From Azoarcus sp. (GTDB lineage Bacteria; Pseudomonadota; Gammaproteobacteria; Burkholderiales; Rhodocyclaceae), in the NCBI GenBank assembly GCA_031277415.1, contig JAITMK010000131.1, positions 1 through 64,000 on the forward strand: a stretch of DNA of 64,000 bases. Reading direction: 5' to 3'. Positions 1 to 64,000 of the stretch are shown here, piece by piece; position 1 is the stretch's first letter; the number at the start of each line of letters is the position of its first letter. Made by a program: the position numbers and the translations under genes. The notes beneath the pieces are model-generated. The model did not search any database and was not told where the DNA came from. It saw only the letters and a program-made list of their open reading frames with translations.

Positions 1-19
1 TACCCCCTATATCCACCAT

Positions 20-121
20 TTGTCATCCTGCTTGATACCGCAGGATCCACGCGGCGTCTGGATTCTGCGACTTCGCTTCGCTGCGCGCAGAATGACAGGA
101 GGGGTTTTGCAGGCTTTCCTT
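20..121 (+). repeat. Dispersed palindromic MITE-like repeat, family A (copy 1)
   Basis: Shares 'TCATCCTG..GCAGGATCCACGC..GTCTGGATTCTGCGACTTCGCTTCGCTGCGCGCAGAATGACRGGAGGGGTTTTGCAG' with copies near 4341, 12279, 28118 (inv), 41493, 43513 (inv), 58251. Confidence 0.85.
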
Positions 122-1025
122 AGAGATAAGGATGCCAACAATCATCGCTGGAAGAATGTTGTTTGCACAAAGGTTCGACGTATTCCAGACCCGGAAAACG
201 TTCGGCGAAGGCGTTTTTTAGCGCATTGCGCAAGGCCTTCATTTTCTTTGTGACACCTTCTGAGAAGAAAAGACTTGAATTAGAACCAACGATTTTGAAT
301 GAAACGATATTTGGTTCATGGAATGAATATATCATACTTATGTTTTCGCTCTTATCTTTATAACGCGAGCAAGTATCTGGGTTTGGTTCGTTTTCACAAG
401 TCAGCCAGTTCGATCTGCCATATCTGTCAGCCTTCGCAAACCCGTGCTTCTCGGCGACTTCTTTGATCGCAACGGCTACTGTGCTCCAATCGAGCACGGT
501 ATCAGGGTTTGTTGGGCGTATCGAGTATTGGTGGTGGGACGGCACGAAGGATGTCCCCATGATTCCGAGCAGGCTTATCCCCAGAATTGGTGCGGCTACA
601 AAACGCCTGGTCATGTACCAAGGCAGCGCGTAACGTTTGCTGTCGGCAAGGACTCGATTGCATAGAGGCATTACGCAAAGCGCCATCAAATCAGTGTAAT
701 CGACAGTCCTGCTAATTTTGTACGGGAGCAAATCGTTGGCTGTTTGGATGAAGAGGGCCGATAGCGGGCTTTTCCACCATAGAAAAACAGCAGTAATGCC
801 CAGCGTAACAGCCAACAAACGGCGCGGGAAAAGCGCCCCCAGCAGCAGGAACAGCACGGCAATCCCCGCAAAATCGGACAACTTTCCGGTAATTACATTT
901 GGATAAACCGACTTCAGCCACCAGTCGTTTATCAGTAAAGTGAGCAGCGCCAGTAGAAAGGGCCAAGTGACGGCAACGTCTAGCAGCCGATCTTGCTTCT
1001 GCTGTTTTGATTTCACTGGAATCAT
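120..1025 (-). CDS. Hypothetical multi-pass membrane protein (likely start MIPVKSKQQK)
   Basis: Long ORF; hydrophobic segments; longer ORF start would overlap the tRNA. Confidence 0.6.
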   Translation of the reverse strand: MIPVKSKQQKQDRLLDVAVTWPFLLALLTLLINDWWLKSVYPNVITGKLSDFAGIAVLFLLLGALFPRRLLAVTLGITAVFLWWKSPLSALFIQTANDLLPYKISRTVDYTDLMALCVMPLCNRVLADSKRYALPWYMTRRFVAAPILGISLLGIMGTSFVPSHHQYSIRPTNPDTVLDWSTVAVAIKEVAEKHGFAKADRYGRSNWLTCENEPNPDTCSRYKDKSENISMIYSFHEPNIVSFKIVGSNSSLFFSEGVTKKMKALRNALKNAFAERFPGLEYVEPLCKQHSSSDDCWHPYL

Positions 1026-1169
1026 GCTCTTGCCTACTGATATTTCATGAGAGAGTTTATTCTGAACTACCTTGGGAGCGGCTTCAACTCCGGGACGGAC
1101 AGTGCCATGCTCGCTCAGGTGCAGGCGTTTCATAAAAAAGGGCTGCATTGCTGCAACCCCTTGATTTTC

Positions 1170-1245
1170 TGGTAGGGGCACAAGGGCTCGAACCTTGGAC
1201 CTACGGATTAAGAGTCCGCTGCTCTACCAACTGAGCTATACCCCC
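1170..1245 (-). tRNA. tRNA-Lys (anticodon CTT)
   Basis: Reverse complement GGGGGTATAGCTCAGTTGGTAGAGCAGCGGACTCTTAATCCGTAGGTCCAAGGTTCGAGCCCTTGTGCCCCTACCA folds as a cloverleaf; CTCTTAA anticodon loop; encoded CCA. Confidence 0.96.
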
Positions 1246-1331
1246 TGAAAGAGCTGCGAATGATAAACGATGTTGTTTTGCCCTTCAACCAAAGTGTAGA
1301 AAAGTGTAGAAAAGGAGGGTAGGGGAGGCTG

Positions 1332-1901
1332 TCAAACTCCCAAAATGCGTCCGCCGCGCTGGCGGGCGAATGGGCCGGTGAGTGCGCCCAGGCCGGTGCT
1401 GCCGTGGGCGTGGCAGATTGCGCAGGCCAGCGCATCGGCGGCATCTGCCTGTGGTTCGCCGGTGAGCGACAGCAGCCTGGCAACCATGTGCTGTACTTGC
1501 TCCTTGCTGGCTTTGCCCTGACCGACCACGGCTTGTTTGATTTGTAGCGCGGTGTATTCGGCTATCGGCAGGTCGCGGGAGACCGCGCCGCAGATGACCG
1601 CTCCGCGCGCTTGCCCAAGAAGAAGGGTGGATTGGGGATTGACGTTGACGAAAACCTTTTCGACGGCGGCAATGCCGGGGTGGTAGGTGTCGATGATTTC
1701 GTGTACGCCATCGAGAAGGGTCTTGAGGCGGTCGGGCAGGGGACGGTCACCGCCTTCGCTGGTTCGGATGCAGCCGCTGGCAACGTAGTGCAGGTGGTTG
1801 CCGGATACGTCGATGATGCCGAAACCGGTGATCCGCAGCCCTGGGTCGAGTCCGAGGATGCGGGTGAAGGCTGCGGCGGCTGGTGTGCCCGGAGTCTGCA
1901 T
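1332..1901 (-). CDS. ruvC: Crossover junction endodeoxyribonuclease RuvC
   Basis: [19 protein letters not shown]-terminus, [36 protein letters not shown]. Confidence 0.96.
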
Positions 1902-1910
1902 GGTGGATTC

Positions 1911-2639
1911 TTATTCGCTGTCCAGCACGGCAGAGGTGTAGACCTCCTGCACGTCGTCGAGCGCGTCGAGGGCGTCGAGCAGTTTTTGCATTCGCAGGCT
2001 GTCTTCGCCGGAGAGTTCCGTTTCGTTCAGCGGTTTCATGGTGACTTCGCCGAATTCGGGTTTGAACCCGGCAGCCTCCAGCGCCTCTCGCGCAGCGGAG
2101 AATTCCCACGGGCCGGTCATGACTTCGATGGAGCCGTCGTCGTGGGTGAGGATGTCTTCGGCTCCGGCTTCGAGCGCAGCTTCCATCAGAGCTTCTTCAT
2201 CTGTTCCGGGGGCGAAGAGCAGTTGCCCGCAGTGTTTGAACTGGAAGGCGACGCAGCCGTCCGTGCCCAGACTGCCGCCGTATTTGCTGAAGGCGTGGCG
2301 CACGTCGGCAACGGTGCGGTTTCTGCTGTCGGTGAGGCAGTCGACCATGACCGCCGCGCCCGCGATGCCGTAGCCTTCGTAGCGCACTTCTTCGTAGACG
2401 ACGCCTTCGAGTTGGCCCGTGCCGCGCTTGATGGCGTTTTCGATGGTGTCCTTGGGAACGGATTCGCCCTTGGCCTTGTCGATAGCCAGCCGCAGGCGCG
2501 GGTTGGCAGTGATGTCACTGCCGCCCATTTTGGCGGCGACGGTGATTTCCTTGATCAGTTTGGTGAAAATCTTGCCCCGTTTGGCGTCCTGGCGCCCTTT
2601 GCGGTGCTGGATATTGGCCCATTTGGAATGACCAGCCAT
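1911..2639 (-). CDS. yebC: YebC/PmpR family regulatory protein
   Basis: [32 protein letters not shown] signature. Confidence 0.97.
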
Positions 2640-2817
2640 GCGTTGAACCTCTGGCGTTGTATGCGAGAAACGCTCTATTTTAGCGGCTCAGACGCCCCCT
2701 AGCCAGACGGTTTTGAATTCGTGTCACCGGTTTTGAATTCGGGTAGTTGCTGATGTCGTGGTTCGATTGCGCCAGGCAATGGGATAATGTGCGCCCGTTT
2801 CATTTTTTCTTTTTCCA

Positions 2818-3705
2818 ATGCCTGCCATTCAATGGTTTCCGGGTCACATGAATTCCGCGCGCCGCGCGTTTGCCAAGGCGCTTGCGGCAATAGACGTGGT
2901 CATCGAGGTGACGGACGCGCGCCTGCCCGGCGCAAGCAGCAATCCGATGATCGAAGAATTGCGGCACTTCCGGAATCGTCCCTGCCTGAAACTGCTCAAC
3001 AAAGCCGATCTCGCCGACCCGAAGGCGACTCGTGAGTGGATCGCGTACTACAACGCCCAGCCCGGCGTGCGGGCAATCGCCATTTCGGCGAAACATCCGG
3101 CGGATGTGGAACGCATCCCGGTACTGTCCCGGCAACTCGCGCCGCACCGTAGCGGAGCGGAAAAACCCTTGCGGATGGCGCTGGCGGGCATTCCGAACGT
3201 AGGAAAATCCACGCTGATGAACGCGCTTCTGAAACGTCGCGTGGCGAAGGTCGGCGATGAACCGGCGGTAACGAAAAGCCAGCAGACGCTCGACCTGGGG
3301 CCGGGAATGACCCTGACGGATACGCCGGGCCTGATGTGGCCGAAGATCGAACACGATGCGGACGGCTTCATGCTGGCCGCCAGCCACGCGATTGGCCGCA
3401 ATGCGGTAATCGATGAAGAAGTGGCGGTGAACCTGGGGTCGATTCTGCTGGCACGTTATCCGGCGTTCATTGAAGTTCGTTACCGGATCGATGTCACCGG
3501 GCTGGATGGGGAAGGGCTGCTGGAGCGCATCGCCCATCGGCGCGGCTGCATACGCAAGGGCGGAGGGCTCGATCTGGAAAAGGCCGCAAACGTTTTTCTT
3601 GTGGATTACCGCTCTGGAACACTGGGCCGCATCACTCTGGAAGTGCCGGAAAGCCGTCAGCAGATGTTGGCGGCAGCGGAAAGTGTGCCGGATGTTTTGA
3701 GTTAG
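2818..3705 (+). CDS. Ribosome biogenesis GTPase YlqF/RbgA family
   Basis: IQWFPGHMNSARRAF; circularly permuted GTPase motifs, GIPNVGKSTLMNALL, DTPGLMWPK. Confidence 0.93.
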   Translation: MPAIQWFPGHMNSARRAFAKALAAIDVVIEVTDARLPGASSNPMIEELRHFRNRPCLKLLNKADLADPKATREWIAYYNAQPGVRAIAISAKHPADVERIPVLSRQLAPHRSGAEKPLRMALAGIPNVGKSTLMNALLKRRVAKVGDEPAVTKSQQTLDLGPGMTLTDTPGLMWPKIEHDADGFMLAASHAIGRNAVIDEEVAVNLGSILLARYPAFIEVRYRIDVTGLDGEGLLERIAHRRGCIRKGGGLDLEKAANVFLVDYRSGTLGRITLEVPESRQQMLAAAESVPDVLS

Positions 3706-3869
3706 GGGTCGATCTGCTGGCATACGCAGGCTGCATTCTATTCGCGTATTTCAGGTTTGCCTAAACCTATTAACCTGGCTCGAAGATCAAACATTTTAAA
3801 CTGCCTAACAAATTGTTTTGTATGTATTTTATACAGTAACTCTGTCTGGTTTATACGTGCCAGTTTAAT

Positions 3870-3960
3870 AATCGAAGAGACATTCGCTGTTTCGAGCAGG
3901 GATTGACAGTACTTGCAAGGTAAATGATACTGTTCTTATCAAGGCTGTTTATCTATATGC
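3870..3960 (+). promoter_or_regulatory. Sigma70-like promoter region, copy 1 of a duplicated segment
   Basis: TTGACA (3903-3908) - 17 bp - GATACT (3926-3931); about 90 bp shared with 4600-4687. Confidence 0.6.
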
Positions 3961-4036
3961 AGTGAGGGGGTGCAAACCTTCTACGTTAGGTATTCTGTCT
4001 TGTATATTCACCACCTCAAGCACAGGAGAATGTTTC

Positions 4037-4270
4037 ATGCGTCCAATCATTCAGAGTTTTGCTCTTGTTTTTGCAACTGGCATAGCCTTCACGCTTTCTG
4101 CCTGCTCGGAACCAACTCGTACAGTGGAGTGGTACAAAGAACATGAGAAAGAGCGCAAAGCGAAGCTCCAGGAATGCGCGAACAATCCCTCCGAACACAT
4201 GGCTACGCCCAACTGTACCAATGCAGGACTAGGAGAAATACAGGCTCTCACGGAAGCAATGAGAAAATGA
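4037..4270 (+). CDS. EexN-like small lipoprotein
   Basis: Lipoprotein signal (FTLSAC) and VEWYKEHEKERKAKLQECANNP, resembling EexN-family entry-exclusion lipoproteins. Confidence 0.65.
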   Translation: MRPIIQSFALVFATGIAFTLSACSEPTRTVEWYKEHEKERKAKLQECANNPSEHMATPNCTNAGLGEIQALTEAMRK

Positions 4271-4340
4271 CCGTGGCAGCATTCGGTGAACACGGAATCA
4301 AGCCTTAGGCGTTAAGTTTCAGTACCCTATTACCCACCGC

Positions 4341-4422
4341 TTGTCATCCTGAGCGAAGTCGCAGGATCCACGCAATGTCTGGATTCTGCGACTTCGCTTC
4401 GCTGCGCGCAGAATGACGGGGA
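4341..4422 (+). repeat. Family A palindromic repeat (copy 2)
   Basis: Same core as copy 1. Confidence 0.85.
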
Positions 4423-4444
4423 AACGTCGGGCATGCACGGTCCC

Positions 4445-4562
4445 GTAGGGGCGAATAACTATTCGCCCTTGCCGCAGGTTGGATGTTGGGATTCGCTTCG
4501 CTCGTCCCAACCTACGCCCTTGCCGCAGCATTGTTGATGGGCGAATAATTATTCGCCCCTAC
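4445..4562. repeat. Family B paired-hairpin element GTAGGGGCGAATAAYTATTCGCCC..CCCCTAC interrupted by a 37-bp hairpin element
   Basis: Same 67-bp element as inverse of 40275-40341, plus 37-bp insert (4478-4514) flanked by 14-bp direct repeats CGCCCTTGCCGCAG (4464-4477, 4515-4528); 67+37+14=118. Confidence 0.85.
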
Positions 4563-4599
4563 ACCCGGCAATTGGGGAGGGGGTTTGCAGAGAATCCCT

Positions 4600-4687
4600 A
4601 ATCGAAGAGGTATCCGCTGTTTTGAGTAGGAATTGACTGCACTTGCGAGCCAAATGATAATGTTCTTATCTGTTTGTCTATATGTGG
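4600..4687 (+). promoter_or_regulatory. Sigma70-like promoter region, copy 2 of a duplicated segment
   Basis: TTGACT (4633-4638) - 17 bp - GATAAT (4656-4661); aligns with 3870-3960. Confidence 0.6.
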
Positions 4688-4696
4688 TTATAACTT

Positions 4697-5101
4697 ATGA
4701 AACCTTTATCGAAATTTGCCATATCCGTCGGCATATTTACTATCATAGGACCACTGGTTGGAAATGCTGTTTTAGGACTTTGGCTCGCGCTCGAAGGCGG
4801 ATTCGCGGAACTGCCTTCTGTGTTCGTCCTCACCTTGGGTCTCGCATATTTCTCCGGTATTTTGCCTGCGTGCACAGCAGGCATTTTGTTTGGCGCAATC
4901 ATCAACAAATACAATCTGCGTTCAGTTCCATCTATCATAATTGGACTCATGGCCGGAGCCGCCACTACAGCCCTTATCTCTTCCCTTCTGTACGAGGGGA
5001 TTTCTTCTAGAGAGGAAATGAATTTGCTGGTTTCGATTGGTGCCATCAGCGGGGCTATTTGCGGACTTATCGTATGGCGGATTGTTAGAGAGGTGGCCTG
5101 A
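4697..5101 (+). CDS. Hypothetical small membrane protein
   Basis: 134-aa ORF with several hydrophobic segments downstream of duplicated promoter. Confidence 0.6.
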   Translation: MKPLSKFAISVGIFTIIGPLVGNAVLGLWLALEGGFAELPSVFVLTLGLAYFSGILPACTAGILFGAIINKYNLRSVPSIIIGLMAGAATTALISSLLYEGISSREEMNLLVSIGAISGAICGLIVWRIVREVA

Positions 5102-5180
5102 ATGTAATTAGCGATCAAGTCGCCATATTCGCGTTCAAACACATGTATTTTAGTGTCTTACACCGCATTTGGAAGGTCGC

Positions 5181-5363
5181 ATGAAAAAGTTATTTGTAAT
5201 AATTGCAGTTAGCTTTGTTGTGTTTTCCATTACAGGCGGCATGCCGGGTGGTATGGGAGGGGCGCAGTCTGCAAGGACTGCCCCTATCTCGATCATGAAC
5301 GTTAGGCTATATTGCCCCTCTCAAGCAGTTTGCCTGCATGTACGTAAATTTTTAGGAGAGTAA
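5181..5363 (+). CDS. Hypothetical small protein with signal-peptide-like N-terminus
   Basis: MKKLFVIIAVSFVVFSITGG; stop overlaps the start of the next ORF (TAATG). Confidence 0.4.
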   Translation: MKKLFVIIAVSFVVFSITGGMPGGMGGAQSARTAPISIMNVRLYCPSQAVCLHVRKFLGE

Positions 5364-6046
5364 TGATGCGTAAATCACGTCTTGCACCAGCAGTTTTGAC
5401 ATTTTTAGGGCTGACTCGACGGGCAGAATCTCAAGAAACAATTGCTACTCGTGAACAAGCTCTGACTTTTGAAGTCGAGAAGCTTTTCTACACACCGGAA
5501 AATGTTAGGGTATTGTCAAAATTATGTAGTGTATTAGAAATTAATTGTGGCGAAATAGCTAATAAAGGTAGATTTCGGCTTATTCAGTCCCAAATACGTG
5601 TGGAGCAGATAGAAGAGGAAGTTGCACGAATAGACAAGGAAGTTGCACGGATAGACATGGAAGTTGCGCGAATAGAAAGGAAAGTGGCATGGGCGGATAA
5701 GAAAATAGCATGGATCAATAGGGAGGTAGTGCAGATAGAAGAGGAAGAAGCGCGGATAGAAAAAGAAGTAGCACGGATAGAAAATGAAGCCACACAGATG
5801 GATGAGGAAGCAGTACGGATATATAAGGAGGCAGCACTGATATATGAGGAAGGAGCATGGATAAAGAATGACGCAGCACAGATAACAAGGGAAGGAGCAC
5901 AGATATATGAAGAATCAGCACGGATACATGATGAAGGAGCACGGATATATGATGAAGGAGCACGGATACATGAGGAAGCAGCACGGATATATGGGGAAGT
6001 AAAACGATTAGAGGCTGAGACTGATGCTATTGGAAAGCCTGATTAA
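5363..6046 (+). CDS. Hypothetical heptad-repeat (coiled-coil) protein
   Basis: 227 aa; residues 80-219 are 20 consecutive heptads (xARIxxE); translational coupling TAATG; RBS AGGAGAG. Confidence 0.7.
   Translation: MMRKSRLAPAVLTFLGLTRRAESQETIATREQALTFEVEKLFYTPENVRVLSKLCSVLEINCGEIANKGRFRLIQSQIRVEQIEEEVARIDKEVARIDMEVARIERKVAWADKKIAWINREVVQIEEEEARIEKEVARIENEATQMDEEAVRIYKEAALIYEEGAWIKNDAAQITREGAQIYEESARIHDEGARIYDEGARIHEEAARIYGEVKRLEAETDAIGKPD
5600..6019 (+). repeat. Coding minisatellite, 21-bp period, 20 units
   Basis: 20 x 21 bp = 420 bp encoding VEQIEEE VARIDKE VARIDME ... VKRLEAE. Confidence 0.9.
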
Positions 6047-6066
6047 CACCTGATTTCTGCTAAGGC

Positions 6067-6280
6067 GATTGTACCTATATGTCATACTTGTTTTGTTCCC
6101 GCGCGCTTTCCCATTCCGTCATTCCCGCGTGTTCCCCGCTCAGGATCACTGCGGGGACAAGCTTTGGCGGGAATTCAGCGTTTTTTGCAATTCAATCAAC
6201 ACGGCCCTTTTTGCCTCATGCTTTGGATTGTTTGTCGTCGCGAGGTGTTTGCTGTCAAAGGTAAAGACGCTGGATTCCCG
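6067..6280 (-). repeat. Family E long dispersed repeat (inverse of 43919-44104)
   Basis: Reverse complement 'CGGGAATCCAGCGTCTTTACCTTTGACAGCAAAC.CCTCGCGACGACAAAC..' nearly identical to 43919 onward. Confidence 0.85.
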
Positions 6281-6342
6281 TTCACATGCCCGCCCATAGG
6301 GGCGGCAATCTGCCGCCCGTCCAATTCTCCTTTTTTTCAACG

Positions 6343-9300
6343 CTATTTGGCCTCTATCTCAATTTTTTCGCCGCTTACCCAATGCTTGTGCTCGTCAAGG
6401 TAGAAGGCGTAGGCCCGCGAGGCCGATCCGGTATAGATGCCGGGTATGTTGGCCGTAAACGGTATGCTCAAGTCTACTTCGGTGTTGCCTTTCATTACTC
6501 GCCAGTACAGCACCAGTTCGCGCCCGATTATTTCGTAAGACGCAATCTGCCCGGCGCTTGCCAATTCTTTAAGGCGTTCGTGCCGAGGTTCAAGACCGGC
6601 GGGCATGCCGATTACGGCAAGAGGCATTGAAGTGTCGGTCTTGGCTTCTACTCTGACCTTGAGGTCCACCAGTTCCCCTTCCTTCACTTTTGAAGAGGAG
6701 AGCCTGGTAGAAAGTAGCAGCGGACATTCGTCGCTGCTGGCAGGCTGTGGGGTGTTGTAGGTTACGGTTACGACAAAGGGCATATCGGCCCCGTCTTCCA
6801 TGGCCAGTTCAATCCTGTGCTCGCCCGAAGTCATGGCCGCGCTGAAATCCGGCAGTACGATGGCGCTCTTGGAGTCTTTGTCGAAGGCAATCGGGTTGCC
6901 AAAAGGCTTGCCGTTGATTTTGAGTTGCGCTTTCCCCGGAGCTTTGGGCTTGCTGCGGGCGGCATCGTAGGCGTTGATAGCTTTGAGAACCAAGATTGTG
7001 GACTGGGTGCTGCCAAAGCGCCCGGCTTTGCAGTTTTCAAACAGCCAACTCATGGCCTGTTCAACCGCACCAGCGAACTCATCGCCAAGACGCAGCCAGG
7101 AAATTATGGCCAACGAGGTGGTTTCTATTTTGAGGGCGTCGCCGCCGGAACGGGTGATGGAGGTTTCAGCGCCGGTCAGATAGCCGTCCTTGTTCTGGGC
7201 CGTCTGCATCTTTTTGGCAGCAGCGAGGGCCGCCTCTTTTTCGCCCGCGAGATACATGATGTTTGCGCCAAGAGCCAGCAGGTACGGGTCTTTCGTTTCG
7301 CCCAGCAGCTTTTTGGCGGCGTTTATTTCAGCCTTGAGTTCGGATGGGTTTTCGCCGGATTCCAACAGAGTCCAGAGGATGTATAAATTGGTGAGCGGAA
7401 CCGGGGCTGCGCCAAAGGAGTCGAGGGCCCTGGTGTTGCGTTCGAATCCACCCTTGCCGTCGCGACGAGCCATGAGCCAGTTGCGGGTGCGCTCCACCAT
7501 GGCGCTGTCAACGGCCATTACCTTTTTCATTTCAGTAAACTGCATGAGGCCGTAAGCGGTCAAGGCTTCATGCCCCGGATTGTCGCCAAACCATTCATAG
7601 CCCCTGTCTTTGGACTCAAAGCCGATAAGGCGTTTGTAGCTTTCGTCCAAAAGTTTCTCGGCATTCTTGATTTTTTCGGGCGAAACACCGGGATGGCTCA
7701 GGAAATATTGCTGGGCCATTACCAGCGGAAAGCTGGTGGAACTGGTCTGTTCGAAGCAGCCGTAGGGGCTGCGCAAAAGCGCATTCAAGGCTTCTTCCAG
7801 GTTGGCCAACGGAGTGGGATAGATTTTGGCCTCGGCACGCATGCTGCCAGGCACGATTTCGCTGGCGATGGTGAAAGACCGGCCAAAAGGTTTGGTCGGC
7901 CCAAGCATGCCGGAAGCGTCCAGCTGCACCGGGAACCCACGGGGCAAAACCTTTATGGGACGGGTTACCGAGTCGGTATAGCCGCCAGCCGTTGCGTTGA
8001 GAGTGAGGAGGTATTGGGCGACAACGTCCGGTTCAAGGACAAGCAGCGCGCGAGAACGCGATCCGGCGGATAGTGTCTTGGGCATGGCTGAAATTGCGCC
8101 GGGTTTCAGACCTTCGGCTCGCGCCAGAATGGCTGGCTTGTCAAGCGCATGGGGCATGGAGTTGACAAGGGCTACGGGAAGATTTATCCGGTCGCCGGTT
8201 ACGACTTCGGGCGGAAACTTGGGCTCGATGTAGAAAGGTTCAAGAGATGCGATTTCGTGTGTGGTCTCGCCCAGGGCGCCATTGTTGCCAAAGGCGTCGG
8301 CCCGCAGACGGAAGGAGGTGACGCTGTCGGAAAGATCAAACTCCACGGTGGCCAGGCCATCCCGGGGGTTGGTGCGTATTCCGGCATTCCAGTACAAGGT
8401 TTCGGTGAAATCCACCCGGTCGTTGGGGCGGCGGTCTGGGCGCGCCTTGTGCGCGTATTCGCGCACGTATACGTCATACTGCCGTATCCGCGCCCGCGCA
8501 AATGGCTCCTCTATAATCGCCGCCATTGGCAGTGCCTCTGCCGCCGGCGCTGGCGCCGGCTTCGCTATTTCTTCCTGTACGGGTGGCATGTCCTGCAACG
8601 GTTCTGGCGACGGTAACGGTTCCGGCTGTTGCGCCGCTCCGTCCTGAGCGCCCTCCATGGCGAGTTCCGCCAAGTTCTGGAAGAGAAAATCCTCGTCCTT
8701 CGGGGCAGCCATCCGGCGTATAAATCTGAATTCGCCCATGCCTGCCGCCATCGGCATCTGATCAGGGGCAGGGGCAACTATGGCAAGGGCGCGGCGTACG
8801 TCTTCCGGGTTGTTTTTCAGGGCGTCGTCGAGGCGGGAGAGAACAAAACGCCGCCAGCCCTGCGTGCCCAGCAGCAGGTCGACCTGGCGGGCTGCTTCGG
8901 GGTTTTTGGGGTCGAAATACACATGCGCGTCGGCAAGGTCTTTCACTTCATTTTCAAGGTAGACCATCACCGGCAGACTGGGCGCCTGATCGCGTTTTTC
9001 GACCATCTCCAGCACAGCGTCGTCGGTCAGGACAAGACCCACCACGGCTTCCACCGGGTTGTTTTTTTCGTCTTTGGTCTCGATTTTCAGGCGCACTTTG
9101 CTTCCGGGCGTGGGCGACGACCCGGCGGGAATGGTTTCGACGCCAACGCCGATTTGCACTTTGAATTTTGGCTCGCGGAATACCAGGCGCTCGGCCAGCG
9201 GCTTGCCGGATTTGTTCCAGACAGTAGCAATGAGCACGCCTTCGACATCGTCGGGTTTCAGGCTTACTTCGTTTTGTCCGGCCTTGAGTTTGGCTTGAGC

Positions 9301-10526
9301 GACGAGCCGTTCGCGATGATATAGAGTGATCCAGGCTGCATCGGAATCTTCCGTGGCCCTGACATCCAGTTTTATTTCATCCTCGAAAGCATACGATGGC
9401 TTATGGGCTTTGATGGCAACCCCGGAGTCGGTGACCTCTGGCAACGGAAAAATACGGGTGATGCCCGAAGGCTTGAGCAGGCGCAGGGCATAGCGCCCTT
9501 TGGCCTGTGGGGTAAATTCCATGATGCCCCGGCCTTCATGAGTGGTGGTCAGCCTGGCCGCAGGCTCTGAAGATGCACGTGATGCACGCGGGGCAGGGTT
9601 GTTGTTTTTGTCCAGCAGGATGATTTCACCCTCCAGATCGGCGGGTTTTCCGTCCGGACGCAGGGCTTGCACATAGACGCGGCCAGGCAGGCCGGCTACC
9701 AGTTCGCCCCCTTCGGGATAAAACGCGATATCAAGGGTTTGCAGCAGAATAGGGATGGTTTTTGTGGCGGTTTCCACCACGCCGCCGTCTTCAATCATGA
9801 AGGCCAGCGTGCCTTCGCCACGCTCTATGTTTTTGGGCAATTTGAAGGAAACCTTGGCGTTGCCTTCCTTGTCCAGAGATAATTTCACACGCGCAACCTC
9901 GGCCTCGTCAACGCGGGCAATCGCCGTTACACGCGCCTTTTCCGGCACGCCGCCCTCGGCCCTTTTTACGTTTACGACGGCTGCGACTTCATCGCCCGGG
10001 CCGTAGCCCTCTCGCATGAACTCGATTTGCGATTTCAGCCGAGGCGGATTGTAGACCCGTACCTCAAAGGATCGCTCGGCCTTCATGAAGCCATCTACAG
10101 TGACCGAAGCCTTGTAACGACCGCCGGGCGTGCCATGCGGAATGTCCCAGGTAAAACCTGTGGTGCTGTTCTGGGTAGGAGCCCAGGTTGTGAAAAGTTC
10201 ATCATAACGGGGCCCGGTAACAGTAAGCTCGACACCACTGTTGTCTTGCATGGGGAAGAAGGTGTCGGAGCGGAGCATTACGGCGCGGGCGTAAATGGTT
10301 TCACCCGGCTTATAGATGGGTTTGTCGGTTGAAAGCAGAAGCAGAAAGCGTTCTTTTCCACCAAGGCGTTCGGGGGTCGGAACAGAAAATTCCGGGGCTC
10401 CGGCAGGGAGCGTTTTTCCAAAGATTGTTGTCGACATAAGGGCTATGCACACATGTATGAGGATGACGGCGCCTGTCGCGAGGATCGTCGAGAGGCCTAC
10501 TTTTTTGGAGCAGGAATGTCTACCAT
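6343..10526 (-). CDS. Alpha-2-macroglobulin family protein; main ORF 6343-10452, proposed true start ATG at 10526 in the -1 frame
   Basis: MG2-type DKPIYKPGETIYARAVMLR; thioester motif GCFEQ (7748-7759); complement-like C-terminal domains. Upstream ATG with GGAG RBS gives MVDIPAPKK, then A_AAA_AAG and TAG; a -1 shift joins it to a signal peptide in the main frame. Confidence 0.9.
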
Positions 10527-10566
10527 GCCAACTCCGGCTGGAATGATATTACCATGTATTTAGTTT

Positions 10567-10712
10567 CCGAATGCCATATTTTTTGAGTCACCCCTACCTG
10601 AAGGCAGGGGATTCCTCGATACGATCTTGGGGCGCCTTCGGCGCCAAGTGATACTTTGTCTCGCGCAATCTCCGCCATAAATGGCGGAGATTGCGCGAGA
10701 CGCGTGTTCAAA
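10567..10712 (-). repeat. Family D palindromic element (copy 1)
   Basis: CCCCTACCTGAAGGCAGGGG hairpin, GGCGCCTTCGGCGCC, and perfect 21-bp-arm palindrome GTCTCGCGCAATCTCCGCCAT-AA-ATGGCGGAGATTGCGCGAGAC (10658-10701); second copy at 24441. Confidence 0.85.
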
Positions 10713-10768
10713 TACGGGTTCAGACACCTGAACAGTCCATGCTTCCTGGTTTACCTGAAACCGTTTCC

Positions 10769-10846
10769 GTAGAGGCGACCTGTGGTCGCCCGGTGAATTG
10801 CGTGAATGAATGTGCAATGTATCGGGCGACCACAGGTCGCCCCTAC
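10769..10846. repeat. Family C paired-hairpin element, 78 bp (copy 1)
   Basis: GTAGAGGCGACCTGTGGTCGCCC..GGGCGACCACAGGTCGCCCCTAC; same length as 28225-28302. Confidence 0.88.
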
Positions 10847-11047
10847 CTCGCAGGTATGTCCCGCTCCGGCAGACGGAGGTGGTATTCTTTGCGGGTCGCG
10901 CGTTCGGTTGAATTTATGTCCGGTTTCACCAAGCATCCTGACAACATGTTCAACCTCGCTCGCAGGGCATCTCAAGGCTACACTTTGGGATGCCGGTTAA
11001 CATAAACGTTGGACCTCACTCCTGCCCACTGTCAAAAGGAACTTATC

Positions 11048-11542
11048 ATGAAGTTTTGCAAAGCTCTCATAGTCCTCTTTGCCCTAAGCATCGCTTATAT
11101 CCCGGCCAAGGCGGAAGAACTAACGCCCGAAAAGCGCGCAGACATCGAGCAACTCTTGACGATGACCGGTGCTTTGTCGCTCGGAAAACAGATGAGCGAC
11201 ATGGTTGTAAGCAACATGATACAAACCCTGAAAGAAGTCCGTCCCGACATTCCTGAAAAAGCACTTAACGTTCTGCCTGCGGAAATCGCAGCGGTCTTCG
11301 ATGAAAATATGGGCGCTTTAATGGAACTGACCATCCCCCTCTATCACAAATACTTTACCGCCGCCGAAGTGAAGGAGATGATTCGTTTTTATTCAACCGA
11401 TCTTGGGAAAAAAACGATCAGGCTAATGCCCGCCCTCATGCAAGAAGCCATGGTTGTCGGGCAGCAATGGGGTAAATCGTTTGCACCACAGCTCAATCAG
11501 CGAATCATGGAGAAACTTAAACAGCAAGGAATAAATCTCTGA
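11048..11542 (+). CDS. DUF2059 domain protein with signal peptide
   Basis: MKFCKALIVLFALSIAYIPAKA; FTAAEVKEMIRFYSTDLGKKTIRLMPALMQE typical of DUF2059. Confidence 0.78.
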   Translation: MKFCKALIVLFALSIAYIPAKAEELTPEKRADIEQLLTMTGALSLGKQMSDMVVSNMIQTLKEVRPDIPEKALNVLPAEIAAVFDENMGALMELTIPLYHKYFTAAEVKEMIRFYSTDLGKKTIRLMPALMQEAMVVGQQWGKSFAPQLNQRIMEKLKQQGINL

Positions 11543-11577
11543 TCCGGACGTTCACTCACTCCATAATGGGAAGCTCC

Positions 11578-12246
11578 ATGAAGCAAGCATTCGTTCGCCG
11601 CGCTGCCCTCGCCTTGATGATTGCTGTACTGGGCGCGGGTTGTGCATCGGTTACTGAAACTGAAGATGCCTTGGTAGTACCAGGTAGCAAGGAAGCAGCA
11701 AGTAGCGAAGAAGTAATAAAACAACTGTTAGTACTCACCAAGAGCAGGGATTTAGTAGCCGAAGCACATGATCAGATGAGATTCATGGTGCGTGTGAACA
11801 TGCAGCAGGTGCGGGCAGGACAGATTCTGGATGCCAGGCAACAAAAGGTCATAGAGGATATGGAGAACAAAATGCTGGCCCTTATTCAAAAGGAATTTTC
11901 CTGGGAGAGGCAGGAGGCACTCCACATTCGCCTGTACCAAGAAACATTCAGCAAAAAGGAACTGGATGGGTTGTTGAGCTTCTACAAGACAGCTACTGGG
12001 CAAGCCATCGCAAATAAGTTTCCGTTACTTACACGGAAGACGATGCTTCAGGCACGAGAGATCCAGCACGGCGTGCAAATTGGAGCGTCAAAAATTATGC
12101 AGGAGTCCTATTCTGAATTCATGGGCGCAGGTCACACAGGCATCCCGACAACGCCAGGCATCCCTTCAGAATGTCAAGTGGATTCAGACTGTGGGCAAGG
12201 GAAAAGTTGCCGGAACCGTATAGGGGGAGGAAATGAATGCCGGTAG
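11578..12246 (+). CDS. DUF2059-like lipoprotein with Cys-rich tail
   Basis: Lipobox LGAGC; FSKKELDGLLSFYKTATGQAIANKFPLLTRK; C-terminal CQVDSDCGQGKSCRNRIGGGNEC. Confidence 0.72.
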   Translation: MKQAFVRRAALALMIAVLGAGCASVTETEDALVVPGSKEAASSEEVIKQLLVLTKSRDLVAEAHDQMRFMVRVNMQQVRAGQILDARQQKVIEDMENKMLALIQKEFSWERQEALHIRLYQETFSKKELDGLLSFYKTATGQAIANKFPLLTRKTMLQAREIQHGVQIGASKIMQESYSEFMGAGHTGIPTTPGIPSECQVDSDCGQGKSCRNRIGGGNECR

Positions 12247-12278
12247 GGAACCCCTGCATTACCTTATAACCCACCACC

Positions 12279-12377
12279 TGTCATCCTGCTTGATACCGCA
12301 GGATCCATGCAACGTCTGGATTCTGCGACTTCGCTTCGCTGCGCGCAGAATGACGGGAGGGGTTTTGCAGGGATTCC
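12279..12377 (+). repeat. Family A palindromic repeat (copy 3)
   Basis: Same core; followed by left half of family C (12378-12420). Confidence 0.85.
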
Positions 12378-12438
12378 GTAGGGGCGACCTGTGGTCGCCC
12401 GGTGAATTGCGTGAAATGAACCGAAACCGCTCTAAAAA

Positions 12439-13497
12439 TCAGAAAGAAAATTCAATCTGATCGAGCACATTTCCATTCTCCGCATTTTCATTCAGAGAGG
12501 AAACGAGTAACTGGAGTGCCTGTTTGGCGTTTGTATTACCTTGTTCCATTGCTTTTCTGAAGCATTTTTGGGCTTCGATAAAGTTCTGTGCAATTCCAAG
12601 ACCTTTTGCGTAGATGACTCCAATATTATATTGGGCATTTCCATCGCCATTTTCTGCAATCTTGCGATACCATTTCATGGCTTCTGCATAATCGGGCGTA
12701 ATGAGGTCATCGCAACCGGCGTATGTTTTCGCGAGCTGCGTTTGAGCCATGAAATGCCCCTGTTCAGCCGCTCTTGTGTACCACTTCAAGGCTTCTGCAA
12801 CGTCTTGTTCTTCGACACACCAGCCTGTCGAGTACATATAGCCAAGCTCATACTGAGCATCCACGAGTCCCTGTTCAGCCGCTTTTTGAAACCATTGCAC
12901 ACCTTTCTCTTCGTTTTCCCTGCCGCCCATGAACCAGCAGTAAATTCCTCCGAGTTCAAATTGGGCTTTCAGATCTCCCTGTGCGGCTGACTGGCGAAAT
13001 CCTTCTGTCGCCATTTGGAACCATCTTGCGGACTCTTCTTCAAACCATTTGGCGTCTTTTTCGCCGGAATAAAGTCCCAGCGCGGAGGAAATCGTTTTGA
13101 TTCTTTTGTTCTGGTTTTCGCTTTTGACGGTGTTGTATCGATAGCTTTCTTTCTTCGCTATGTCATATATTTCTCCGAGGCGGCATTGTGCCTCCGCATC
13201 GCCTTTTTCAGCCGCCCGGCGAAATCCGTCCATCGCTGTCTGAATCCACTTGATGGCTTCTTCTTCATTTTTCCTGTTGGCCGGAAGCCTGGAGTACATC
13301 AGCCCAAGGTCATACTGAGCCTTTGCGTGTCCCTGTTCGGCAGCCTTGAGATAGTACTGCATGGCTTTTCCTGCATCCTGCTTGACCCCCTGGCCTTCTT
13401 CGTACATGCGGGCAAGGTCATATTGAGATTGTATATCTCCCTGATCTGCCACAAGTTTTTTTTCTTCAAAGCGTTTTATCAATGTATACAAGGCCAT
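12439..13497 (-). CDS. Sel1-like repeat (TPR-type) protein
   Basis: Repeated 'AQYDLGLMY..A.KWYRKAAEQGHAxAQ' motifs. Confidence 0.9.
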   Translation of the reverse strand: MALYTLIKRFEEKKLVADQGDIQSQYDLARMYEEGQGVKQDAGKAMQYYLKAAEQGHAKAQYDLGLMYSRLPANRKNEEEAIKWIQTAMDGFRRAAEKGDAEAQCRLGEIYDIAKKESYRYNTVKSENQNKRIKTISSALGLYSGEKDAKWFEEESARWFQMATEGFRQSAAQGDLKAQFELGGIYCWFMGGRENEEKGVQWFQKAAEQGLVDAQYELGYMYSTGWCVEEQDVAEALKWYTRAAEQGHFMAQTQLAKTYAGCDDLITPDYAEAMKWYRKIAENGDGNAQYNIGVIYAKGLGIAQNFIEAQKCFRKAMEQGNTNAKQALQLLVSSLNENAENGNVLDQIEFSF

Positions 13498-13638
13498 TGC
13501 TTTCTCCTGGCGACGGGATGCTGATTATTTCTTTGAAACCCGGATTGTTTGTGCGAATTGCTACATGCTTAATCATATTTGGGACGGGCATCAAACCGTA
13601 CCCGGGGGGATGTCCATAAAATCGGGCCGACAGGCGTT

Positions 13639-15723
13639 TTACCCTTCTGCCGCCAATTCGGCAAGTAGGGTAGCCTGGGCGGAGTATGCGGTGCGGTGTG
13701 AGGTTTTACGCCGGTAACGGCCGTCTGACTGCATTTCCCACGCCTGGGTGTTGTCGAGAAGGTAGCAGCGCAAGCCTTCCTTGATGACCCGCCGCTTGAG
13801 TTGCGGATCGAGTATGGGGAAGGCGGTTTCGATGCGGCGGAAAAAGTTGCGCGGCATCCAGTCGGCACTCGACAGGTAAACACGGTCTTCGCCGTCGGCG
13901 CGAAAATAAAAGATGCGGTGGTGTTCCAGAAATCGTCCGACGAGCGAGCGCACTCGGATGTTTTCCGAAAGCCCCGGCACACCGGGGCGCAGGGCGCAAG
14001 GGCCACGCACGATGAGGTCGATTTTCACCCCGGCGCAAGAGGCTTCGTAAAGAGCCTCGATGGTTTCGGGGTCGAGCAGGGCGTTGATCTTGACGATGAT
14101 GCGGCCGCGCCGACCCGCACGGGCGATTTCGGTTTCGTTTTTGATGGCAGCGACGACGTTGGGTTGAAGCGAGAAAGGGGCTTGCCACAGATGGGTGAGG
14201 GGGGATGCCCGCCCGAGGCCGGTGATCTGCTTGAAGACTTCGGCAACATCTTCACCGATCTGTTCATTGGCGGTTAGCAGTCCGAAATCGGTGTAGAAGC
14301 GCGTGGTGCGGGGATGGTAGTTGCCGGTTCCCAGGTGGACGTAGCGGTGCAGGTTGCCGCTGGCTTCGCGGCGAACGAGCATGAGCAGCTTGGCGTGTAC
14401 CTTGAAGCCGAAAATGCCATAGATGACGTGCGCGCCCGCTTCTTCGAGACGGGTGGCCCAGGAGATGTTGGCTTCTTCGTCGAAGCGGGCCATGAGTTCG
14501 AGAACGACAGTGACTTCCTTGCCTTTTTGCGCGGCTCGAACGAGGTGTTCCATGAGCACGGAATCGGTTCCGGTGCGATAGACGGTCATTTTGATGGCGA
14601 CGACTTGCGGGTCGTCCGCGCCTGCGCGCAGGAATTCAATGACCGGCGCAAAACTCTGGAAGGGGTGATGGAGCAGAACATCACGTTTTTGGAGAACGGA
14701 AAAGATGTCGCACCGGGATCCGATCGATTTGGGCAGGCCGGGACGCAATGGCGGGTATTTGAGATCCGGGCGGTCGACCCAGTCGGGAACCTGCATCATC
14801 CGAACGAGGTTGACGATGCCCGGCAGGGTATACAAATCGGTCTGGTCGAGTTGGAAATGCTGGAGAAGGAAGTCGGCCATCTGCTCCGAGCAGTTGTCGG
14901 CAACTTCCAGCCGCACGGCGCCGCCGTAATTGCGTTGCTGGAGTTCGCCCTTGAGCTTGGCTCGCAGATCCTTGATTTCTTCTTCGTCGACGAAAAGATC
15001 GGAATTACGGGTGACGCGGAATTGGTAGCATCCGTGCACATTCATGCCGACGAAGATTTCATCTACGTGGGTGTGCAGGACGGAGGAGAGGAAGACGAAG
15101 GTGTAGGGCGCCTGGCCGGGCCGATCCGGCAGGCGGATGATGCGGGGAAGTACCCGGGGAGCCTGTACGATGGCGGTGTTCGAGACGCGGCCGAAGGCGT
15201 CGCGCCCTTCGAGTTCTACGGCGAAATTCAGGCTCTTGTTGAATACCCTGGGGAAGGGGTGCGCGGGATCCAGCCCGATGGGAGTGAGCACGGGCATGAC
15301 TTCGCGCCGGAAAAAATCGTAAATCCAGGCGCTTTGCGCTTCGTCCCAAAGGCCGCGCCGAAGGAATACGATGCCTTCACGCTCCAGTGCGGGAAGGATG
15401 TCGTCATTGAGCAGCGCGTATTGTTCAGACAGGATCTGGTGCACCTCGGCGCTGACGAATGCGAGCAGTTCGGTAGGCAGGATGCCGTCGGTGCTGGCGG
15501 CATTGCTTCCAAGACGGATTTGTTCGCGGATACCGGAAACCCTGATCTCGAAAAATTCATCGAGATTGCTCGATACGATGCACAGAAAGCGAAGCCGTTC
15601 GAGGAGCGGAACCGTCGGGTCGGCGGCCTGCGCGAGCACGCGGCGCTGGAATTGCAACAGGGAGAGTTCCCGGTTGATGAAGTGTTCCGCGTCGTAGGGG
15701 GGGGAGTTGAGCGGAGCGGCCAT
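13639..15723 (-). CDS. ppk1: Polyphosphate kinase 1
   Basis: FINRELSLLQFQRRVLAQA, HHPFQSFAPVIEFLRAGADDPQVVAIKMTVYRT, HAKLLMLVRRE, HLGTGNYHPRTTRFYTDFGLLT. Confidence 0.97.
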   Translation of the reverse strand: MAAPLNSPPYDAEHFINRELSLLQFQRRVLAQAADPTVPLLERLRFLCIVSSNLDEFFEIRVSGIREQIRLGSNAASTDGILPTELLAFVSAEVHQILSEQYALLNDDILPALEREGIVFLRRGLWDEAQSAWIYDFFRREVMPVLTPIGLDPAHPFPRVFNKSLNFAVELEGRDAFGRVSNTAIVQAPRVLPRIIRLPDRPGQAPYTFVFLSSVLHTHVDEIFVGMNVHGCYQFRVTRNSDLFVDEEEIKDLRAKLKGELQQRNYGGAVRLEVADNCSEQMADFLLQHFQLDQTDLYTLPGIVNLVRMMQVPDWVDRPDLKYPPLRPGLPKSIGSRCDIFSVLQKRDVLLHHPFQSFAPVIEFLRAGADDPQVVAIKMTVYRTGTDSVLMEHLVRAAQKGKEVTVVLELMARFDEEANISWATRLEEAGAHVIYGIFGFKVHAKLLMLVRREASGNLHRYVHLGTGNYHPRTTRFYTDFGLLTANEQIGEDVAEVFKQITGLGRASPLTHLWQAPFSLQPNVVAAIKNETEIARAGRRGRIIVKINALLDPETIEALYEASCAGVKIDLIVRGPCALRPGVPGLSENIRVRSLVGRFLEHHRIFYFRADGEDRVYLSSADWMPRNFFRRIETAFPILDPQLKRRVIKEGLRCYLLDNTQAWEMQSDGRYRRKTSHRTAYSAQATLLAELAAEG

Positions 15724-15921
15724 GGCGTTTGTTCCTGACAGGACGATGACGTGATTATGTGACATTTCTGCCGTAACGGCGAAAATAACAGCAATGTTGC
15801 TTTGGAGCGGCACATTGCTTTTTGCCGAGTGGTGCGTGCTGCGGACGGTTTCTCTCGCAATGATGAGTCGGGAAGGTTAGAGTCCTTTCTTTGAAGTCGC
15901 CCAATTTTTCAGGCCGCTACG

Positions 15922-17409
15922 ATGCAGGATGCAATTGCTGCAATTGATCTGGGTTCAAACAGTTTCCGTCTCCAGGTCGGGCACGTCGTCAATGAGCAGA
16001 TTTATGCGTTCGACAGGTTGAGGGAGCCTGTGAGGCTGGCTGCGGGGTTGTCGCCGGACAATTGGTTGAGTGATGAAGCCTGTCAGCGAGGCATCGCCGC
16101 TCTGCGTCTGTTTCATGAACGGCTCGCGGGTTTTTCGCCTGCGGCGGTGCGTGCCGTGGCAACCAATACCCTGCGTGTTGCCAAGAACGCGGGAATTTTT
16201 CTGCGTCAGGCAGAGAAGGCACTCGGTTTTCCCATCGAAGTGATCGGCGGGCGCGAGGAAGCGCGTCTGATTCATCTGGGGGTTGTCCACACGCTGCCCG
16301 ATCCGCATCGCCAGCAGTTGATTGTCGATATTGGAGGCGGGTCGACCGAATTCATCATCGGCAAGGGCTTCGAGCCTGTATTGCTCGATTCACTCTATAT
16401 GGGTTGCGTCGGTTACAGCCTGCGTTATTTTCCTGACGGAAAGATTGGCAAACACGGCTTCAGGGAGGCGGAACTTTCCTCATGCCGCGAATTGCAGTCA
16501 ATCGCTCATGATTACCGTAAACTGGGCTGGGATCTGGCGGTCGGTTCCAGCGGCACGGCCAGGGCGCTGGAAGAAATCCTTGTAGGGAACGGTTTGTCGG
16601 CGGGGGGAATCACCCGCGACGGACTGGAGAAGTTACGCGCGATTTTTCTGCGCGCCGGTCATCTGGATGCTGTCGATTTGTGCGCTCTGGACAGCGACCG
16701 CAGGCCCGTCATCCTGGGAGGGCTGGCGATCATGATGGCGGTGTTCCGCGAGCTTGGCCTGCAACATATGGAGTTTTCGGAAGGAGCTTTGCGGCTGGGC
16801 GTGCTTTACGATTTGTTGGGCCGCCATTGCCGCAATGATCTGCGAGATACCACGGTCGATGCGTTCATGAGCCGTTACCAGGTCAATATGCGCCAGGCCG
16901 GGCAGGTGGCCGATACAGCCTGCGCCCTGTTCGCGCAGATCGATCCGGCTGCCGCCGATCCGGCCAATATGGATCGCAGGTTTCTGCGATGGGCGGCTCT
17001 TTTGCATGAAGTTGGCATTTCCATTGCTCACGCAGGTTGTCACAAGCATAGTGCCTATATCCTTGCCAATGCCGATATGCCGGGTTTTTCGCGCGTGGAT
17101 CAGGCGCGGCTCTCGCGGCTCGTGCTGGCCCATCGCGGCAGGCTCAAACGCGTGGAAGAGATTGATCCGTCAATGCCGGACTGGCTGTTGATCGTCTGTC
17201 TGCGTCTGGCAGTGGTGATTCATCGCGCCCGCGATGAACGAGGCGTGCCGGATGTCATCCTGACCCGGACGAGGCGCGGGTTCATCGTTACAACTCCACC
17301 AGGATGGTTGCAGGAATTACCGCTCACGGCAGCTTCGTTCGAGGAAGAACGCTTGCAGTGGCGCTCGGTTGGCCGAGCGCTCATCGTGCGCGCGGCGCAG
17401 GCGGGTTGA
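15922..17409 (+). CDS. ppx: Exopolyphosphatase (Ppx/GppA family)
   Basis: AAIDLGSNSFRLQVGHV; IVDIGGGSTEFIIG; divergent from ppk1. Confidence 0.94.
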   Translation: MQDAIAAIDLGSNSFRLQVGHVVNEQIYAFDRLREPVRLAAGLSPDNWLSDEACQRGIAALRLFHERLAGFSPAAVRAVATNTLRVAKNAGIFLRQAEKALGFPIEVIGGREEARLIHLGVVHTLPDPHRQQLIVDIGGGSTEFIIGKGFEPVLLDSLYMGCVGYSLRYFPDGKIGKHGFREAELSSCRELQSIAHDYRKLGWDLAVGSSGTARALEEILVGNGLSAGGITRDGLEKLRAIFLRAGHLDAVDLCALDSDRRPVILGGLAIMMAVFRELGLQHMEFSEGALRLGVLYDLLGRHCRNDLRDTTVDAFMSRYQVNMRQAGQVADTACALFAQIDPAAADPANMDRRFLRWAALLHEVGISIAHAGCHKHSAYILANADMPGFSRVDQARLSRLVLAHRGRLKRVEEIDPSMPDWLLIVCLRLAVVIHRARDERGVPDVILTRTRRGFIVTTPPGWLQELPLTAASFEEERLQWRSVGRALIVRAAQAG

Positions 17410-17426
17410 AACTATTTTTGCTCTCA

Positions 17427-18209
17427 GTGTTGATCGATACGCATATTCATCTCGACGCGGCTGAATTTGATCCGGATCGTGCGGAGGTGCTTGCGCGGGC
17501 ACATGCGGTGGGCGTCACCGGGTTTGTCGTGCCCGCCGTCGACAGGGCGAGTTTTGCGCGGGTGCTGGAACTGGCCGAAACGACGTCCGGCATTTTTCCG
17601 GCGCTGGGCATTCATCCGCTTTATGTCGATGACGCCGATGAATCTGATCTCGATGCGCTCGATTCTCTGCTCGCGCAGGGTTGTGCCGTAGCCGTGGGGG
17701 AGATTGGGCTGGATCATCATGTTCCGGGGTTCGACACTGCGCGGCAGGAGGCGTTTTTTACCGCACAACTTAAACTGGCGCGCCGTCACGGCTTGCCGGT
17801 CATTCTTCATGTGCGCCGGGCGCAGGATGCCGTGCTCGCTGCTTTGCGGAAAACCAGGGTCATGGGAGGTATCGCACATGCTTTCAATGGCAGTTTCCAG
17901 CAGGCGGAGGCTTTCATCGAATTGGGTTTCAAACTCGGTTTTGGCGGAGCGGCGACCTTTGACGGGTCACGCCGCATACGCCGTCTCGCAACGGAATTGC
18001 CGCTGGATGTGATCGTGCTCGAAACTGATGCGCCGGACATGCCGCCAGCCTGGATGCACGGGGAGCGGAACGTGCCGGAAAATATTATGCGTATCGCATC
18101 TGCCATCGCCGGATTGCGCGGTTTGTCGTTTGAAGAAATTGTTTTGGCCACTTCCGGCAATGCCCGTATGGCGTTGCCGCTGCTGGAAAAAAGGTGCGGT
18201 AATTTTTGA
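17427..18209 (+). CDS. TatD family hydrolase
   Basis: LIDTHIHLDAAEFDPDR; ALGIHPLYVDDADE; LETDAPDMPP. Confidence 0.92.
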   Translation: MLIDTHIHLDAAEFDPDRAEVLARAHAVGVTGFVVPAVDRASFARVLELAETTSGIFPALGIHPLYVDDADESDLDALDSLLAQGCAVAVGEIGLDHHVPGFDTARQEAFFTAQLKLARRHGLPVILHVRRAQDAVLAALRKTRVMGGIAHAFNGSFQQAEAFIELGFKLGFGGAATFDGSRRIRRLATELPLDVIVLETDAPDMPPAWMHGERNVPENIMRIASAIAGLRGLSFEEIVLATSGNARMALPLLEKRCGNF

Positions 18210-18438
18210 TAAATGTAGTAGAAGGAAACGGTAACAGCGGCTAATATGATAGATGCAGGTGAACACCTGTCTTAAATGGAAGGGTAACGTAGCGCGGAGA
18301 ACAGGAATGGTACTTTTGCATTTTGCGGCGCAACATGATTTGTTCGGGTCGTAATGGCATAATCACCAACCCCGGCAGAGCTACAACCGGGAGGCGCTCG
18401 TTGCAGTTTTTAACCGATCTAAAACAAAGGAGACTACT

Positions 18439-19188
18439 TTGAAAATCCTGGTCCCGGTTAAGCGTGTGGTCGACTACAACGTCAATATCCGCGTCAAGGC
18501 GGATGGCAGCGGTGTAGATTTGGCCAACGTGAAAATGAGTATGAATCCATTTGACGAAATCGCTGTGGAAGAGGCTGTGAAGTTGAAGGAAGGCGGCCAT
18601 GCCACCGAGGTTGTCGTTGTAAGCGCTGGCTTGGGAGCTGCGCAGGAAACGTTGCGTACCGCAATGGCAATAGGTGCGGATCGCGGCATCCTGGTGGAGA
18701 CCGATGCCGATTTACAACCACTGGCAGTCGCCAAGCTCCTGAAAGCAATTGTCGATAAGGAGGCTCCGAGAATGGTCATCGCGGGCAAACAGGCCATTGA
18801 CGATGACGCCAACCAGACAGGGCAGATGCTTGCCGCGCTGCTTGGCTGGCCCCAGGCAACATTCATTTCCAAGCTGGTTCCCGATACGGACGAAATCACC
18901 GTTACCCGTGAAATCGATGGCGGCCTGGAAAAACTGGCGGTCAAGTTGCCAGCGGTAGTGACGGTCGATCTGCGTCTCAATGAGCCGCGCTATGCCACCT
19001 TGCCCAATATCATGAAGGCAAAGAAAAAACCGCTTGAAACAGTGAAGCCTGCCGATCTGGGCGTGGATGTCGCTCCGAGACTGACTACTCTCAAAGTGAC
19101 CGAACCGCCACAGCGCAGCGCAGGAATCATCGTGGCCGATGTCGGTCAGTTGGTCGATAAACTCAAGAACGTAGCAAAGGTGATCTGA
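18439..19188 (+). CDS. etfB: Electron transfer flavoprotein subunit beta
   Basis: [47 protein letters not shown]. Confidence 0.96.
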
Positions 19189-19190
19189 TC

Positions 19191-20123
19191 ATGGCCATTC
19201 TCGTCATTGCCGAACACGACAACGCTACCCTGAAGGGTGCGACTCTCAATGCCGTGACTGCTGCCGGAAAACTCGGCGGCGACATTCATCTGCTTGTAGC
19301 CGGAGCCAATGTTGGTGCGGTGAGTCAGGCTGCCGCCAAAGTGGCGGGGGTTGCAAAGGTGCTTGTCGCCGATGCGCCGCAGTATGAGGCGCAAGTCCCG
19401 GAAAACCTCGCCGTCCTGGTCGAGGGTCTGGCTTCCGGTTACAGTCATATTGTTTCCCCCGCTACCACTGCGGGTAAAAACCTGTCTCCCCGTGTGGCGG
19501 GATTGCTTGATTCTGCCCAGGTCAGCGACATCATTGCGGTCGAAGCGCCGGATACCTTCGTGCGTCCGATCTATGCCGGTAACGCGCTGGCGACGGTAAA
19601 AAGCGCCGACCCCATCAAAATTCTGACCGTTCGCACGACCGCGTTCGATCCAGCCGGGGAAGGCGGCAACGCGGTAATCGAACCTGTGGCAACAGGAGAT
19701 GATCTCGGTCTCGTGCGCCTGCTTGGGCGTGAAGTTACCAAGAGCGCTCGGCCGGAACTCGCCGCAGCCAAGGTGATCGTTTCCGGGGGCCGTGGTTTGG
19801 GCAGCGGTGAAAACTTCAACAAGATGCTCGAACCGTTGGCCGACAAACTCGGTGCAGCAATTGGCGCGAGTCGTGCTGCGGTAGATGCCGGTTTTGTGCC
19901 CAACGACTATCAGGTGGGGCAAACCGGCAAGATCGTTGCGCCGCAGCTCTACTTTGCCATCGGGATTTCGGGAGCGATCCAGCATTTGGCCGGTATGAAA
20001 GATTCCAAGGTGATTGTGGCAATCAACAAGGATGCCGACGCGGCGATCTTCCAGGTGGCCGATTATGGTTTGGTGGCAGACTTGTTTGCCGCCGTGCCGG
20101 AGTTAACGGCTGCACTGGGTTGA
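19191..20123 (+). CDS. etfA: Electron transfer flavoprotein subunit alpha
   Basis: [58 protein letters not shown]. Confidence 0.97.
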
Positions 20124-20185
20124 ACCTGCGTTCAAATTGTTGCAGTTACTGTTTTGCATCAAAACGTTTTCAGGAGGGAGACTTA

Positions 20186-21997
20186 ATGAGTACTTACAAC
20201 GCACCACTGGCTGACATGCGTTTCGTTCTGAACGAAATGGCAGGGTTACAAGAAATTCTTGATTTGCCCGATTTTGCGGAAGTCGATGCCGACACCGTGG
20301 ATGCCATTCTGGAAGAAGCGGCCAAATTTGCATCCGAGGTTATTGATCCCTTGAACCCGAAAGGCGACAAGAAAGGGCCAGTCTGGAAAGACGGTGTTGT
20401 CACCACGATTCAGGAATACAAGGACGCCTACAACCTCTTTTGTGAAAACGGCTGGCATGCCATGCCGGTGAATCCCAAGTTTGGCGGGCAGGGGTTGCCT
20501 CATCTCGTCAACATCGCGGTCAATGAGATGTGGCGTTCTGCCAGCATTGCTTTCGCGCTGTGCCCAATGCTGACTCTGGGGGCGATCGAGGCGATCCGCC
20601 ACCACGCTTCCGAGGAACTCAAGGAAAAATATCTGCACAAAATGGCTGACGGTACCTGGTCGGGCACGATGAACCTGACCGAGCCGCAAGCCGGTTCCGA
20701 TCTGACCGCCATCCGCACCAAGGCCGTACCAGACCCCAGCGGCGACGGCACCTACAGAATCTCCGGCACCAAGATATTCATTACTTGGGGCGAACACGAC
20801 ATGGCGGAGAACATCATCCATCTCGTGCTTGCACGCCTGCCCAATTCCGATCCTGGCCTGAAAGGCATTTCGCTCTTCATCGTTCCCAAGTTCTTCGTCA
20901 ACGACGATGGCAGCCTGGGCGAACGTAACGACCTGATCTGCTCGGCCCTTGAGCACAAACTCGGCATCCACGGCAGTGCTACTTCGGTCATGTCCTATGG
21001 TGACAATGCCGGTGCGAAAGGCTGGCTGGTCGGGCAGGAAGGCAAGGGCGTGGCCTACATGTTCACGATGATGAATCATGCGCGGCTCAATGTGGGTCTG
21101 GAAGGCGTCGGCGTGGCCGAGCGCGCCTACCAGCATGCGCTGACCTACGCTCGCGAACGCATCCAGGGCGCGATCATCGGCGACAAGTCCAAGGAAACCA
21201 AGCCCATCCTGTTCCATCCTGATGTGCGCCGTCTCCTGATGAGCATGAAGTCCCGTACCGAAGCCATGCGCGCGATTGCCTATTTCGTCGCCGGCAACAT
21301 GGACAAGGCCGGACATCACCCCGACGCGGCGGTGCGCAAGCAAAGCCAGGCTTATGTCGAACTGCTCACGCCGGTAGTCAAAGGATGGAGCACCGAGAGC
21401 AGTATCGATATTGCCAACGACGGTATCCAGATTCATGGCGGAAACGGCTTCATCGAAGAAACCGGCGCGGCGCAATACCTGCGTGATGCCCGCATCACCG
21501 CGATCTACGAAGGCACGACCGCCATTCAGGCCAATGACCTGGTTGGCCGCAAGACCGCGCGTGAAAAGGATGAAGCGGGGAACGTCGGTTTCACCGCTCG
21601 CGGTTTGTACAAGGATATTGCCGCTTATGCCGATAAACTGGCTGGTGATGCCAAATTTGGTGACGTCGGCAAGCTCCTGAAAGAAGCCGTTCAAGCGCAG
21701 ATCGACGCGACCGAATGGCTGATCGGCGTCTATGGCAGCGCGCCGGAAGTCGTGCATGCCGGTTCCGTCCCCTACCTCAAGCTCACCGGCATCGTGGTGG
21801 GTGGCTGGTTGCTGGCCAAGTCCGCGCAAATTGCGCAGGCGAAGCTGGACGCGGGTGCAACTGACGGCTACTTGAAGGCCAAGCTGGCGACAGCCCGTTT
21901 CTTCGCGCAACACTATCTGGTTCAAGCCAGGGCGATGGCAACGGAAATCAGCCAAGGCGGCGAATCGGTGTTCGGTCTCGAAGAACCTCTGTTCTAA
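20186..21997 (+). CDS. Acyl-CoA dehydrogenase (long C-terminal form)
   Basis: MNLTEPQAGSDLTAIRTKA; IHGGNGFIEETGAAQYLRDARITAIYEGTTAIQANDLVGRK. Confidence 0.95.
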   Translation: MSTYNAPLADMRFVLNEMAGLQEILDLPDFAEVDADTVDAILEEAAKFASEVIDPLNPKGDKKGPVWKDGVVTTIQEYKDAYNLFCENGWHAMPVNPKFGGQGLPHLVNIAVNEMWRSASIAFALCPMLTLGAIEAIRHHASEELKEKYLHKMADGTWSGTMNLTEPQAGSDLTAIRTKAVPDPSGDGTYRISGTKIFITWGEHDMAENIIHLVLARLPNSDPGLKGISLFIVPKFFVNDDGSLGERNDLICSALEHKLGIHGSATSVMSYGDNAGAKGWLVGQEGKGVAYMFTMMNHARLNVGLEGVGVAERAYQHALTYARERIQGAIIGDKSKETKPILFHPDVRRLLMSMKSRTEAMRAIAYFVAGNMDKAGHHPDAAVRKQSQAYVELLTPVVKGWSTESSIDIANDGIQIHGGNGFIEETGAAQYLRDARITAIYEGTTAIQANDLVGRKTAREKDEAGNVGFTARGLYKDIAAYADKLAGDAKFGDVGKLLKEAVQAQIDATEWLIGVYGSAPEVVHAGSVPYLKLTGIVVGGWLLAKSAQIAQAKLDAGATDGYLKAKLATARFFAQHYLVQARAMATEISQGGESVFGLEEPLF

Positions 21998-22018
21998 GCC
22001 AAAGCAGCATTTCGAAGC

Positions 22019-22057
22019 AAACCGGCATCTTTCCTTCGGGGAAGATGCCGGTTTTTT
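22019..22057. terminator. Rho-independent terminator between convergent genes
   Basis: AACCGGCATCTTTCC-TTCGG-GGAAGATGCCGGTTTTTT. Confidence 0.88.
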
Positions 22058-22730
22058 ACGCGTCCAGGACGTAATCCGGAATCTGATACGCGCTGTCCAG
22101 TAGCCCATCGCAATCGATGGTATCCACCGGCATCCCCTCGCTATAGCCGTATTTCACGAGAAGCACCGGCATACCCGCGGCGCGCGCGGCGAGCGAGTCG
22201 TTGATGGAGTCGCCGATCATCAGGGATTCCTCCGGTTTGACTCCAAGCAGGTTGCAGGCATGGTGAATCATGGCGGGATCGGGTTTTTTTACGGGCAGGG
22301 TATCGCCGCAGACGAACGCGCCGAAATATCGCGTGAGGCCGAATTGTTCCAGTAACGGCAATGCAAAGACAGAGGACTTGTTGGTGACGACAGCCATTTT
22401 CAGATGGCGCGCGGCAAACGCTGCAAGGAGTTCCGGGACTCCGGGGTAGGGCCGCGTAGTCCGGCCGTTTACGCGCGCGTAATGGCGGCGGAAGATTTCG
22501 TGCGCGTCGGCAACCTCGGAAACGGAAGGTTCGTCGCTTTCGGCAAGGCAGCGATGGACGAGGTCGTTGACACCCCGGCCCACGAAATTGAGAACGTGTG
22601 TCTGGCTGAGTGCCGGTTTTTCCAGTTCGGCCAGCGTCAGGTTGGCGGCTTCGGTCAGGTCGGCAACGGTGTCAAGCAAGGTGCCGTCGAGGTCGAACAG
22701 GATCGCTTTTACCGCGAAACGCCGATTCAT
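22056..22730 (-). CDS. gph: Phosphoglycolate phosphatase
   Basis: [55 protein letters not shown]. Confidence 0.93.
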
Positions 22731-23422
22731 GTGTTTACCGTAGCCAGTTCGGCGCGCAACCGCGCAATGATCGTGTCGTAGCGGTGCGGATCGCTGTCGT
22801 GCCCGGCTCCAAACACGGCGGAACCGGCTACGAAGGTGTCGGCTCCGGCACGGGCGATGTCGGCGATGTTGTCGGCCTTTACGCCGCCATCGACTTCGAG
22901 CAGGAGGCGCCGCCCGCTCTTCTGGCCCCAGGCATCGAGCCGCGCGCGAGCCGCAGTGAGCTTGGCGAGTGTGCCGGGGATAAACGTTTGTCCGCCGAAA
23001 CCGGGATTGACGCTCATCAGCAGGACGAAATCGAGCCGTTCCATGACATGATCGAGCACATGGAGAGGGGTGGCCGGGTTGAGCGCCAGGCCCGCTTTTG
23101 CGCCGCCGTCCCGGATGAGGGCCAGACTGCGGTCGATATGTTCGGAGGCTTCGGGATGAAAGCTGATGAAATCTGCGCCTGCTTCGATGAATCCGGAGAT
23201 GATCCGGTCGACCGGTTTTACCATCAGATGTACGTCGATGGGCGCTTTCGTCAATGGGCGGATGGCCTTGCACACCAACGGCCCGAACGTAAGGTTGGGG
23301 ACGTAATGGTTGTCCATCACGTCGAAGTGTATCCAGTCTGCGCCGGAGGCAATCACGTTTTCCACTTCCTCGCCGAGGCGGGAAAAATCGGCGGAAAGCA
23401 GGCTGGGGGCAAGGCGGTACAT
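22727..23422 (-). CDS. rpe: Ribulose-phosphate 3-epimerase
   Basis: [53 protein letters not shown] overlap with gph. Confidence 0.97.
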
Positions 23423-23487
23423 GGGCGGGATTTCAGAAAATTCCGGAAAGAGGAATTCTACCCGCCCTCACCGGTTCGTGTGGGTGT

Positions 23488-24255
23488 TCAGAATTCAAAA
23501 ACTTGTCCGCGCATGAGGCGCGTTGGACGCAGATGCGTGTTCAGAGCGTCGACCTGCTCCATGATACGGTCGCTCATGCCTGGTTTGAGGTGACTGATGA
23601 ACACTTCCGGCGATACGGTCAACTCATTGAGCATGGTTTTCAGAATGCCCGGACACAGATGACGAGCCGCTATTGCCATTGCATGCATTTCTTCCGGGAA
23701 GGCCGTTTCCATGATCAGGTAACGCAGGGATTGGCAGGTGTTGATGGCGGCGATCAGGTCGGGGCTGTAGGTTGTATCTCCCGAATAGATCAACTGAGTT
23801 TCGCCACTATCGAGGAGCCAGGCCGCGCCGGGCACGGTATGGAGCACCGGCAGCGCCGTGAAAGTACGTGTTCCCAGTTGCAATGATTCTCCAATTTGAA
23901 TCGATTGCAGGCGCAAATAGGAGAAGCGGCGATCCGGGATGGCGGTGAAATCCGGCCATACCAGCCAGTTGAATACGTGCGCCCGCAGGATGTGCAGCGT
24001 TTCCGGCGTCGCATAAATCGTGACCGTGTGGCGGCAGACTTCGCCGATGGAATCGACCAGCAGAGGAATGGCAGCGATATGATCGATATGGGAATGGCTG
24101 ACAAAAACGTGGCTGATGCGACGCAGTTCTTCGAATCCCAGATCGCCCACACCCGTCCCGCAGTCGACGAGCACATCATCATCGACGAAAAACGAGGACG
24201 TACGAGAATCCTCGCAGCCAATTCCTCCGCTACAACCAAGCACTTTCAACTTCAT
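23488..24255 (-). CDS. MBL-fold metallohydrolase (class II cyclic-nucleotide phosphodiesterase-like)
   Basis: HVFVSHSHIDHIAAIPLLVDSI; LIYSGDTTYSPDL. Confidence 0.82.
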   Translation of the reverse strand: MKLKVLGCSGGIGCEDSRTSSFFVDDDVLVDCGTGVGDLGFEELRRISHVFVSHSHIDHIAAIPLLVDSIGEVCRHTVTIYATPETLHILRAHVFNWLVWPDFTAIPDRRFSYLRLQSIQIGESLQLGTRTFTALPVLHTVPGAAWLLDSGETQLIYSGDTTYSPDLIAAINTCQSLRYLIMETAFPEEMHAMAIAARHLCPGILKTMLNELTVSPEVFISHLKPGMSDRIMEQVDALNTHLRPTRLMRGQVFEF

Positions 24256-24440
24256 TGATCTTCTACCAAATCCGCATACCCCACTGTGGTCTCTCCAAGT
24301 CAGGACGAAACCTTATCATTTGCCCTCAGTAATGGGCGATGAAAGAAGTCACGACATTCCGGAAACCGCTTTTTTGAACTGGCCGGTCCCTGGGAATTTG
24401 CGCCACGAAAGCTGGGCGCCTTTGGCGTCCAACCTGGTTT

Positions 24441-24572
24441 TTTGAGTCGCCCCTGCCTGGAGGCAGGGGATTCCTCGATACGGTACTGGGGCGCCTTCGG
24501 CGCCAAGTCATATTTTGCCTCGCTTGACTCCGCCATAAATGGCGGAGACTGCGCGAGACGCGTGTTCATGTC
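24441..24572 (-). repeat. Family D palindromic element (copy 2)
   Basis: Same arrangement as 10567-10712, arms partly degenerate. Confidence 0.85.
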
Positions 24573-24603
24573 ATTCACCGCGAAGGGTACACCCAAAGCT
24601 TGC

Positions 24604-25332
24604 TCAGGAACGCAAAAAGAATTCCATTTTAACACCAGCAATCTCTATGACGTCGTTGTCATTCAACTTGCGTGCCTGAATACCGAGTTGTTCGTTATTG
24701 ACCAGCGGATACACCTGACCTTCGACGTGGGTAATGAAATAGCCTTGTTCACGCCGCGTGATGACGGCCACCTGGTAACCGGGTTTGCCAAGCGTCGTTA
24801 CCGGTTTGCTCAGTTCGAGTTCATGTCCGGTGTTGACGCCGGTCAATACCTGAATGACGCCGAGATGTTCCAGCAGATGGCCGACCGACGTGCTCATGGA
24901 TTTTGCGTTTTCGTTCAGTGCATTGCGCGTGCGAACCGTGCTCGTTCCGGCCGGCAAAGGCTCGGCCGGGTTGAGTGTCCCTATTTCAAAAGGCTTCAGA
25001 GCGGCGGTGTCGACCAGTTCCGTTCCCGATACTCCCGGGGTGGAAGAGTCGACCAGGTACTTGATCCGGTATTTGCCGAGTTCGATGACATCATTGTTGT
25101 GCAACACATGTTTTTTCACGGGTTGCCCGTTGACGTAGGTTCCATTCGTGCTGTTGAGATCTTCCAGAAACGCATCGCCCAAAATACGAGTAATTACCGC
25201 GTGCTGGCCACTGATGGAAAGATTGTCGATCTGGATGTCGTTGGCGGGTTTGCGTCCGATAGAAGTGCGCTCCTTGCTGAGCACGATTTCTTTGAGCACC
25301 AGTCCATCCATGCTGAGAATCAACTTCGGCAT
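24604..25332 (-). CDS. FHA domain protein
   Basis: RTSIGRKPANDIQIDNLSISGQHAVI..LEDLNSTNGTYVNGQPV. Confidence 0.92.
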   Translation of the reverse strand: MPKLILSMDGLVLKEIVLSKERTSIGRKPANDIQIDNLSISGQHAVITRILGDAFLEDLNSTNGTYVNGQPVKKHVLHNNDVIELGKYRIKYLVDSSTPGVSGTELVDTAALKPFEIGTLNPAEPLPAGTSTVRTRNALNENAKSMSTSVGHLLEHLGVIQVLTGVNTGHELELSKPVTTLGKPGYQVAVITRREQGYFITHVEGQVYPLVNNEQLGIQARKLNDNDVIEIAGVKMEFFLRS

Positions 25333-25400
25333 TGCTCACATCCATTAACGTTTATCTTGCAAGCTGCGCTACCCGCGCATCGTCCACCACCTTGTCGAGA

Positions 25401-26165
25401 CTATTCATTGAACCACGCAACGATAACGGAAACGTTATCGCGTCCGCCAGCGAAGTTCGCTGCCTCGATCAAGCTCTTTGCTACTTCATCGGCCCGGACG
25501 GACATTCCGAGCAGTCTGGCAATTTCATGCTCGTTTATCATGTCTGTCAAACCATCTGTGCACAGTAGCAAACGATCACCGGGATGCAATGTACAAATAC
25601 CGGTATCGGGTTCTACTTTATCTTGCACTCCAAGACCGCGCGTGAGTAATCCTTGACAAGGGTGATTTTGCGCCATCTCGACCGTCAGGTTTCCGGCATC
25701 GATGGATTCCTGAATCAGGGTGTGATCGCGCGACAATTGCGTCAGAGTGCCTTCGCGCAGCAGATACAGGCGCGAGTCACCAACGTGCGCGTATATTAGC
25801 TCACCAGGACTCAATAAAGCCCCGACAAAAGTCGCTCCCATCGGATAAGCGGCTGCGGATTGCTTTCCCGCGCTGCGAATGGCGGCATTGGCATCGATTA
25901 TGCTGTTGGTGAGCGCACTGGCGTAATCGGGGTTTTCGTTTTTCTCGGCTGTGGCGAGCAGGCGGTCCAGTACATAGTGAATGGTCATCGCGGAAGCCAG
26001 GTCGCCTGAACTGTGCCCCCCCATGCCATCGGCCAACAGCAACCATCTACGTCCGGCATCGACCCACAAAGAGTCTTCATTGCGGTTTCGAAGCAGACCA
26101 ATATCCGTGCGCGCAGCACATTCGAACATGGGTGCTTTTTCATGCGTTTTGCCGTCATCCGGCAT
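25401..26165 (-). CDS. PP2C-family serine/threonine phosphatase
   Basis: TDIGLLRNRNEDSLWVD; LLADGMGGHSSGDLAS; HVGDSRLYLLREG; LLLCTDGLTDMI; GGRDNVSVIV. Confidence 0.94.
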   Translation of the reverse strand: MPDDGKTHEKAPMFECAARTDIGLLRNRNEDSLWVDAGRRWLLLADGMGGHSSGDLASAMTIHYVLDRLLATAEKNENPDYASALTNSIIDANAAIRSAGKQSAAAYPMGATFVGALLSPGELIYAHVGDSRLYLLREGTLTQLSRDHTLIQESIDAGNLTVEMAQNHPCQGLLTRGLGVQDKVEPDTGICTLHPGDRLLLCTDGLTDMINEHEIARLLGMSVRADEVAKSLIEAANFAGGRDNVSVIVAWFNE

Positions 26166-26338
26166 GGTTTTAACGCTCCTGGCCGATAAAGTTTCCGTCT
26201 ATTCTAAAGTAAGCCAGCCTGTCTGGTTTCAACGAAGTTGGCATTTGTTACATTCTTGGCCTGTCTGCTGCACCAATAATGCGGTACGATAATCAAAGCA
26301 TTCTTCAATGACGAGATTCTCTAATCTACTTGGCAACC

Positions 26339-27622
26339 ATGAAAACAAGACGAACAGGAATCGCCATTCTGCTCGCGGGCATGTTTGCTTTTATCTGCAT
26401 GTCATCCGTCGCATTGGCCGTTCCTCCCAGGGCTTCTCAAGCCGCACGAGCCGCTTCCAGAAGCAATTGCCCGAACCTGGCAGATTTAGAGGCTGCGCTC
26501 AAGGAACACAGGGAAACCGAGCAGATACTGCAGGGACGTATAAACGATCTCGAGGAAGCGCAGAAAAGACTGCTTGCACTCGAAGACGAACAAAAAAAAT
26601 TGCTCGAACAGTTCAAACAACCTCCGGCTCCCACACCCTCACCGGCGCCGCAATCAGGCGCTTCATTCAACTGGCTGCTTGGCGGAATCTCTATTTTTAC
26701 CCTTGCCCTTTGTGTCATCTTCCTGTTGCGCTTGAACAGGCCAAAAAGCATCGATGAATTGTGGGGACAGGAGGAACCGCTCAGTTTTGAGAAATCATCC
26801 CCATCTTTCATCGACATCGCCTCGGTCGCGCCTGCCTCAGATACCGAACCTCACCGGGCTCTTCCTTTTGTTCCTGCCCTGCCTGATTGGGATTCGGCGT
26901 CGCCCGAGCTTGATTCGCAGAGCCTGAAAGCACTGTTACCGGGAAAAAATGCCCGGAACCATGATTCGACCATCGAACTGGCCGATCTCATGTTGAGCTT
27001 TGGACGCATCAACAGTGCTGCGGAAGCTTTGGCGAACTTCGTCGAGAATTACCCGAAAGAGGCTTTTGCACCCTGGCTCAAGCTGCTCGAAGTCTATCGG
27101 GCCAACGGGCAGCGCACCGAATTCGAGAAGATTGCCCAGAAGTTGAACAAAACCTTCAATGTCTGGCTGGTCGATTGGGACAATTTCACCGATACGCTTG
27201 CACCGATACACAGTCTTGAAACCATGCCACACATCGTGGAACGTTTGCAGAAGTTATGGGGCACGCGCGAATGTCAGGCTTATCTGCAGAACCTGTTGCG
27301 CGACACGCGGGACGAAACCCGGCGTGGTTTTCCGCTGGCAGCCATCGAGGACATTCTTTGCCTGAGCGATATCCTTGAATGCTGTCTTGGTCCCTACACA
27401 GGGCCGCTCAAAACTGTTGCCGAGGGCTTGCAGGATATTGACGCTGTGACGGAAACCGAAAGCGATGTTGTGACGAGAATCAAAAGCGACGCTGTGACGG
27501 AGACCGAAAGCGATGTTGTGACGGAAACCGAAGGCGACGCTGTAACGGAAACCGAAGGCGACGTTCCCCAGGCGGCGGCAGAAGAAAATAACGCAGAGAC
27601 AGAAGAAAATAACGCAGGATAA
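26339..27622 (+). CDS. FimV/HubP-like membrane protein
   Basis: Signal peptide, coiled coil, TM segment, [46 protein letters not shown]-terminal octapeptide repeats. Confidence 0.65.
27440..27559 (+). repeat. Coding tandem repeat, 24-bp period, about 5 units
   Basis: [40 protein letters not shown]. Confidence 0.85.
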
Positions 27623-27686
27623 AATCTTTGCTTTGACGCGCCTGCGCGCGCAAGGCATCATGCGCAACTGCCCGGCAGGGCAGCCC

Positions 27687-28055
27687 ATGACAGAGGAGCA
27701 AACAATGGATATGGAAGCCGACACCCAGGACTTTCTGGTGTTTACCGACAGCGCAGTCGGCAAGGTGCGTGAGTTGATCGAAGAAGAGGGCAATCCCGCC
27801 CTGAAGTTGCGAGTGTTCGTAAGTGGTGGCGGCTGTGCCGGGTTCCAGTACGGTTTTACGTTCGACGAAGAAGTTAACGAAGACGATGTGACGCTCGAAA
27901 AGGGGGGGGTGACGTTGCTCGTGGATTCGATGAGCTATCAGTACCTTGTCGGAGCCGAGATCGACTACACCGAGGGGCTGGAAGGTTCGCAATTCGTGAT
28001 ACGCAATCCGAACGCAACCAACACCTGCGGCTGCGGATCGTCGTTTTCGGCCTGA
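27687..28055 (+). CDS. erpA: Iron-sulfur cluster insertion protein ErpA
   Basis: [38 protein letters not shown]. Confidence 0.95.
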
Positions 28056-28072
28056 GCGGCACGTACCCGGTT

Positions 28073-28102
28073 CAAAAAACGGGGCGCTCAGACGCGCCCC
28101 GG
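28073..28102 (-). terminator. Putative terminator (minus-strand U-tract)
   Basis: Minus strand GGGGCGCGTCTGAGCGCCCCGTTTTTTG. Confidence 0.6.
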
Positions 28103-28117
28103 TGCTCAGATTTTAAG

Positions 28118-28212
28118 GAAAACCTGCAAAACCCCTCTCGTCATTCTGCGCGTAGCGAAGCGAAGTCGCAGAATCCAGACGTTGCATGGATCCTGCGACT
28201 TCGCGCAGGATG
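28118..28212 (-). repeat. Family A palindromic repeat (copy 4, inverse)
   Basis: CTGCAAAACCCCTCTCGTCATTCTGCGCGTAGCGAAGCGAAGTCGCAGAATCC. Confidence 0.85.
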
Positions 28213-28224
28213 ACCGGGGTTGGT

Positions 28225-28302
28225 GTAGGGGCGACCTGTGGTCGCCCGGTGAATTACGTGATCGAATGTGCAGCATATCGGGCGACCGCATGTCGTCCCT
28301 AC
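28225..28302. repeat. Family C paired-hairpin element, 78 bp (copy 2), plus an extra half at 28303-28328
   Basis: GTAGGGGCGACCTGTGGTCGCCCGGTGAATTACGTGATCGAATGTGCAGCATATCGGGCGACCGCATGTCGTCCCTAC. Confidence 0.88.
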
Positions 28303-28324
28303 AACGGGCGACCGCAGGTCGCCC

Positions 28325-29848
28325 TTACAATCTGCCTGCCTTGTCATTTTCACCTTCGCTGGCCGCGATGCGGCGATTGAGCAGTTCAAGCCGGGCAAGC
28401 TGGATGCGCGTGTTTTCGCGAAAACGGGCAAGTTCCTTGCCACGCAGAGGTTCAGAATTCGGCAGCGCCATCGTCATCGGATTTTGAGCGACATCGTTGA
28501 TGCGAACCTCGTAGTGCAGGTGAGGAGCCGTCACGCGGCCTGTCGCGCCTACTTCCCCGATGATCTCGCCCTGCCTGACGGTTTCGCCGACGCTCAGACC
28601 GGGGGCAAAGGCATTCAAATGGGCGTAGGCTGTGCTGATATTGTCCCGGTGTTTGAGGACGATGAGCTTGCCGTAGCCGCCGTAGCGCCCAATAAAACTG
28701 ACCTCGCCATCCGATGTTGCCCGCACAGGAGTTCCGATTGGGGCACCGAAATCCACGCCACTATGATTGCGCCAATTTCCGAGAACCGGGTGTACGCGGC
28801 GGCCAAAGTTGGACGTAACCTTGGAAAATTCGAGCGGAGAACGCAGGAAAGAACTGCGCAGGCTCTGACCCGTACTCTTGTAGTATTCCGAGCGACCGTT
28901 GGTTGTGGTGTGGAGAAAAACGGCATAGCGCACGCCCTGGTTGACGAACTCGGCAGCCAGAATACGGCCCGCTTGTGTGGGTGCTCCCCGGTCATATGTG
29001 GTTTGGTAGATTACGCCGAACGTGTCGCCCTGGCGCAGATCGGAGTGGAAGTCGATTTCGGTGCCGAACAGGTCGGCCAGTTGCATGGCAATGCTGTCGG
29101 GCAGTCCGGCGGTTTCCGTTGCGGCAAAGAGCGAATTCGTGATGACGCCGCTACGCATTTCGGTACCGCTTTCAAACGCGACGGGCGTGTTGGAAACATG
29201 GAATGACTGGTTTGCCGTGTTTCGTGAAATTTCGATGGAATCGCCATCGACCGTAACCGGCAGACGCATGGACAACAGATGGCCGGAGGAATTGACAACG
29301 GCAGTCAACGAGGAGCCGGTGCGCAATTGCTGCACGGCCCTGGCGGCTTTCGGGTTTGTCTGAAGAAAAGTCAGAGCGGCCGGGTCTGAGATGCCCAGGC
29401 GGCGGAAAATGGATTGCAGCGTGTCTCCGGGGCCGATGTGTTCCTCATAAACGTAGGGCAGGCCGGGAGTGGAAATTTCTTCCGGGAGGACAGCGAGCTT
29501 TTCTACGATGGTTTGTATTCCAACGGGTTCTTCCGGCGTCGTAACGACCGAGGTAGCGGCAACGCCAATCGCTGAAATGCTCACAAGGGCGCCGGCAATC
29601 AAACCTCGTTTACTGCTGAATAACCGCCAGGGCAATTCGGCTACACTCTCCGAAAGAGAAGTGGATTTGACGCGCCGCGTCCGGCTCAACCCGGCAAGCC
29701 GCCAGCGCAGCTCGTTCATGCGCCACCGCAGCCCGCTTGGGCACTGTTTCATTTTGCCGATTTGGCCAAAATATCTGGCGAGTGTCCAACGCAGAGCATC
29801 GAGCCGCCACCGCAATTCGGCTAAAATCTTCTTTTTTCTTGTCCGCAT
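28325..29848 (-). CDS. M23 family peptidase (LytM/OapA-like)
   Basis: HSGVDFGAPIGTPVRATSDGEVSFIGRYGGYGKLIVLKH; HLHYEVRI. Confidence 0.93.
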   Translation of the reverse strand: MRTRKKKILAELRWRLDALRWTLARYFGQIGKMKQCPSGLRWRMNELRWRLAGLSRTRRVKSTSLSESVAELPWRLFSSKRGLIAGALVSISAIGVAATSVVTTPEEPVGIQTIVEKLAVLPEEISTPGLPYVYEEHIGPGDTLQSIFRRLGISDPAALTFLQTNPKAARAVQQLRTGSSLTAVVNSSGHLLSMRLPVTVDGDSIEISRNTANQSFHVSNTPVAFESGTEMRSGVITNSLFAATETAGLPDSIAMQLADLFGTEIDFHSDLRQGDTFGVIYQTTYDRGAPTQAGRILAAEFVNQGVRYAVFLHTTTNGRSEYYKSTGQSLRSSFLRSPLEFSKVTSNFGRRVHPVLGNWRNHSGVDFGAPIGTPVRATSDGEVSFIGRYGGYGKLIVLKHRDNISTAYAHLNAFAPGLSVGETVRQGEIIGEVGATGRVTAPHLHYEVRINDVAQNPMTMALPNSEPLRGKELARFRENTRIQLARLELLNRRIAASEGENDKAGRL

Positions 29849-29928
29849 TTCAGACTCTTGATTGGGGAAGTTTTCTCTCTCTTCAGGAGAGCTTGATTGA
29901 AGTCTAGCAAGACTGCGGATCGGCAAGT

Positions 29929-31146
29929 GTGACCTTATTGGAGAAACGAATGAAAGAAATCGGGGCCGCGATGAATCAGATCCGGCGCGGAGCCGAAGAG
30001 TTACTGATCGAGGCCGAACTGGTCGAAAAGTTGAAAACTGGCCGTCCGTTGCGTGTAAAAGCCGGATTCGATCCGACAGCACCCGACCTGCATTTCGGGC
30101 ATACGGTTTTGCTCAACAAATTGCGCCATTTTCAGGAACTCGGCCATCACATCATGTTCCTCATCGGGGATTTCACCGGCATGATCGGCGACCCGAGCGG
30201 CAAAAATGCAACCCGTCCGCCCCTGTCGCGCGAACAGGTGCTTGCAAATGCCGAAACTTACCGTGAGCAGGTATTCAAGATTCTCGATCCGGACAGAACG
30301 GAGATCTGCTTCAACTCGGCCTGGATGAACGAAATGGACGCGGCGGGGATGATTCGCCTGGCCGCGCAGCAAACTGTCGCGCGCATGCTCGAACGCGACG
30401 ACTTTGCCAAACGTTATGCGAACGAACAGCCGATTTCGATTCACGAATTTCTCTACCCACTCTGCCAGGGCTACGATTCGGTGGTTATGAAGGCCGACAT
30501 CGAACTGGGCGGAACCGACCAGCGTTTCAACCTGCTGATGGGGCGCGAATTGCAGAAACATTATGGTCAGGCGCCGCAATGCGTGCTGATGATGCCGTTG
30601 CTTGAAGGGCTGGACGGCATAAACAAGATGTCCAAGTCGCTGGGCAACTACATCGGCATTGCGGAACCGCCGAGGGAAATCTTCGGCAAGACCATGTCGG
30701 TCTCCGACAGCCTGATGTGGCGCTACTACGATTTGCTTTCGTTCCGAGAAACAAGCGAAATCGCGGCATTGAAAGCCGAGGTCGAAGCCGGGCGCAATCC
30801 GCGCGATGTCAAGGTGATGCTGGCGCAGGAATTCGTGGCCCGTTTCCACGGCCAGAAGGCTGCCGCCGATGCGCTTGCCGACTTCGAGGCGCGTTTTCAG
30901 AAAAACGAAATCCCCGATGACATTCCCGAAGTGCGGGTTGTTGTCGGCAATGGTATGCCGGTATTCAAGGTCATCCAGGAAGCGGGTCTGACCGGAACTA
31001 CCTCGGAAGCCTCGCGCATGATCGAGCAAGGCGCGGTGAAACTCGACGGTGAGCGCGTCGAGGATCGCAGCCGACTGCTTCTTGCGGGCAACCGGGTCAT
31101 CCTGCAAGTGGGTAAGCGGAAATTTGCTGCCGTGGTGCTGGAGTGA
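29929..31146 (+). CDS. tyrS: Tyrosyl-tRNA synthetase
   Basis: [27 protein letters not shown] motif in [15 protein letters not shown]-terminal S4-like domain. Confidence 0.97.
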
Positions 31147-31955
31147 ACGCATCAGGCAACAACCGCCCCATTGGCGTGTTCGATTCGGGCGTAGGCGGTC
31201 TGACCGTCGTTCGTGCGCTGATGGAACGCTTGCCGCTGGAGAGCATCGTCTATTTCGGCGACACCGCGCGCGTGCCTTATGGCGTCAAATCGGTGACGAC
31301 GATCGAGCATTTCACCGGCCAGATTGCCGACTTCCTGCTGCGGCAGGAAGTCAAGATGCTGATCATTGCCTGCAACACGATGGCCGCCGTGGCCCTGAAA
31401 GTCGTGGTTGCACGGGCCGGGAATATTCCGGTGCTCGATGTCATCGAAGCTGGCGCGCGTGCTGCCGTGGCCGTATCGAGGAATGGGCGCATCGGCGTCA
31501 TCGGTACGCCGACCACGATCAACAGCAACGCCTATGCGCGGCGGATACACGCGCTCGATCCCGGCGCGCGCGTCTGCTCGCAAGCCTGCCCGCTCTTCGT
31601 GCCTCTCGTGGAAGAAGGCTGGCTCGATCATCCGGTGACAAGGCTGACGGCGCAGGAGTATTTGCGCCCGGTGCTGGCCGAGGAAGTCGGCAGCCTGGTG
31701 CTCGGGTGTACGCATTACCCGCTGCTCAAACCGCTGTTGCGCGACGTGGCGGGAGAGAAGATCAAACTCATCGATTCGGCGGAAACGACTGCCGAACTCG
31801 CCGCAGCCCGGTTGCAGGAAGCGGGGTTGGCTGCGGAGAGCCAGGAAGCTGTGGCTTACCGTTATTTCGTAACCGATGTACCGCTGCGATTCCAGACCAT
31901 CGGGGAGCGGTTCCTGGGGCGTTCGCTGGGCGGCATCGAACGGGTGGATTGGTGA
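31143..31955 (+). CDS. murI: Glutamate racemase
   Basis: [38 protein letters not shown]. Confidence 0.96.
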
Positions 31956-32103
31956 AACGGGTCAAAGTGCCAATCGCAACGTGGCAGGGATTCACAATAC
32001 TGCTTTTACGGCAAAAGTGGCTTACCTCTGTCGTTGAACGCATTTGGCGGATATAATCCGACAGTATTCGCAAGTTTCGTCCCAAGAGACTGAGGAAAGG
32101 GTC

Positions 32104-32721
32104 ATGAGTGATCAAAAGAAAGGCTGCGATTCCGAGCGCAGGAATCTTCTGGTGGCGACATCTGTGCTCGGTGGCGCAGCCGTGACGGCGGCTGCAGTGC
32201 CGTTCGTTGCCAGCCTGGCTCCGTCGGAACGGGCAAAAGCCATTGGCGCGCCGGTCATTGCCGATATCAGCAAACTTGCTCCCGGCGAAAAGATGGTGGT
32301 GAAATGGCGTGGCAAACCCGTATGGATTCTGCGGCGCACTCCGGAAATGCTCGCTTCGCTGGAGGCCGTCAAAGAAAAACTCAGCGATCCGGATTCCGAA
32401 AAATCTGCTCAACCTGCCTACGCCAAAAACGCGGAGCGCGCGATCAACAAAGAATATCTTGTCGCTGTCGGCATCTGCACACACCTCGGCTGCTCGCCGA
32501 CCGACAAGCTCAAGCCCGGCACAGACGAAGGCGTGCAGGAGCCGGGCTGGCAAGGCGGCTTTCTTTGTCCATGCCACGGTTCGTTGTTCGATCTTGCCGG
32601 GCGGGTGTTCAAGGGGCAGCCCGCCCCGACCAATCTTGAGATTCCACCACACATGTTTGATCCCGCTAATCCCAACCTCGTCACCATCGGCGTAGATCCT
32701 ACTGATTCGAAGGGGGCTTAA
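32104..32721 (+). CDS. petA: Ubiquinol-cytochrome c reductase iron-sulfur (Rieske) subunit
   Basis: CTHLGCSP, CPCHGSLFDLAGRV; Tat-like RRNLLVATS. Confidence 0.97.
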   Translation: MSDQKKGCDSERRNLLVATSVLGGAAVTAAAVPFVASLAPSERAKAIGAPVIADISKLAPGEKMVVKWRGKPVWILRRTPEMLASLEAVKEKLSDPDSEKSAQPAYAKNAERAINKEYLVAVGICTHLGCSPTDKLKPGTDEGVQEPGWQGGFLCPCHGSLFDLAGRVFKGQPAPTNLEIPPHMFDPANPNLVTIGVDPTDSKGA

Positions 32722-32724
32722 AAC

Positions 32725-34086
32725 ATGGCCGCGAACAGCAATTTCCCGAAATACCAGTCGGACGGGACGCGCCTTGGTAACGCGCTGGAGTGGTTCGATG
32801 CCCGCTTTCCGCTGACCTCTCTCTGGAAAGCGCACCTGTCCGAATACTATGCGCCGAAGAATTTCAACTTCTGGTATTTCTTCGGTTCCATGGCGATCGT
32901 GGTGCTCATCATTCAGTTCGTGACGGGCATTTTCCTGGTCATGCACTACCAGCCCAATGCCAATCTCACGCCCGCCGGTCTCCCGATTGCCTTTGAAAGC
33001 GTCGAGTACATCATGCGCGAGGTTCCGGGCGGCTGGTTCATCCGGTACATGCACTCGACCGGCGCTTCGTTCTTCTTCATCGTCATCTACCTGCACATGT
33101 TCCGGGGCCTGCTTTACGGCTCCTACCGGAAACCGCGTGAGCTGGTCTGGATTTTCGGCGTTCTGATCTTCCTGTGCCTGATGGCGATAGCCTTCATGGG
33201 CTACCTGCTTCCCTGGGGGCAAATGTCCTACTGGGGTGCGCAGGTCATCCTCAGTTTCTTCTCGGCGATTCCTGTCGTCGGCGATGATATCTCGACTTAC
33301 ATCCGTGGCGATTACGTGGTTGCCGCCGCGACACTGAACCGTTTCTTCGCGCTCCATGTCTGCGCTGTGCCACTGGCGCTGCTCGGGCTGGTCGTCGCGC
33401 ACATCCTGGCGCTGCATGAAGTTGGCTCGAACAACCCGGATGGCGTGGAAATCAAGAAATTCAAGGATGAAAACGGCATTCCTCTCGACGGTGTGCCCTT
33501 CCATCCGCAATACACGATCGGTCACGACCTCCCCGCCAATGTCATCATGTTGATGTTCTTCTTCGCGGTCCTTTTCTTCTGGCCGGAAGGGGGCGGTTAT
33601 TTCCTGGAGTACAACAACTTCCTGCCTGCGGATCCCATGGCTACGCCGGAACACCTCGCCCCGGTGTGGTACTTCACGGCGTTCTATTCGATGCTGCGCG
33701 CGATGACCTGGAACTTCTTCTGGATCGACGCCAAGATCTGGGGCGTGATTTCCATGTTTGCCGGCGTGTTCATCCTGGCCTTCCTGCCCTGGCTCGACCG
33801 CAGCCCGGCGAAATCCATCCGCTATCGTGGCCCGATTTTCAAAGTGCTGCTTGCGTTCTTCGTGGTCTCGTTCGCGATGTTGTGTTTCCTGGGTACCAAG
33901 GGTGTGGAGTATCACTTCTTCGGCTACACACCGAGCAAGGATTCCAGTCCGCTGAGCATCCTGATTTCGGGCGCCTTCCACACCAAGCTTTGGACCATCT
34001 ACTACTTCCTCTTTTTCCTGACGATGCCGTATTGGTCGAAAATCGACAAATGCAAGCCGGTTCCAGAAAGGGTGACGTTCAAATGA
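32725..34086 (+). CDS. petB: Cytochrome b of bc1 complex
   Basis: WYFFGSMAIVVLIIQFVTGIFLVMHYQP; LPWGQMSYWGAQVI. Confidence 0.97.
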   Translation: MAANSNFPKYQSDGTRLGNALEWFDARFPLTSLWKAHLSEYYAPKNFNFWYFFGSMAIVVLIIQFVTGIFLVMHYQPNANLTPAGLPIAFESVEYIMREVPGGWFIRYMHSTGASFFFIVIYLHMFRGLLYGSYRKPRELVWIFGVLIFLCLMAIAFMGYLLPWGQMSYWGAQVILSFFSAIPVVGDDISTYIRGDYVVAAATLNRFFALHVCAVPLALLGLVVAHILALHEVGSNNPDGVEIKKFKDENGIPLDGVPFHPQYTIGHDLPANVIMLMFFFAVLFFWPEGGGYFLEYNNFLPADPMATPEHLAPVWYFTAFYSMLRAMTWNFFWIDAKIWGVISMFAGVFILAFLPWLDRSPAKSIRYRGPIFKVLLAFFVVSFAMLCFLGTKGVEYHFFGYTPSKDSSPLSILISGAFHTKLWTIYYFLFFLTMPYWSKIDKCKPVPERVTFK

Positions 34087-34838
34087 AAACGCACGCAATC
34101 AAATTCCTCAAGCGCTTCGCTGGTGTCGTTCTTTTTGTCCCGGCCCTGGCAATGGCGGCTGCCGCCATACACCTGGACAAGGCACCGGTCAGCACCGATC
34201 AACAAAGGCTCCAGAATGGCGCAAGAACGTTCGTCAAATACTGTCTGAATTGCCATAGCGCCTCGCTGGTGCGTTACAACCAGTTGGAAAAAATCGGGTT
34301 CAAAAAAGAGAAGATCGAGGAAGAACTGATCTTCTCGGGCGAAAACGCTGGCAGCATGATGACTGTCGCCATGACCCCTGCCGATGCCGAAGCCTGGTTC
34401 GGTAAAGCACCGCCCGATCTCTCCCTGATCGCGCGCGCCAAGGCTTCCGGGGCCGGTTCGGGCGCCGATTACCTCTACACCTACCTGCGCAGCTTCTACA
34501 AGGATAAAACCCGCCCGACAGGTTGGAACAACAAGGCCTTCGACAACATCGGGATGCCGCACGCGATGTGGGATCTGCAAGGCGAGGCAACCGCCGAGGT
34601 GACGTTTGACAAAAACAATGTCAAAAACGTCAAACTCGTTGCGCCTGCCGTTCCCGGCAGCATGTCGGCAGAAAAATACGATGACGCAGTGGCCGATCTC
34701 GTTTCGTTCCTGGTATGGATGGGCGAACCCGTTGCAGGCACTCGGAAGACCATCGGTATTTTCGTTCTGATCTTTCTTGCCGGTTTCTACGTGCTGACCC
34801 ACATGCTTGGGAAAACCTACTGGAAGAATATTCACTGA
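34083..34838 (+). CDS. petC: Cytochrome c1
   Basis: YCLNCHSASLVRYNQL heme motif; C-terminal TM anchor; ATGA overlap with petB. Confidence 0.95.
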   Translation: MKTHAIKFLKRFAGVVLFVPALAMAAAAIHLDKAPVSTDQQRLQNGARTFVKYCLNCHSASLVRYNQLEKIGFKKEKIEEELIFSGENAGSMMTVAMTPADAEAWFGKAPPDLSLIARAKASGAGSGADYLYTYLRSFYKDKTRPTGWNNKAFDNIGMPHAMWDLQGEATAEVTFDKNNVKNVKLVAPAVPGSMSAEKYDDAVADLVSFLVWMGEPVAGTRKTIGIFVLIFLAGFYVLTHMLGKTYWKNIH

Positions 34839-34843
34839 CTGCG

Positions 34844-34885
34844 AACAGGGGCACGCAGAGCTTTCGGCTCTGCGTGTATCCTGTT
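34844..34885. terminator. Stable hairpin after petC
   Basis: AACAGG..CACGCAGAGCTTTCGGCTCTGCGTG..CCTGTT. Confidence 0.6.
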
Positions 34886-34909
34886 GTTTGATATCTCTTG
34901 ACCTTTTCA

Positions 34910-34939
34910 CGCACCGTTATGCGGTGCGCTTTCGTTTTT
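34910..34939 (+). terminator. Rho-independent-like terminator
   Basis: CGCACCG-TTATG-CGGTGCG followed by CTTTCGTTTTT. Confidence 0.6.
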
Positions 34940-34961
34940 GACCCCCTGGAGCAATCCAACT

Positions 34962-35558
34962 ATGATGAATTTATATTCCGGCACAACTGATCCATTCAGT
35001 CATCGTTGTCGGATCGTGCTCTACGAGAAGGGCATGGATTTTGAAATAATCGATGTTGACCTCTACCACAAACCAGAGGACATTGCCGTCATCAACCCAT
35101 ACAACCGGGTGCCGGTGCTGGTAGATCGTGATCTCGTGCTCTATGAAGCGAACATCATCAACGAATACATCGATGAGCGTTTTCCACACCCGCAGTTGAT
35201 GCCGCCCGACCCGATCATGCGCGCCCGCGCACGTCAGTTGCTGCACACTTTCGAGCGCGAGATGTTCGAACACATCCCGGCGCTCGAAGCCGACCAGAAA
35301 GGCGCTGAAAAGCCGCGCGCCCATGTACGCGATCACCTGATCCAGCTTGTGCCGATGTTTACCAAGCAGAAATTCATGCTTGGAGACGAATTCTCCATGC
35401 TCGATGTCGCCATTGCCCCACTGCTCTGGCGGCTCGAACTCTACGGCATCGAACTGCCCAAGGCTGCGTCACCGCTGATGAAATACGCAGAACGCATCTT
35501 CAGCCGTCAGGGGTTCATCGATGCCCTGACACCTTCCGAAAAGGTCATGCGGCGTTAA
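34962..35558 (+). CDS. sspA: Stringent starvation protein A (GST fold)
   Basis: MMNLYSGTTDPFSHRCRIVLYEKGMDFEIIDVDL; location after petABC. Confidence 0.94.
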   Translation: MMNLYSGTTDPFSHRCRIVLYEKGMDFEIIDVDLYHKPEDIAVINPYNRVPVLVDRDLVLYEANIINEYIDERFPHPQLMPPDPIMRARARQLLHTFEREMFEHIPALEADQKGAEKPRAHVRDHLIQLVPMFTKQKFMLGDEFSMLDVAIAPLLWRLELYGIELPKAASPLMKYAERIFSRQGFIDALTPSEKVMRR

Positions 35559-35574
35559 CGGGGAAGAACCGTCC

Positions 35575-35997
35575 ATGCTATCCACCAAGCCCTATCTGGT
35601 CCGCGCCATTTACGAATGGTGTGCCGACCAGGGCTTTACCCCTTACATCGCAGTACAGGTCGACCAGCACACACGCGTTCCTTCCGGCTACGTCCATGAA
35701 GGGCAGATCGTGCTCAACATCGGATCCGAGGCAACCCATCAACTCAAGATCGATAACGAGCAGGTAACGTTTCAGGCGCGCTTCAATGGCGTGGCGCATC
35801 AGATTGTCGTGCCGATCAACAACGTCGCGGCAATCTACGCGCGAGAAAACGGACAGGGCATGGCCTTCGAGATATCGGACGCATTGGAAAACGCCGGAAA
35901 AGCGCCAGACTCCGCTGAAACGGGTACGGAACCGCCAGACGAACGCCCGCCTCCGCCTCCGCCCCCGCGCGGTTCGCATCTGAAAGTCATCAAGTAA
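35575..35997 (+). CDS. sspB: ClpXP protease specificity-enhancing factor
   Basis: STKPYLVRAIYEWCADQGFTPYIAVQVD; LNIGSEATHQLKI; YARENGQGMAF. Confidence 0.95.
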   Translation: MLSTKPYLVRAIYEWCADQGFTPYIAVQVDQHTRVPSGYVHEGQIVLNIGSEATHQLKIDNEQVTFQARFNGVAHQIVVPINNVAAIYARENGQGMAFEISDALENAGKAPDSAETGTEPPDERPPPPPPPRGSHLKVIK

Positions 35998-36012
35998 AAA
36001 AGGGGAACGATC

Positions 36013-36459
36013 ATAGAGTGGAATGAACGCTACGTCCTGGGCATTGCCCGCATGGACGAAACGCATCGGGAATTCGTTGAATTCTGCAATGCACTCATTG
36101 CTGCCGGGTCGGAAAGCGAAGGCTTTCTCGAACAGTTCGATGCTTTCATCGAACACACCGCCGCACATTTCAACCAGGAAAACCGCTGGATGGAAGCGAC
36201 GAACTTTCCCGTCGCCTGCCACCATGAAGAGCACGACCGCGTACTGGCCGTGGCAAACGAAGTGCGCCAGCACATCGAAAAAGGCGATCTCTTCCTGGGC
36301 CGCCGCCTGCTCGAAGAACTCCCGCCCTGGTTCGACAACCACGTCGAAACAATGGACACGGCACTGGCTTTTCACCTGAAAAAAACGGGTTTCGACACTG
36401 AAACCGAGACGTTTCCGGAAAACGAGACGGCCCCGCCTCCCGCCTGCACCGCTGTTTAG
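36013..36459 (+). CDS. Bacteriohemerythrin; start apparently a near-cognate codon (ATA 36013 or ATC 36010)
   Basis: IEWNERYVLGIARMDETHREFVEFCNAL..HTAAHFNQENRWMEATNFPVACHHEEHDRVL; first in-frame ATG (36052) would remove the conserved N-terminus. Confidence 0.85.
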   Translation: MEWNERYVLGIARMDETHREFVEFCNALIAAGSESEGFLEQFDAFIEHTAAHFNQENRWMEATNFPVACHHEEHDRVLAVANEVRQHIEKGDLFLGRRLLEELPPWFDNHVETMDTALAFHLKKTGFDTETETFPENETAPPPACTAV

Positions 36460-36493
36460 GGAGTCTCTGCAGAACCCATTCCAATTGCCGGGT

Positions 36494-36568
36494 GTAGGGG
36501 CAACCCTTGTGGTTGCCCTGTTTCAGGTGTGCTATGGCCGCATGGGCGGGCACAAGGCCCGCCCCTAC
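36494..36568. repeat. Paired-hairpin element related to families B/C
   Basis: GTAGGGGCAACCCTTGTGGTTGCCC..GGGCGGGCACAAGGCCCGCCCCTAC. Confidence 0.8.
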
Positions 36569-36609
36569 GTTACGCGAGATGTCAGGAAAAGAGGCGGCAA
36601 GACCTGTGG

Positions 36610-37887
36610 TCAGTTTTGTTTTGGAGCGTGTTCCGGAAAAAGGTAGCGCAGTCCTTCGGGTTTGAGAATGGGTTTCAATCTGGAAAAAGGCAGGACGACA
36701 CTCTCTCCTCCACAGGGAGAGCAACACCTGGATACCCCATTGATAGCGAGCGAATCCGATTCGACAAAATAAACATCCCAGAATTTTTCCGCATCCAGAG
36801 AACAACCGTATTCATCCTTTTCCCCGGAAAATGTCTTGCTGTCTTCCTGTTTCAGCCGGTTCACCCATTCCCGAAAAGCCGGGCTGGGCACAGGCCGGGT
36901 TCCGTTTTCATCTTTCCCGGCAACGAACAGATTGGACAAGCGGTTCCAATTCAAGTATTCACCTCGCACCAGATCAAAAGTGACTGGATGCACGTATGGA
37001 TAAAAGTCACTCATGCAGAAAAGCAATGTGCCGCTTTCAATTATCGTCATCAAAGTGGGAGTCAAATACTCGACACGGGCATTTCCCACTGCATTGGCGC
37101 ATTCCTGATCGTCCCCGCTTTGCGCCCACAACATTTCAGTGGCGAATCTGCCGTGCTTTTCTTCCAGAAGAAAATTGATTCTCGCCATGACTTTCGGGTC
37201 TGGATGGCGTGTCAGGCGGGGGTATTGAACCCCGGTGCGCGGATCTTCCCACATCCGGTACGCCACCTGACCTTTCACCGTTTCTTCATCAACCGGTTTG
37301 GCAATGGCTTTTATCTGCAAAAATCTGTAAGGATCAGGCAAATTATTGCCATGGTCGTCAACCTCGAAACCCAGTGACTGGGCCTGTCCCTTGAGATAAA
37401 CATCTTTCAGTTCAAAGCGATGCGCCTTGCCGGTATGCTGATCTATCCATTCACCTTTCAGACAGCAACCGGTTCTTTGCCGGATATTCCAGATGGCGCG
37501 GGGTTTGTCGAATCCCTCATACTGCGGAGCGCCCCTTGCAGTTTTCACCGGCTTCGGTTCGACCAACTTGTCCATCGTCCCTTCAAGCGGAATGTCGTAG
37601 CCGTTGCGGGCAAAAAAGTATCGACCACTCAACAGCCCCGGTTTTTTTGGCGATAGCTTGAGTTCCATGACTACTTTTCCCACGCTTTCGATTTCGCCTT
37701 CATAAATCATGACAGTGCGCGAAATCACAATCGAGGGGTTGAACCTGTCATGAAAATCCACGGCATCCGGGACAGGTTCGGTCAAGCCGTGGCCAGGATC
37801 AGCCAAATTCGTTGTGGTCTGAGTACTTTGGCAAGCGGCCAATGCAAAAACCAGCAGGCATGAAGTAAATGTGAGCAAATGTTTCAT
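36610..37887 (-). CDS. Hypothetical lipoprotein
   Basis: MKHLLTFTSCLLVFALAACQST lipobox; 425 aa. Confidence 0.72.
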   Translation of the reverse strand: MKHLLTFTSCLLVFALAACQSTQTTTNLADPGHGLTEPVPDAVDFHDRFNPSIVISRTVMIYEGEIESVGKVVMELKLSPKKPGLLSGRYFFARNGYDIPLEGTMDKLVEPKPVKTARGAPQYEGFDKPRAIWNIRQRTGCCLKGEWIDQHTGKAHRFELKDVYLKGQAQSLGFEVDDHGNNLPDPYRFLQIKAIAKPVDEETVKGQVAYRMWEDPRTGVQYPRLTRHPDPKVMARINFLLEEKHGRFATEMLWAQSGDDQECANAVGNARVEYLTPTLMTIIESGTLLFCMSDFYPYVHPVTFDLVRGEYLNWNRLSNLFVAGKDENGTRPVPSPAFREWVNRLKQEDSKTFSGEKDEYGCSLDAEKFWDVYFVESDSLAINGVSRCCSPCGGESVVLPFSRLKPILKPEGLRYLFPEHAPKQN

Positions 37888-38147
37888 GATTTACCTCGTT
37901 TCCATTGAGTCATTACAAACTGAAATAATGATCCAGAATCTTTTTGATGGTGAGTTTCCTGTGGTGTATTTTTCCCCATGCATATTATCGGGCTATCTAC
38001 CAATAAAGCACGACTCTATCCCCTCTCCCGCTTGCGGGAGAGGGTTTTGCAGAGAATCCTTAGAGCAGTTTCGGTTCAAGTGGATCCAGAAAATCCGGGT
38101 AAACCGGTTCATGCTGTGCATAACTAAACAAAAACTGCCCCAGAAAG

Positions 38148-38196
38148 TGTTGCATGTAACAAGTAGAAGGCGTAGCATGTTGCATGTAACAACATG
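38148..38196. promoter_or_regulatory. Putative TA operon operator: direct repeat TGTTGCATGTAACAA x2 (30-bp spacing)
   Basis: Copies at 38148-38162 and 38178-38192; second lies inside CATGTTG-N7-CAACATG (38176-38196). Confidence 0.55.
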
Positions 38197-38206
38197 AGGG
38201 GCGCTC

Positions 38207-38425
38207 ATGGCACATGTCAATTCACGAGTTCAGAAGCACCGCGACGCGCTGCGCATGGCGGGACTGCGCCTGGTACAAATCTGGGTGCCGGATACACGTC
38301 GGCAAGACTTCGCGGAGGAATGTCGTCGCCAATGCCGCCTGGCAGCTCAAGCTGACATGGCTGATGCGTCTATGCAGCAGTTCATGGACGAAGCCTTGGC
38401 AGACATGGAGAACTGGACGGAATGA
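38207..38425 (+). CDS. MazE-like antitoxin (DUF3018 type)
   Basis: VQKHRDALRMAGLRLVQIWVPDTRRQDFAEECRRQC; 4-bp overlap with downstream toxin. Confidence 0.82.
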   Translation: MAHVNSRVQKHRDALRMAGLRLVQIWVPDTRRQDFAEECRRQCRLAAQADMADASMQQFMDEALADMENWTE

Positions 38426-38748
38426 TGCGCGGCGACTTTGTGACCATCTCCATGCAAGGCGATTTTGGCAAACCAAGACCCGCTCTGGTGATTCAGGCCA
38501 ATCAGTTCAGCGAGCACACGAGCGTGACAGTTCTACCTGTTACCAGCATGCTCATCGCCGCGCCGCTGCTCCGCATCACTGTACAGCCAAGTGCAACAAA
38601 TGGCTTGCAGAAACCTTCACAGGTGATGGTGGATAAAACCATGACCGTAAAGCGAGACAAGGTGGGTTCAGCTTTCGGACGAATCGACGCGAAAACATTG
38701 GTGGAAGTTGAGCGGTGCCTGGCGGTATTTCTGGGTGTTGTCAAGTGA
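38422..38748 (+). CDS. MazF/PemK-like toxin
   Basis: GDFVTISMQGDFGKPRPALVIQANQF..VTVLPVTS; QVMVDKTMTVKRDKVG. Confidence 0.9.
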   Translation: MMRGDFVTISMQGDFGKPRPALVIQANQFSEHTSVTVLPVTSMLIAAPLLRITVQPSATNGLQKPSQVMVDKTMTVKRDKVGSAFGRIDAKTLVEVERCLAVFLGVVK

Positions 38749-38799
38749 CGTAAACGTCTGTTGCCCCCCCGAAGGGGAATGTACCGGGAGAATTTAGCC

Positions 38800-40065
38800 T
38801 TACCCGCCCCAAAGCGGAAATTCAACCGGCGGTTTTTCTCCGCGCATCAGCGCCGCGAGTACCGATGCCGAACCGCAGGCGAGCGTCCAGCCCAGAGTGC
38901 CGTGGCCGGTATTGAACCAGAGATTTTCGTGACGCCTGCTGCGCCCGACGATGGGCACGCCGCCGGGGGTGCCCGGACGCAGACCGGCCCAGGGCGTGAC
39001 ACGTTCGCGTTCGATGGCTCCGGGCAAGCGCGTTTCTGCCCACTCCAGCAGGGCGGCAATGCGGGCAGGATCGATTTCGAGACTGTTAGCGCCCAACTCG
39101 GCCGTGCCCGCGATGCGCAGGCGTTCGCCGAGGCGCGAACACACGATACGGCGGGATTCGTCGGTCAGGCTCACCAGGGGCGCGCGCGCAGCATCGCGCA
39201 CCGGCGCGGTAATCGAATAACCCTTGAGCGGATAGATGGGTAATCGTTCGCCAAGTGGACGCAACAAACGCCGCCCGTGACTGCCCAGGCAAATCACCAC
39301 CGCGTCGGCGGGCAGCGTATCGCGGCCTCCGGCGTGGCAGATTTCGACCTCTTTAATGCGTTGCCCATCGCCCACGTGCAGGCATTCGATATCCGCGCCG
39401 TAATGAAAGCGCACCCCGCTGGCAGCGAGAACCTGAGCCAATGCCTGACTGAAACGCATCGTGTCGCCGGATTCATCGTCCGGCGCGTACAGCCCGCCTG
39501 CCGGGGCGTTCGCGGCGAGCGCAGGTTCGATCTCGGCGCATTGTGTGGCAGAACAAGCCCGCAGTTCGATGCCCAAAGCGGCCAGTTCCTCGACGCGGTT
39601 TTTGGCGCGCGCGAACGAGGCGGCTTCGAAGAACAGGTGCAGGATGCCGCGCCTTTGCGCGTCGTAAGCATCGGCAATACCGGCTTCCTCTCTCAACTGG
39701 CGCAATTCGGCAAGGCTGTGAACGGCCAGCGCAGCAATGGCGGCCGTGTTGCGACGGGAGCGCCACGGCAGGCATTCGCGCAAAAATCCGGCCATCCATT
39801 GCCATTGTTCCGGGTCCAGCCTTGGGCGCAGTTTGAGCGGCGCACCCGCGCGGCCTAGCCAGCGCAAGGCGACGAACGGCGCAGAAGGATTGGCCCAGGG
39901 TTCCGGGTGACTCACCGAAATCTGGCCGCCGTTGGCGAAACTGGTTTCCTGCGCGGCCTCTGAGCGGCGTTCGATGACGCTGACGCAAAAACCCGCCCGG
40001 TGCAAAAACCAGGCGGTAGTGACGCCGGCGATGCCGGCACCGAGCACCATCACGTTCATGGACAT
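38800..40065 (-). CDS. dadA: D-amino acid dehydrogenase
   Basis: VMVLGAGIAGVTTAWFLHRAGFCVSVIERR; SFANGGQISVSHPEPWANPSAP; NTGHGTLGWTLACGS. Confidence 0.93.
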   Translation of the reverse strand: MSMNVMVLGAGIAGVTTAWFLHRAGFCVSVIERRSEAAQETSFANGGQISVSHPEPWANPSAPFVALRWLGRAGAPLKLRPRLDPEQWQWMAGFLRECLPWRSRRNTAAIAALAVHSLAELRQLREEAGIADAYDAQRRGILHLFFEAASFARAKNRVEELAALGIELRACSATQCAEIEPALAANAPAGGLYAPDDESGDTMRFSQALAQVLAASGVRFHYGADIECLHVGDGQRIKEVEICHAGGRDTLPADAVVICLGSHGRRLLRPLGERLPIYPLKGYSITAPVRDAARAPLVSLTDESRRIVCSRLGERLRIAGTAELGANSLEIDPARIAALLEWAETRLPGAIERERVTPWAGLRPGTPGGVPIVGRSRRHENLWFNTGHGTLGWTLACGSASVLAALMRGEKPPVEFPLWGG

Positions 40066-40185
40066 CGGAGGTCAGCAGTTGACATGGGGCATGAGACGCG
40101 GCACGCAACCGAAACGCTGCGCGGAAAGTTCCGTGCCAGAGAGCGAGGATCATACCTTGATTCAAGCTTCTCAAGGATGCGTCAA

Positions 40186-40226
40186 AAAACAACGGGATGT
40201 TTTTTAGAAAACAACGGGATGTTTTT
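40186..40226. repeat. Tandem AT-rich palindrome AAAACAACGGGATGTTTTT x2
   Basis: Copies 40186-40204 and 40208-40226; each has AAAACA..TGTTTT arms; divergent dadA/fbp intergenic region. Confidence 0.75.
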
Positions 40227-40274
40227 CCACGTGCCCCAAACCCCACGGCTGGCACGGTGTTCAGGGTGTGTTTT

Positions 40275-40341
40275 GTAGGGGCGAATAATTATTCGCCCAT
40301 CGGCAATGCTGCGGCAAGGGCGAATAATTATTCGCCCCTAC
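40275..40341. repeat. Family B paired-hairpin element, 67 bp (uninterrupted)
   Basis: GTAGGGGCGAATAATTATTCGCCC-N19-GGGCGAATAATTATTCGCCCCTAC. Confidence 0.9.
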
Positions 40342-40423
40342 GAGTGGTTTCATAATGATGCGATGTCGTGCCGAAAGCGAGATAATCTATGTCCATATTT
40401 CAGTTTTTCTTCCGGGAGCCGTC

Positions 40424-41437
40424 ATGTCGCAACGTATCAGTCTGACCCAGTTTCTCATTGAAGAGCAGCGTGCTGCCCGCGTACCGGCAGATTTGAGGCT
40501 GCTGCTTGAAGTTGTTGCCCGCGCAGTCAAGGCAATCGGCGTCACGGTGTCGAAAGGCGCGTTGGCCGGGGTGCTCGGTGAGGCTGGAACCGAGAACGTT
40601 CAGGGCGAAGAACAGAAAAAACTCGATGTCATTTCCAATGAAATTCTGCTCCAGGCCAACGAATGGGGCGGCTATCTGGCGGCAATGGCTTCGGAAGAAC
40701 TCGAAACCATTTACCCTGTCCCCCCCAACTACCCGAAGGGCGACTACCTGCTGCTGTTCGATCCGCTCGACGGTTCCTCGAACATCGATGTCAACGTCAC
40801 CATCGGAACCATTTTTTCGGTGCTGCGCAACCCGCAGGCAAAGGACAAAACCCCGACAGAAGCGGATTTTCTCCAGCCGGGGCGCGACCAGATTGCCGCC
40901 GGTTATGTGGCTTACGGCCCCTCGACTCAACTGGTGTTGACCGTGGGAGACGGCGTACACGGCTTCACGCTCGACCGCGAAACGGGCGATTTCATCTATA
41001 CCAACCCATTCATGACCCTTCCCGCCGAGACGCGCGAATACGCGATCAACGCCTCCAACGCCCGTCATTGGGAAGCGCCCGTGCAGCGCTACATTGCCGA
41101 ATTGCAGCAAGGCAAGACGGGGCCGCGCGGCAGCGATTTCAACATGCGCTGGATTGCCTCGATGGTGGCCGATGTTCACCGCGTGCTGACCCGCGGTGGC
41201 ATCTTCATGTATCCGCTCGACGAAAAATGCCGCGCGAAAGGCGGCAAGCTACGGCTGATGTACGAAGCCAATCCGATGGCGATGCTGGTCGAACAGGCAG
41301 GCGGCGCCGCAACGACCGGACGCACCCGCATCCTCGACATTATTCCGGAGCGGCTGCATCAGCGCGTGCCGGTCATCCTCGGCTCGCGCGCCGAAGTCGA
41401 ACGGGTCACGTCCTACCATCTCGACCCGGCACCCTGA
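40424..41437 (+). CDS. fbp: Fructose-1,6-bisphosphatase class 1
   Basis: [56 protein letters not shown]. Confidence 0.97.
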
Positions 41438-41492
41438 AAACCCTCTGGAGGGAGATGGCATGTGCCTTAGGGAATACCTCTGCATCCACCGC

Positions 41493-41592
41493 TTGTCATC
41501 CTGCTTGATACCGCAGGATCCACGCGTTGTCTGGATTCTGCGACTTCGCTTCGCTACGCGCAGAATGACAGAAGGGGTTTTGCAGAGAATAT
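41493..41592 (+). repeat. Family A palindromic repeat (copy 5)
   Basis: Same core; flanked by TTAGGGAATACCTCTGCA and TGCAGAGAATATTTAA. Confidence 0.85.
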
Positions 41593-41770
41593 TTAATGCG
41601 TTTTTTGTTTAATCAGATACAGTATGGACTCGCTACCCGGTTTTTTCTGGATCCCCGCCTTCGCGGGGATGACGCATTACTGGGTATTTTCCCCGTCATT
41701 CCCGCGAAGGCGGGAATCCAGGGGTTGTATTCGTTTAAATCAAAAACGCTCTAAAACGAGCTTCTCGCGT

Positions 41771-43513
41771 TTGTGCCGGAAAGGGTCATGGTTTTTTGCT
41801 TGCCTGTTTTTTTGTTTCAGCGCGTTCGCAAACGAAGTCGTCACGGTTGAACTCGACGCGCCGCAGGAAGTTCAGGCGCTGCTCAAACAATACGTCTACC
41901 TGCTGCGCATGGATCCCGGCGCCATCCCCGAGGCGGGGCCGGACCGCTCCGCGCTCACGCGCCGCGCCCGCCGCGAAGTGGCCGCGTTGCTTGCCACGGA
42001 AGGCTATTTTTCCCCTGAGATTCGCATCGACCGTTCCGATTCTGCACGCTGGCGGCTCGTCGTCGAACCCGGTCAACGATCCGTCGTGGATGAAGTCGAC
42101 ATCCGGTTTCAAAGCGAGGTGCAGGAATCCGACATCGATGACGAACTGAAAACGCTTCACGAACAACTGCGGCGCGACTGGGGCATGTCGAACGGAACCC
42201 CGTTCCGGCAAGCGGATTGGGAATCGGCCAAACAGGCTCTGCTCGACGCCCTGCGCGGTGAACGTTACGCGGCGGCCAAATTCGTTTCATCGAGAGCCGA
42301 AGTCGATCCCGATGCTGCCAAAGTGCAAGTCAGAATCGTGGTCGATACCGGGCCGACCTTTCGCCTCGGCGCGCTCGAAGTCAGCGGTTTGCGCGATCTG
42401 CCGCCCGATTTCGTTGCCCGCTACAACACGCTCAGGGAAGGCGCCATCTACCGCCGCCGCGATCTTCTGGCCTTTCAGGAATCCCTGCAAAGCGCGCCGC
42501 AACTCTCGGTCGTGGTGGTGAGCATCGACCCGGATCCGCAACAGGCGGCAGCCGTGCCCGTTCGGGTCGCCGTTACCGAAGCGCCGCCGCGCCGCCTCAG
42601 ATTCGGCCTTGGCGCATCGAGTAATACCGGCTATCGGGTAGAGGCCGCGTATCGCCATCTCAACCTGTTCGGGAACGGATGGGAGCTTTCCAGCGGCTTA
42701 CGGCTGGAACAGCGGCGGCAATCGCTTTACGCCGATCTTTTCCTGCCGCCGACGAGGCATGGCCGCTATCGTGACAGTTTCGGCGTAGGGTTGGATCGCA
42801 GCGACCTGGAAGGACTCAAGATCGACACCCAGGCGGTAGGCGTGACGCGCACCATCAAACGCGGCCATATTGAAACCCAGCTCAGTGCACGGGTGCAGCA
42901 CGAGTCGATTCATCCCGAGGACTTCGAAAAAAGCAGCTACAACACCCTTACCCTGAACCTGGGGAGAACCTGGCGCGCGGTCGATAACGTTCTCGATCCG
43001 CGCCAGGGGCATGTGCTCGAAATTCAGTTGGGCGGCGGCCTGGGTTTGTCGCCGCAAGCCAATGACTTCGGGCGTGTCTATGGGCGAATCCAGAAATACA
43101 TCTCCCTGAGCCGCGATAACGTGCTGACCTTGCGCGCCGAGGGCGGTTACACCTTTGCAGATTCGCGGGACGGCGTGCCGCAGGACTTTCTGTTTCGCGC
43201 GGGAGGGACGCAATCGGTGCGCGGTTACGCCTATCGCAGTCTGGGCGTGAAAGAAGGTTCCGCTGTCGTCGGGGGGCGCATCCTCGCTACGGGCAGCGTG
43301 GAACTCGTGCACTGGTTCAGCCCATCCATCGGATTTGCCACTTTTGTCGATTCGGGCGACGCTGCGGACACGAGAGAAGAATTCAGTTTCCGTACCGGTT
43401 ACGGCGTCGGCTTGCGCTGGCTCAGCCCCGCCGGTCCGCTGGCGGTCGATCTGGGATGGGGGCAGGGAAGAGCCACCCCCAGGCTGCATTTCGGGGTATC
43501 GGTGGCGTTTTAG
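41771..43513 (+). CDS. tamA: TamA/BamA-family outer membrane protein (TTG start likely)
   Basis: POTRA-like N-terminus then beta-barrel; RAGGTQSVRGYAYRSLGVKEG; AVDLGWGQGRATPRLHFGVSVAF ending in aromatic residue. Confidence 0.88.
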   Translation: MCRKGSWFFACLFFCFSAFANEVVTVELDAPQEVQALLKQYVYLLRMDPGAIPEAGPDRSALTRRARREVAALLATEGYFSPEIRIDRSDSARWRLVVEPGQRSVVDEVDIRFQSEVQESDIDDELKTLHEQLRRDWGMSNGTPFRQADWESAKQALLDALRGERYAAAKFVSSRAEVDPDAAKVQVRIVVDTGPTFRLGALEVSGLRDLPPDFVARYNTLREGAIYRRRDLLAFQESLQSAPQLSVVVVSIDPDPQQAAAVPVRVAVTEAPPRRLRFGLGASSNTGYRVEAAYRHLNLFGNGWELSSGLRLEQRRQSLYADLFLPPTRHGRYRDSFGVGLDRSDLEGLKIDTQAVGVTRTIKRGHIETQLSARVQHESIHPEDFEKSSYNTLTLNLGRTWRAVDNVLDPRQGHVLEIQLGGGLGLSPQANDFGRVYGRIQKYISLSRDNVLTLRAEGGYTFADSRDGVPQDFLFRAGGTQSVRGYAYRSLGVKEGSAVVGGRILATGSVELVHWFSPSIGFATFVDSGDAADTREEFSFRTGYGVGLRWLSPAGPLAVDLGWGQGRATPRLHFGVSVAF

Positions 43514-43650
43514 GGATTCTCTGCAAAACCCCTCCCGTCATTCTGCGCGCAGCGAAGCGAAGTCGCAGAATCCAGACGTTGCATGGATCCTGCGACTGCG
43601 CGCAGGATGACAAGCGGTAAAAGCAGGGGTAATGCGGAGGTTCCTTAGGA
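43513..43650 (-). repeat. Family A element (copy 6, inverse), full length with imperfect terminal inverted repeats
   Basis: TTAGGGATTCTCTGCAAAACC ... GGTAATGCGGAGGTTCCTTAGG. Confidence 0.8.
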
Positions 43651-43795
43651 GTCGTCTCGGAAAACGGAAATAAAGCACGTCTCGGATTCTTTGCGAAACC
43701 CTCTCCCGCCCCTTCGGGGCACCCTCTCCCGCTTGCGGGAGAGGGTAATTGCTGAAAGAACGCCGCGAAATGCTGTAAAGGATGGCGGGTTGGGT

Positions 43796-43877
43796 GTAGG
43801 TTGGGTTGAGCTTCGCGAAACCCAACGTTTTTGTGGTCGGTTGGATGTTGGGATTCGCTTCGCTCATCCCAACCTAC
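43796..43877. repeat. Family H paired-hairpin element GTAGGTTGGG..CCCAACCTAC, 82 bp
   Basis: Right half GTTGGATGTTGGGATTCGCTTCGCTCRTCCCAACCTAC is the same hairpin inserted at 4478-4514. Confidence 0.8.
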
Positions 43878-43918
43878 GCGGGTTTACATTCTGAATTCCC
43901 CGTTATTCCCTTGATAAG

Positions 43919-44104
43919 CGGGAATCCAGCGTCTTTACCTTTGACAGCAAACGCCTCGCGACGACAAACAGTCCAAAGCATGTGAGGTAAAAAGAGTCAT
44001 GCTGATTGGATTACAAAAGACGCTGGATTCCCGCAAAAAACACGCGGGAATGACGGAGTGGGAAAGTGCACGGGGGGAAAAAAATATGATATATAGGTGC
44101 AATC
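43919..44104 (+). repeat. Family E long dispersed repeat
   Basis: Inverse copy at 6067-6280; partial copy at 44981-45080. Confidence 0.85.
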
Positions 44105-44505
44105 GCCCAGCTCCAACTTATTGGAAATTCCAATGGTTTGGTTTTATGCCCAAAGCTTTCTGCGCTCTCCTTCTTGTCGACAATCTCAACCTTTCCGCCC
44201 GCGCCGATCCTGACTGTGTAGTCCACATAATCTATCCGACCCTCCTGCAAAAGCTTCACCTTGTAATTCCAGGTCGTGGTTTCTTCAATCGAACCGATCC
44301 CGCCGCCGCCACGTGGGCGGTAAGTTTTATCCACGTCGGCAAGGATGGCCTGATAGATGCAGATCGACTGTTTTATTGCATCATCGTTGCACCTCATCGG
44401 TTTTTTTGCATACGCCGAGTTCATCGGCAAGCATGCCAAGACCGCCCCCAAGGCCAATATTGCAACAGAAGCCGCGCCCCACGATGGTTTCGCCTGTTTC
44501 TTCAT
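44011..44505 (-). CDS. Small secreted protein, tandem paralog 1
   Basis: MKKQAKPSWGAASVAILALGAVLACLPMNSAYAKKPMRCNDDAIKQSICIYQAILADVDKTY; near-identical to the next two ORFs. Confidence 0.7.
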   Translation of the reverse strand: MKKQAKPSWGAASVAILALGAVLACLPMNSAYAKKPMRCNDDAIKQSICIYQAILADVDKTYRPRGGGGIGSIEETTTWNYKVKLLQEGRIDYVDYTVRIGAGGKVEIVDKKESAESFGHKTKPLEFPISWSWAIAPIYHIFFPPCTFPLRHSRVFFAGIQRLL

Positions 44506-44584
44506 TTAATACCTCTTCGCTGCGGTCGTATGGTAGAGGCGGGCGTTCCGGCCTTCATTTGTAGCAGTACGCCGTATCCGACGA

Positions 44585-44980
44585 TTACCGCCTTATTGGA
44601 GGCCCCAATGGTGTGTGTGGAGGCCCATGGCTTTCCGTGCTCTCCTTCTTGCCGACGATCTTAACCTTTCCTCCAGCGCCAATCCTGACTGTGTAGTCAA
44701 TGTGATCTGTTCGACCCTCCTGCAAGATCTTCACCTTGTAATCCCAGGTCGAGGTTCCTTTAATCGAACCGATCCCGCCGCCGCCGCGCATGGGGTAAGT
44801 TTTATCCACATCGGCAAGGATGGCCTGATAGATACAGACCGACTGTTTTATTGCATCATCGTTGCACCTCATCGGTTTTTTTGCATACGCTGAGTTCATC
44901 GGCAAGCATGCCAAGACCGCCCCCAAGGCCAATATTGCAACAGAAGCCGCGCCCCACGATGGTTTCGCCTGTTTCTTCAT
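44585..44980 (-). CDS. Small secreted protein, tandem paralog 2
   Basis: Same family; different C-terminus (GPPHTPLGPPIRR). Confidence 0.7.
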   Translation of the reverse strand: MKKQAKPSWGAASVAILALGAVLACLPMNSAYAKKPMRCNDDAIKQSVCIYQAILADVDKTYPMRGGGGIGSIKGTSTWDYKVKILQEGRTDHIDYTVRIGAGGKVKIVGKKESTESHGPPHTPLGPPIRR

Positions 44981-44984
44981 CGGA

Positions 44985-45479
44985 TTACAAAAGACGCAGG
45001 ATATCCGCCAAAAACACGCGGGAATGACGGAGTGGGAAAGTGCACGGGGGGAAAAAAATATGATATATAGGTGCAATCGCCCAACTCCAACTTATTGGAA
45101 ATTCCAATGGTGTGTGTGGGGGGCCATGGCTTTTTGTGCTCTTCTTTTTGTCAACGATCTCAACCTTTCCGCCCGCGCCAATCCTGACTGTGTAGTCTAT
45201 GTGATCTGTTCGACCCTCCTGAAAGACCCTTACTTTGTAAGCCATGGTCGTGGTTTCTGTGATCGAACCGATCCCACCGCCGCCACGTGGGCGGTAAGTT
45301 TTATCCACGTCGGCAAGGATGGCCTGATAGATGCAGATCGACTGTTTTATTGCATCATCGTTGCACCTCATCGGTTTTTTTGCATACGCCGAACTCATCG
45401 GCAAGCATGCCAAGACCGCTCCCAAGGCCAATATTGCAACAGAAGCCGCGGCCCACGATGGTTTCGCCTGTTTTTTCAT
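44985..45479 (-). CDS. Small secreted protein, tandem paralog 3
   Basis: MKKQAKPSWAAASVAILALGAVLACLPMSSAYAKKPMRC; start 2 bp after the metzincin stop codon. Confidence 0.75.
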   Translation of the reverse strand: MKKQAKPSWAAASVAILALGAVLACLPMSSAYAKKPMRCNDDAIKQSICIYQAILADVDKTYRPRGGGGIGSITETTTMAYKVRVFQEGRTDHIDYTVRIGAGGKVEIVDKKKSTKSHGPPHTPLEFPISWSWAIAPIYHIFFPPCTFPLRHSRVFLADILRLL

Positions 45480-45481
45480 TT

Positions 45482-46384
45482 TTAAATACCTCTTCGCTGC
45501 GGTCGTATGGTGGAGGCGGGCGTTCCGGCCTTCATTTCTGCCTCGGTTCTCGGATAGTGCCGCTGCATCTTCGCCGACCACACCGATGACAATGATGTAA
45601 TGGGCGTACCCAGGAGAGACCGTGCATGGCTGGCAGAACTCAACGCCGACAGCACTTTCGAAAACATTTCCTCCCGCGCGAAATGGCGCAACGACTCGCG
45701 CCAAGGATAGGCATGTTCAGACCGAAGCTGCATTCCAAAACCCATTACCGACTGCATGTCGTGATCAGAGACGCCATAGCATACATCGGCACTTGTGTCG
45801 CCCGATGCCGGGCAATGGGGTTTGCCGACATCGACGTGATCGAGGCCGAGCAGATGACCGACTTCGTGCACATGGGCGCGCTGCATCACTTTTTTGCCCG
45901 TGGAGGTTGTTTCTTTATGGATGCTGTCCATGTCCTTGCTGTCATAAAGCGTGTCATGTGAGCCAAACCAGTTCACACTGGGATCGAGGCGCACAACATC
46001 GATTGTGCGATGATTACCGGGCGTTGTCGCCTCGTTGCCGACAAGTTTCAAGCGGCACCAGACATTCGGAAAATAGATGACTCCCTGGTGCTTGTAGGGA
46101 AAGCTGAATGAATCGTTGATCAGCCAAAACTTGCCCGTCCAAAACGACTGGGCGGAGGAGACGAATCTCGCTTTCCAACTCGACCAGGCGGCGGGGTTCC
46201 ATCTGATAATCTTGCGCGGTTGCCCATCAGCGTCATGATACGTCCCGGTATTGACGCCGCCAGCGGGATTGATCTGCCGGAACCCCAGACGAAGCGTCAG
46301 CGTCAATTCCGCATTGCTGTACGGGTTGCAACAATCAGTGTTCAGTTCCGCATCGAATTTTGGGAAGGTCATCGTTTTCTTCAT
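45482..46384 (-). CDS. Metzincin-type zinc metallopeptidase
   Basis: HEVGHLLGLDH (HExxHxxGxxH, 45836-45868) followed by Met-turn-like SVMGFG. Confidence 0.85.
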   Translation of the reverse strand: MKKTMTFPKFDAELNTDCCNPYSNAELTLTLRLGFRQINPAGGVNTGTYHDADGQPRKIIRWNPAAWSSWKARFVSSAQSFWTGKFWLINDSFSFPYKHQGVIYFPNVWCRLKLVGNEATTPGNHRTIDVVRLDPSVNWFGSHDTLYDSKDMDSIHKETTSTGKKVMQRAHVHEVGHLLGLDHVDVGKPHCPASGDTSADVCYGVSDHDMQSVMGFGMQLRSEHAYPWRESLRHFAREEMFSKVLSALSSASHARSLLGTPITSLSSVWSAKMQRHYPRTEAEMKAGTPASTIRPQRRGI

Positions 46385-46565
46385 ACTTGAACTCCTGACA
46401 ACGGATGTAATCTGGTTTTTGAGACTGTCATGTTGATTACGATAAATAAATTGACGTGAATAAGCGTACGGAATCTGGTTGGAATTTGTCAACTCTACCC
46501 ATAGAGCACGCCGCTATTCCCTCTCCCGCTTGCGGGAGAGGGTGCCCCGAAGGGGTCCCAAGACT

Positions 46566-46608
46566 GTATCGTGGAATCTCCTGCCTTCAGGCAGGGGTGA
46601 CTCAAAAC
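46566..46608 (+). repeat. Family D partial element (hairpin only)
   Basis: TCGTGGAATCTCCTGCCTTCAGGCAGGGGTGACTCAAAACC matches inverse of 10567 and 24441 ends. Confidence 0.75.
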
Positions 46609-46661
46609 CGGTGATAATGTGTTTTGACAGAAGAAAGAAAAAACAATACCATCCGAAGATT

Positions 46662-47198
46662 ATGTTCGAACAAGACAGCGCCGAGGCGGTGGCTGCCCGT
46701 GTTACCGATGTTTTTGGATTTGCCGCCGGAGGCGGCGCGCTGGAAGGTGAAGTGCCAGTGGCGCGCCTTGATCGGCTCTCCGACCAGCTTGCCACAACAC
46801 AAGGCGTGGTAAGCTGGCGGCTTTCCGGAAGTCTCGATGCCGAAGGCAGGCCCAGGCTTGATCTCGCCTTGAGCGGGAGGCTTGTGCTGCTTTGTCAGCG
46901 TTGCCTCGATGGACTGAATTGGGATCTGGTGGTCGAGTCGGCTTTGTTGCCGGTTCGTGCCGGGCAGGATTTTCCCGAGGATGATCTGGAGAATGACGAA
47001 GTTGACGTGCTTGAGGTCAACGGCGATGGCGAGTTCGACGTATTGTCGCTGGTCGAGGATGAAATCATCCTCGCGTTGCCGATAGCGCCCAGGCATGCGG
47101 ATTGCGGGATGCCAGGCGTAGCGGAAACGGATGACGGCACGCGCGAGAAATCACCTTTCGTTGCGCTTGCTGGCTTGCGAGGCAAAAGGATTTTGTAA
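46662..47198 (+). CDS. YceD/DUF177 family protein (23S rRNA accumulation protein)
   Basis: [54 protein letters not shown]; directly upstream of rpmF. Confidence 0.9.
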
Positions 47199-47212
47199 TT
47201 CAGGAGTATTTC

Positions 47213-47392
47213 ATGGCTGTCCAACAGAACAAAAAGTCCCCATCCAAGCGCGGAATGCATCGTTCCCACGACTTTCTGGGCGCACCGGCTTTGGCCGTCG
47301 AACCGAACACGGGAGAAGTCCATCTGCGTCATCACATCAGCCCGAGCGGTTTTTATCGCGGCAAAAAAGTGACAAAGGGTAAGGGCGAATAA
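47213..47392 (+). CDS. rpmF: 50S ribosomal protein L32 (not in supplied ORF track)
   Basis: [67 protein letters not shown]. Confidence 0.97.
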
Positions 47393-47479
47393 GCTTGACC
47401 CGGAAACCCGGAAAATCGGCGCAGGCACGCGGATGCCCTCGCCGTTTTTTTCGTCCCATATTTGTCATGCGGGGGAGCA

Positions 47480-48505
47480 ATGAATATCACCATCGCAATT
47501 GATTGCATGGGGGGCGATCACGGCCCGGTTGTTACCGTACCGGCTGCGCTAGCTTTTTTGAGCACGCATCCCGATGCCGAGGTGATTCTCGTCGGGCGCG
47601 AGGAGGAACTGGCTCCTCTTGTGGAAGAAGCGCAGGCAGGGTTGAAATCCCGGTTGCACATCCACAATGCCACCCAGGTAGTGGGGATGGACGATCCGCC
47701 CACGAGCGTGCGATCCAAAAAGGATTCCTCGATGCGCGTGGCGCTCCACCTGGTCAAGCACGGTCAGGCACAGGCGGCGGTGTCGGCAGGCAATACCGGC
47801 GCGCTGGTAATGATTTCCCGTTTTGCGCTCAAAACATTCCCCGGGATCGACCGCCCGGCGATTTGCTTCGCGTTGCCCACAATCAGGGGGCATACTTATG
47901 CTCTCGATCTGGGGGGTAATGTCGACTGCACTCCCGAGCATCTGTTTCAGTTCGGGGTCATGGGGGCGTTGCTGGCCTCGGCGCTCGATCATACCGAACG
48001 TCCGTCGGTGGGGCTGCTCAACGTCGGAACCGAAGAAATCAAGGGCAACGAACTGACCAGACGAACCGCTGAGTTGTTGCGTGAGAGCAATCTCAATTAT
48101 TACGGTTACGTTGAAGGGGATGACATCTTCAAAGGGACGACCGATGTCGTGGTTTGCGATGGTTTTGTCGGTAACGTGGCGCTCAAGACCAGTGAAGGGC
48201 TTGGGAAGATGCTCGGAACTTTCTTGCGCGAGGAAGTCAAACGTGGGCCGCTCTCGATGCTGATGGGGCTGATAGCCATGCCGGTGCTCAAACGATTCAA
48301 GCACCGGGCCAATCCCGGTCGCTACAATGGCGCGGTGTTGCTGGGGCTGAGTGGCGGCGTGGTGTTGAAGAGCCACGGGTCGGCAGATGCTTATGCATTT
48401 GAGCAGGCGATTGGCCGGGCAGCCGATGCCGTTGCCAACAATCTGATCCGGCGTATCCAGGACAGGATGGAGACGATGATTGGAGCGAGCGGGGAGAATG
48501 CATGA
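47480..48505 (+). CDS. plsX: Phosphate acyltransferase PlsX
   Basis: [37 protein letters not shown]. Confidence 0.97.
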
Positions 48506-49467
48506 TCTACGCAAGAATCGTCGGAACGGGCAGTCATTTGCCGGGGGAACCGGTCACGAACGACGATCTGGTTCGGCGCGGTGTCGATACTTCGGATGAA
48601 TGGATCGTAAACCGTACCGGAATACGTACCCGCCATTTTGCAGCGCCCGGCTGCAAATCGAGCGAACTGGCACTGATCGCGGCACGCCGGGCCATCGAGG
48701 CTGCGGGTTGCGCTGCCGACGATATCGACCTCATCATTGTTGCGACGTCGACTCCCGATTTCATTTTTCCAAGTACGGCAACGCTGGTGCAAGCCGGGCT
48801 TGACATCGGAAATGGTTGTGCGGCTTTCGACGTGCAGGCGGTTTGCTGCGGTTTCGTTTATGCGCTGGCTACGGCAGAGAAGTTCATCCGTTCGGGTAGC
48901 CATCGGCGGGCATTGGTCATTGGAACCGATGTGTTTTCGGGTTTCCTCGACTGGACGGATCGCAGTACCTGTGTGCTGTTCGGTGACGGTGCAGGCGCAG
49001 TGGTGCTGGAAGCATCGGAGAAGCCCGGTGTGCGTGCCTCGGTGCTTCATGCGGATGGCAGCCATCATCCGCTGCTCTGGGTTCCCGGTGCCGTTGCCGG
49101 AGGACAAGTGACGGGCGACCCTTTTGTACGTATGGACGGGCAGGCGGTTTTCAAGTTTGCGGTCAAGGTGCTGGACGAGGTGGTGCGGGAAGTCGTTGAT
49201 CTTGCAGGGGTGGCGCAGGACAGCATCGACTGGCTGGTTCCGCATCAGGCTAATATTCGCATTATCCAGTCCTGGGCCAAACGGCTCGGATTGCCAATAG
49301 AAAAAGTCATCACTACTGTCAATCTCCACGGCAATACTTCGGCGGCGTCGATTCCGCTTGCTCTCGATTGCGCGGTGCGCGATGGCCGCATCCGCCCCGG
49401 TCACCGGGTTGTGGCCGAAGGGATCGGCGGAGGTTTTGCCTGGGGTGCGGTGCTCTTCGATTTTTGA
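48502..49467 (+). CDS. fabH: Beta-ketoacyl-ACP synthase III
   Basis: [58 protein letters not shown]. Confidence 0.97.
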
Positions 49468-49508
49468 ATGGCTTCGATGCCGGTTTCTTTTTGTTCAATG
49501 GAAAAATA

Positions 49509-50450
49509 ATGACTTTCGCATTTGTTTTCCCGGGGCAAGGTTCGCAATCCACAGGCATGATGGATGCTTACGGCGCTTCGGCGGCCATACGCGAAGCTTT
49601 TGCCGAAGCATCCGAGGCGCTTGGTGAAGATTTATGGCAGATGGTTTCGGCCGGTCCGGCTGAACGCCTTGCGTTGACTGTCAATACACAGCCTTTGATG
49701 CTGACCGCCGGTGTGGCCGTGTACCGCGCCTGGCTGGCGGCGGGCGGTGCCAAACCGGCATTGGTGGCCGGGCACAGCCTGGGTGAATATTCGGCGCTGG
49801 TGGCGGCGCAAGCCTTGTCCTTTGCCGATGCCGTGCCGTTGGTGAGATTTCGCGCCCAGGCGATGCAGGAGGCCGTGCCGGAAGGCGAGGGGGCAATGGC
49901 GGCGCTCATGGGGCTGGACATGGATGAAGTGCGCACGACCTGTGCCGAAGCGGCTCAGGGCGAAGTGGTGGAAGCCGCCAATCTCAATGCGCCTGGGCAG
50001 ATTGTGATTGCCGGGAGCAGGGCTGCGGTGGAGCGTGCCATGGCGCTTGCCACGGAAAAAGGTGCAAAGCGCGCGGTGTTGTTGCCGGTATCCGCGCCGT
50101 TTCATTGCGCCCTGATGAACCCGGCGGCGGAACGAGTGCGTGAACGGCTGGCGACGGTAAAAATCGTCAGGCCGGAAATCGATGTGCTCAACAATGTCGA
50201 TGTTGCCGTTCAGGATGATCCCGAGAAGATACGCGACGCGCTCGTGCGGCAGGCATTCTCGCCGGTGCGTTGGATTGAATCCGTGACGGCAATGGCCTCG
50301 CGCGGATTGACCCGTGTCATCGAATGCGGCCCCGGCAAGGTGCTGGCCGCCATGACCCGGCGGATCAGCAAGGAAGTGGAAGGGGGGGCGTTGCACGACG
50401 CAGCGAGCCTGGAACAGGTGTTGGCGGAAGTGGGGGTAAAACAAGGATGA
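49509..50450 (+). CDS. fabD: Malonyl-CoA:ACP transacylase
   Basis: FAFVFPGQGSQSTGM; VAGHSLGEYSALVAA. Confidence 0.97.
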   Translation: MTFAFVFPGQGSQSTGMMDAYGASAAIREAFAEASEALGEDLWQMVSAGPAERLALTVNTQPLMLTAGVAVYRAWLAAGGAKPALVAGHSLGEYSALVAAQALSFADAVPLVRFRAQAMQEAVPEGEGAMAALMGLDMDEVRTTCAEAAQGEVVEAANLNAPGQIVIAGSRAAVERAMALATEKGAKRAVLLPVSAPFHCALMNPAAERVRERLATVKIVRPEIDVLNNVDVAVQDDPEKIRDALVRQAFSPVRWIESVTAMASRGLTRVIECGPGKVLAAMTRRISKEVEGGALHDAASLEQVLAEVGVKQG

Positions 50451-51196
50451 GCTACTCGATTGAAGGACAGCTTGCGCTGGTGACGGGCGCAATGCGCGGC
50501 ATAGGCCGTGCGGTGGCGTTCGAACTTGGCCGCCAGGGAGCAACCGTGGTCGGTACGGCAATCACGGAAGAGACTGCCGCAGAATTGACACAGGCGTTCT
50601 CGGCGGCCGGGATAAAAGGCGCGGGCAAAGTGCTCGATGTCACCGACGGTTCCGCCTGTGAACAGGTTGTTGCCGAAATCGAAAAGGAGTTTGGCACGAT
50701 CAACATTCTGGTCAACAATGCGGGCATTACCCAGGACAACCTTGGCATGCGCATGAAGGACGAGGAATGGGACGCGGTCATCGATGTCAATCTCAAGGCC
50801 GTGTTTCGTATGTCGCGCCTGGTGATGCGAGGCATGATGAAGGCGCGCATGGGCCGTATCATCAGCATTACCTCGGTGGTGGCCAGTTCCGGCAATCCGG
50901 GGCAGGCCAATTACGCTGCGTCCAAGGCCGGCGTGGCGGGGATGAGCCGTTCACTCGCCCGGGAATTGGGTAGCCGCAACATCACTGTTAATTGTGTGGC
51001 ACCGGGCTTCATCGATACACAGATGACTCAGGGTTTGCCGCAGGCAGTGCGTGATAACCTTGTGAGCAACATCGTGCTGGGCCGTCTCGGTCAGCCGGAA
51101 GAAATTGCCTGCGCCGTGGCCTTTCTCGCGTCGCCGGCAGCGGCTTACATTACCGGAACGACCCTGCACGTCAACGGTGGAATGTACATGGCATAA
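50447..51196 (+). CDS. fabG: 3-oxoacyl-ACP reductase
   Basis: ALVTGAMRGIGRAVA; NILVNNAGITQDNL; YAASKAGVAGMSRSLARELG. Confidence 0.97.
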   Translation: MSYSIEGQLALVTGAMRGIGRAVAFELGRQGATVVGTAITEETAAELTQAFSAAGIKGAGKVLDVTDGSACEQVVAEIEKEFGTINILVNNAGITQDNLGMRMKDEEWDAVIDVNLKAVFRMSRLVMRGMMKARMGRIISITSVVASSGNPGQANYAASKAGVAGMSRSLARELGSRNITVNCVAPGFIDTQMTQGLPQAVRDNLVSNIVLGRLGQPEEIACAVAFLASPAAAYITGTTLHVNGGMYMA

Positions 51197-51275
51197 TTCT
51201 TGTGGCAGTAGCTTAATTCCACCTTTCTGATAAACTGTCTGAGTTTTTTACACCTGCATGGTAAGGAGTTGGTTC

Positions 51276-51515
51276 ATGAGCGATATCGAACAACGCGTCA
51301 GGAAGATTGTTGCCGAACAACTCGGCGTTGCCGAGGCGGAAATCAAGAATGAGGCTTCGTTCGTGGATGACTTGGGCGCGGATTCTCTGGATACCGTCGA
51401 ACTGGTCATGGCCCTGGAAGAGGAATTCGAGTGCGAGATTCCAGACGAGGAAGCGGAAAAAATCACTACCGTTCAGCAGGCGATCGACTACGTCAACGCC
51501 CACTTAAAGAAATAA
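51276..51515 (+). CDS. acpP: Acyl carrier protein
   Basis: [52 protein letters not shown]. Confidence 0.98.
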
Positions 51516-51616
51516 TCTGTTTTCCGACCCTTCAGCGGCTGTCACGGTTGTTGGCAATGGGTTTTCGCAATCGCTGATGGCTTTTGTTTTTCTCCGCCGC
51601 TTTTTCGGAGTGTTTT

Positions 51617-52852
51617 GTGACGAGTCGTAGAGTCGTTGTCACTGGTTTGGGCGCCGTCTCGCCGGTGGGTAATGCTGTTCCCGATATTTGGGCGAATGTG
51701 CTTGCCGGTAAAAGCGGGATTGGCCCGATTACTCGTTTCGACGCGAGCACATTCGCGTGTCGCGTGGCCGGTGAAGTCAAGGATTTCAATGCGGCTGACT
51801 GGATACCGCCGAAGGACGCGCGCCGGATGGATGCCTTCATGCATTACGGCATTGCGGCGGGCGTTCAGGCGTTTCGGGATTCCGGTCTTGAAGTCACCGA
51901 ATCCAACACTGAACGCATCGGCTTGAATATCGGTTCGGGCATGGGTGGTTTGCCCATGATCGAACTGGCGCACAGCGATTATCTCAACGGCGGGTCGCGC
52001 AGGGTTTCGCCGTTTTTCGTTCCCGGCTCCATCATCAATATGACCGCCGGAAACCTGTCGATCATGCTCGGCCTGAAGGGGCCGAATCTTGCCATGGTGA
52101 CGGCGTGTACGTCGGGCCTGCACGCTATCGGCATCAGCGCGCGCACGATTGCTTACGGCGACGCTGACGCCATGCTGTGCGGCGGATCGGAATCCACGGT
52201 AACGCCTGTGGCTGTTGCCGGGTTCGGTTCGGCAAAGGCGCTCTCGACCCGCAATGACGATCCTGCTACTGCCAGTCGCCCCTGGGACATTGACCGCGAT
52301 GGTTTCGTGATCGGAGAAGGTTCCGGTGTGCTGGTGCTCGAAGAGTACGAACATGCCAAGCGTCGCGGCGCAAAGATATACGCTGAAATAATCGGTTTCG
52401 GGATGAGTGCCGATGCTTTTCACATCACTGCACCGGATACCGACGGCCCGCGCCGCAGCATGGTCAACGCGCTCAAGGATGCCAGGGTCAATCCCGATCA
52501 GGTGCAATACCTGAACGCGCATGGCACCTCGACGCCGTTGGGCGACAAGAACGAAACCGATGCTATCAAGCTTGCTTTCGGAGCCGAAAATGCCTCCAGG
52601 CTGGTAGTCAATTCCACCAAGTCGATGACCGGGCATCTGCTCGGTGGCGCGGGCGGACTCGAATCGGTATTCACCGTGCTCGCCATTTATCATCAGGTCT
52701 CTCCGCCAACGATCAACATCTTTGATCAGGATCCGGAGTGCGATCTCGATTACTGCGCCAATACCGCGCGCGAAATGAAGATCGACATCGCCATGAAGAA
52801 CAACTTCGGCTTTGGCGGCACAAACGGAACGCTGATGTTCCGCCGCATCTGA
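51617..52852 (+). CDS. fabF: Beta-ketoacyl-ACP synthase II (GTG start)
   Basis: SRRVVVTGLGAVSPVGNAV; MVTACTSGLHAIG; NNFGFGGTNGTLMF. Confidence 0.97.
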   Translation: MTSRRVVVTGLGAVSPVGNAVPDIWANVLAGKSGIGPITRFDASTFACRVAGEVKDFNAADWIPPKDARRMDAFMHYGIAAGVQAFRDSGLEVTESNTERIGLNIGSGMGGLPMIELAHSDYLNGGSRRVSPFFVPGSIINMTAGNLSIMLGLKGPNLAMVTACTSGLHAIGISARTIAYGDADAMLCGGSESTVTPVAVAGFGSAKALSTRNDDPATASRPWDIDRDGFVIGEGSGVLVLEEYEHAKRRGAKIYAEIIGFGMSADAFHITAPDTDGPRRSMVNALKDARVNPDQVQYLNAHGTSTPLGDKNETDAIKLAFGAENASRLVVNSTKSMTGHLLGGAGGLESVFTVLAIYHQVSPPTINIFDQDPECDLDYCANTAREMKIDIAMKNNFGFGGTNGTLMFRRI

Positions 52853-52861
52853 CAATTTCCG

Positions 52862-53347
52862 ATGCCGGATGAGTCGCATCTGCTCACGATACGGCTCAAG
52901 CCAAGCCCGGTGCTGTCGGCGGTGATTCTGGCCGTTCATTCTGCCGGGGTTGTGGCGCTTTTCCTTATGGATTTACCGCTTGCGGCAACGATTCCCCTCA
53001 TGTTGCTGTTGCTCGTTTCTGCCCTCCTGGCGGCACGAGCACAGGCATGCAAACGCGGACTGTCGCTCGTGCTGGCAGCCGATGGCGCCTTGCGGATATG
53101 CCAGGAAAGTGACAGCCACGATGCATGGGCCAGGGTGTTGCCCGGTGCGGTGTTGTTTCCTGCCGTGTTGTGGTTTTCGCTGGCCTGGACGGATGGCCGC
53201 CCGCGATGTTTGCGTCTGATGCTGATTGCGTCCGAAGTGATCGAGGATTGCGGTGGGAATACCCAATGGCGGCGATTGCGTGCCTGGTTACGCCATCGCG
53301 CCCTGAGTTCCGGGCCGGATACGCTCAGCCCGGCGGACGCGGCCTGA
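52862..53347 (+). CDS. YgfX/CptA-like membrane protein
   Basis: Two central hydrophobic helices, small basic C-terminus, position upstream of nadB/rpoE. Confidence 0.6.
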
Positions 53348-54968
53348 ACTGCGGCGGGCGCAGTACGGTGTCTCGTGCGTGTGGCAGGGTGCCGGGATAG
53401 TCGCGCGAATAGTGCAGCCCCCGGCTTTCACGTCGGCGTAACGCGCAACGCACGATCAAATCGGCCGTGGCGACGAGGTTGCGCAGTTCGATGAGATCGT
53501 TGGAAACGCGGAAATTCGAGTAGAACTCATCGATTTCGCGCGCGAGAAGCCGAATGCGGTGACGAGCGCGTTGTAGCCGCTTGTTGGTGCGCACGATGCC
53601 GACATAATCCCACATCGCCTGACGCAATTCAGCCCAGTTATGGGCGATGACGACTTCTTCGTCGGCATCGGTCACGCGGCTCTCGTCCCAGGCGGGCAGG
53701 GAGGGGATAGGAGTGGGTGGGCGCGCGAGGATATCCCGTGCCGCCGCCCCGCCGAAAACCAGGCATTCGAGCAGGGAGTTCGATGCGAGTCTGTTCGCGC
53801 CGTGCAACCCGGTTCCCGCCGTTTCTCCGACCGCATAAAGGTTGGGGATATCGGTACGCGCGGCCAGATCGGTGACGATACCTCCGCAGGAATAATGTGC
53901 TGCCGGCACGACCGGGATGGGTTCCCGTGTCATGTCGATACCCAGTTCCAGGCAGTGTGCGTAGATGGTAGGAAAATGCTCGCGCAACCAGTCCGCCGGT
54001 TTGTGGCTGATATCGAGATAGACGCAATCAAGCCCTTGTTTTTTCATCTCGAAATCGATGGCGCGGGCAACGATGTCCCTTGGAGCGAGTTCGGCGCGCG
54101 TATCGTGCGCAGGCATGAAACGGGTTCCGTCGGGCAGTTTCAGCAAGCCGCCTTCGCCCCGCACCGCTTCGGAAATCAGGAAAGACTTGGCCTGCGGGTG
54201 ATAAAGGCAGGTGGGGTGGAACTGGATGAATTCCATATTGCGCACCCGACAGCCTGCCCGCCAGGCCATTGCCACGCCGTCGCCGGTAGCGACATCCGGG
54301 TTGGTGGTGTAGAGATAAACCTTGCCTGCACCGCCGGTCGCCAGCACCGTGCTGCGAGCGGCGAAAGTGACGACCCGGTCATTTTTGATATCGAGCACAT
54401 AGGCGCCGACACAGCCGAATTCGGGCTTGCCGATACGTTTGCCGGAGATGAGATCGACGGCGATGTGATATTCGTGAATGTCGATGTTTGGATGTGCGAG
54501 TACCGCTTCGCTCAGGGTCGTCTGTACCGCTGCGCCGGTGGCATCGGCGGCGTGGATGATGCGCCGGTGGGAATGCCCGCCTTCGCGGGTCAGATGAAAT
54601 CCGAGCTCCGTGTCTTCTTCGCGGGTGAAGGGCACGCCGCGCCTGATGAGCCAGTCGATGGCTTCACGGCTGTGTTCGACCGTATAACGAGTGATATCCG
54701 GGTCACAAAGACCGGCTCCGGCATCGAACGTATCGCGAATATGGGCTTCGACACTGTCGGTAGTGTCGAGCACTGCGGCGATGCCGCCCTGTGCCAGAGC
54801 GCTTGCGCTGTCGGCAAGCGTGCGCTTGGTGATGAGCGCAACCTTCAGGCTGTCGGCAAGCAAAAGGGCTATCGATTGGCCTGCTGCGCCGCTGCCAAGG
54901 ATCAGGACGTCGTACTGATATTGGCCTGTCACGATGATGTATTTGGAAAAATCAGAGAAGATGTGCAA
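53325..54968 (-). CDS. nadB: L-aspartate oxidase
   Basis: [40 protein letters not shown]. Confidence 0.96.
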
Positions 54969-55192
54969 TATAACACGCTATAGATGTGTCATTACTGTGT
55001 GATTTGCGTTGAAACTGCCGTAAAACAGTAGTGTTCTTTTGAACCAAGGCACGACATTGCTGTCTATGTGAAAGATGAAGCAAAGGAGTTGGCGGGTAGG
55101 TGGATGGCTCACTTATACTTACTTACGAAAATTTTTCGATAGAAACAGGATAAGTGAAGGTTTTTAGATAGAAACAGGATGACGGATACTTG

Positions 55193-55792
55193 ATGAGTGA
55201 TCGTGAAGTTGATCAGTTATTGGTGGAGCGCGTTCAGAGCGGAGACAAGCAGGCATTTGGTTTATTGGTGTCGAAATACCAATGCAAACTCCACCGTCTG
55301 CTTGCGCGGCTGGTGCGTGACACTGCCGAAGTCGAAGATCTGGCTCAAGAGACATTCATCAAGGCGTATCGTGCCTTGGGGTCGTTTCGTGGAGAAAGTG
55401 CCTTCTACACATGGCTTTATCGGATCGGTGTCAATACAGCGAAGAATCATTTCGCAGCCCAGGCTCACCGGGTGCCGGTTTTGACCTGGACAGACCCAGG
55501 CGAAATAGAGGGTGTCGAAGGCGCGGAGCGCCTGCATGATTTCGATACACCCGAGCATCAGTTGATGACGCGCCAGATTGCGCTGACGGTAGATGAAACC
55601 ATGTCCGGTTTGCCCGACGAATTGCGCGAAGCCATTACTCTGCGTGAACTGGAGGGACTTAGTTATGAGGATATTGCCAGTATCATGGATTGTCCGGTCG
55701 GTACGGTACGATCACGGATCTTTCGCGCGCGCGAGGCAATTGCTCTCCGTTTACGACCACTTCTTGGTACTCGCGCGGATGAACGTTGGTAA
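55193..55792 (+). CDS. rpoE: RNA polymerase sigma factor RpoE (ECF)
   Basis: VERVQSGDKQAFGLLVSKYQCKLHRLLARLV; DLAQETFIKAYRALGSFRGESAFYTWLYRIGVNTAKN; GLSYEDIASIMDCPVGTVRSRIFRAREAI. Confidence 0.97.
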   Translation: MSDREVDQLLVERVQSGDKQAFGLLVSKYQCKLHRLLARLVRDTAEVEDLAQETFIKAYRALGSFRGESAFYTWLYRIGVNTAKNHFAAQAHRVPVLTWTDPGEIEGVEGAERLHDFDTPEHQLMTRQIALTVDETMSGLPDELREAITLRELEGLSYEDIASIMDCPVGTVRSRIFRAREAIALRLRPLLGTRADERW

Positions 55793-55827
55793 ATTGATGC
55801 AAAACACTTCAATAAATGAGAGCTGAA

Positions 55828-56427
55828 ATGAAAGAGAAACTTTCGGCGATGCTCGATGGTGATGTTGACGACGCAACGGCTCGCGCGTTGTTCACCCGAC
55901 TCAAACACGATCCGGCGTTCCGCGACGAATGGGATACCTATTGCCTGGTTGGCGACATTATCCGGGGCTACGTGCCGCCAGAACGGGAAGGGTTCTCCGA
56001 GCGGGTGATGGCGCGACTCGAAAATGAGCCGATCATCTTTGCTCCATCTGGCGGCAGGAAAAACGTGGATGAAACAGGAGTTGAAGAAAAGGCAAAGGCT
56101 GAAGAAAGGGCAAAGGCTGAAGAAAAGGCAAAATCTGAAGTCATGCATCATTTCTGGCACAACCGTTTATTGCCGCTGGCGGCTTCAGTAATGGGTGTGC
56201 TGGTGGTAGGAGGGGGCATGGCGATGCTGTCCCGCGATGCGCCTGCCCCGGAGGTGGCCTCCGTTCTGGTCGTTGAAACACCGGGAACGGTTCCTGTTGT
56301 CGCCCATTCCATGGAAAACGGCGCACGCCATGATTATCTGGTTGCGCATCAGGCGCTGGCGGGCGGGCCGATGCCGGCGGTGCAGTATGTGCGTACCGTG
56401 TCGATTTCGCCAAGGGAACGAGATTGA
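55828..56427 (+). CDS. rseA: Anti-sigma-E factor RseA-like
   Basis: MKEKLSAMLDGDVDDATARALFTRLKHDPAFRDEWDTYCLVGDIIRG; TM segment; operon position. Confidence 0.9.
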   Translation: MKEKLSAMLDGDVDDATARALFTRLKHDPAFRDEWDTYCLVGDIIRGYVPPEREGFSERVMARLENEPIIFAPSGGRKNVDETGVEEKAKAEERAKAEEKAKSEVMHHFWHNRLLPLAASVMGVLVVGGGMAMLSRDAPAPEVASVLVVETPGTVPVVAHSMENGARHDYLVAHQALAGGPMPAVQYVRTVSISPRERD

Positions 56428-56429
56428 TA

Positions 56430-57476
56430 ATGCCCGATACCAGACCGATGGCCGCGATGAGAGCGTGGTTTTTTGCCGGGCTGTGGGTGTTGTGCAGCTA
56501 TTCTTTCGCTAATCAGACCGACACGATAAACGGTAGAGCTCTGGCGGATATCAGCAAAAAGGCCCCCCCGGCGGTCAAGTCCGGATTGGCTGAGACGGAT
56601 CCGCTGGTTTGGCTCGACCGTCTCGGTGCAGCCAGCCGACAACTGAACTACGTCGGAACCTTCAGTTATCAGACGGGGAGTGGCGCCGAGACGTCGCGCA
56701 TCGTGCACCGCTATGCCAACGGTGAAGAAAGCGAACGCCTGGAAGTGCTCGACGGCAGCCCCCGCGAAGTCATCCGGCGAGGCAAGTCCTTGCAATGTGT
56801 GCTGCCTGCGCAGCGTACCGTCATCGTCGGTCGGCTGCGCGCCCGTGTCAACTTTCCGGGGCGCCTGCCACAGAACCATGCCGAATTGACCGGCAATTAC
56901 AGCGTCCGGCTGGGGGGTACGGGACGCATCGCCGGACATGAAGCCCAGAAACTGATACTCGAACCGCGCGATAAATTGCGTTTTGCCCATGTGTTGTGGG
57001 CCGAACAGAAAAGCGGCCTGCTCCTCAAATCACAAGTAATCAATGACAAGGGAAAGGTGGTCGAGCAATTTGCCTTCAGCGACGTGCGCATCGGCACTGA
57101 AATCGACGACAAATTGCTTGCGCCCCGCGTGAAGATCGGTGCGGACTGGCACAGGATCGATGTCGGCGGGGACGACGAGACACTGCTCAAGGATAAATGG
57201 AGATTCAAAGAATCTTTGCCTGGTTTTGCACTGAGGGCGATGATGCGTCATCGCAGTGGAGGAGTCCTGCAAATAGTGTTCAACGATGGCCTTGCGACGG
57301 TTTCGATCTTCATTGAACCGGTAGAGGCGACGGTCAAGGCACGCGGAGCCTATTCCGGAGGCGGCATGGCCAATGTTTTCGAGCGTATCGTGGATGGTCA
57401 CCGGATCACGGCGTTGGGTGAAGTCCCCGAGGCGACCGTACAACGGATGGCTGAAGCCGTAGAGATGCGCAAATGA
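56430..57476 (+). CDS. rseB: MucB/RseB family sigma-E regulator
   Basis: DPLVWLDRLGAASRQLNYVGTFSYQTGSGAETSRIVHRY. Confidence 0.93.
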   Translation: MPDTRPMAAMRAWFFAGLWVLCSYSFANQTDTINGRALADISKKAPPAVKSGLAETDPLVWLDRLGAASRQLNYVGTFSYQTGSGAETSRIVHRYANGEESERLEVLDGSPREVIRRGKSLQCVLPAQRTVIVGRLRARVNFPGRLPQNHAELTGNYSVRLGGTGRIAGHEAQKLILEPRDKLRFAHVLWAEQKSGLLLKSQVINDKGKVVEQFAFSDVRIGTEIDDKLLAPRVKIGADWHRIDVGGDDETLLKDKWRFKESLPGFALRAMMRHRSGGVLQIVFNDGLATVSIFIEPVEATVKARGAYSGGGMANVFERIVDGHRITALGEVPEATVQRMAEAVEMRK

Positions 57477-57940
57477 TCGCAACCAGGGCGGTCGTCGTGC
57501 GTGCCGGGGAGGGCAAAGCCTGGGTTCGTTTGCTCGAACATCATGGCGGCTGCGGGCGCTGCGAGGAACCCGGTGGCTGCCATGCGCCTCAATTGGCGGA
57601 AATGTTCCGGGGGAGCAGGAAGACTTTTGCGGTCGCCGATCCTTTTGGGCTGTGCGTGGATGAGCAGGTCAGGATCGTGATCGACGATAAAGTGCCGCTC
57701 AGGGCGGCGATGGCAAGTTATGGCCTGGGAACGGCGCTGGTTCTGGGCGGGGCCGCGCTGGGCGTCTGGTTGGCTCCGGCGGCGCAGGCCGATCTGGGAG
57801 CGGCCATGGGCCTGGCTTTCGGGGTTGCCGTAACAACGCTGATTATCTTCATTCGCGCGCGGCAGCGTGATTCATCCGCCTGGCGGTTACATGTCGAGCG
57901 GGACGACGGTTGCGCCGCCGGGCAGGGGAATGCTGTGTGA
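57473..57940 (+). CDS. rseC: RseC/MucC family protein
   Basis: ATRAVVVRAGEGKAWVRL..CGRCEEPGGCHAPQLAEMF; two TM segments. Confidence 0.9.
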   Translation: MIATRAVVVRAGEGKAWVRLLEHHGGCGRCEEPGGCHAPQLAEMFRGSRKTFAVADPFGLCVDEQVRIVIDDKVPLRAAMASYGLGTALVLGGAALGVWLAPAAQADLGAAMGLAFGVAVTTLIIFIRARQRDSSAWRLHVERDDGCAAGQGNAV

Positions 57941-58206
57941 ATACATATGCGCCTGAGCGTGTGTTCACGGTGTTGAGCCGCCAGTGGTGCCATCTCTGTC
58001 ATGAAATGGTCGAGGCGCTGGAGCCGATTGCACAGCATTACGCCTGGCGTATCGAAGTCGTCGATATTGAACAGAAACCGGCGCTGGAAGCACGTTGGGA
58101 TGAACTGATTCCCGTCCTGCTCGCGGGCGAAGTGGAAATCTGTCATCACCGGCTCGATGCAGAAGCCGTACACGCGTTTTGCAGAATGATTCCGGACTGC
58201 GGCTGA
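57937..58206 (+). CDS. Glutaredoxin-like (DUF836) protein, GTG start
   Basis: [37 protein letters not shown] CxxC. Confidence 0.85.
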
Positions 58207-58250
58207 CTGGCACCCTATGGGACATCTGCATTACCCTACTTTTCCGCCTC

Positions 58251-58352
58251 CTGTCATCCTGCTTGATACCGCAGGATCCACGTAGCATCTGGATTCTGCG
58301 ACTTCGCTTCGCTGCGCGCTGCAATGACGGGAGGGGTTTTGCAGAGAATCCC
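58251..58352 (+). repeat. Family A palindromic repeat (copy 7)
   Basis: Same core. Confidence 0.85.
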
Positions 58353-58487
58353 TATGGACTTGGGCATAAAAATAGCCATCTGCCGCCAAGATTGCCAATA
58401 AAAGTGAAATATCTACGCCCGGCGGGGGGGGATTATGCTCAATATCTAACATTGCAGTTGCTTCTGAAAAATGTCCGGGAGAATCTC

Positions 58488-60365
58488 ATGTCACTGAAGC
58501 AGCGATTGTTGGTTTTTGTTGCGGCCCTGTTGGTGATAGTGATTGCAGGGCTTTCAGGAGTAGCGTATTGGCATATGCGCGTAGAAATCATCAACGGTGT
58601 ACGCCAGGAAATCGATACGGCCGTCAGCGGCAACCGTGAGGTCATTGCGAGTTGGGTTGCACAACGGCGCGACGCGATCGAAGCAGTAACGGCAAGGCTG
58701 CCTTCTGCAGAAAACCCTATTCCTTTCCTGATCGCAGGCAGGGATGCGGGGCGTTTCGATCAGACTTATGTCGGTTATGAAGACAAGCGGATGATCTATC
58801 ATCTGGCGGACAAGAAACTGCCTACGCCGGACTACGACCCGACTTCGCGCGTATGGTACAAGCAGGCCAACACAGAAAAAGGCACCACCGTCACGCAACC
58901 TTACATTTGCGCAAGCACCGGAGAACTCTGTATCACGGTAGCGCGTCCGGTGGCTTCTCAGGATGTGAGCGTCGTTGGCGGAGACATCTCGCTCAAGGAA
59001 ATCATCCAGCTCGTAAACGCGATTGAACTGCGCGGCCAGGGCTACGCTTTTCTTACTACTCGTGACGGAAAAATCGTCGCGCATTCAAAACCCGACTCGG
59101 CGTTGAAGCTTGTCGCAGAAGTCATACCCGGATTCGATGCATCGATCTTGAAAACGGAGGGCGACAAGGTTGTTCTGCATGAATTCGACATTGAAAATGT
59201 CTCAAAATACGTTACTGCCGCGCCGATTCCCGGTTCTGACTGGGTGCTTTGCATTGTGGTTGACAAGGCCGTACTGCTGTCGCCATTGCATTCCCTGTTA
59301 TGGAAACTGGTAGTTGCGGGTTTGATCATCGCAGCATTGGGCGCTCCGATAGCCAATCTGACCCTGTCGGCATTGATACAGGGCTTGTTCAAGCTACGCG
59401 ACGCCTTGATCGGGATAGCGCATGGGCGCGGGGAACTGATGAACGAGCTCGCAAAACAGGCACATGATGAAATCGGGCAGACAGCCGTTGTTTTCAACCG
59501 CTTCATTGCAGAGTTGAAAGGCATGTTCGTCGAAGTGCGTGAGCGCGCCGGCGAACTGAACGGCAATATCGATTCGCTGATCGAAGTGGCGCACACGATG
59601 ACCGAAGAATCGGAGCATCAGTCCGAAAAATTGAATTTCACGGCCAAGGCGATCGAGGAAATCACAGTCAGCATCGGCCACATTGCAGACAATGCGCAGC
59701 AGGTCGAGGAAACGGTCAAGCAAGCCGGAGAAGTTTCGAACCAATCTGCAGAAGCGGTAAGGGACCTGGCGCAGAGAGTCGAAAACATCGCGGCTGAAGT
59801 CGGTAATCTGTCAACCACTTTAGGTACGCTTGGCGAACGTTCCAATGAGATGAATGCAATCATCGGAGCGATTCGGGAGATTGCCGACCAGACAAACCTT
59901 CTGGCGCTGAATGCGGCGATTGAAGCGGCGCGTGCAGGTGAATCGGGGCGTGGTTTTGCCGTCGTCGCCGATGAAGTCAGGAAACTTGCCGAACGGACAG
60001 CCAGGGCAACGGTTGAAATCGGGCAATTGATCAGTGTGACGCACGGTGATATTCAGTCGGCACTCTCAGGCATGGAAGGTACACAGCGTTCCGTTGGCAC
60101 GGGACTGGCCGCTTCGCAGGCGGTTGTCGATGAGATGCAGGAGATCCGAAAAGAGGTTGACCGCATTTCCGTATCCATACGCGAAATTGCTGCTGCTACA
60201 CGAAATCAATCCGTTCTGACTGGCGAGATGGCAAAAACGGCGGAAGAGGTTGGTTACCTGAACCAGGAAACCAACCGGGACATTCAAACGGTAACGAAGT
60301 CCGTTACCGATCTGAGCAAGGTGTCAGGACATCTGCACGGTATGGTGGAGCGGTTCCCGCTTTGA
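58488..60365 (+). CDS. Methyl-accepting chemotaxis protein with dCache-like sensor
   Basis: Two TMs flanking periplasmic domain ([34 protein letters not shown]); signalling tip [43 protein letters not shown]. Confidence 0.95.
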
Positions 60366-60515
60366 CTGTTCTCCCGGTCTTTGACTGAACGGAAACCGGA
60401 CTGACGGACGGTAATGTGCGCAGGTCAAAGGTTCTGCGAACCAGGTCTTGCCCCCTTGCATTCCCTGTCCTTGGGCATACACTACGCGCTTTTCACCACC
60501 GTCCCGGAGTAGCGC

Positions 60516-61082
60516 ATGTCCATCAAATCCGACCGCTGGATACGTCGTATGGCCGAACAGCACGGCATGATCGAGCCGTTTGAGCCTCATCTGGTGCGGG
60601 AGGTCGAGGGCCGCAAGATCGTTTCCTACGGCACGTCGAGTTACGGTTACGACATCCGTTGCGCCCCGGAATTCAAGGTTTTTACCAATATCAATTCCAC
60701 GGTCGTCGACCCCAAGGCGTTCGATCCCAAGTCTTTCGTCGAGATCGATGCCGAGGTTTGCATCATTCCGCCCAATTCCTTCGCGCTGGCGCGCACGGTC
60801 GAGTATTTTCGTATCCCGCGCAATGTACTCACGGTATGTCTGGGTAAAAGCACCTATGCGCGCTGCGGCATCATCGTGAACGTGACCCCCTTCGAGCCGG
60901 AGTGGGAAGGCTACGTCACCCTGGAGTTCTCGAATACCACGCCGTTGCCCGCCAAAATCTACGCGGGCGAAGGTTGCGCACAAGTGCTGTTTTTCGAGTC
61001 CGACGAGGTGTGCGAAACCTCGTACAAGGATCGTGGCGGCAAGTATCAGGGGCAGGTCGGCGTGACCCTGCCGAAGATTTGA
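60516..61082 (+). CDS. dcd: dCTP deaminase
   Basis: [72 protein letters not shown]. Confidence 0.97.
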
Positions 61083-61127
61083 AGACACATTCAAAGGCGC
61101 TATAGCCAGACCGCCGGGGAAACCGAG

Positions 61128-63374
61128 ATGCGATTCAACTTCCCGATCATCATCATTGACGAAGACTTCCGTTCCGACAACGCTTCCGGGCTGGGCATCC
61201 GTGGCCTGGTCGAAGCCATCGGCAAGGAGGATATGGACGTGCTGGGCGTGACCAGCTATGGCGATCTGACTTCGTTCGCGCAGCAGCAGAGCCGCGCATC
61301 GGCCTTCATCCTGTCCATCGACGACGATGAATTCACTTCGCGCGAAGCCGCAGACAAAGCCATTGACGGTTTGCGTGCGTTTGTCGAGGCTATCCGCCTT
61401 CGCAATACCGACATTCCGATCTTCCTCTACGGTGAGACGCGCACCGCGCGCCACATTCCGAACGACGTGCTGCGCGAGTTGCACGGTTTCATCCACATGT
61501 TCGAGGATACGCCGGAGTTCATTGCCCGCTATGTGGTGCGGGAGGCCAAGCATTATCTCGATTCGCTGCCGCCGCCGTTTTTTCGTGCGCTCACGCATTA
61601 CGCCGCAGACAGTTCCTATTCCTGGCACTGCCCCGGACATTCAGGCGGTGTCGCTTTTTTGAAGAGTCCGGTCGGGCAGATGTTTCACCAGTTTTTCGGC
61701 GAAAACATGTTGCGCGCCGATGTGTGCAATGCCGTCGACGAACTCGGACAGTTGCTCGACCACACCGGCCCGGTGGCGGCTTCCGAGCGCAACGCGGCGC
61801 GCATCTTCAATTGCGACCATCTTTATTTCGTCACCAACGGTACGTCGACATCGAACAAGATGGTGTGGCATACCGCCGTCGCGTCCGGCGATATCGTAGT
61901 TGTGGATCGCAATTGCCATAAATCGATACTGCATTCAATTGTCATGACCGGGGCGATTCCGGTGTTTCTCACTCCGACCCGCAATCACTACGGCATCATC
62001 GGCCCGATTCCGCTGGAAGAATTCCGCATCGAAAACATCCAGAAAAAGATCGAGGCCAACCCCTTTGCGCGCGAAGCGAAGAACAAGAAACCACGCATCC
62101 TGACCATTACGCAATCGACCTACGACGGGGTGGTCTACAACGTCGAAACCATCAAACAAATGCTCGACGGCCATATCGACACGTTGCATTTCGATGAAGC
62201 CTGGTTGCCGCACGCGGCTTTTCACGATTTTTACGGCGATTACCACGCCATTGGCGAAGGCCGTCCGCGATGCTGGGATTCAATGGTTTTTTCCACCCAG
62301 TCGACCCACAAATTACTCGCCGGGCTGTCGCAGGCGTCGCAAATCCTCGTGCAAAACTCGGAAACCCGTCAGCTTGACCGCGACATCTTCAACGAAGCCT
62401 ACCTGATGCACACATCGACCTCGCCGCAATACGCAATCATTGCGTCCTGTGACGTGGCGGCGGCGATGATGGAAGCGCCCGGCGGCACGGCACTGGTCAA
62501 CGAGTCGCTGGCCGAGTCCATTGAATTCCGGCGCGCCATGCGTAAAGTCGGCGGCGACTATGGCACGGAGGATTGGTGGTTCCAGGTCTGGGGTTCCGAG
62601 CATCTCGACGATGACGGTCTGCTCAATCGCGAGGACTGGATGCTGCGCGCCAACGAACGCTGGCATGGCTTCGGCAATCTTGCGGCGGGCTTCAACATGC
62701 TCGACCCGATCAAGGCCACCATCATCACGCCGGGCCTGGATGTCGATGGCGACTTTGCCGACCATACCGGCATTCCGGCTGCCATCGTCACCCGGTATCT
62801 GGCCGAACACGGCATCATCGTTGAGAAAACCGGACTGTACTCGTTCTTTATCATGTTTACCATCGGTATCACCAAGGGCCGCTGGAACACGATGCTCACG
62901 GAGTTGCAGCAATTCAAGGACGACTACGACAGCAACCAGCCGCTATGGCGCGTCATGCCCGAATTCATCGCGCGGTATCCAAGATATGAACGGGTCGGTC
63001 TCAAAGAACTGTGCAGTGAGATCCATCAGTTCTACAAAAGGCACGATGTCGCGCGCCTGACCACTGAAATGTATCTTTCCGACATGACCCCCGTCATGAA
63101 GCCCGCTGATGCTTTCGCCCGGATGGCGCACCGCGAAATCGAACGGGTGATGATTACCGACCTGGAAGGGCGGGTAACGGCAATGCTGGTGACACCCTAT
63201 CCGCCGGGTATCCCGCTACTCATTCCAGGCGAGCGTTTCAACGCGACCATCGTCCGTTACCTTGCCTTTGCGCGCGACTTCAATGCGGCATTCCCCGGTT
63301 TCGAGACGGATATTCATGGGCTGGTGAAAGGAGAAGACGGCCTGTATTACGTCGATTGCGTGAGGGACGATTAA
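61128..63374 (+). CDS. Orn/Lys/Arg decarboxylase (biodegradative/inducible type)
   Basis: SYSWHCPGHSGGVAFLKSPVGQMFHQFFGENMLRADVCNAVDELGQLLDHTGP; PLP lysine STQSTHKLLAGLSQAS. Confidence 0.94.
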   Translation: MRFNFPIIIIDEDFRSDNASGLGIRGLVEAIGKEDMDVLGVTSYGDLTSFAQQQSRASAFILSIDDDEFTSREAADKAIDGLRAFVEAIRLRNTDIPIFLYGETRTARHIPNDVLRELHGFIHMFEDTPEFIARYVVREAKHYLDSLPPPFFRALTHYAADSSYSWHCPGHSGGVAFLKSPVGQMFHQFFGENMLRADVCNAVDELGQLLDHTGPVAASERNAARIFNCDHLYFVTNGTSTSNKMVWHTAVASGDIVVVDRNCHKSILHSIVMTGAIPVFLTPTRNHYGIIGPIPLEEFRIENIQKKIEANPFAREAKNKKPRILTITQSTYDGVVYNVETIKQMLDGHIDTLHFDEAWLPHAAFHDFYGDYHAIGEGRPRCWDSMVFSTQSTHKLLAGLSQASQILVQNSETRQLDRDIFNEAYLMHTSTSPQYAIIASCDVAAAMMEAPGGTALVNESLAESIEFRRAMRKVGGDYGTEDWWFQVWGSEHLDDDGLLNREDWMLRANERWHGFGNLAAGFNMLDPIKATIITPGLDVDGDFADHTGIPAAIVTRYLAEHGIIVEKTGLYSFFIMFTIGITKGRWNTMLTELQQFKDDYDSNQPLWRVMPEFIARYPRYERVGLKELCSEIHQFYKRHDVARLTTEMYLSDMTPVMKPADAFARMAHREIERVMITDLEGRVTAMLVTPYPPGIPLLIPGERFNATIVRYLAFARDFNAAFPGFETDIHGLVKGEDGLYYVDCVRDD

Positions 63375-63431
63375 CATCGGCCAGGATTGTGTGATCGAGG
63401 GGGGACGCAGATTTCGGGTGGCATTGAACCC

Positions 63432-64000
63432 ATGCGCAAGATCATCCATTGCGATTGCGACTGCTTTTATGCGGCGGTCGAGATGCGCGACGACCCGACG
63501 CTGCGCGGCAAGCCGCTTGCCGTGGGCGGGCGGGCCGAGGCGCGCGGAGTCATTGCAACATGCAACTACGAGGCGCGCGCTTTTGGCGTGCGTTCCGCGA
63601 TGTCGACGGCGCGGGCCTTTCGGCTATGTCCGCAACTCATTCTGTTGCCGCCGGATTTTCGCCGCTACCGCGATGTTTCCCGACAAATTCTTGCCATTTA
63701 CCGCGATTTCACCCCTCTTGTGGAGCCGCTTTCGCTCGACGAAGCCTATCTGGATGTGAGCGGTATCGGCCGCTGCCAGGGTTCGGCCACACGGATGGCC
63801 GAAGAAATTCGCGCCCGGATTCGCGCCGAAGCGGGTATTACCGCCTCGGCGGGCATTGCGGCAAACAAATTTCTTGCCAAGGTGGCGAGCGACTGGAACA
63901 AGCCGGATGGGCAGTTCGTCATCCTTCCGCAGGACGCCGATGCTTTTACCGCTGCTTTGCCGGTGAACAGGATTTTCGGCGTCGGCAAGGTTACGGCAGC
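63432..64000 (+). CDS. dinB: DNA polymerase IV (Y family), truncated by window end
   Basis: [68 protein letters not shown]. Confidence 0.95.

What the first reader, a model, noticed from the sequence alone, without database searches (positions are those of the whole stretch)
10495..10526. A2M gene: RBS+ATG start lies out of frame, joined by a perfect A_AAA_AAG slippery heptamer next to a TAG stop
On the minus strand, GGAG-TTGGC-ATG (10526) encodes MVDIPAPKK then TAG. The last codons read CC A_AAA_AAG TAG. A -1 shift there continues as VGLSTILATGAVILIHVCIALMSTTIFGKTLPA, giving a complete signal peptide fused to the alpha-2-macroglobulin ORF. The only in-frame start in the ORF track is a GTG at 10452, in the middle of that hydrophobic stretch. 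A_AAA_AAG is the heptamer used by E. coli dnaX (established knowledge). Options: programmed -1 frameshift limiting A2M export, phase-variable A6/A7 tract, or a homopolymer sequencing error. The sequence alone cannot choose between them.
Basis: partly seen in the sequence, partly recalled or inferred. Interest (0 to 1): 0.72.

Follow-up and report, generated by a model that had tools for sequence, protein, structure and literature searches.

The report
Private start-region frameshift in macroglobulin gene
A bacterial gene for a secreted protease-trapping protein has its start codon one base out of step with the rest of the gene; its readable relatives have ordinary starts, so this looks like a fresh one-base mutation (or, less likely, an assembly error), not a programmed frameshift switch.

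Summary
On the minus strand GGAG-5nt-ATG(10526) opens MVDIPAPKK*, ending CC A_AAA_AAG TAG. The 1,369-codon alpha-2-macroglobulin (A2M) ORF lies in the -1 frame; its first in-frame start is GTG 10452, inside the would-be signal peptide. Programmed frameshifting is not supported. Of 41 orthologs with a scoreable N-terminus, 40 have an in-frame start plus signal peptide, and the other has an in-frame ATG with a hydrophobic stretch; none has A_AAA_AAG near its start. There is no stimulatory Shine-Dalgarno at the required spacing, and the one small hairpin is within chance. The organism has a dedicated tRNA-Lys(CUU), encoded in this window, unlike E. coli, where a lone tRNA-Lys(UUU) makes the heptamer shifty. 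Its own dnaX lacks the heptamer. A6 is short for transcriptional slippage or phase variation. The heptamer is also what loss of one A from an A-run before G leaves behind, so it is not independent evidence. The gene is absent from 21 congeners and its body is intact. Best reading: a recent, lineage-private frameshift lesion uncoupling the ORF from its start; second, an assembly or strain-consensus error. No reads or conspecific genome were available to separate these.

The parts
10532..10535 (-). Shine-Dalgarno GGAG, 5 nt from ATG
10497..10526 (-). Short out-of-frame leader MVDIPAPKK ending in TAG
10500..10506 (-). A_AAA_AAG heptamer, directly before TAG
10471..10496 (-). 26-nt hairpin starting 4 nt after the heptamer, -10.2 kcal/mol, within chance (40% of random coding positions as stable)
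6343..10548 (-). A2M open frame (MG2, bait region, A2M and TED domains; GCFEQ thioester motif); first canonical in-frame start GTG 10452
1170..1245 (-). tRNA-Lys(CUU), a dedicated reader of AAG, bearing on how slippery A_AAA_AAG is in this organism

Best explanation
This is a thioester (GCFEQ) bacterial alpha-2-macroglobulin gene, found in this lineage but not in its congeners, whose ATG and signal-peptide N-region were put out of frame with the body by a recent single-base change, most simply loss of one A from the A-run near the ATG. Shown: the frame break, the full-length body, the absence of any good alternative start, the ordinary starts of orthologs, and absence of the gene from 21 congeners. 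Inferred: the break is a true, recent mutation; nearly all ribosomes terminate at TAG 10499-10497; little or no exported A2M is made. Any residual product would come from low-level spontaneous slippage.
For: 40 of 41 scoreable orthologs have an in-frame start plus signal peptide and none has A_AAA_AAG near the start. The break is private; internal frame changes in orthologs are rare and never at the start. The gene is absent from congeners and from family and order samples. The body is full length with an intact thioester motif, as expected if the lesion is recent. Non-triplet gaps against congeners lie mainly between genes or in compensating pairs, giving no sign of a high indel error rate. 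Dedicated tRNA-Lys(CUU) present.
Against: No reads or conspecific genome, so a true lesion cannot be told from an assembly error. An otherwise open 1,369-codon frame shows no second lesion, which would also fit a gene that is still expressed in some way.
Confidence: 0.58

Rival explanations
1. Assembly or consensus error: the organism's gene is in frame, and the draft lost a base at the homopolymer or collapsed a strain mixture.
For: Draft of 175 contigs in which no 16S was found, suggesting a metagenome bin. The break is private and the body intact. Singleton frameshifts validated by BLAST are often sequencing errors (PMC3711429).
Against: About 7,150 aligned codons of window ORFs show no clear frameshift against congeners; short-read assemblies rarely miscount A6 (general knowledge).
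Confidence: 0.27
2. Programmed -1 ribosomal frameshifting at A_AAA_AAG that limits A2M export.
For: Perfect heptamer in the right phase next to a stop; the joined frames give a good signal peptide; a compact hairpin starts 4 nt downstream.
Against: Not conserved in any ortholog; no SD 6-17 nt upstream; hairpin within chance; dedicated tRNA-Lys(CUU); own dnaX lacks the heptamer; the unstimulated motif is weak even in E. coli.
Confidence: 0.07
3. Reversible phase variation at the A-run, or transcriptional slippage restoring frame in part of the mRNA.
For: A homopolymer lies at the break; the product is an envelope protein.
Against: Six As only: selection against slippage is typically evident at about nine (PMC1088944), GeneTack uses a minimum of seven, the proven tssM1 case has eleven (PMC4256274). 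A6 runs are common in the window (17 A and 27 T).
Confidence: 0.05
4. Translation really starts at GTG 10452 (or a non-canonical codon) and the upstream ATG is irrelevant.
For: The GTG is the mechanical first start of the ORF.
Against: It lies inside the hydrophobic stretch and leaves a weak, uncharged leader; orthologs keep a full signal peptide; the well-spaced SD belongs to ATG 10526.
Confidence: 0.03

Closest known systems
E. coli dnaX A_AAA_AAG programmed -1 frameshift
   Same: Same heptamer in the same phase, near a stop codon
   Different: No upstream stimulatory SD, no structure beyond chance, no conservation, and an extra tRNA-Lys(CUU) in the host
Citrobacter rodentium tssM1 (transcriptional slippage rescues an interrupted gene, PMC4256274)
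   Same: An apparently broken gene with a poly-A run at the break
   Different: tssM1 has 11 As and proven slippage; here 6 As and no evidence of rescue
Singleton indel pseudogenes and errors as classed by GeneTack (PMC3711429)
   Same: A lone frame transition validated by homologs, without a conserved site
   Different: It happens to carry a slippery heptamer, the expected by-product of losing one base in such a run
Type I (thioester) bacterial A2M such as E. coli YfhM
   Same: CXEQ thioester motif, bait-region and TED domains
   Different: Shorter (about 1,400 aa), only weak sequence match to YfhM in the TED region, a different set of close relatives, and the start is out of frame

Membership tests
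Programmed -1 ribosomal frameshift (dnaX/IS3 type) | X_XXY_YYZ heptamer in the 0 frame | tested here: met
   A_AAA_AAG at 10506-10500
Programmed -1 ribosomal frameshift (dnaX/IS3 type) | SD-like sequence 6-17 nt upstream (bacterial stimulator) | tested here: not met
   Only GGAG is the initiation SD, about 26 nt upstream of the heptamer
Programmed -1 ribosomal frameshift (dnaX/IS3 type) | Downstream stimulatory structure 4-10 nt away | tested here: inconclusive
   26-nt hairpin at 4 nt, but 40% of random coding positions are as stable, 9.5% per nucleotide; larger windows no better than shuffles
Programmed -1 ribosomal frameshift (dnaX/IS3 type) | Conservation of the shift site in orthologs | tested here: not met
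   None of 41 orthologs
Programmed -1 ribosomal frameshift (dnaX/IS3 type) | AAG read only by tRNA-Lys(UUU), as in E. coli | tested here: not met
   tRNA-Lys(CUU) at 1170-1245 as well as UUU copies
Programmed -1 ribosomal frameshift (dnaX/IS3 type) | Measured -1 product | not testable with these tools
   Needs reporter or proteomics
Homopolymer phase variation or transcriptional slippage | Long run (7-9 or more) | tested here: not met
   Six As; thresholds
Homopolymer phase variation or transcriptional slippage | Mixed run lengths in DNA or RNA | not testable with these tools
   No reads
Thioester (type I) bacterial A2M | CXEQ motif | tested here: met
   GCFEQ
Thioester (type I) bacterial A2M | MG2, bait, A2M and TED domains | tested here: met
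   Pfam
Thioester (type I) bacterial A2M | In-frame export signal | tested here: not met
   As sequenced, the signal peptide is split across two frames

The most novel reading that the evidence does not exclude
A lineage-specific programmed -1 frameshift inside a signal peptide that meters export of a protease-trapping A2M, working at A_AAA_AAG despite a dedicated tRNA-Lys(CUU).
Probability: 0.06. Interest if true: 0.7.

Novelty: already known. Interest (0 to 1): 0.17.

Why it matters
If it were programmed, it would be an unusual case of frameshifting controlling protein export. As it stands it is a useful caution: a perfect slippery heptamer at a frame break is the automatic by-product of losing one base in an A-run followed by G, so the motif alone should not be scored as evidence of recoding. 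Ortholog starts and the host's lysine-tRNA set are cheap tests that discriminate.

Tried and rejected
Search for a same-species or congeneric ortholog to compare the A-run: none in 21 congeners or in family and order samples. The viral-contig scan failed three times on the server side. The plasmid collection gave no match. Promoter scan at 10300-11100: no sigma-70-like site, uninformative. NCBIfam and PADLOC gave no family for the A2M protein. Four frameshift candidates in the window against congeners were judged to be antisense or boundary open frames from the ORF map and the position of gaps, not by separate tests. A first dnaX scan used wrong orientations for several loci and was replaced. 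Reinitiation after TAG was rejected because the next in-frame start, GTG 10452, is about 45 nt away and inside the hydrophobic core (inference).

Full report
Observation. Reading the minus strand gives GGAG (10535-10532), five bases, ATG (10526), then GTA GAC ATT CCT GCT CCA AAA AAG TAG. The heptamer is at 10506-10500 and the stop at 10499-10497. The long ORF that follows is in the -1 frame, open from 10548 to 6343, and its first ATG/GTG/TTG is GTG 10452.

What the gene is. The open frame matches Pfam MG2, A2M bait-region, A2M and TED domains. It carries the thioester motif GCFEQ, invariant in every ortholog whose frame reaches that position. Solved relatives are human A2M, CD109, TEP1 and, more weakly, bacterial YfhM. 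It belongs to a set of roughly 1,350-1,460-residue thioester A2Ms found in Planctomycetota, Lentisphaerae, Kiritimatiellae and Proteobacteria. The nearest relative found is 59% identical, in a Desulfovibrio metagenome bin. None of 21 congeners has it, nor do samples of 200 family and 398 order genomes other than the window's own. One neighbouring DUF2059 gene was tested and is also absent from the congeners, and alignment with congener contigs begins only at about 12,400. The gene is therefore a private acquisition or a lone survivor in this lineage (inference).

Is the frame break shared? I scored the N-terminus of every ortholog locus in which the conserved DKP[ILVM][YF] motif and upstream sequence were readable. 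In 40 of 41 an in-frame start leads into a net positive N-region and hydrophobic core, and the 41st has an in-frame ATG with a hydrophobic stretch but no net charge. None has A_AAA_AAG in its first 40 codons; a few have other, weaker slippery-type heptamers. Frame changes inside the gene occur in 3 of 56 loci, one at an N-gap, and never at the start. The break is private to this copy.

Could the site be programmed? The heptamer is correct, but the accompaniments are missing or weak. First, no SD-like sequence lies 6-17 nt upstream, the range used in PMC4066793. Second, the only downstream structure that meets that paper's empirical rules is a 26-nt hairpin of -10.2 kcal/mol; 40% of random coding positions have one as stable and 9.5% one as stable per nucleotide, and longer windows fold no better than shuffles. 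Third, the organism encodes tRNA-Lys(CUU), in this very window at 1170-1245, as well as UUU copies. The review PMC5009743 attributes E. coli's shiftiness to weak pairing of its sole tRNA-Lys with AAG and suggests that a second lysine tRNA may explain why Thermus dnaX uses polymerase slippage instead. Fourth, the organism's own dnaX has no such heptamer, and only two of 21 dnaX genes examined in the genus carry AAAAAAG in that phase. The heptamer is not avoided in genus genes (8 seen, 6.6 expected in 120,161 codons), so there is no sign that it is costly. Even in E. coli, shift-prone motifs without stimulators reach only 2.1-10 times the no-motif background, which averaged 0.055%. A low level of spontaneous slippage cannot be excluded.

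Why the heptamer is weak evidence. In the A2M frame the same bases read TCC AAA AAA GTA, the commonest phase of AAAAAAG in genus genes (39 of 59) and natural for the lysines of a signal-peptide N-region. If the original leader held a longer A-run followed by G, losing one base produces A_AAA_AAG automatically, so the probability of the motif given an ordinary slippage deletion there is close to one. The lesion could also lie elsewhere between the ATG and the run.

Phase variation and transcriptional slippage. Six As are below the lengths at which these are usually invoked: about nine for selection against transcriptional slippage in many genomes (PMC1088944), a minimum of seven in GeneTack (PMC3711429), and A11 in the proven Citrobacter tssM1 case (PMC4256274).

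Error or mutation? The genome is a 175-contig draft in which no 16S was found, which suggests a short-read metagenome bin; this is inference. About 7,150 codons in 20 window ORFs align to congeners (some of the 20 are probably antisense frames), and the non-triplet gaps fall mainly between genes or in compensating pairs. This bounds the local indel error rate only loosely, to the order of 1e-4 per base. A true recent mutation is favoured, but an assembly or strain-consensus error is a serious second.

Verdict. An accurate observation of a private frame break at the start of an otherwise full-length A2M gene. The best mechanism is a recent one-base lesion that uncouples the ORF from its ATG, predicted to abolish nearly all export. 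Programmed frameshifting is possible but improbable.

Noticed in passing
window 10658-10701 and 10769-10846: Two strong inverted repeats in the intergenic region upstream of the A2M gene: a 21-bp perfect pair and a 33-nt 88% pair; one arm of the first recurs with one mismatch at 24539-24558. Possibly REP-like elements.
   Followed up: partly
L177 (G000 contig C67), 6601-10214: 28 tRNA genes in 3.6 kb, an array typical of a phage or mobile element, in the same genome bin.
   Followed up: no
window 5363-6046: Coiled-coil-like repeat protein (units such as VARIEKE...) with no Pfam match, at lower GC than its surroundings.
   Followed up: no
window 11009-11542 and 11566-12246: Two adjacent DUF2059 genes, divergent from the A2M gene; the first was tested and is absent from congeners.
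   Followed up: partly
L035, L036, L043, L056: A2M orthologs in other drafts carry internal stops or frame changes, probably assembly errors or decaying copies.
   Followed up: partly
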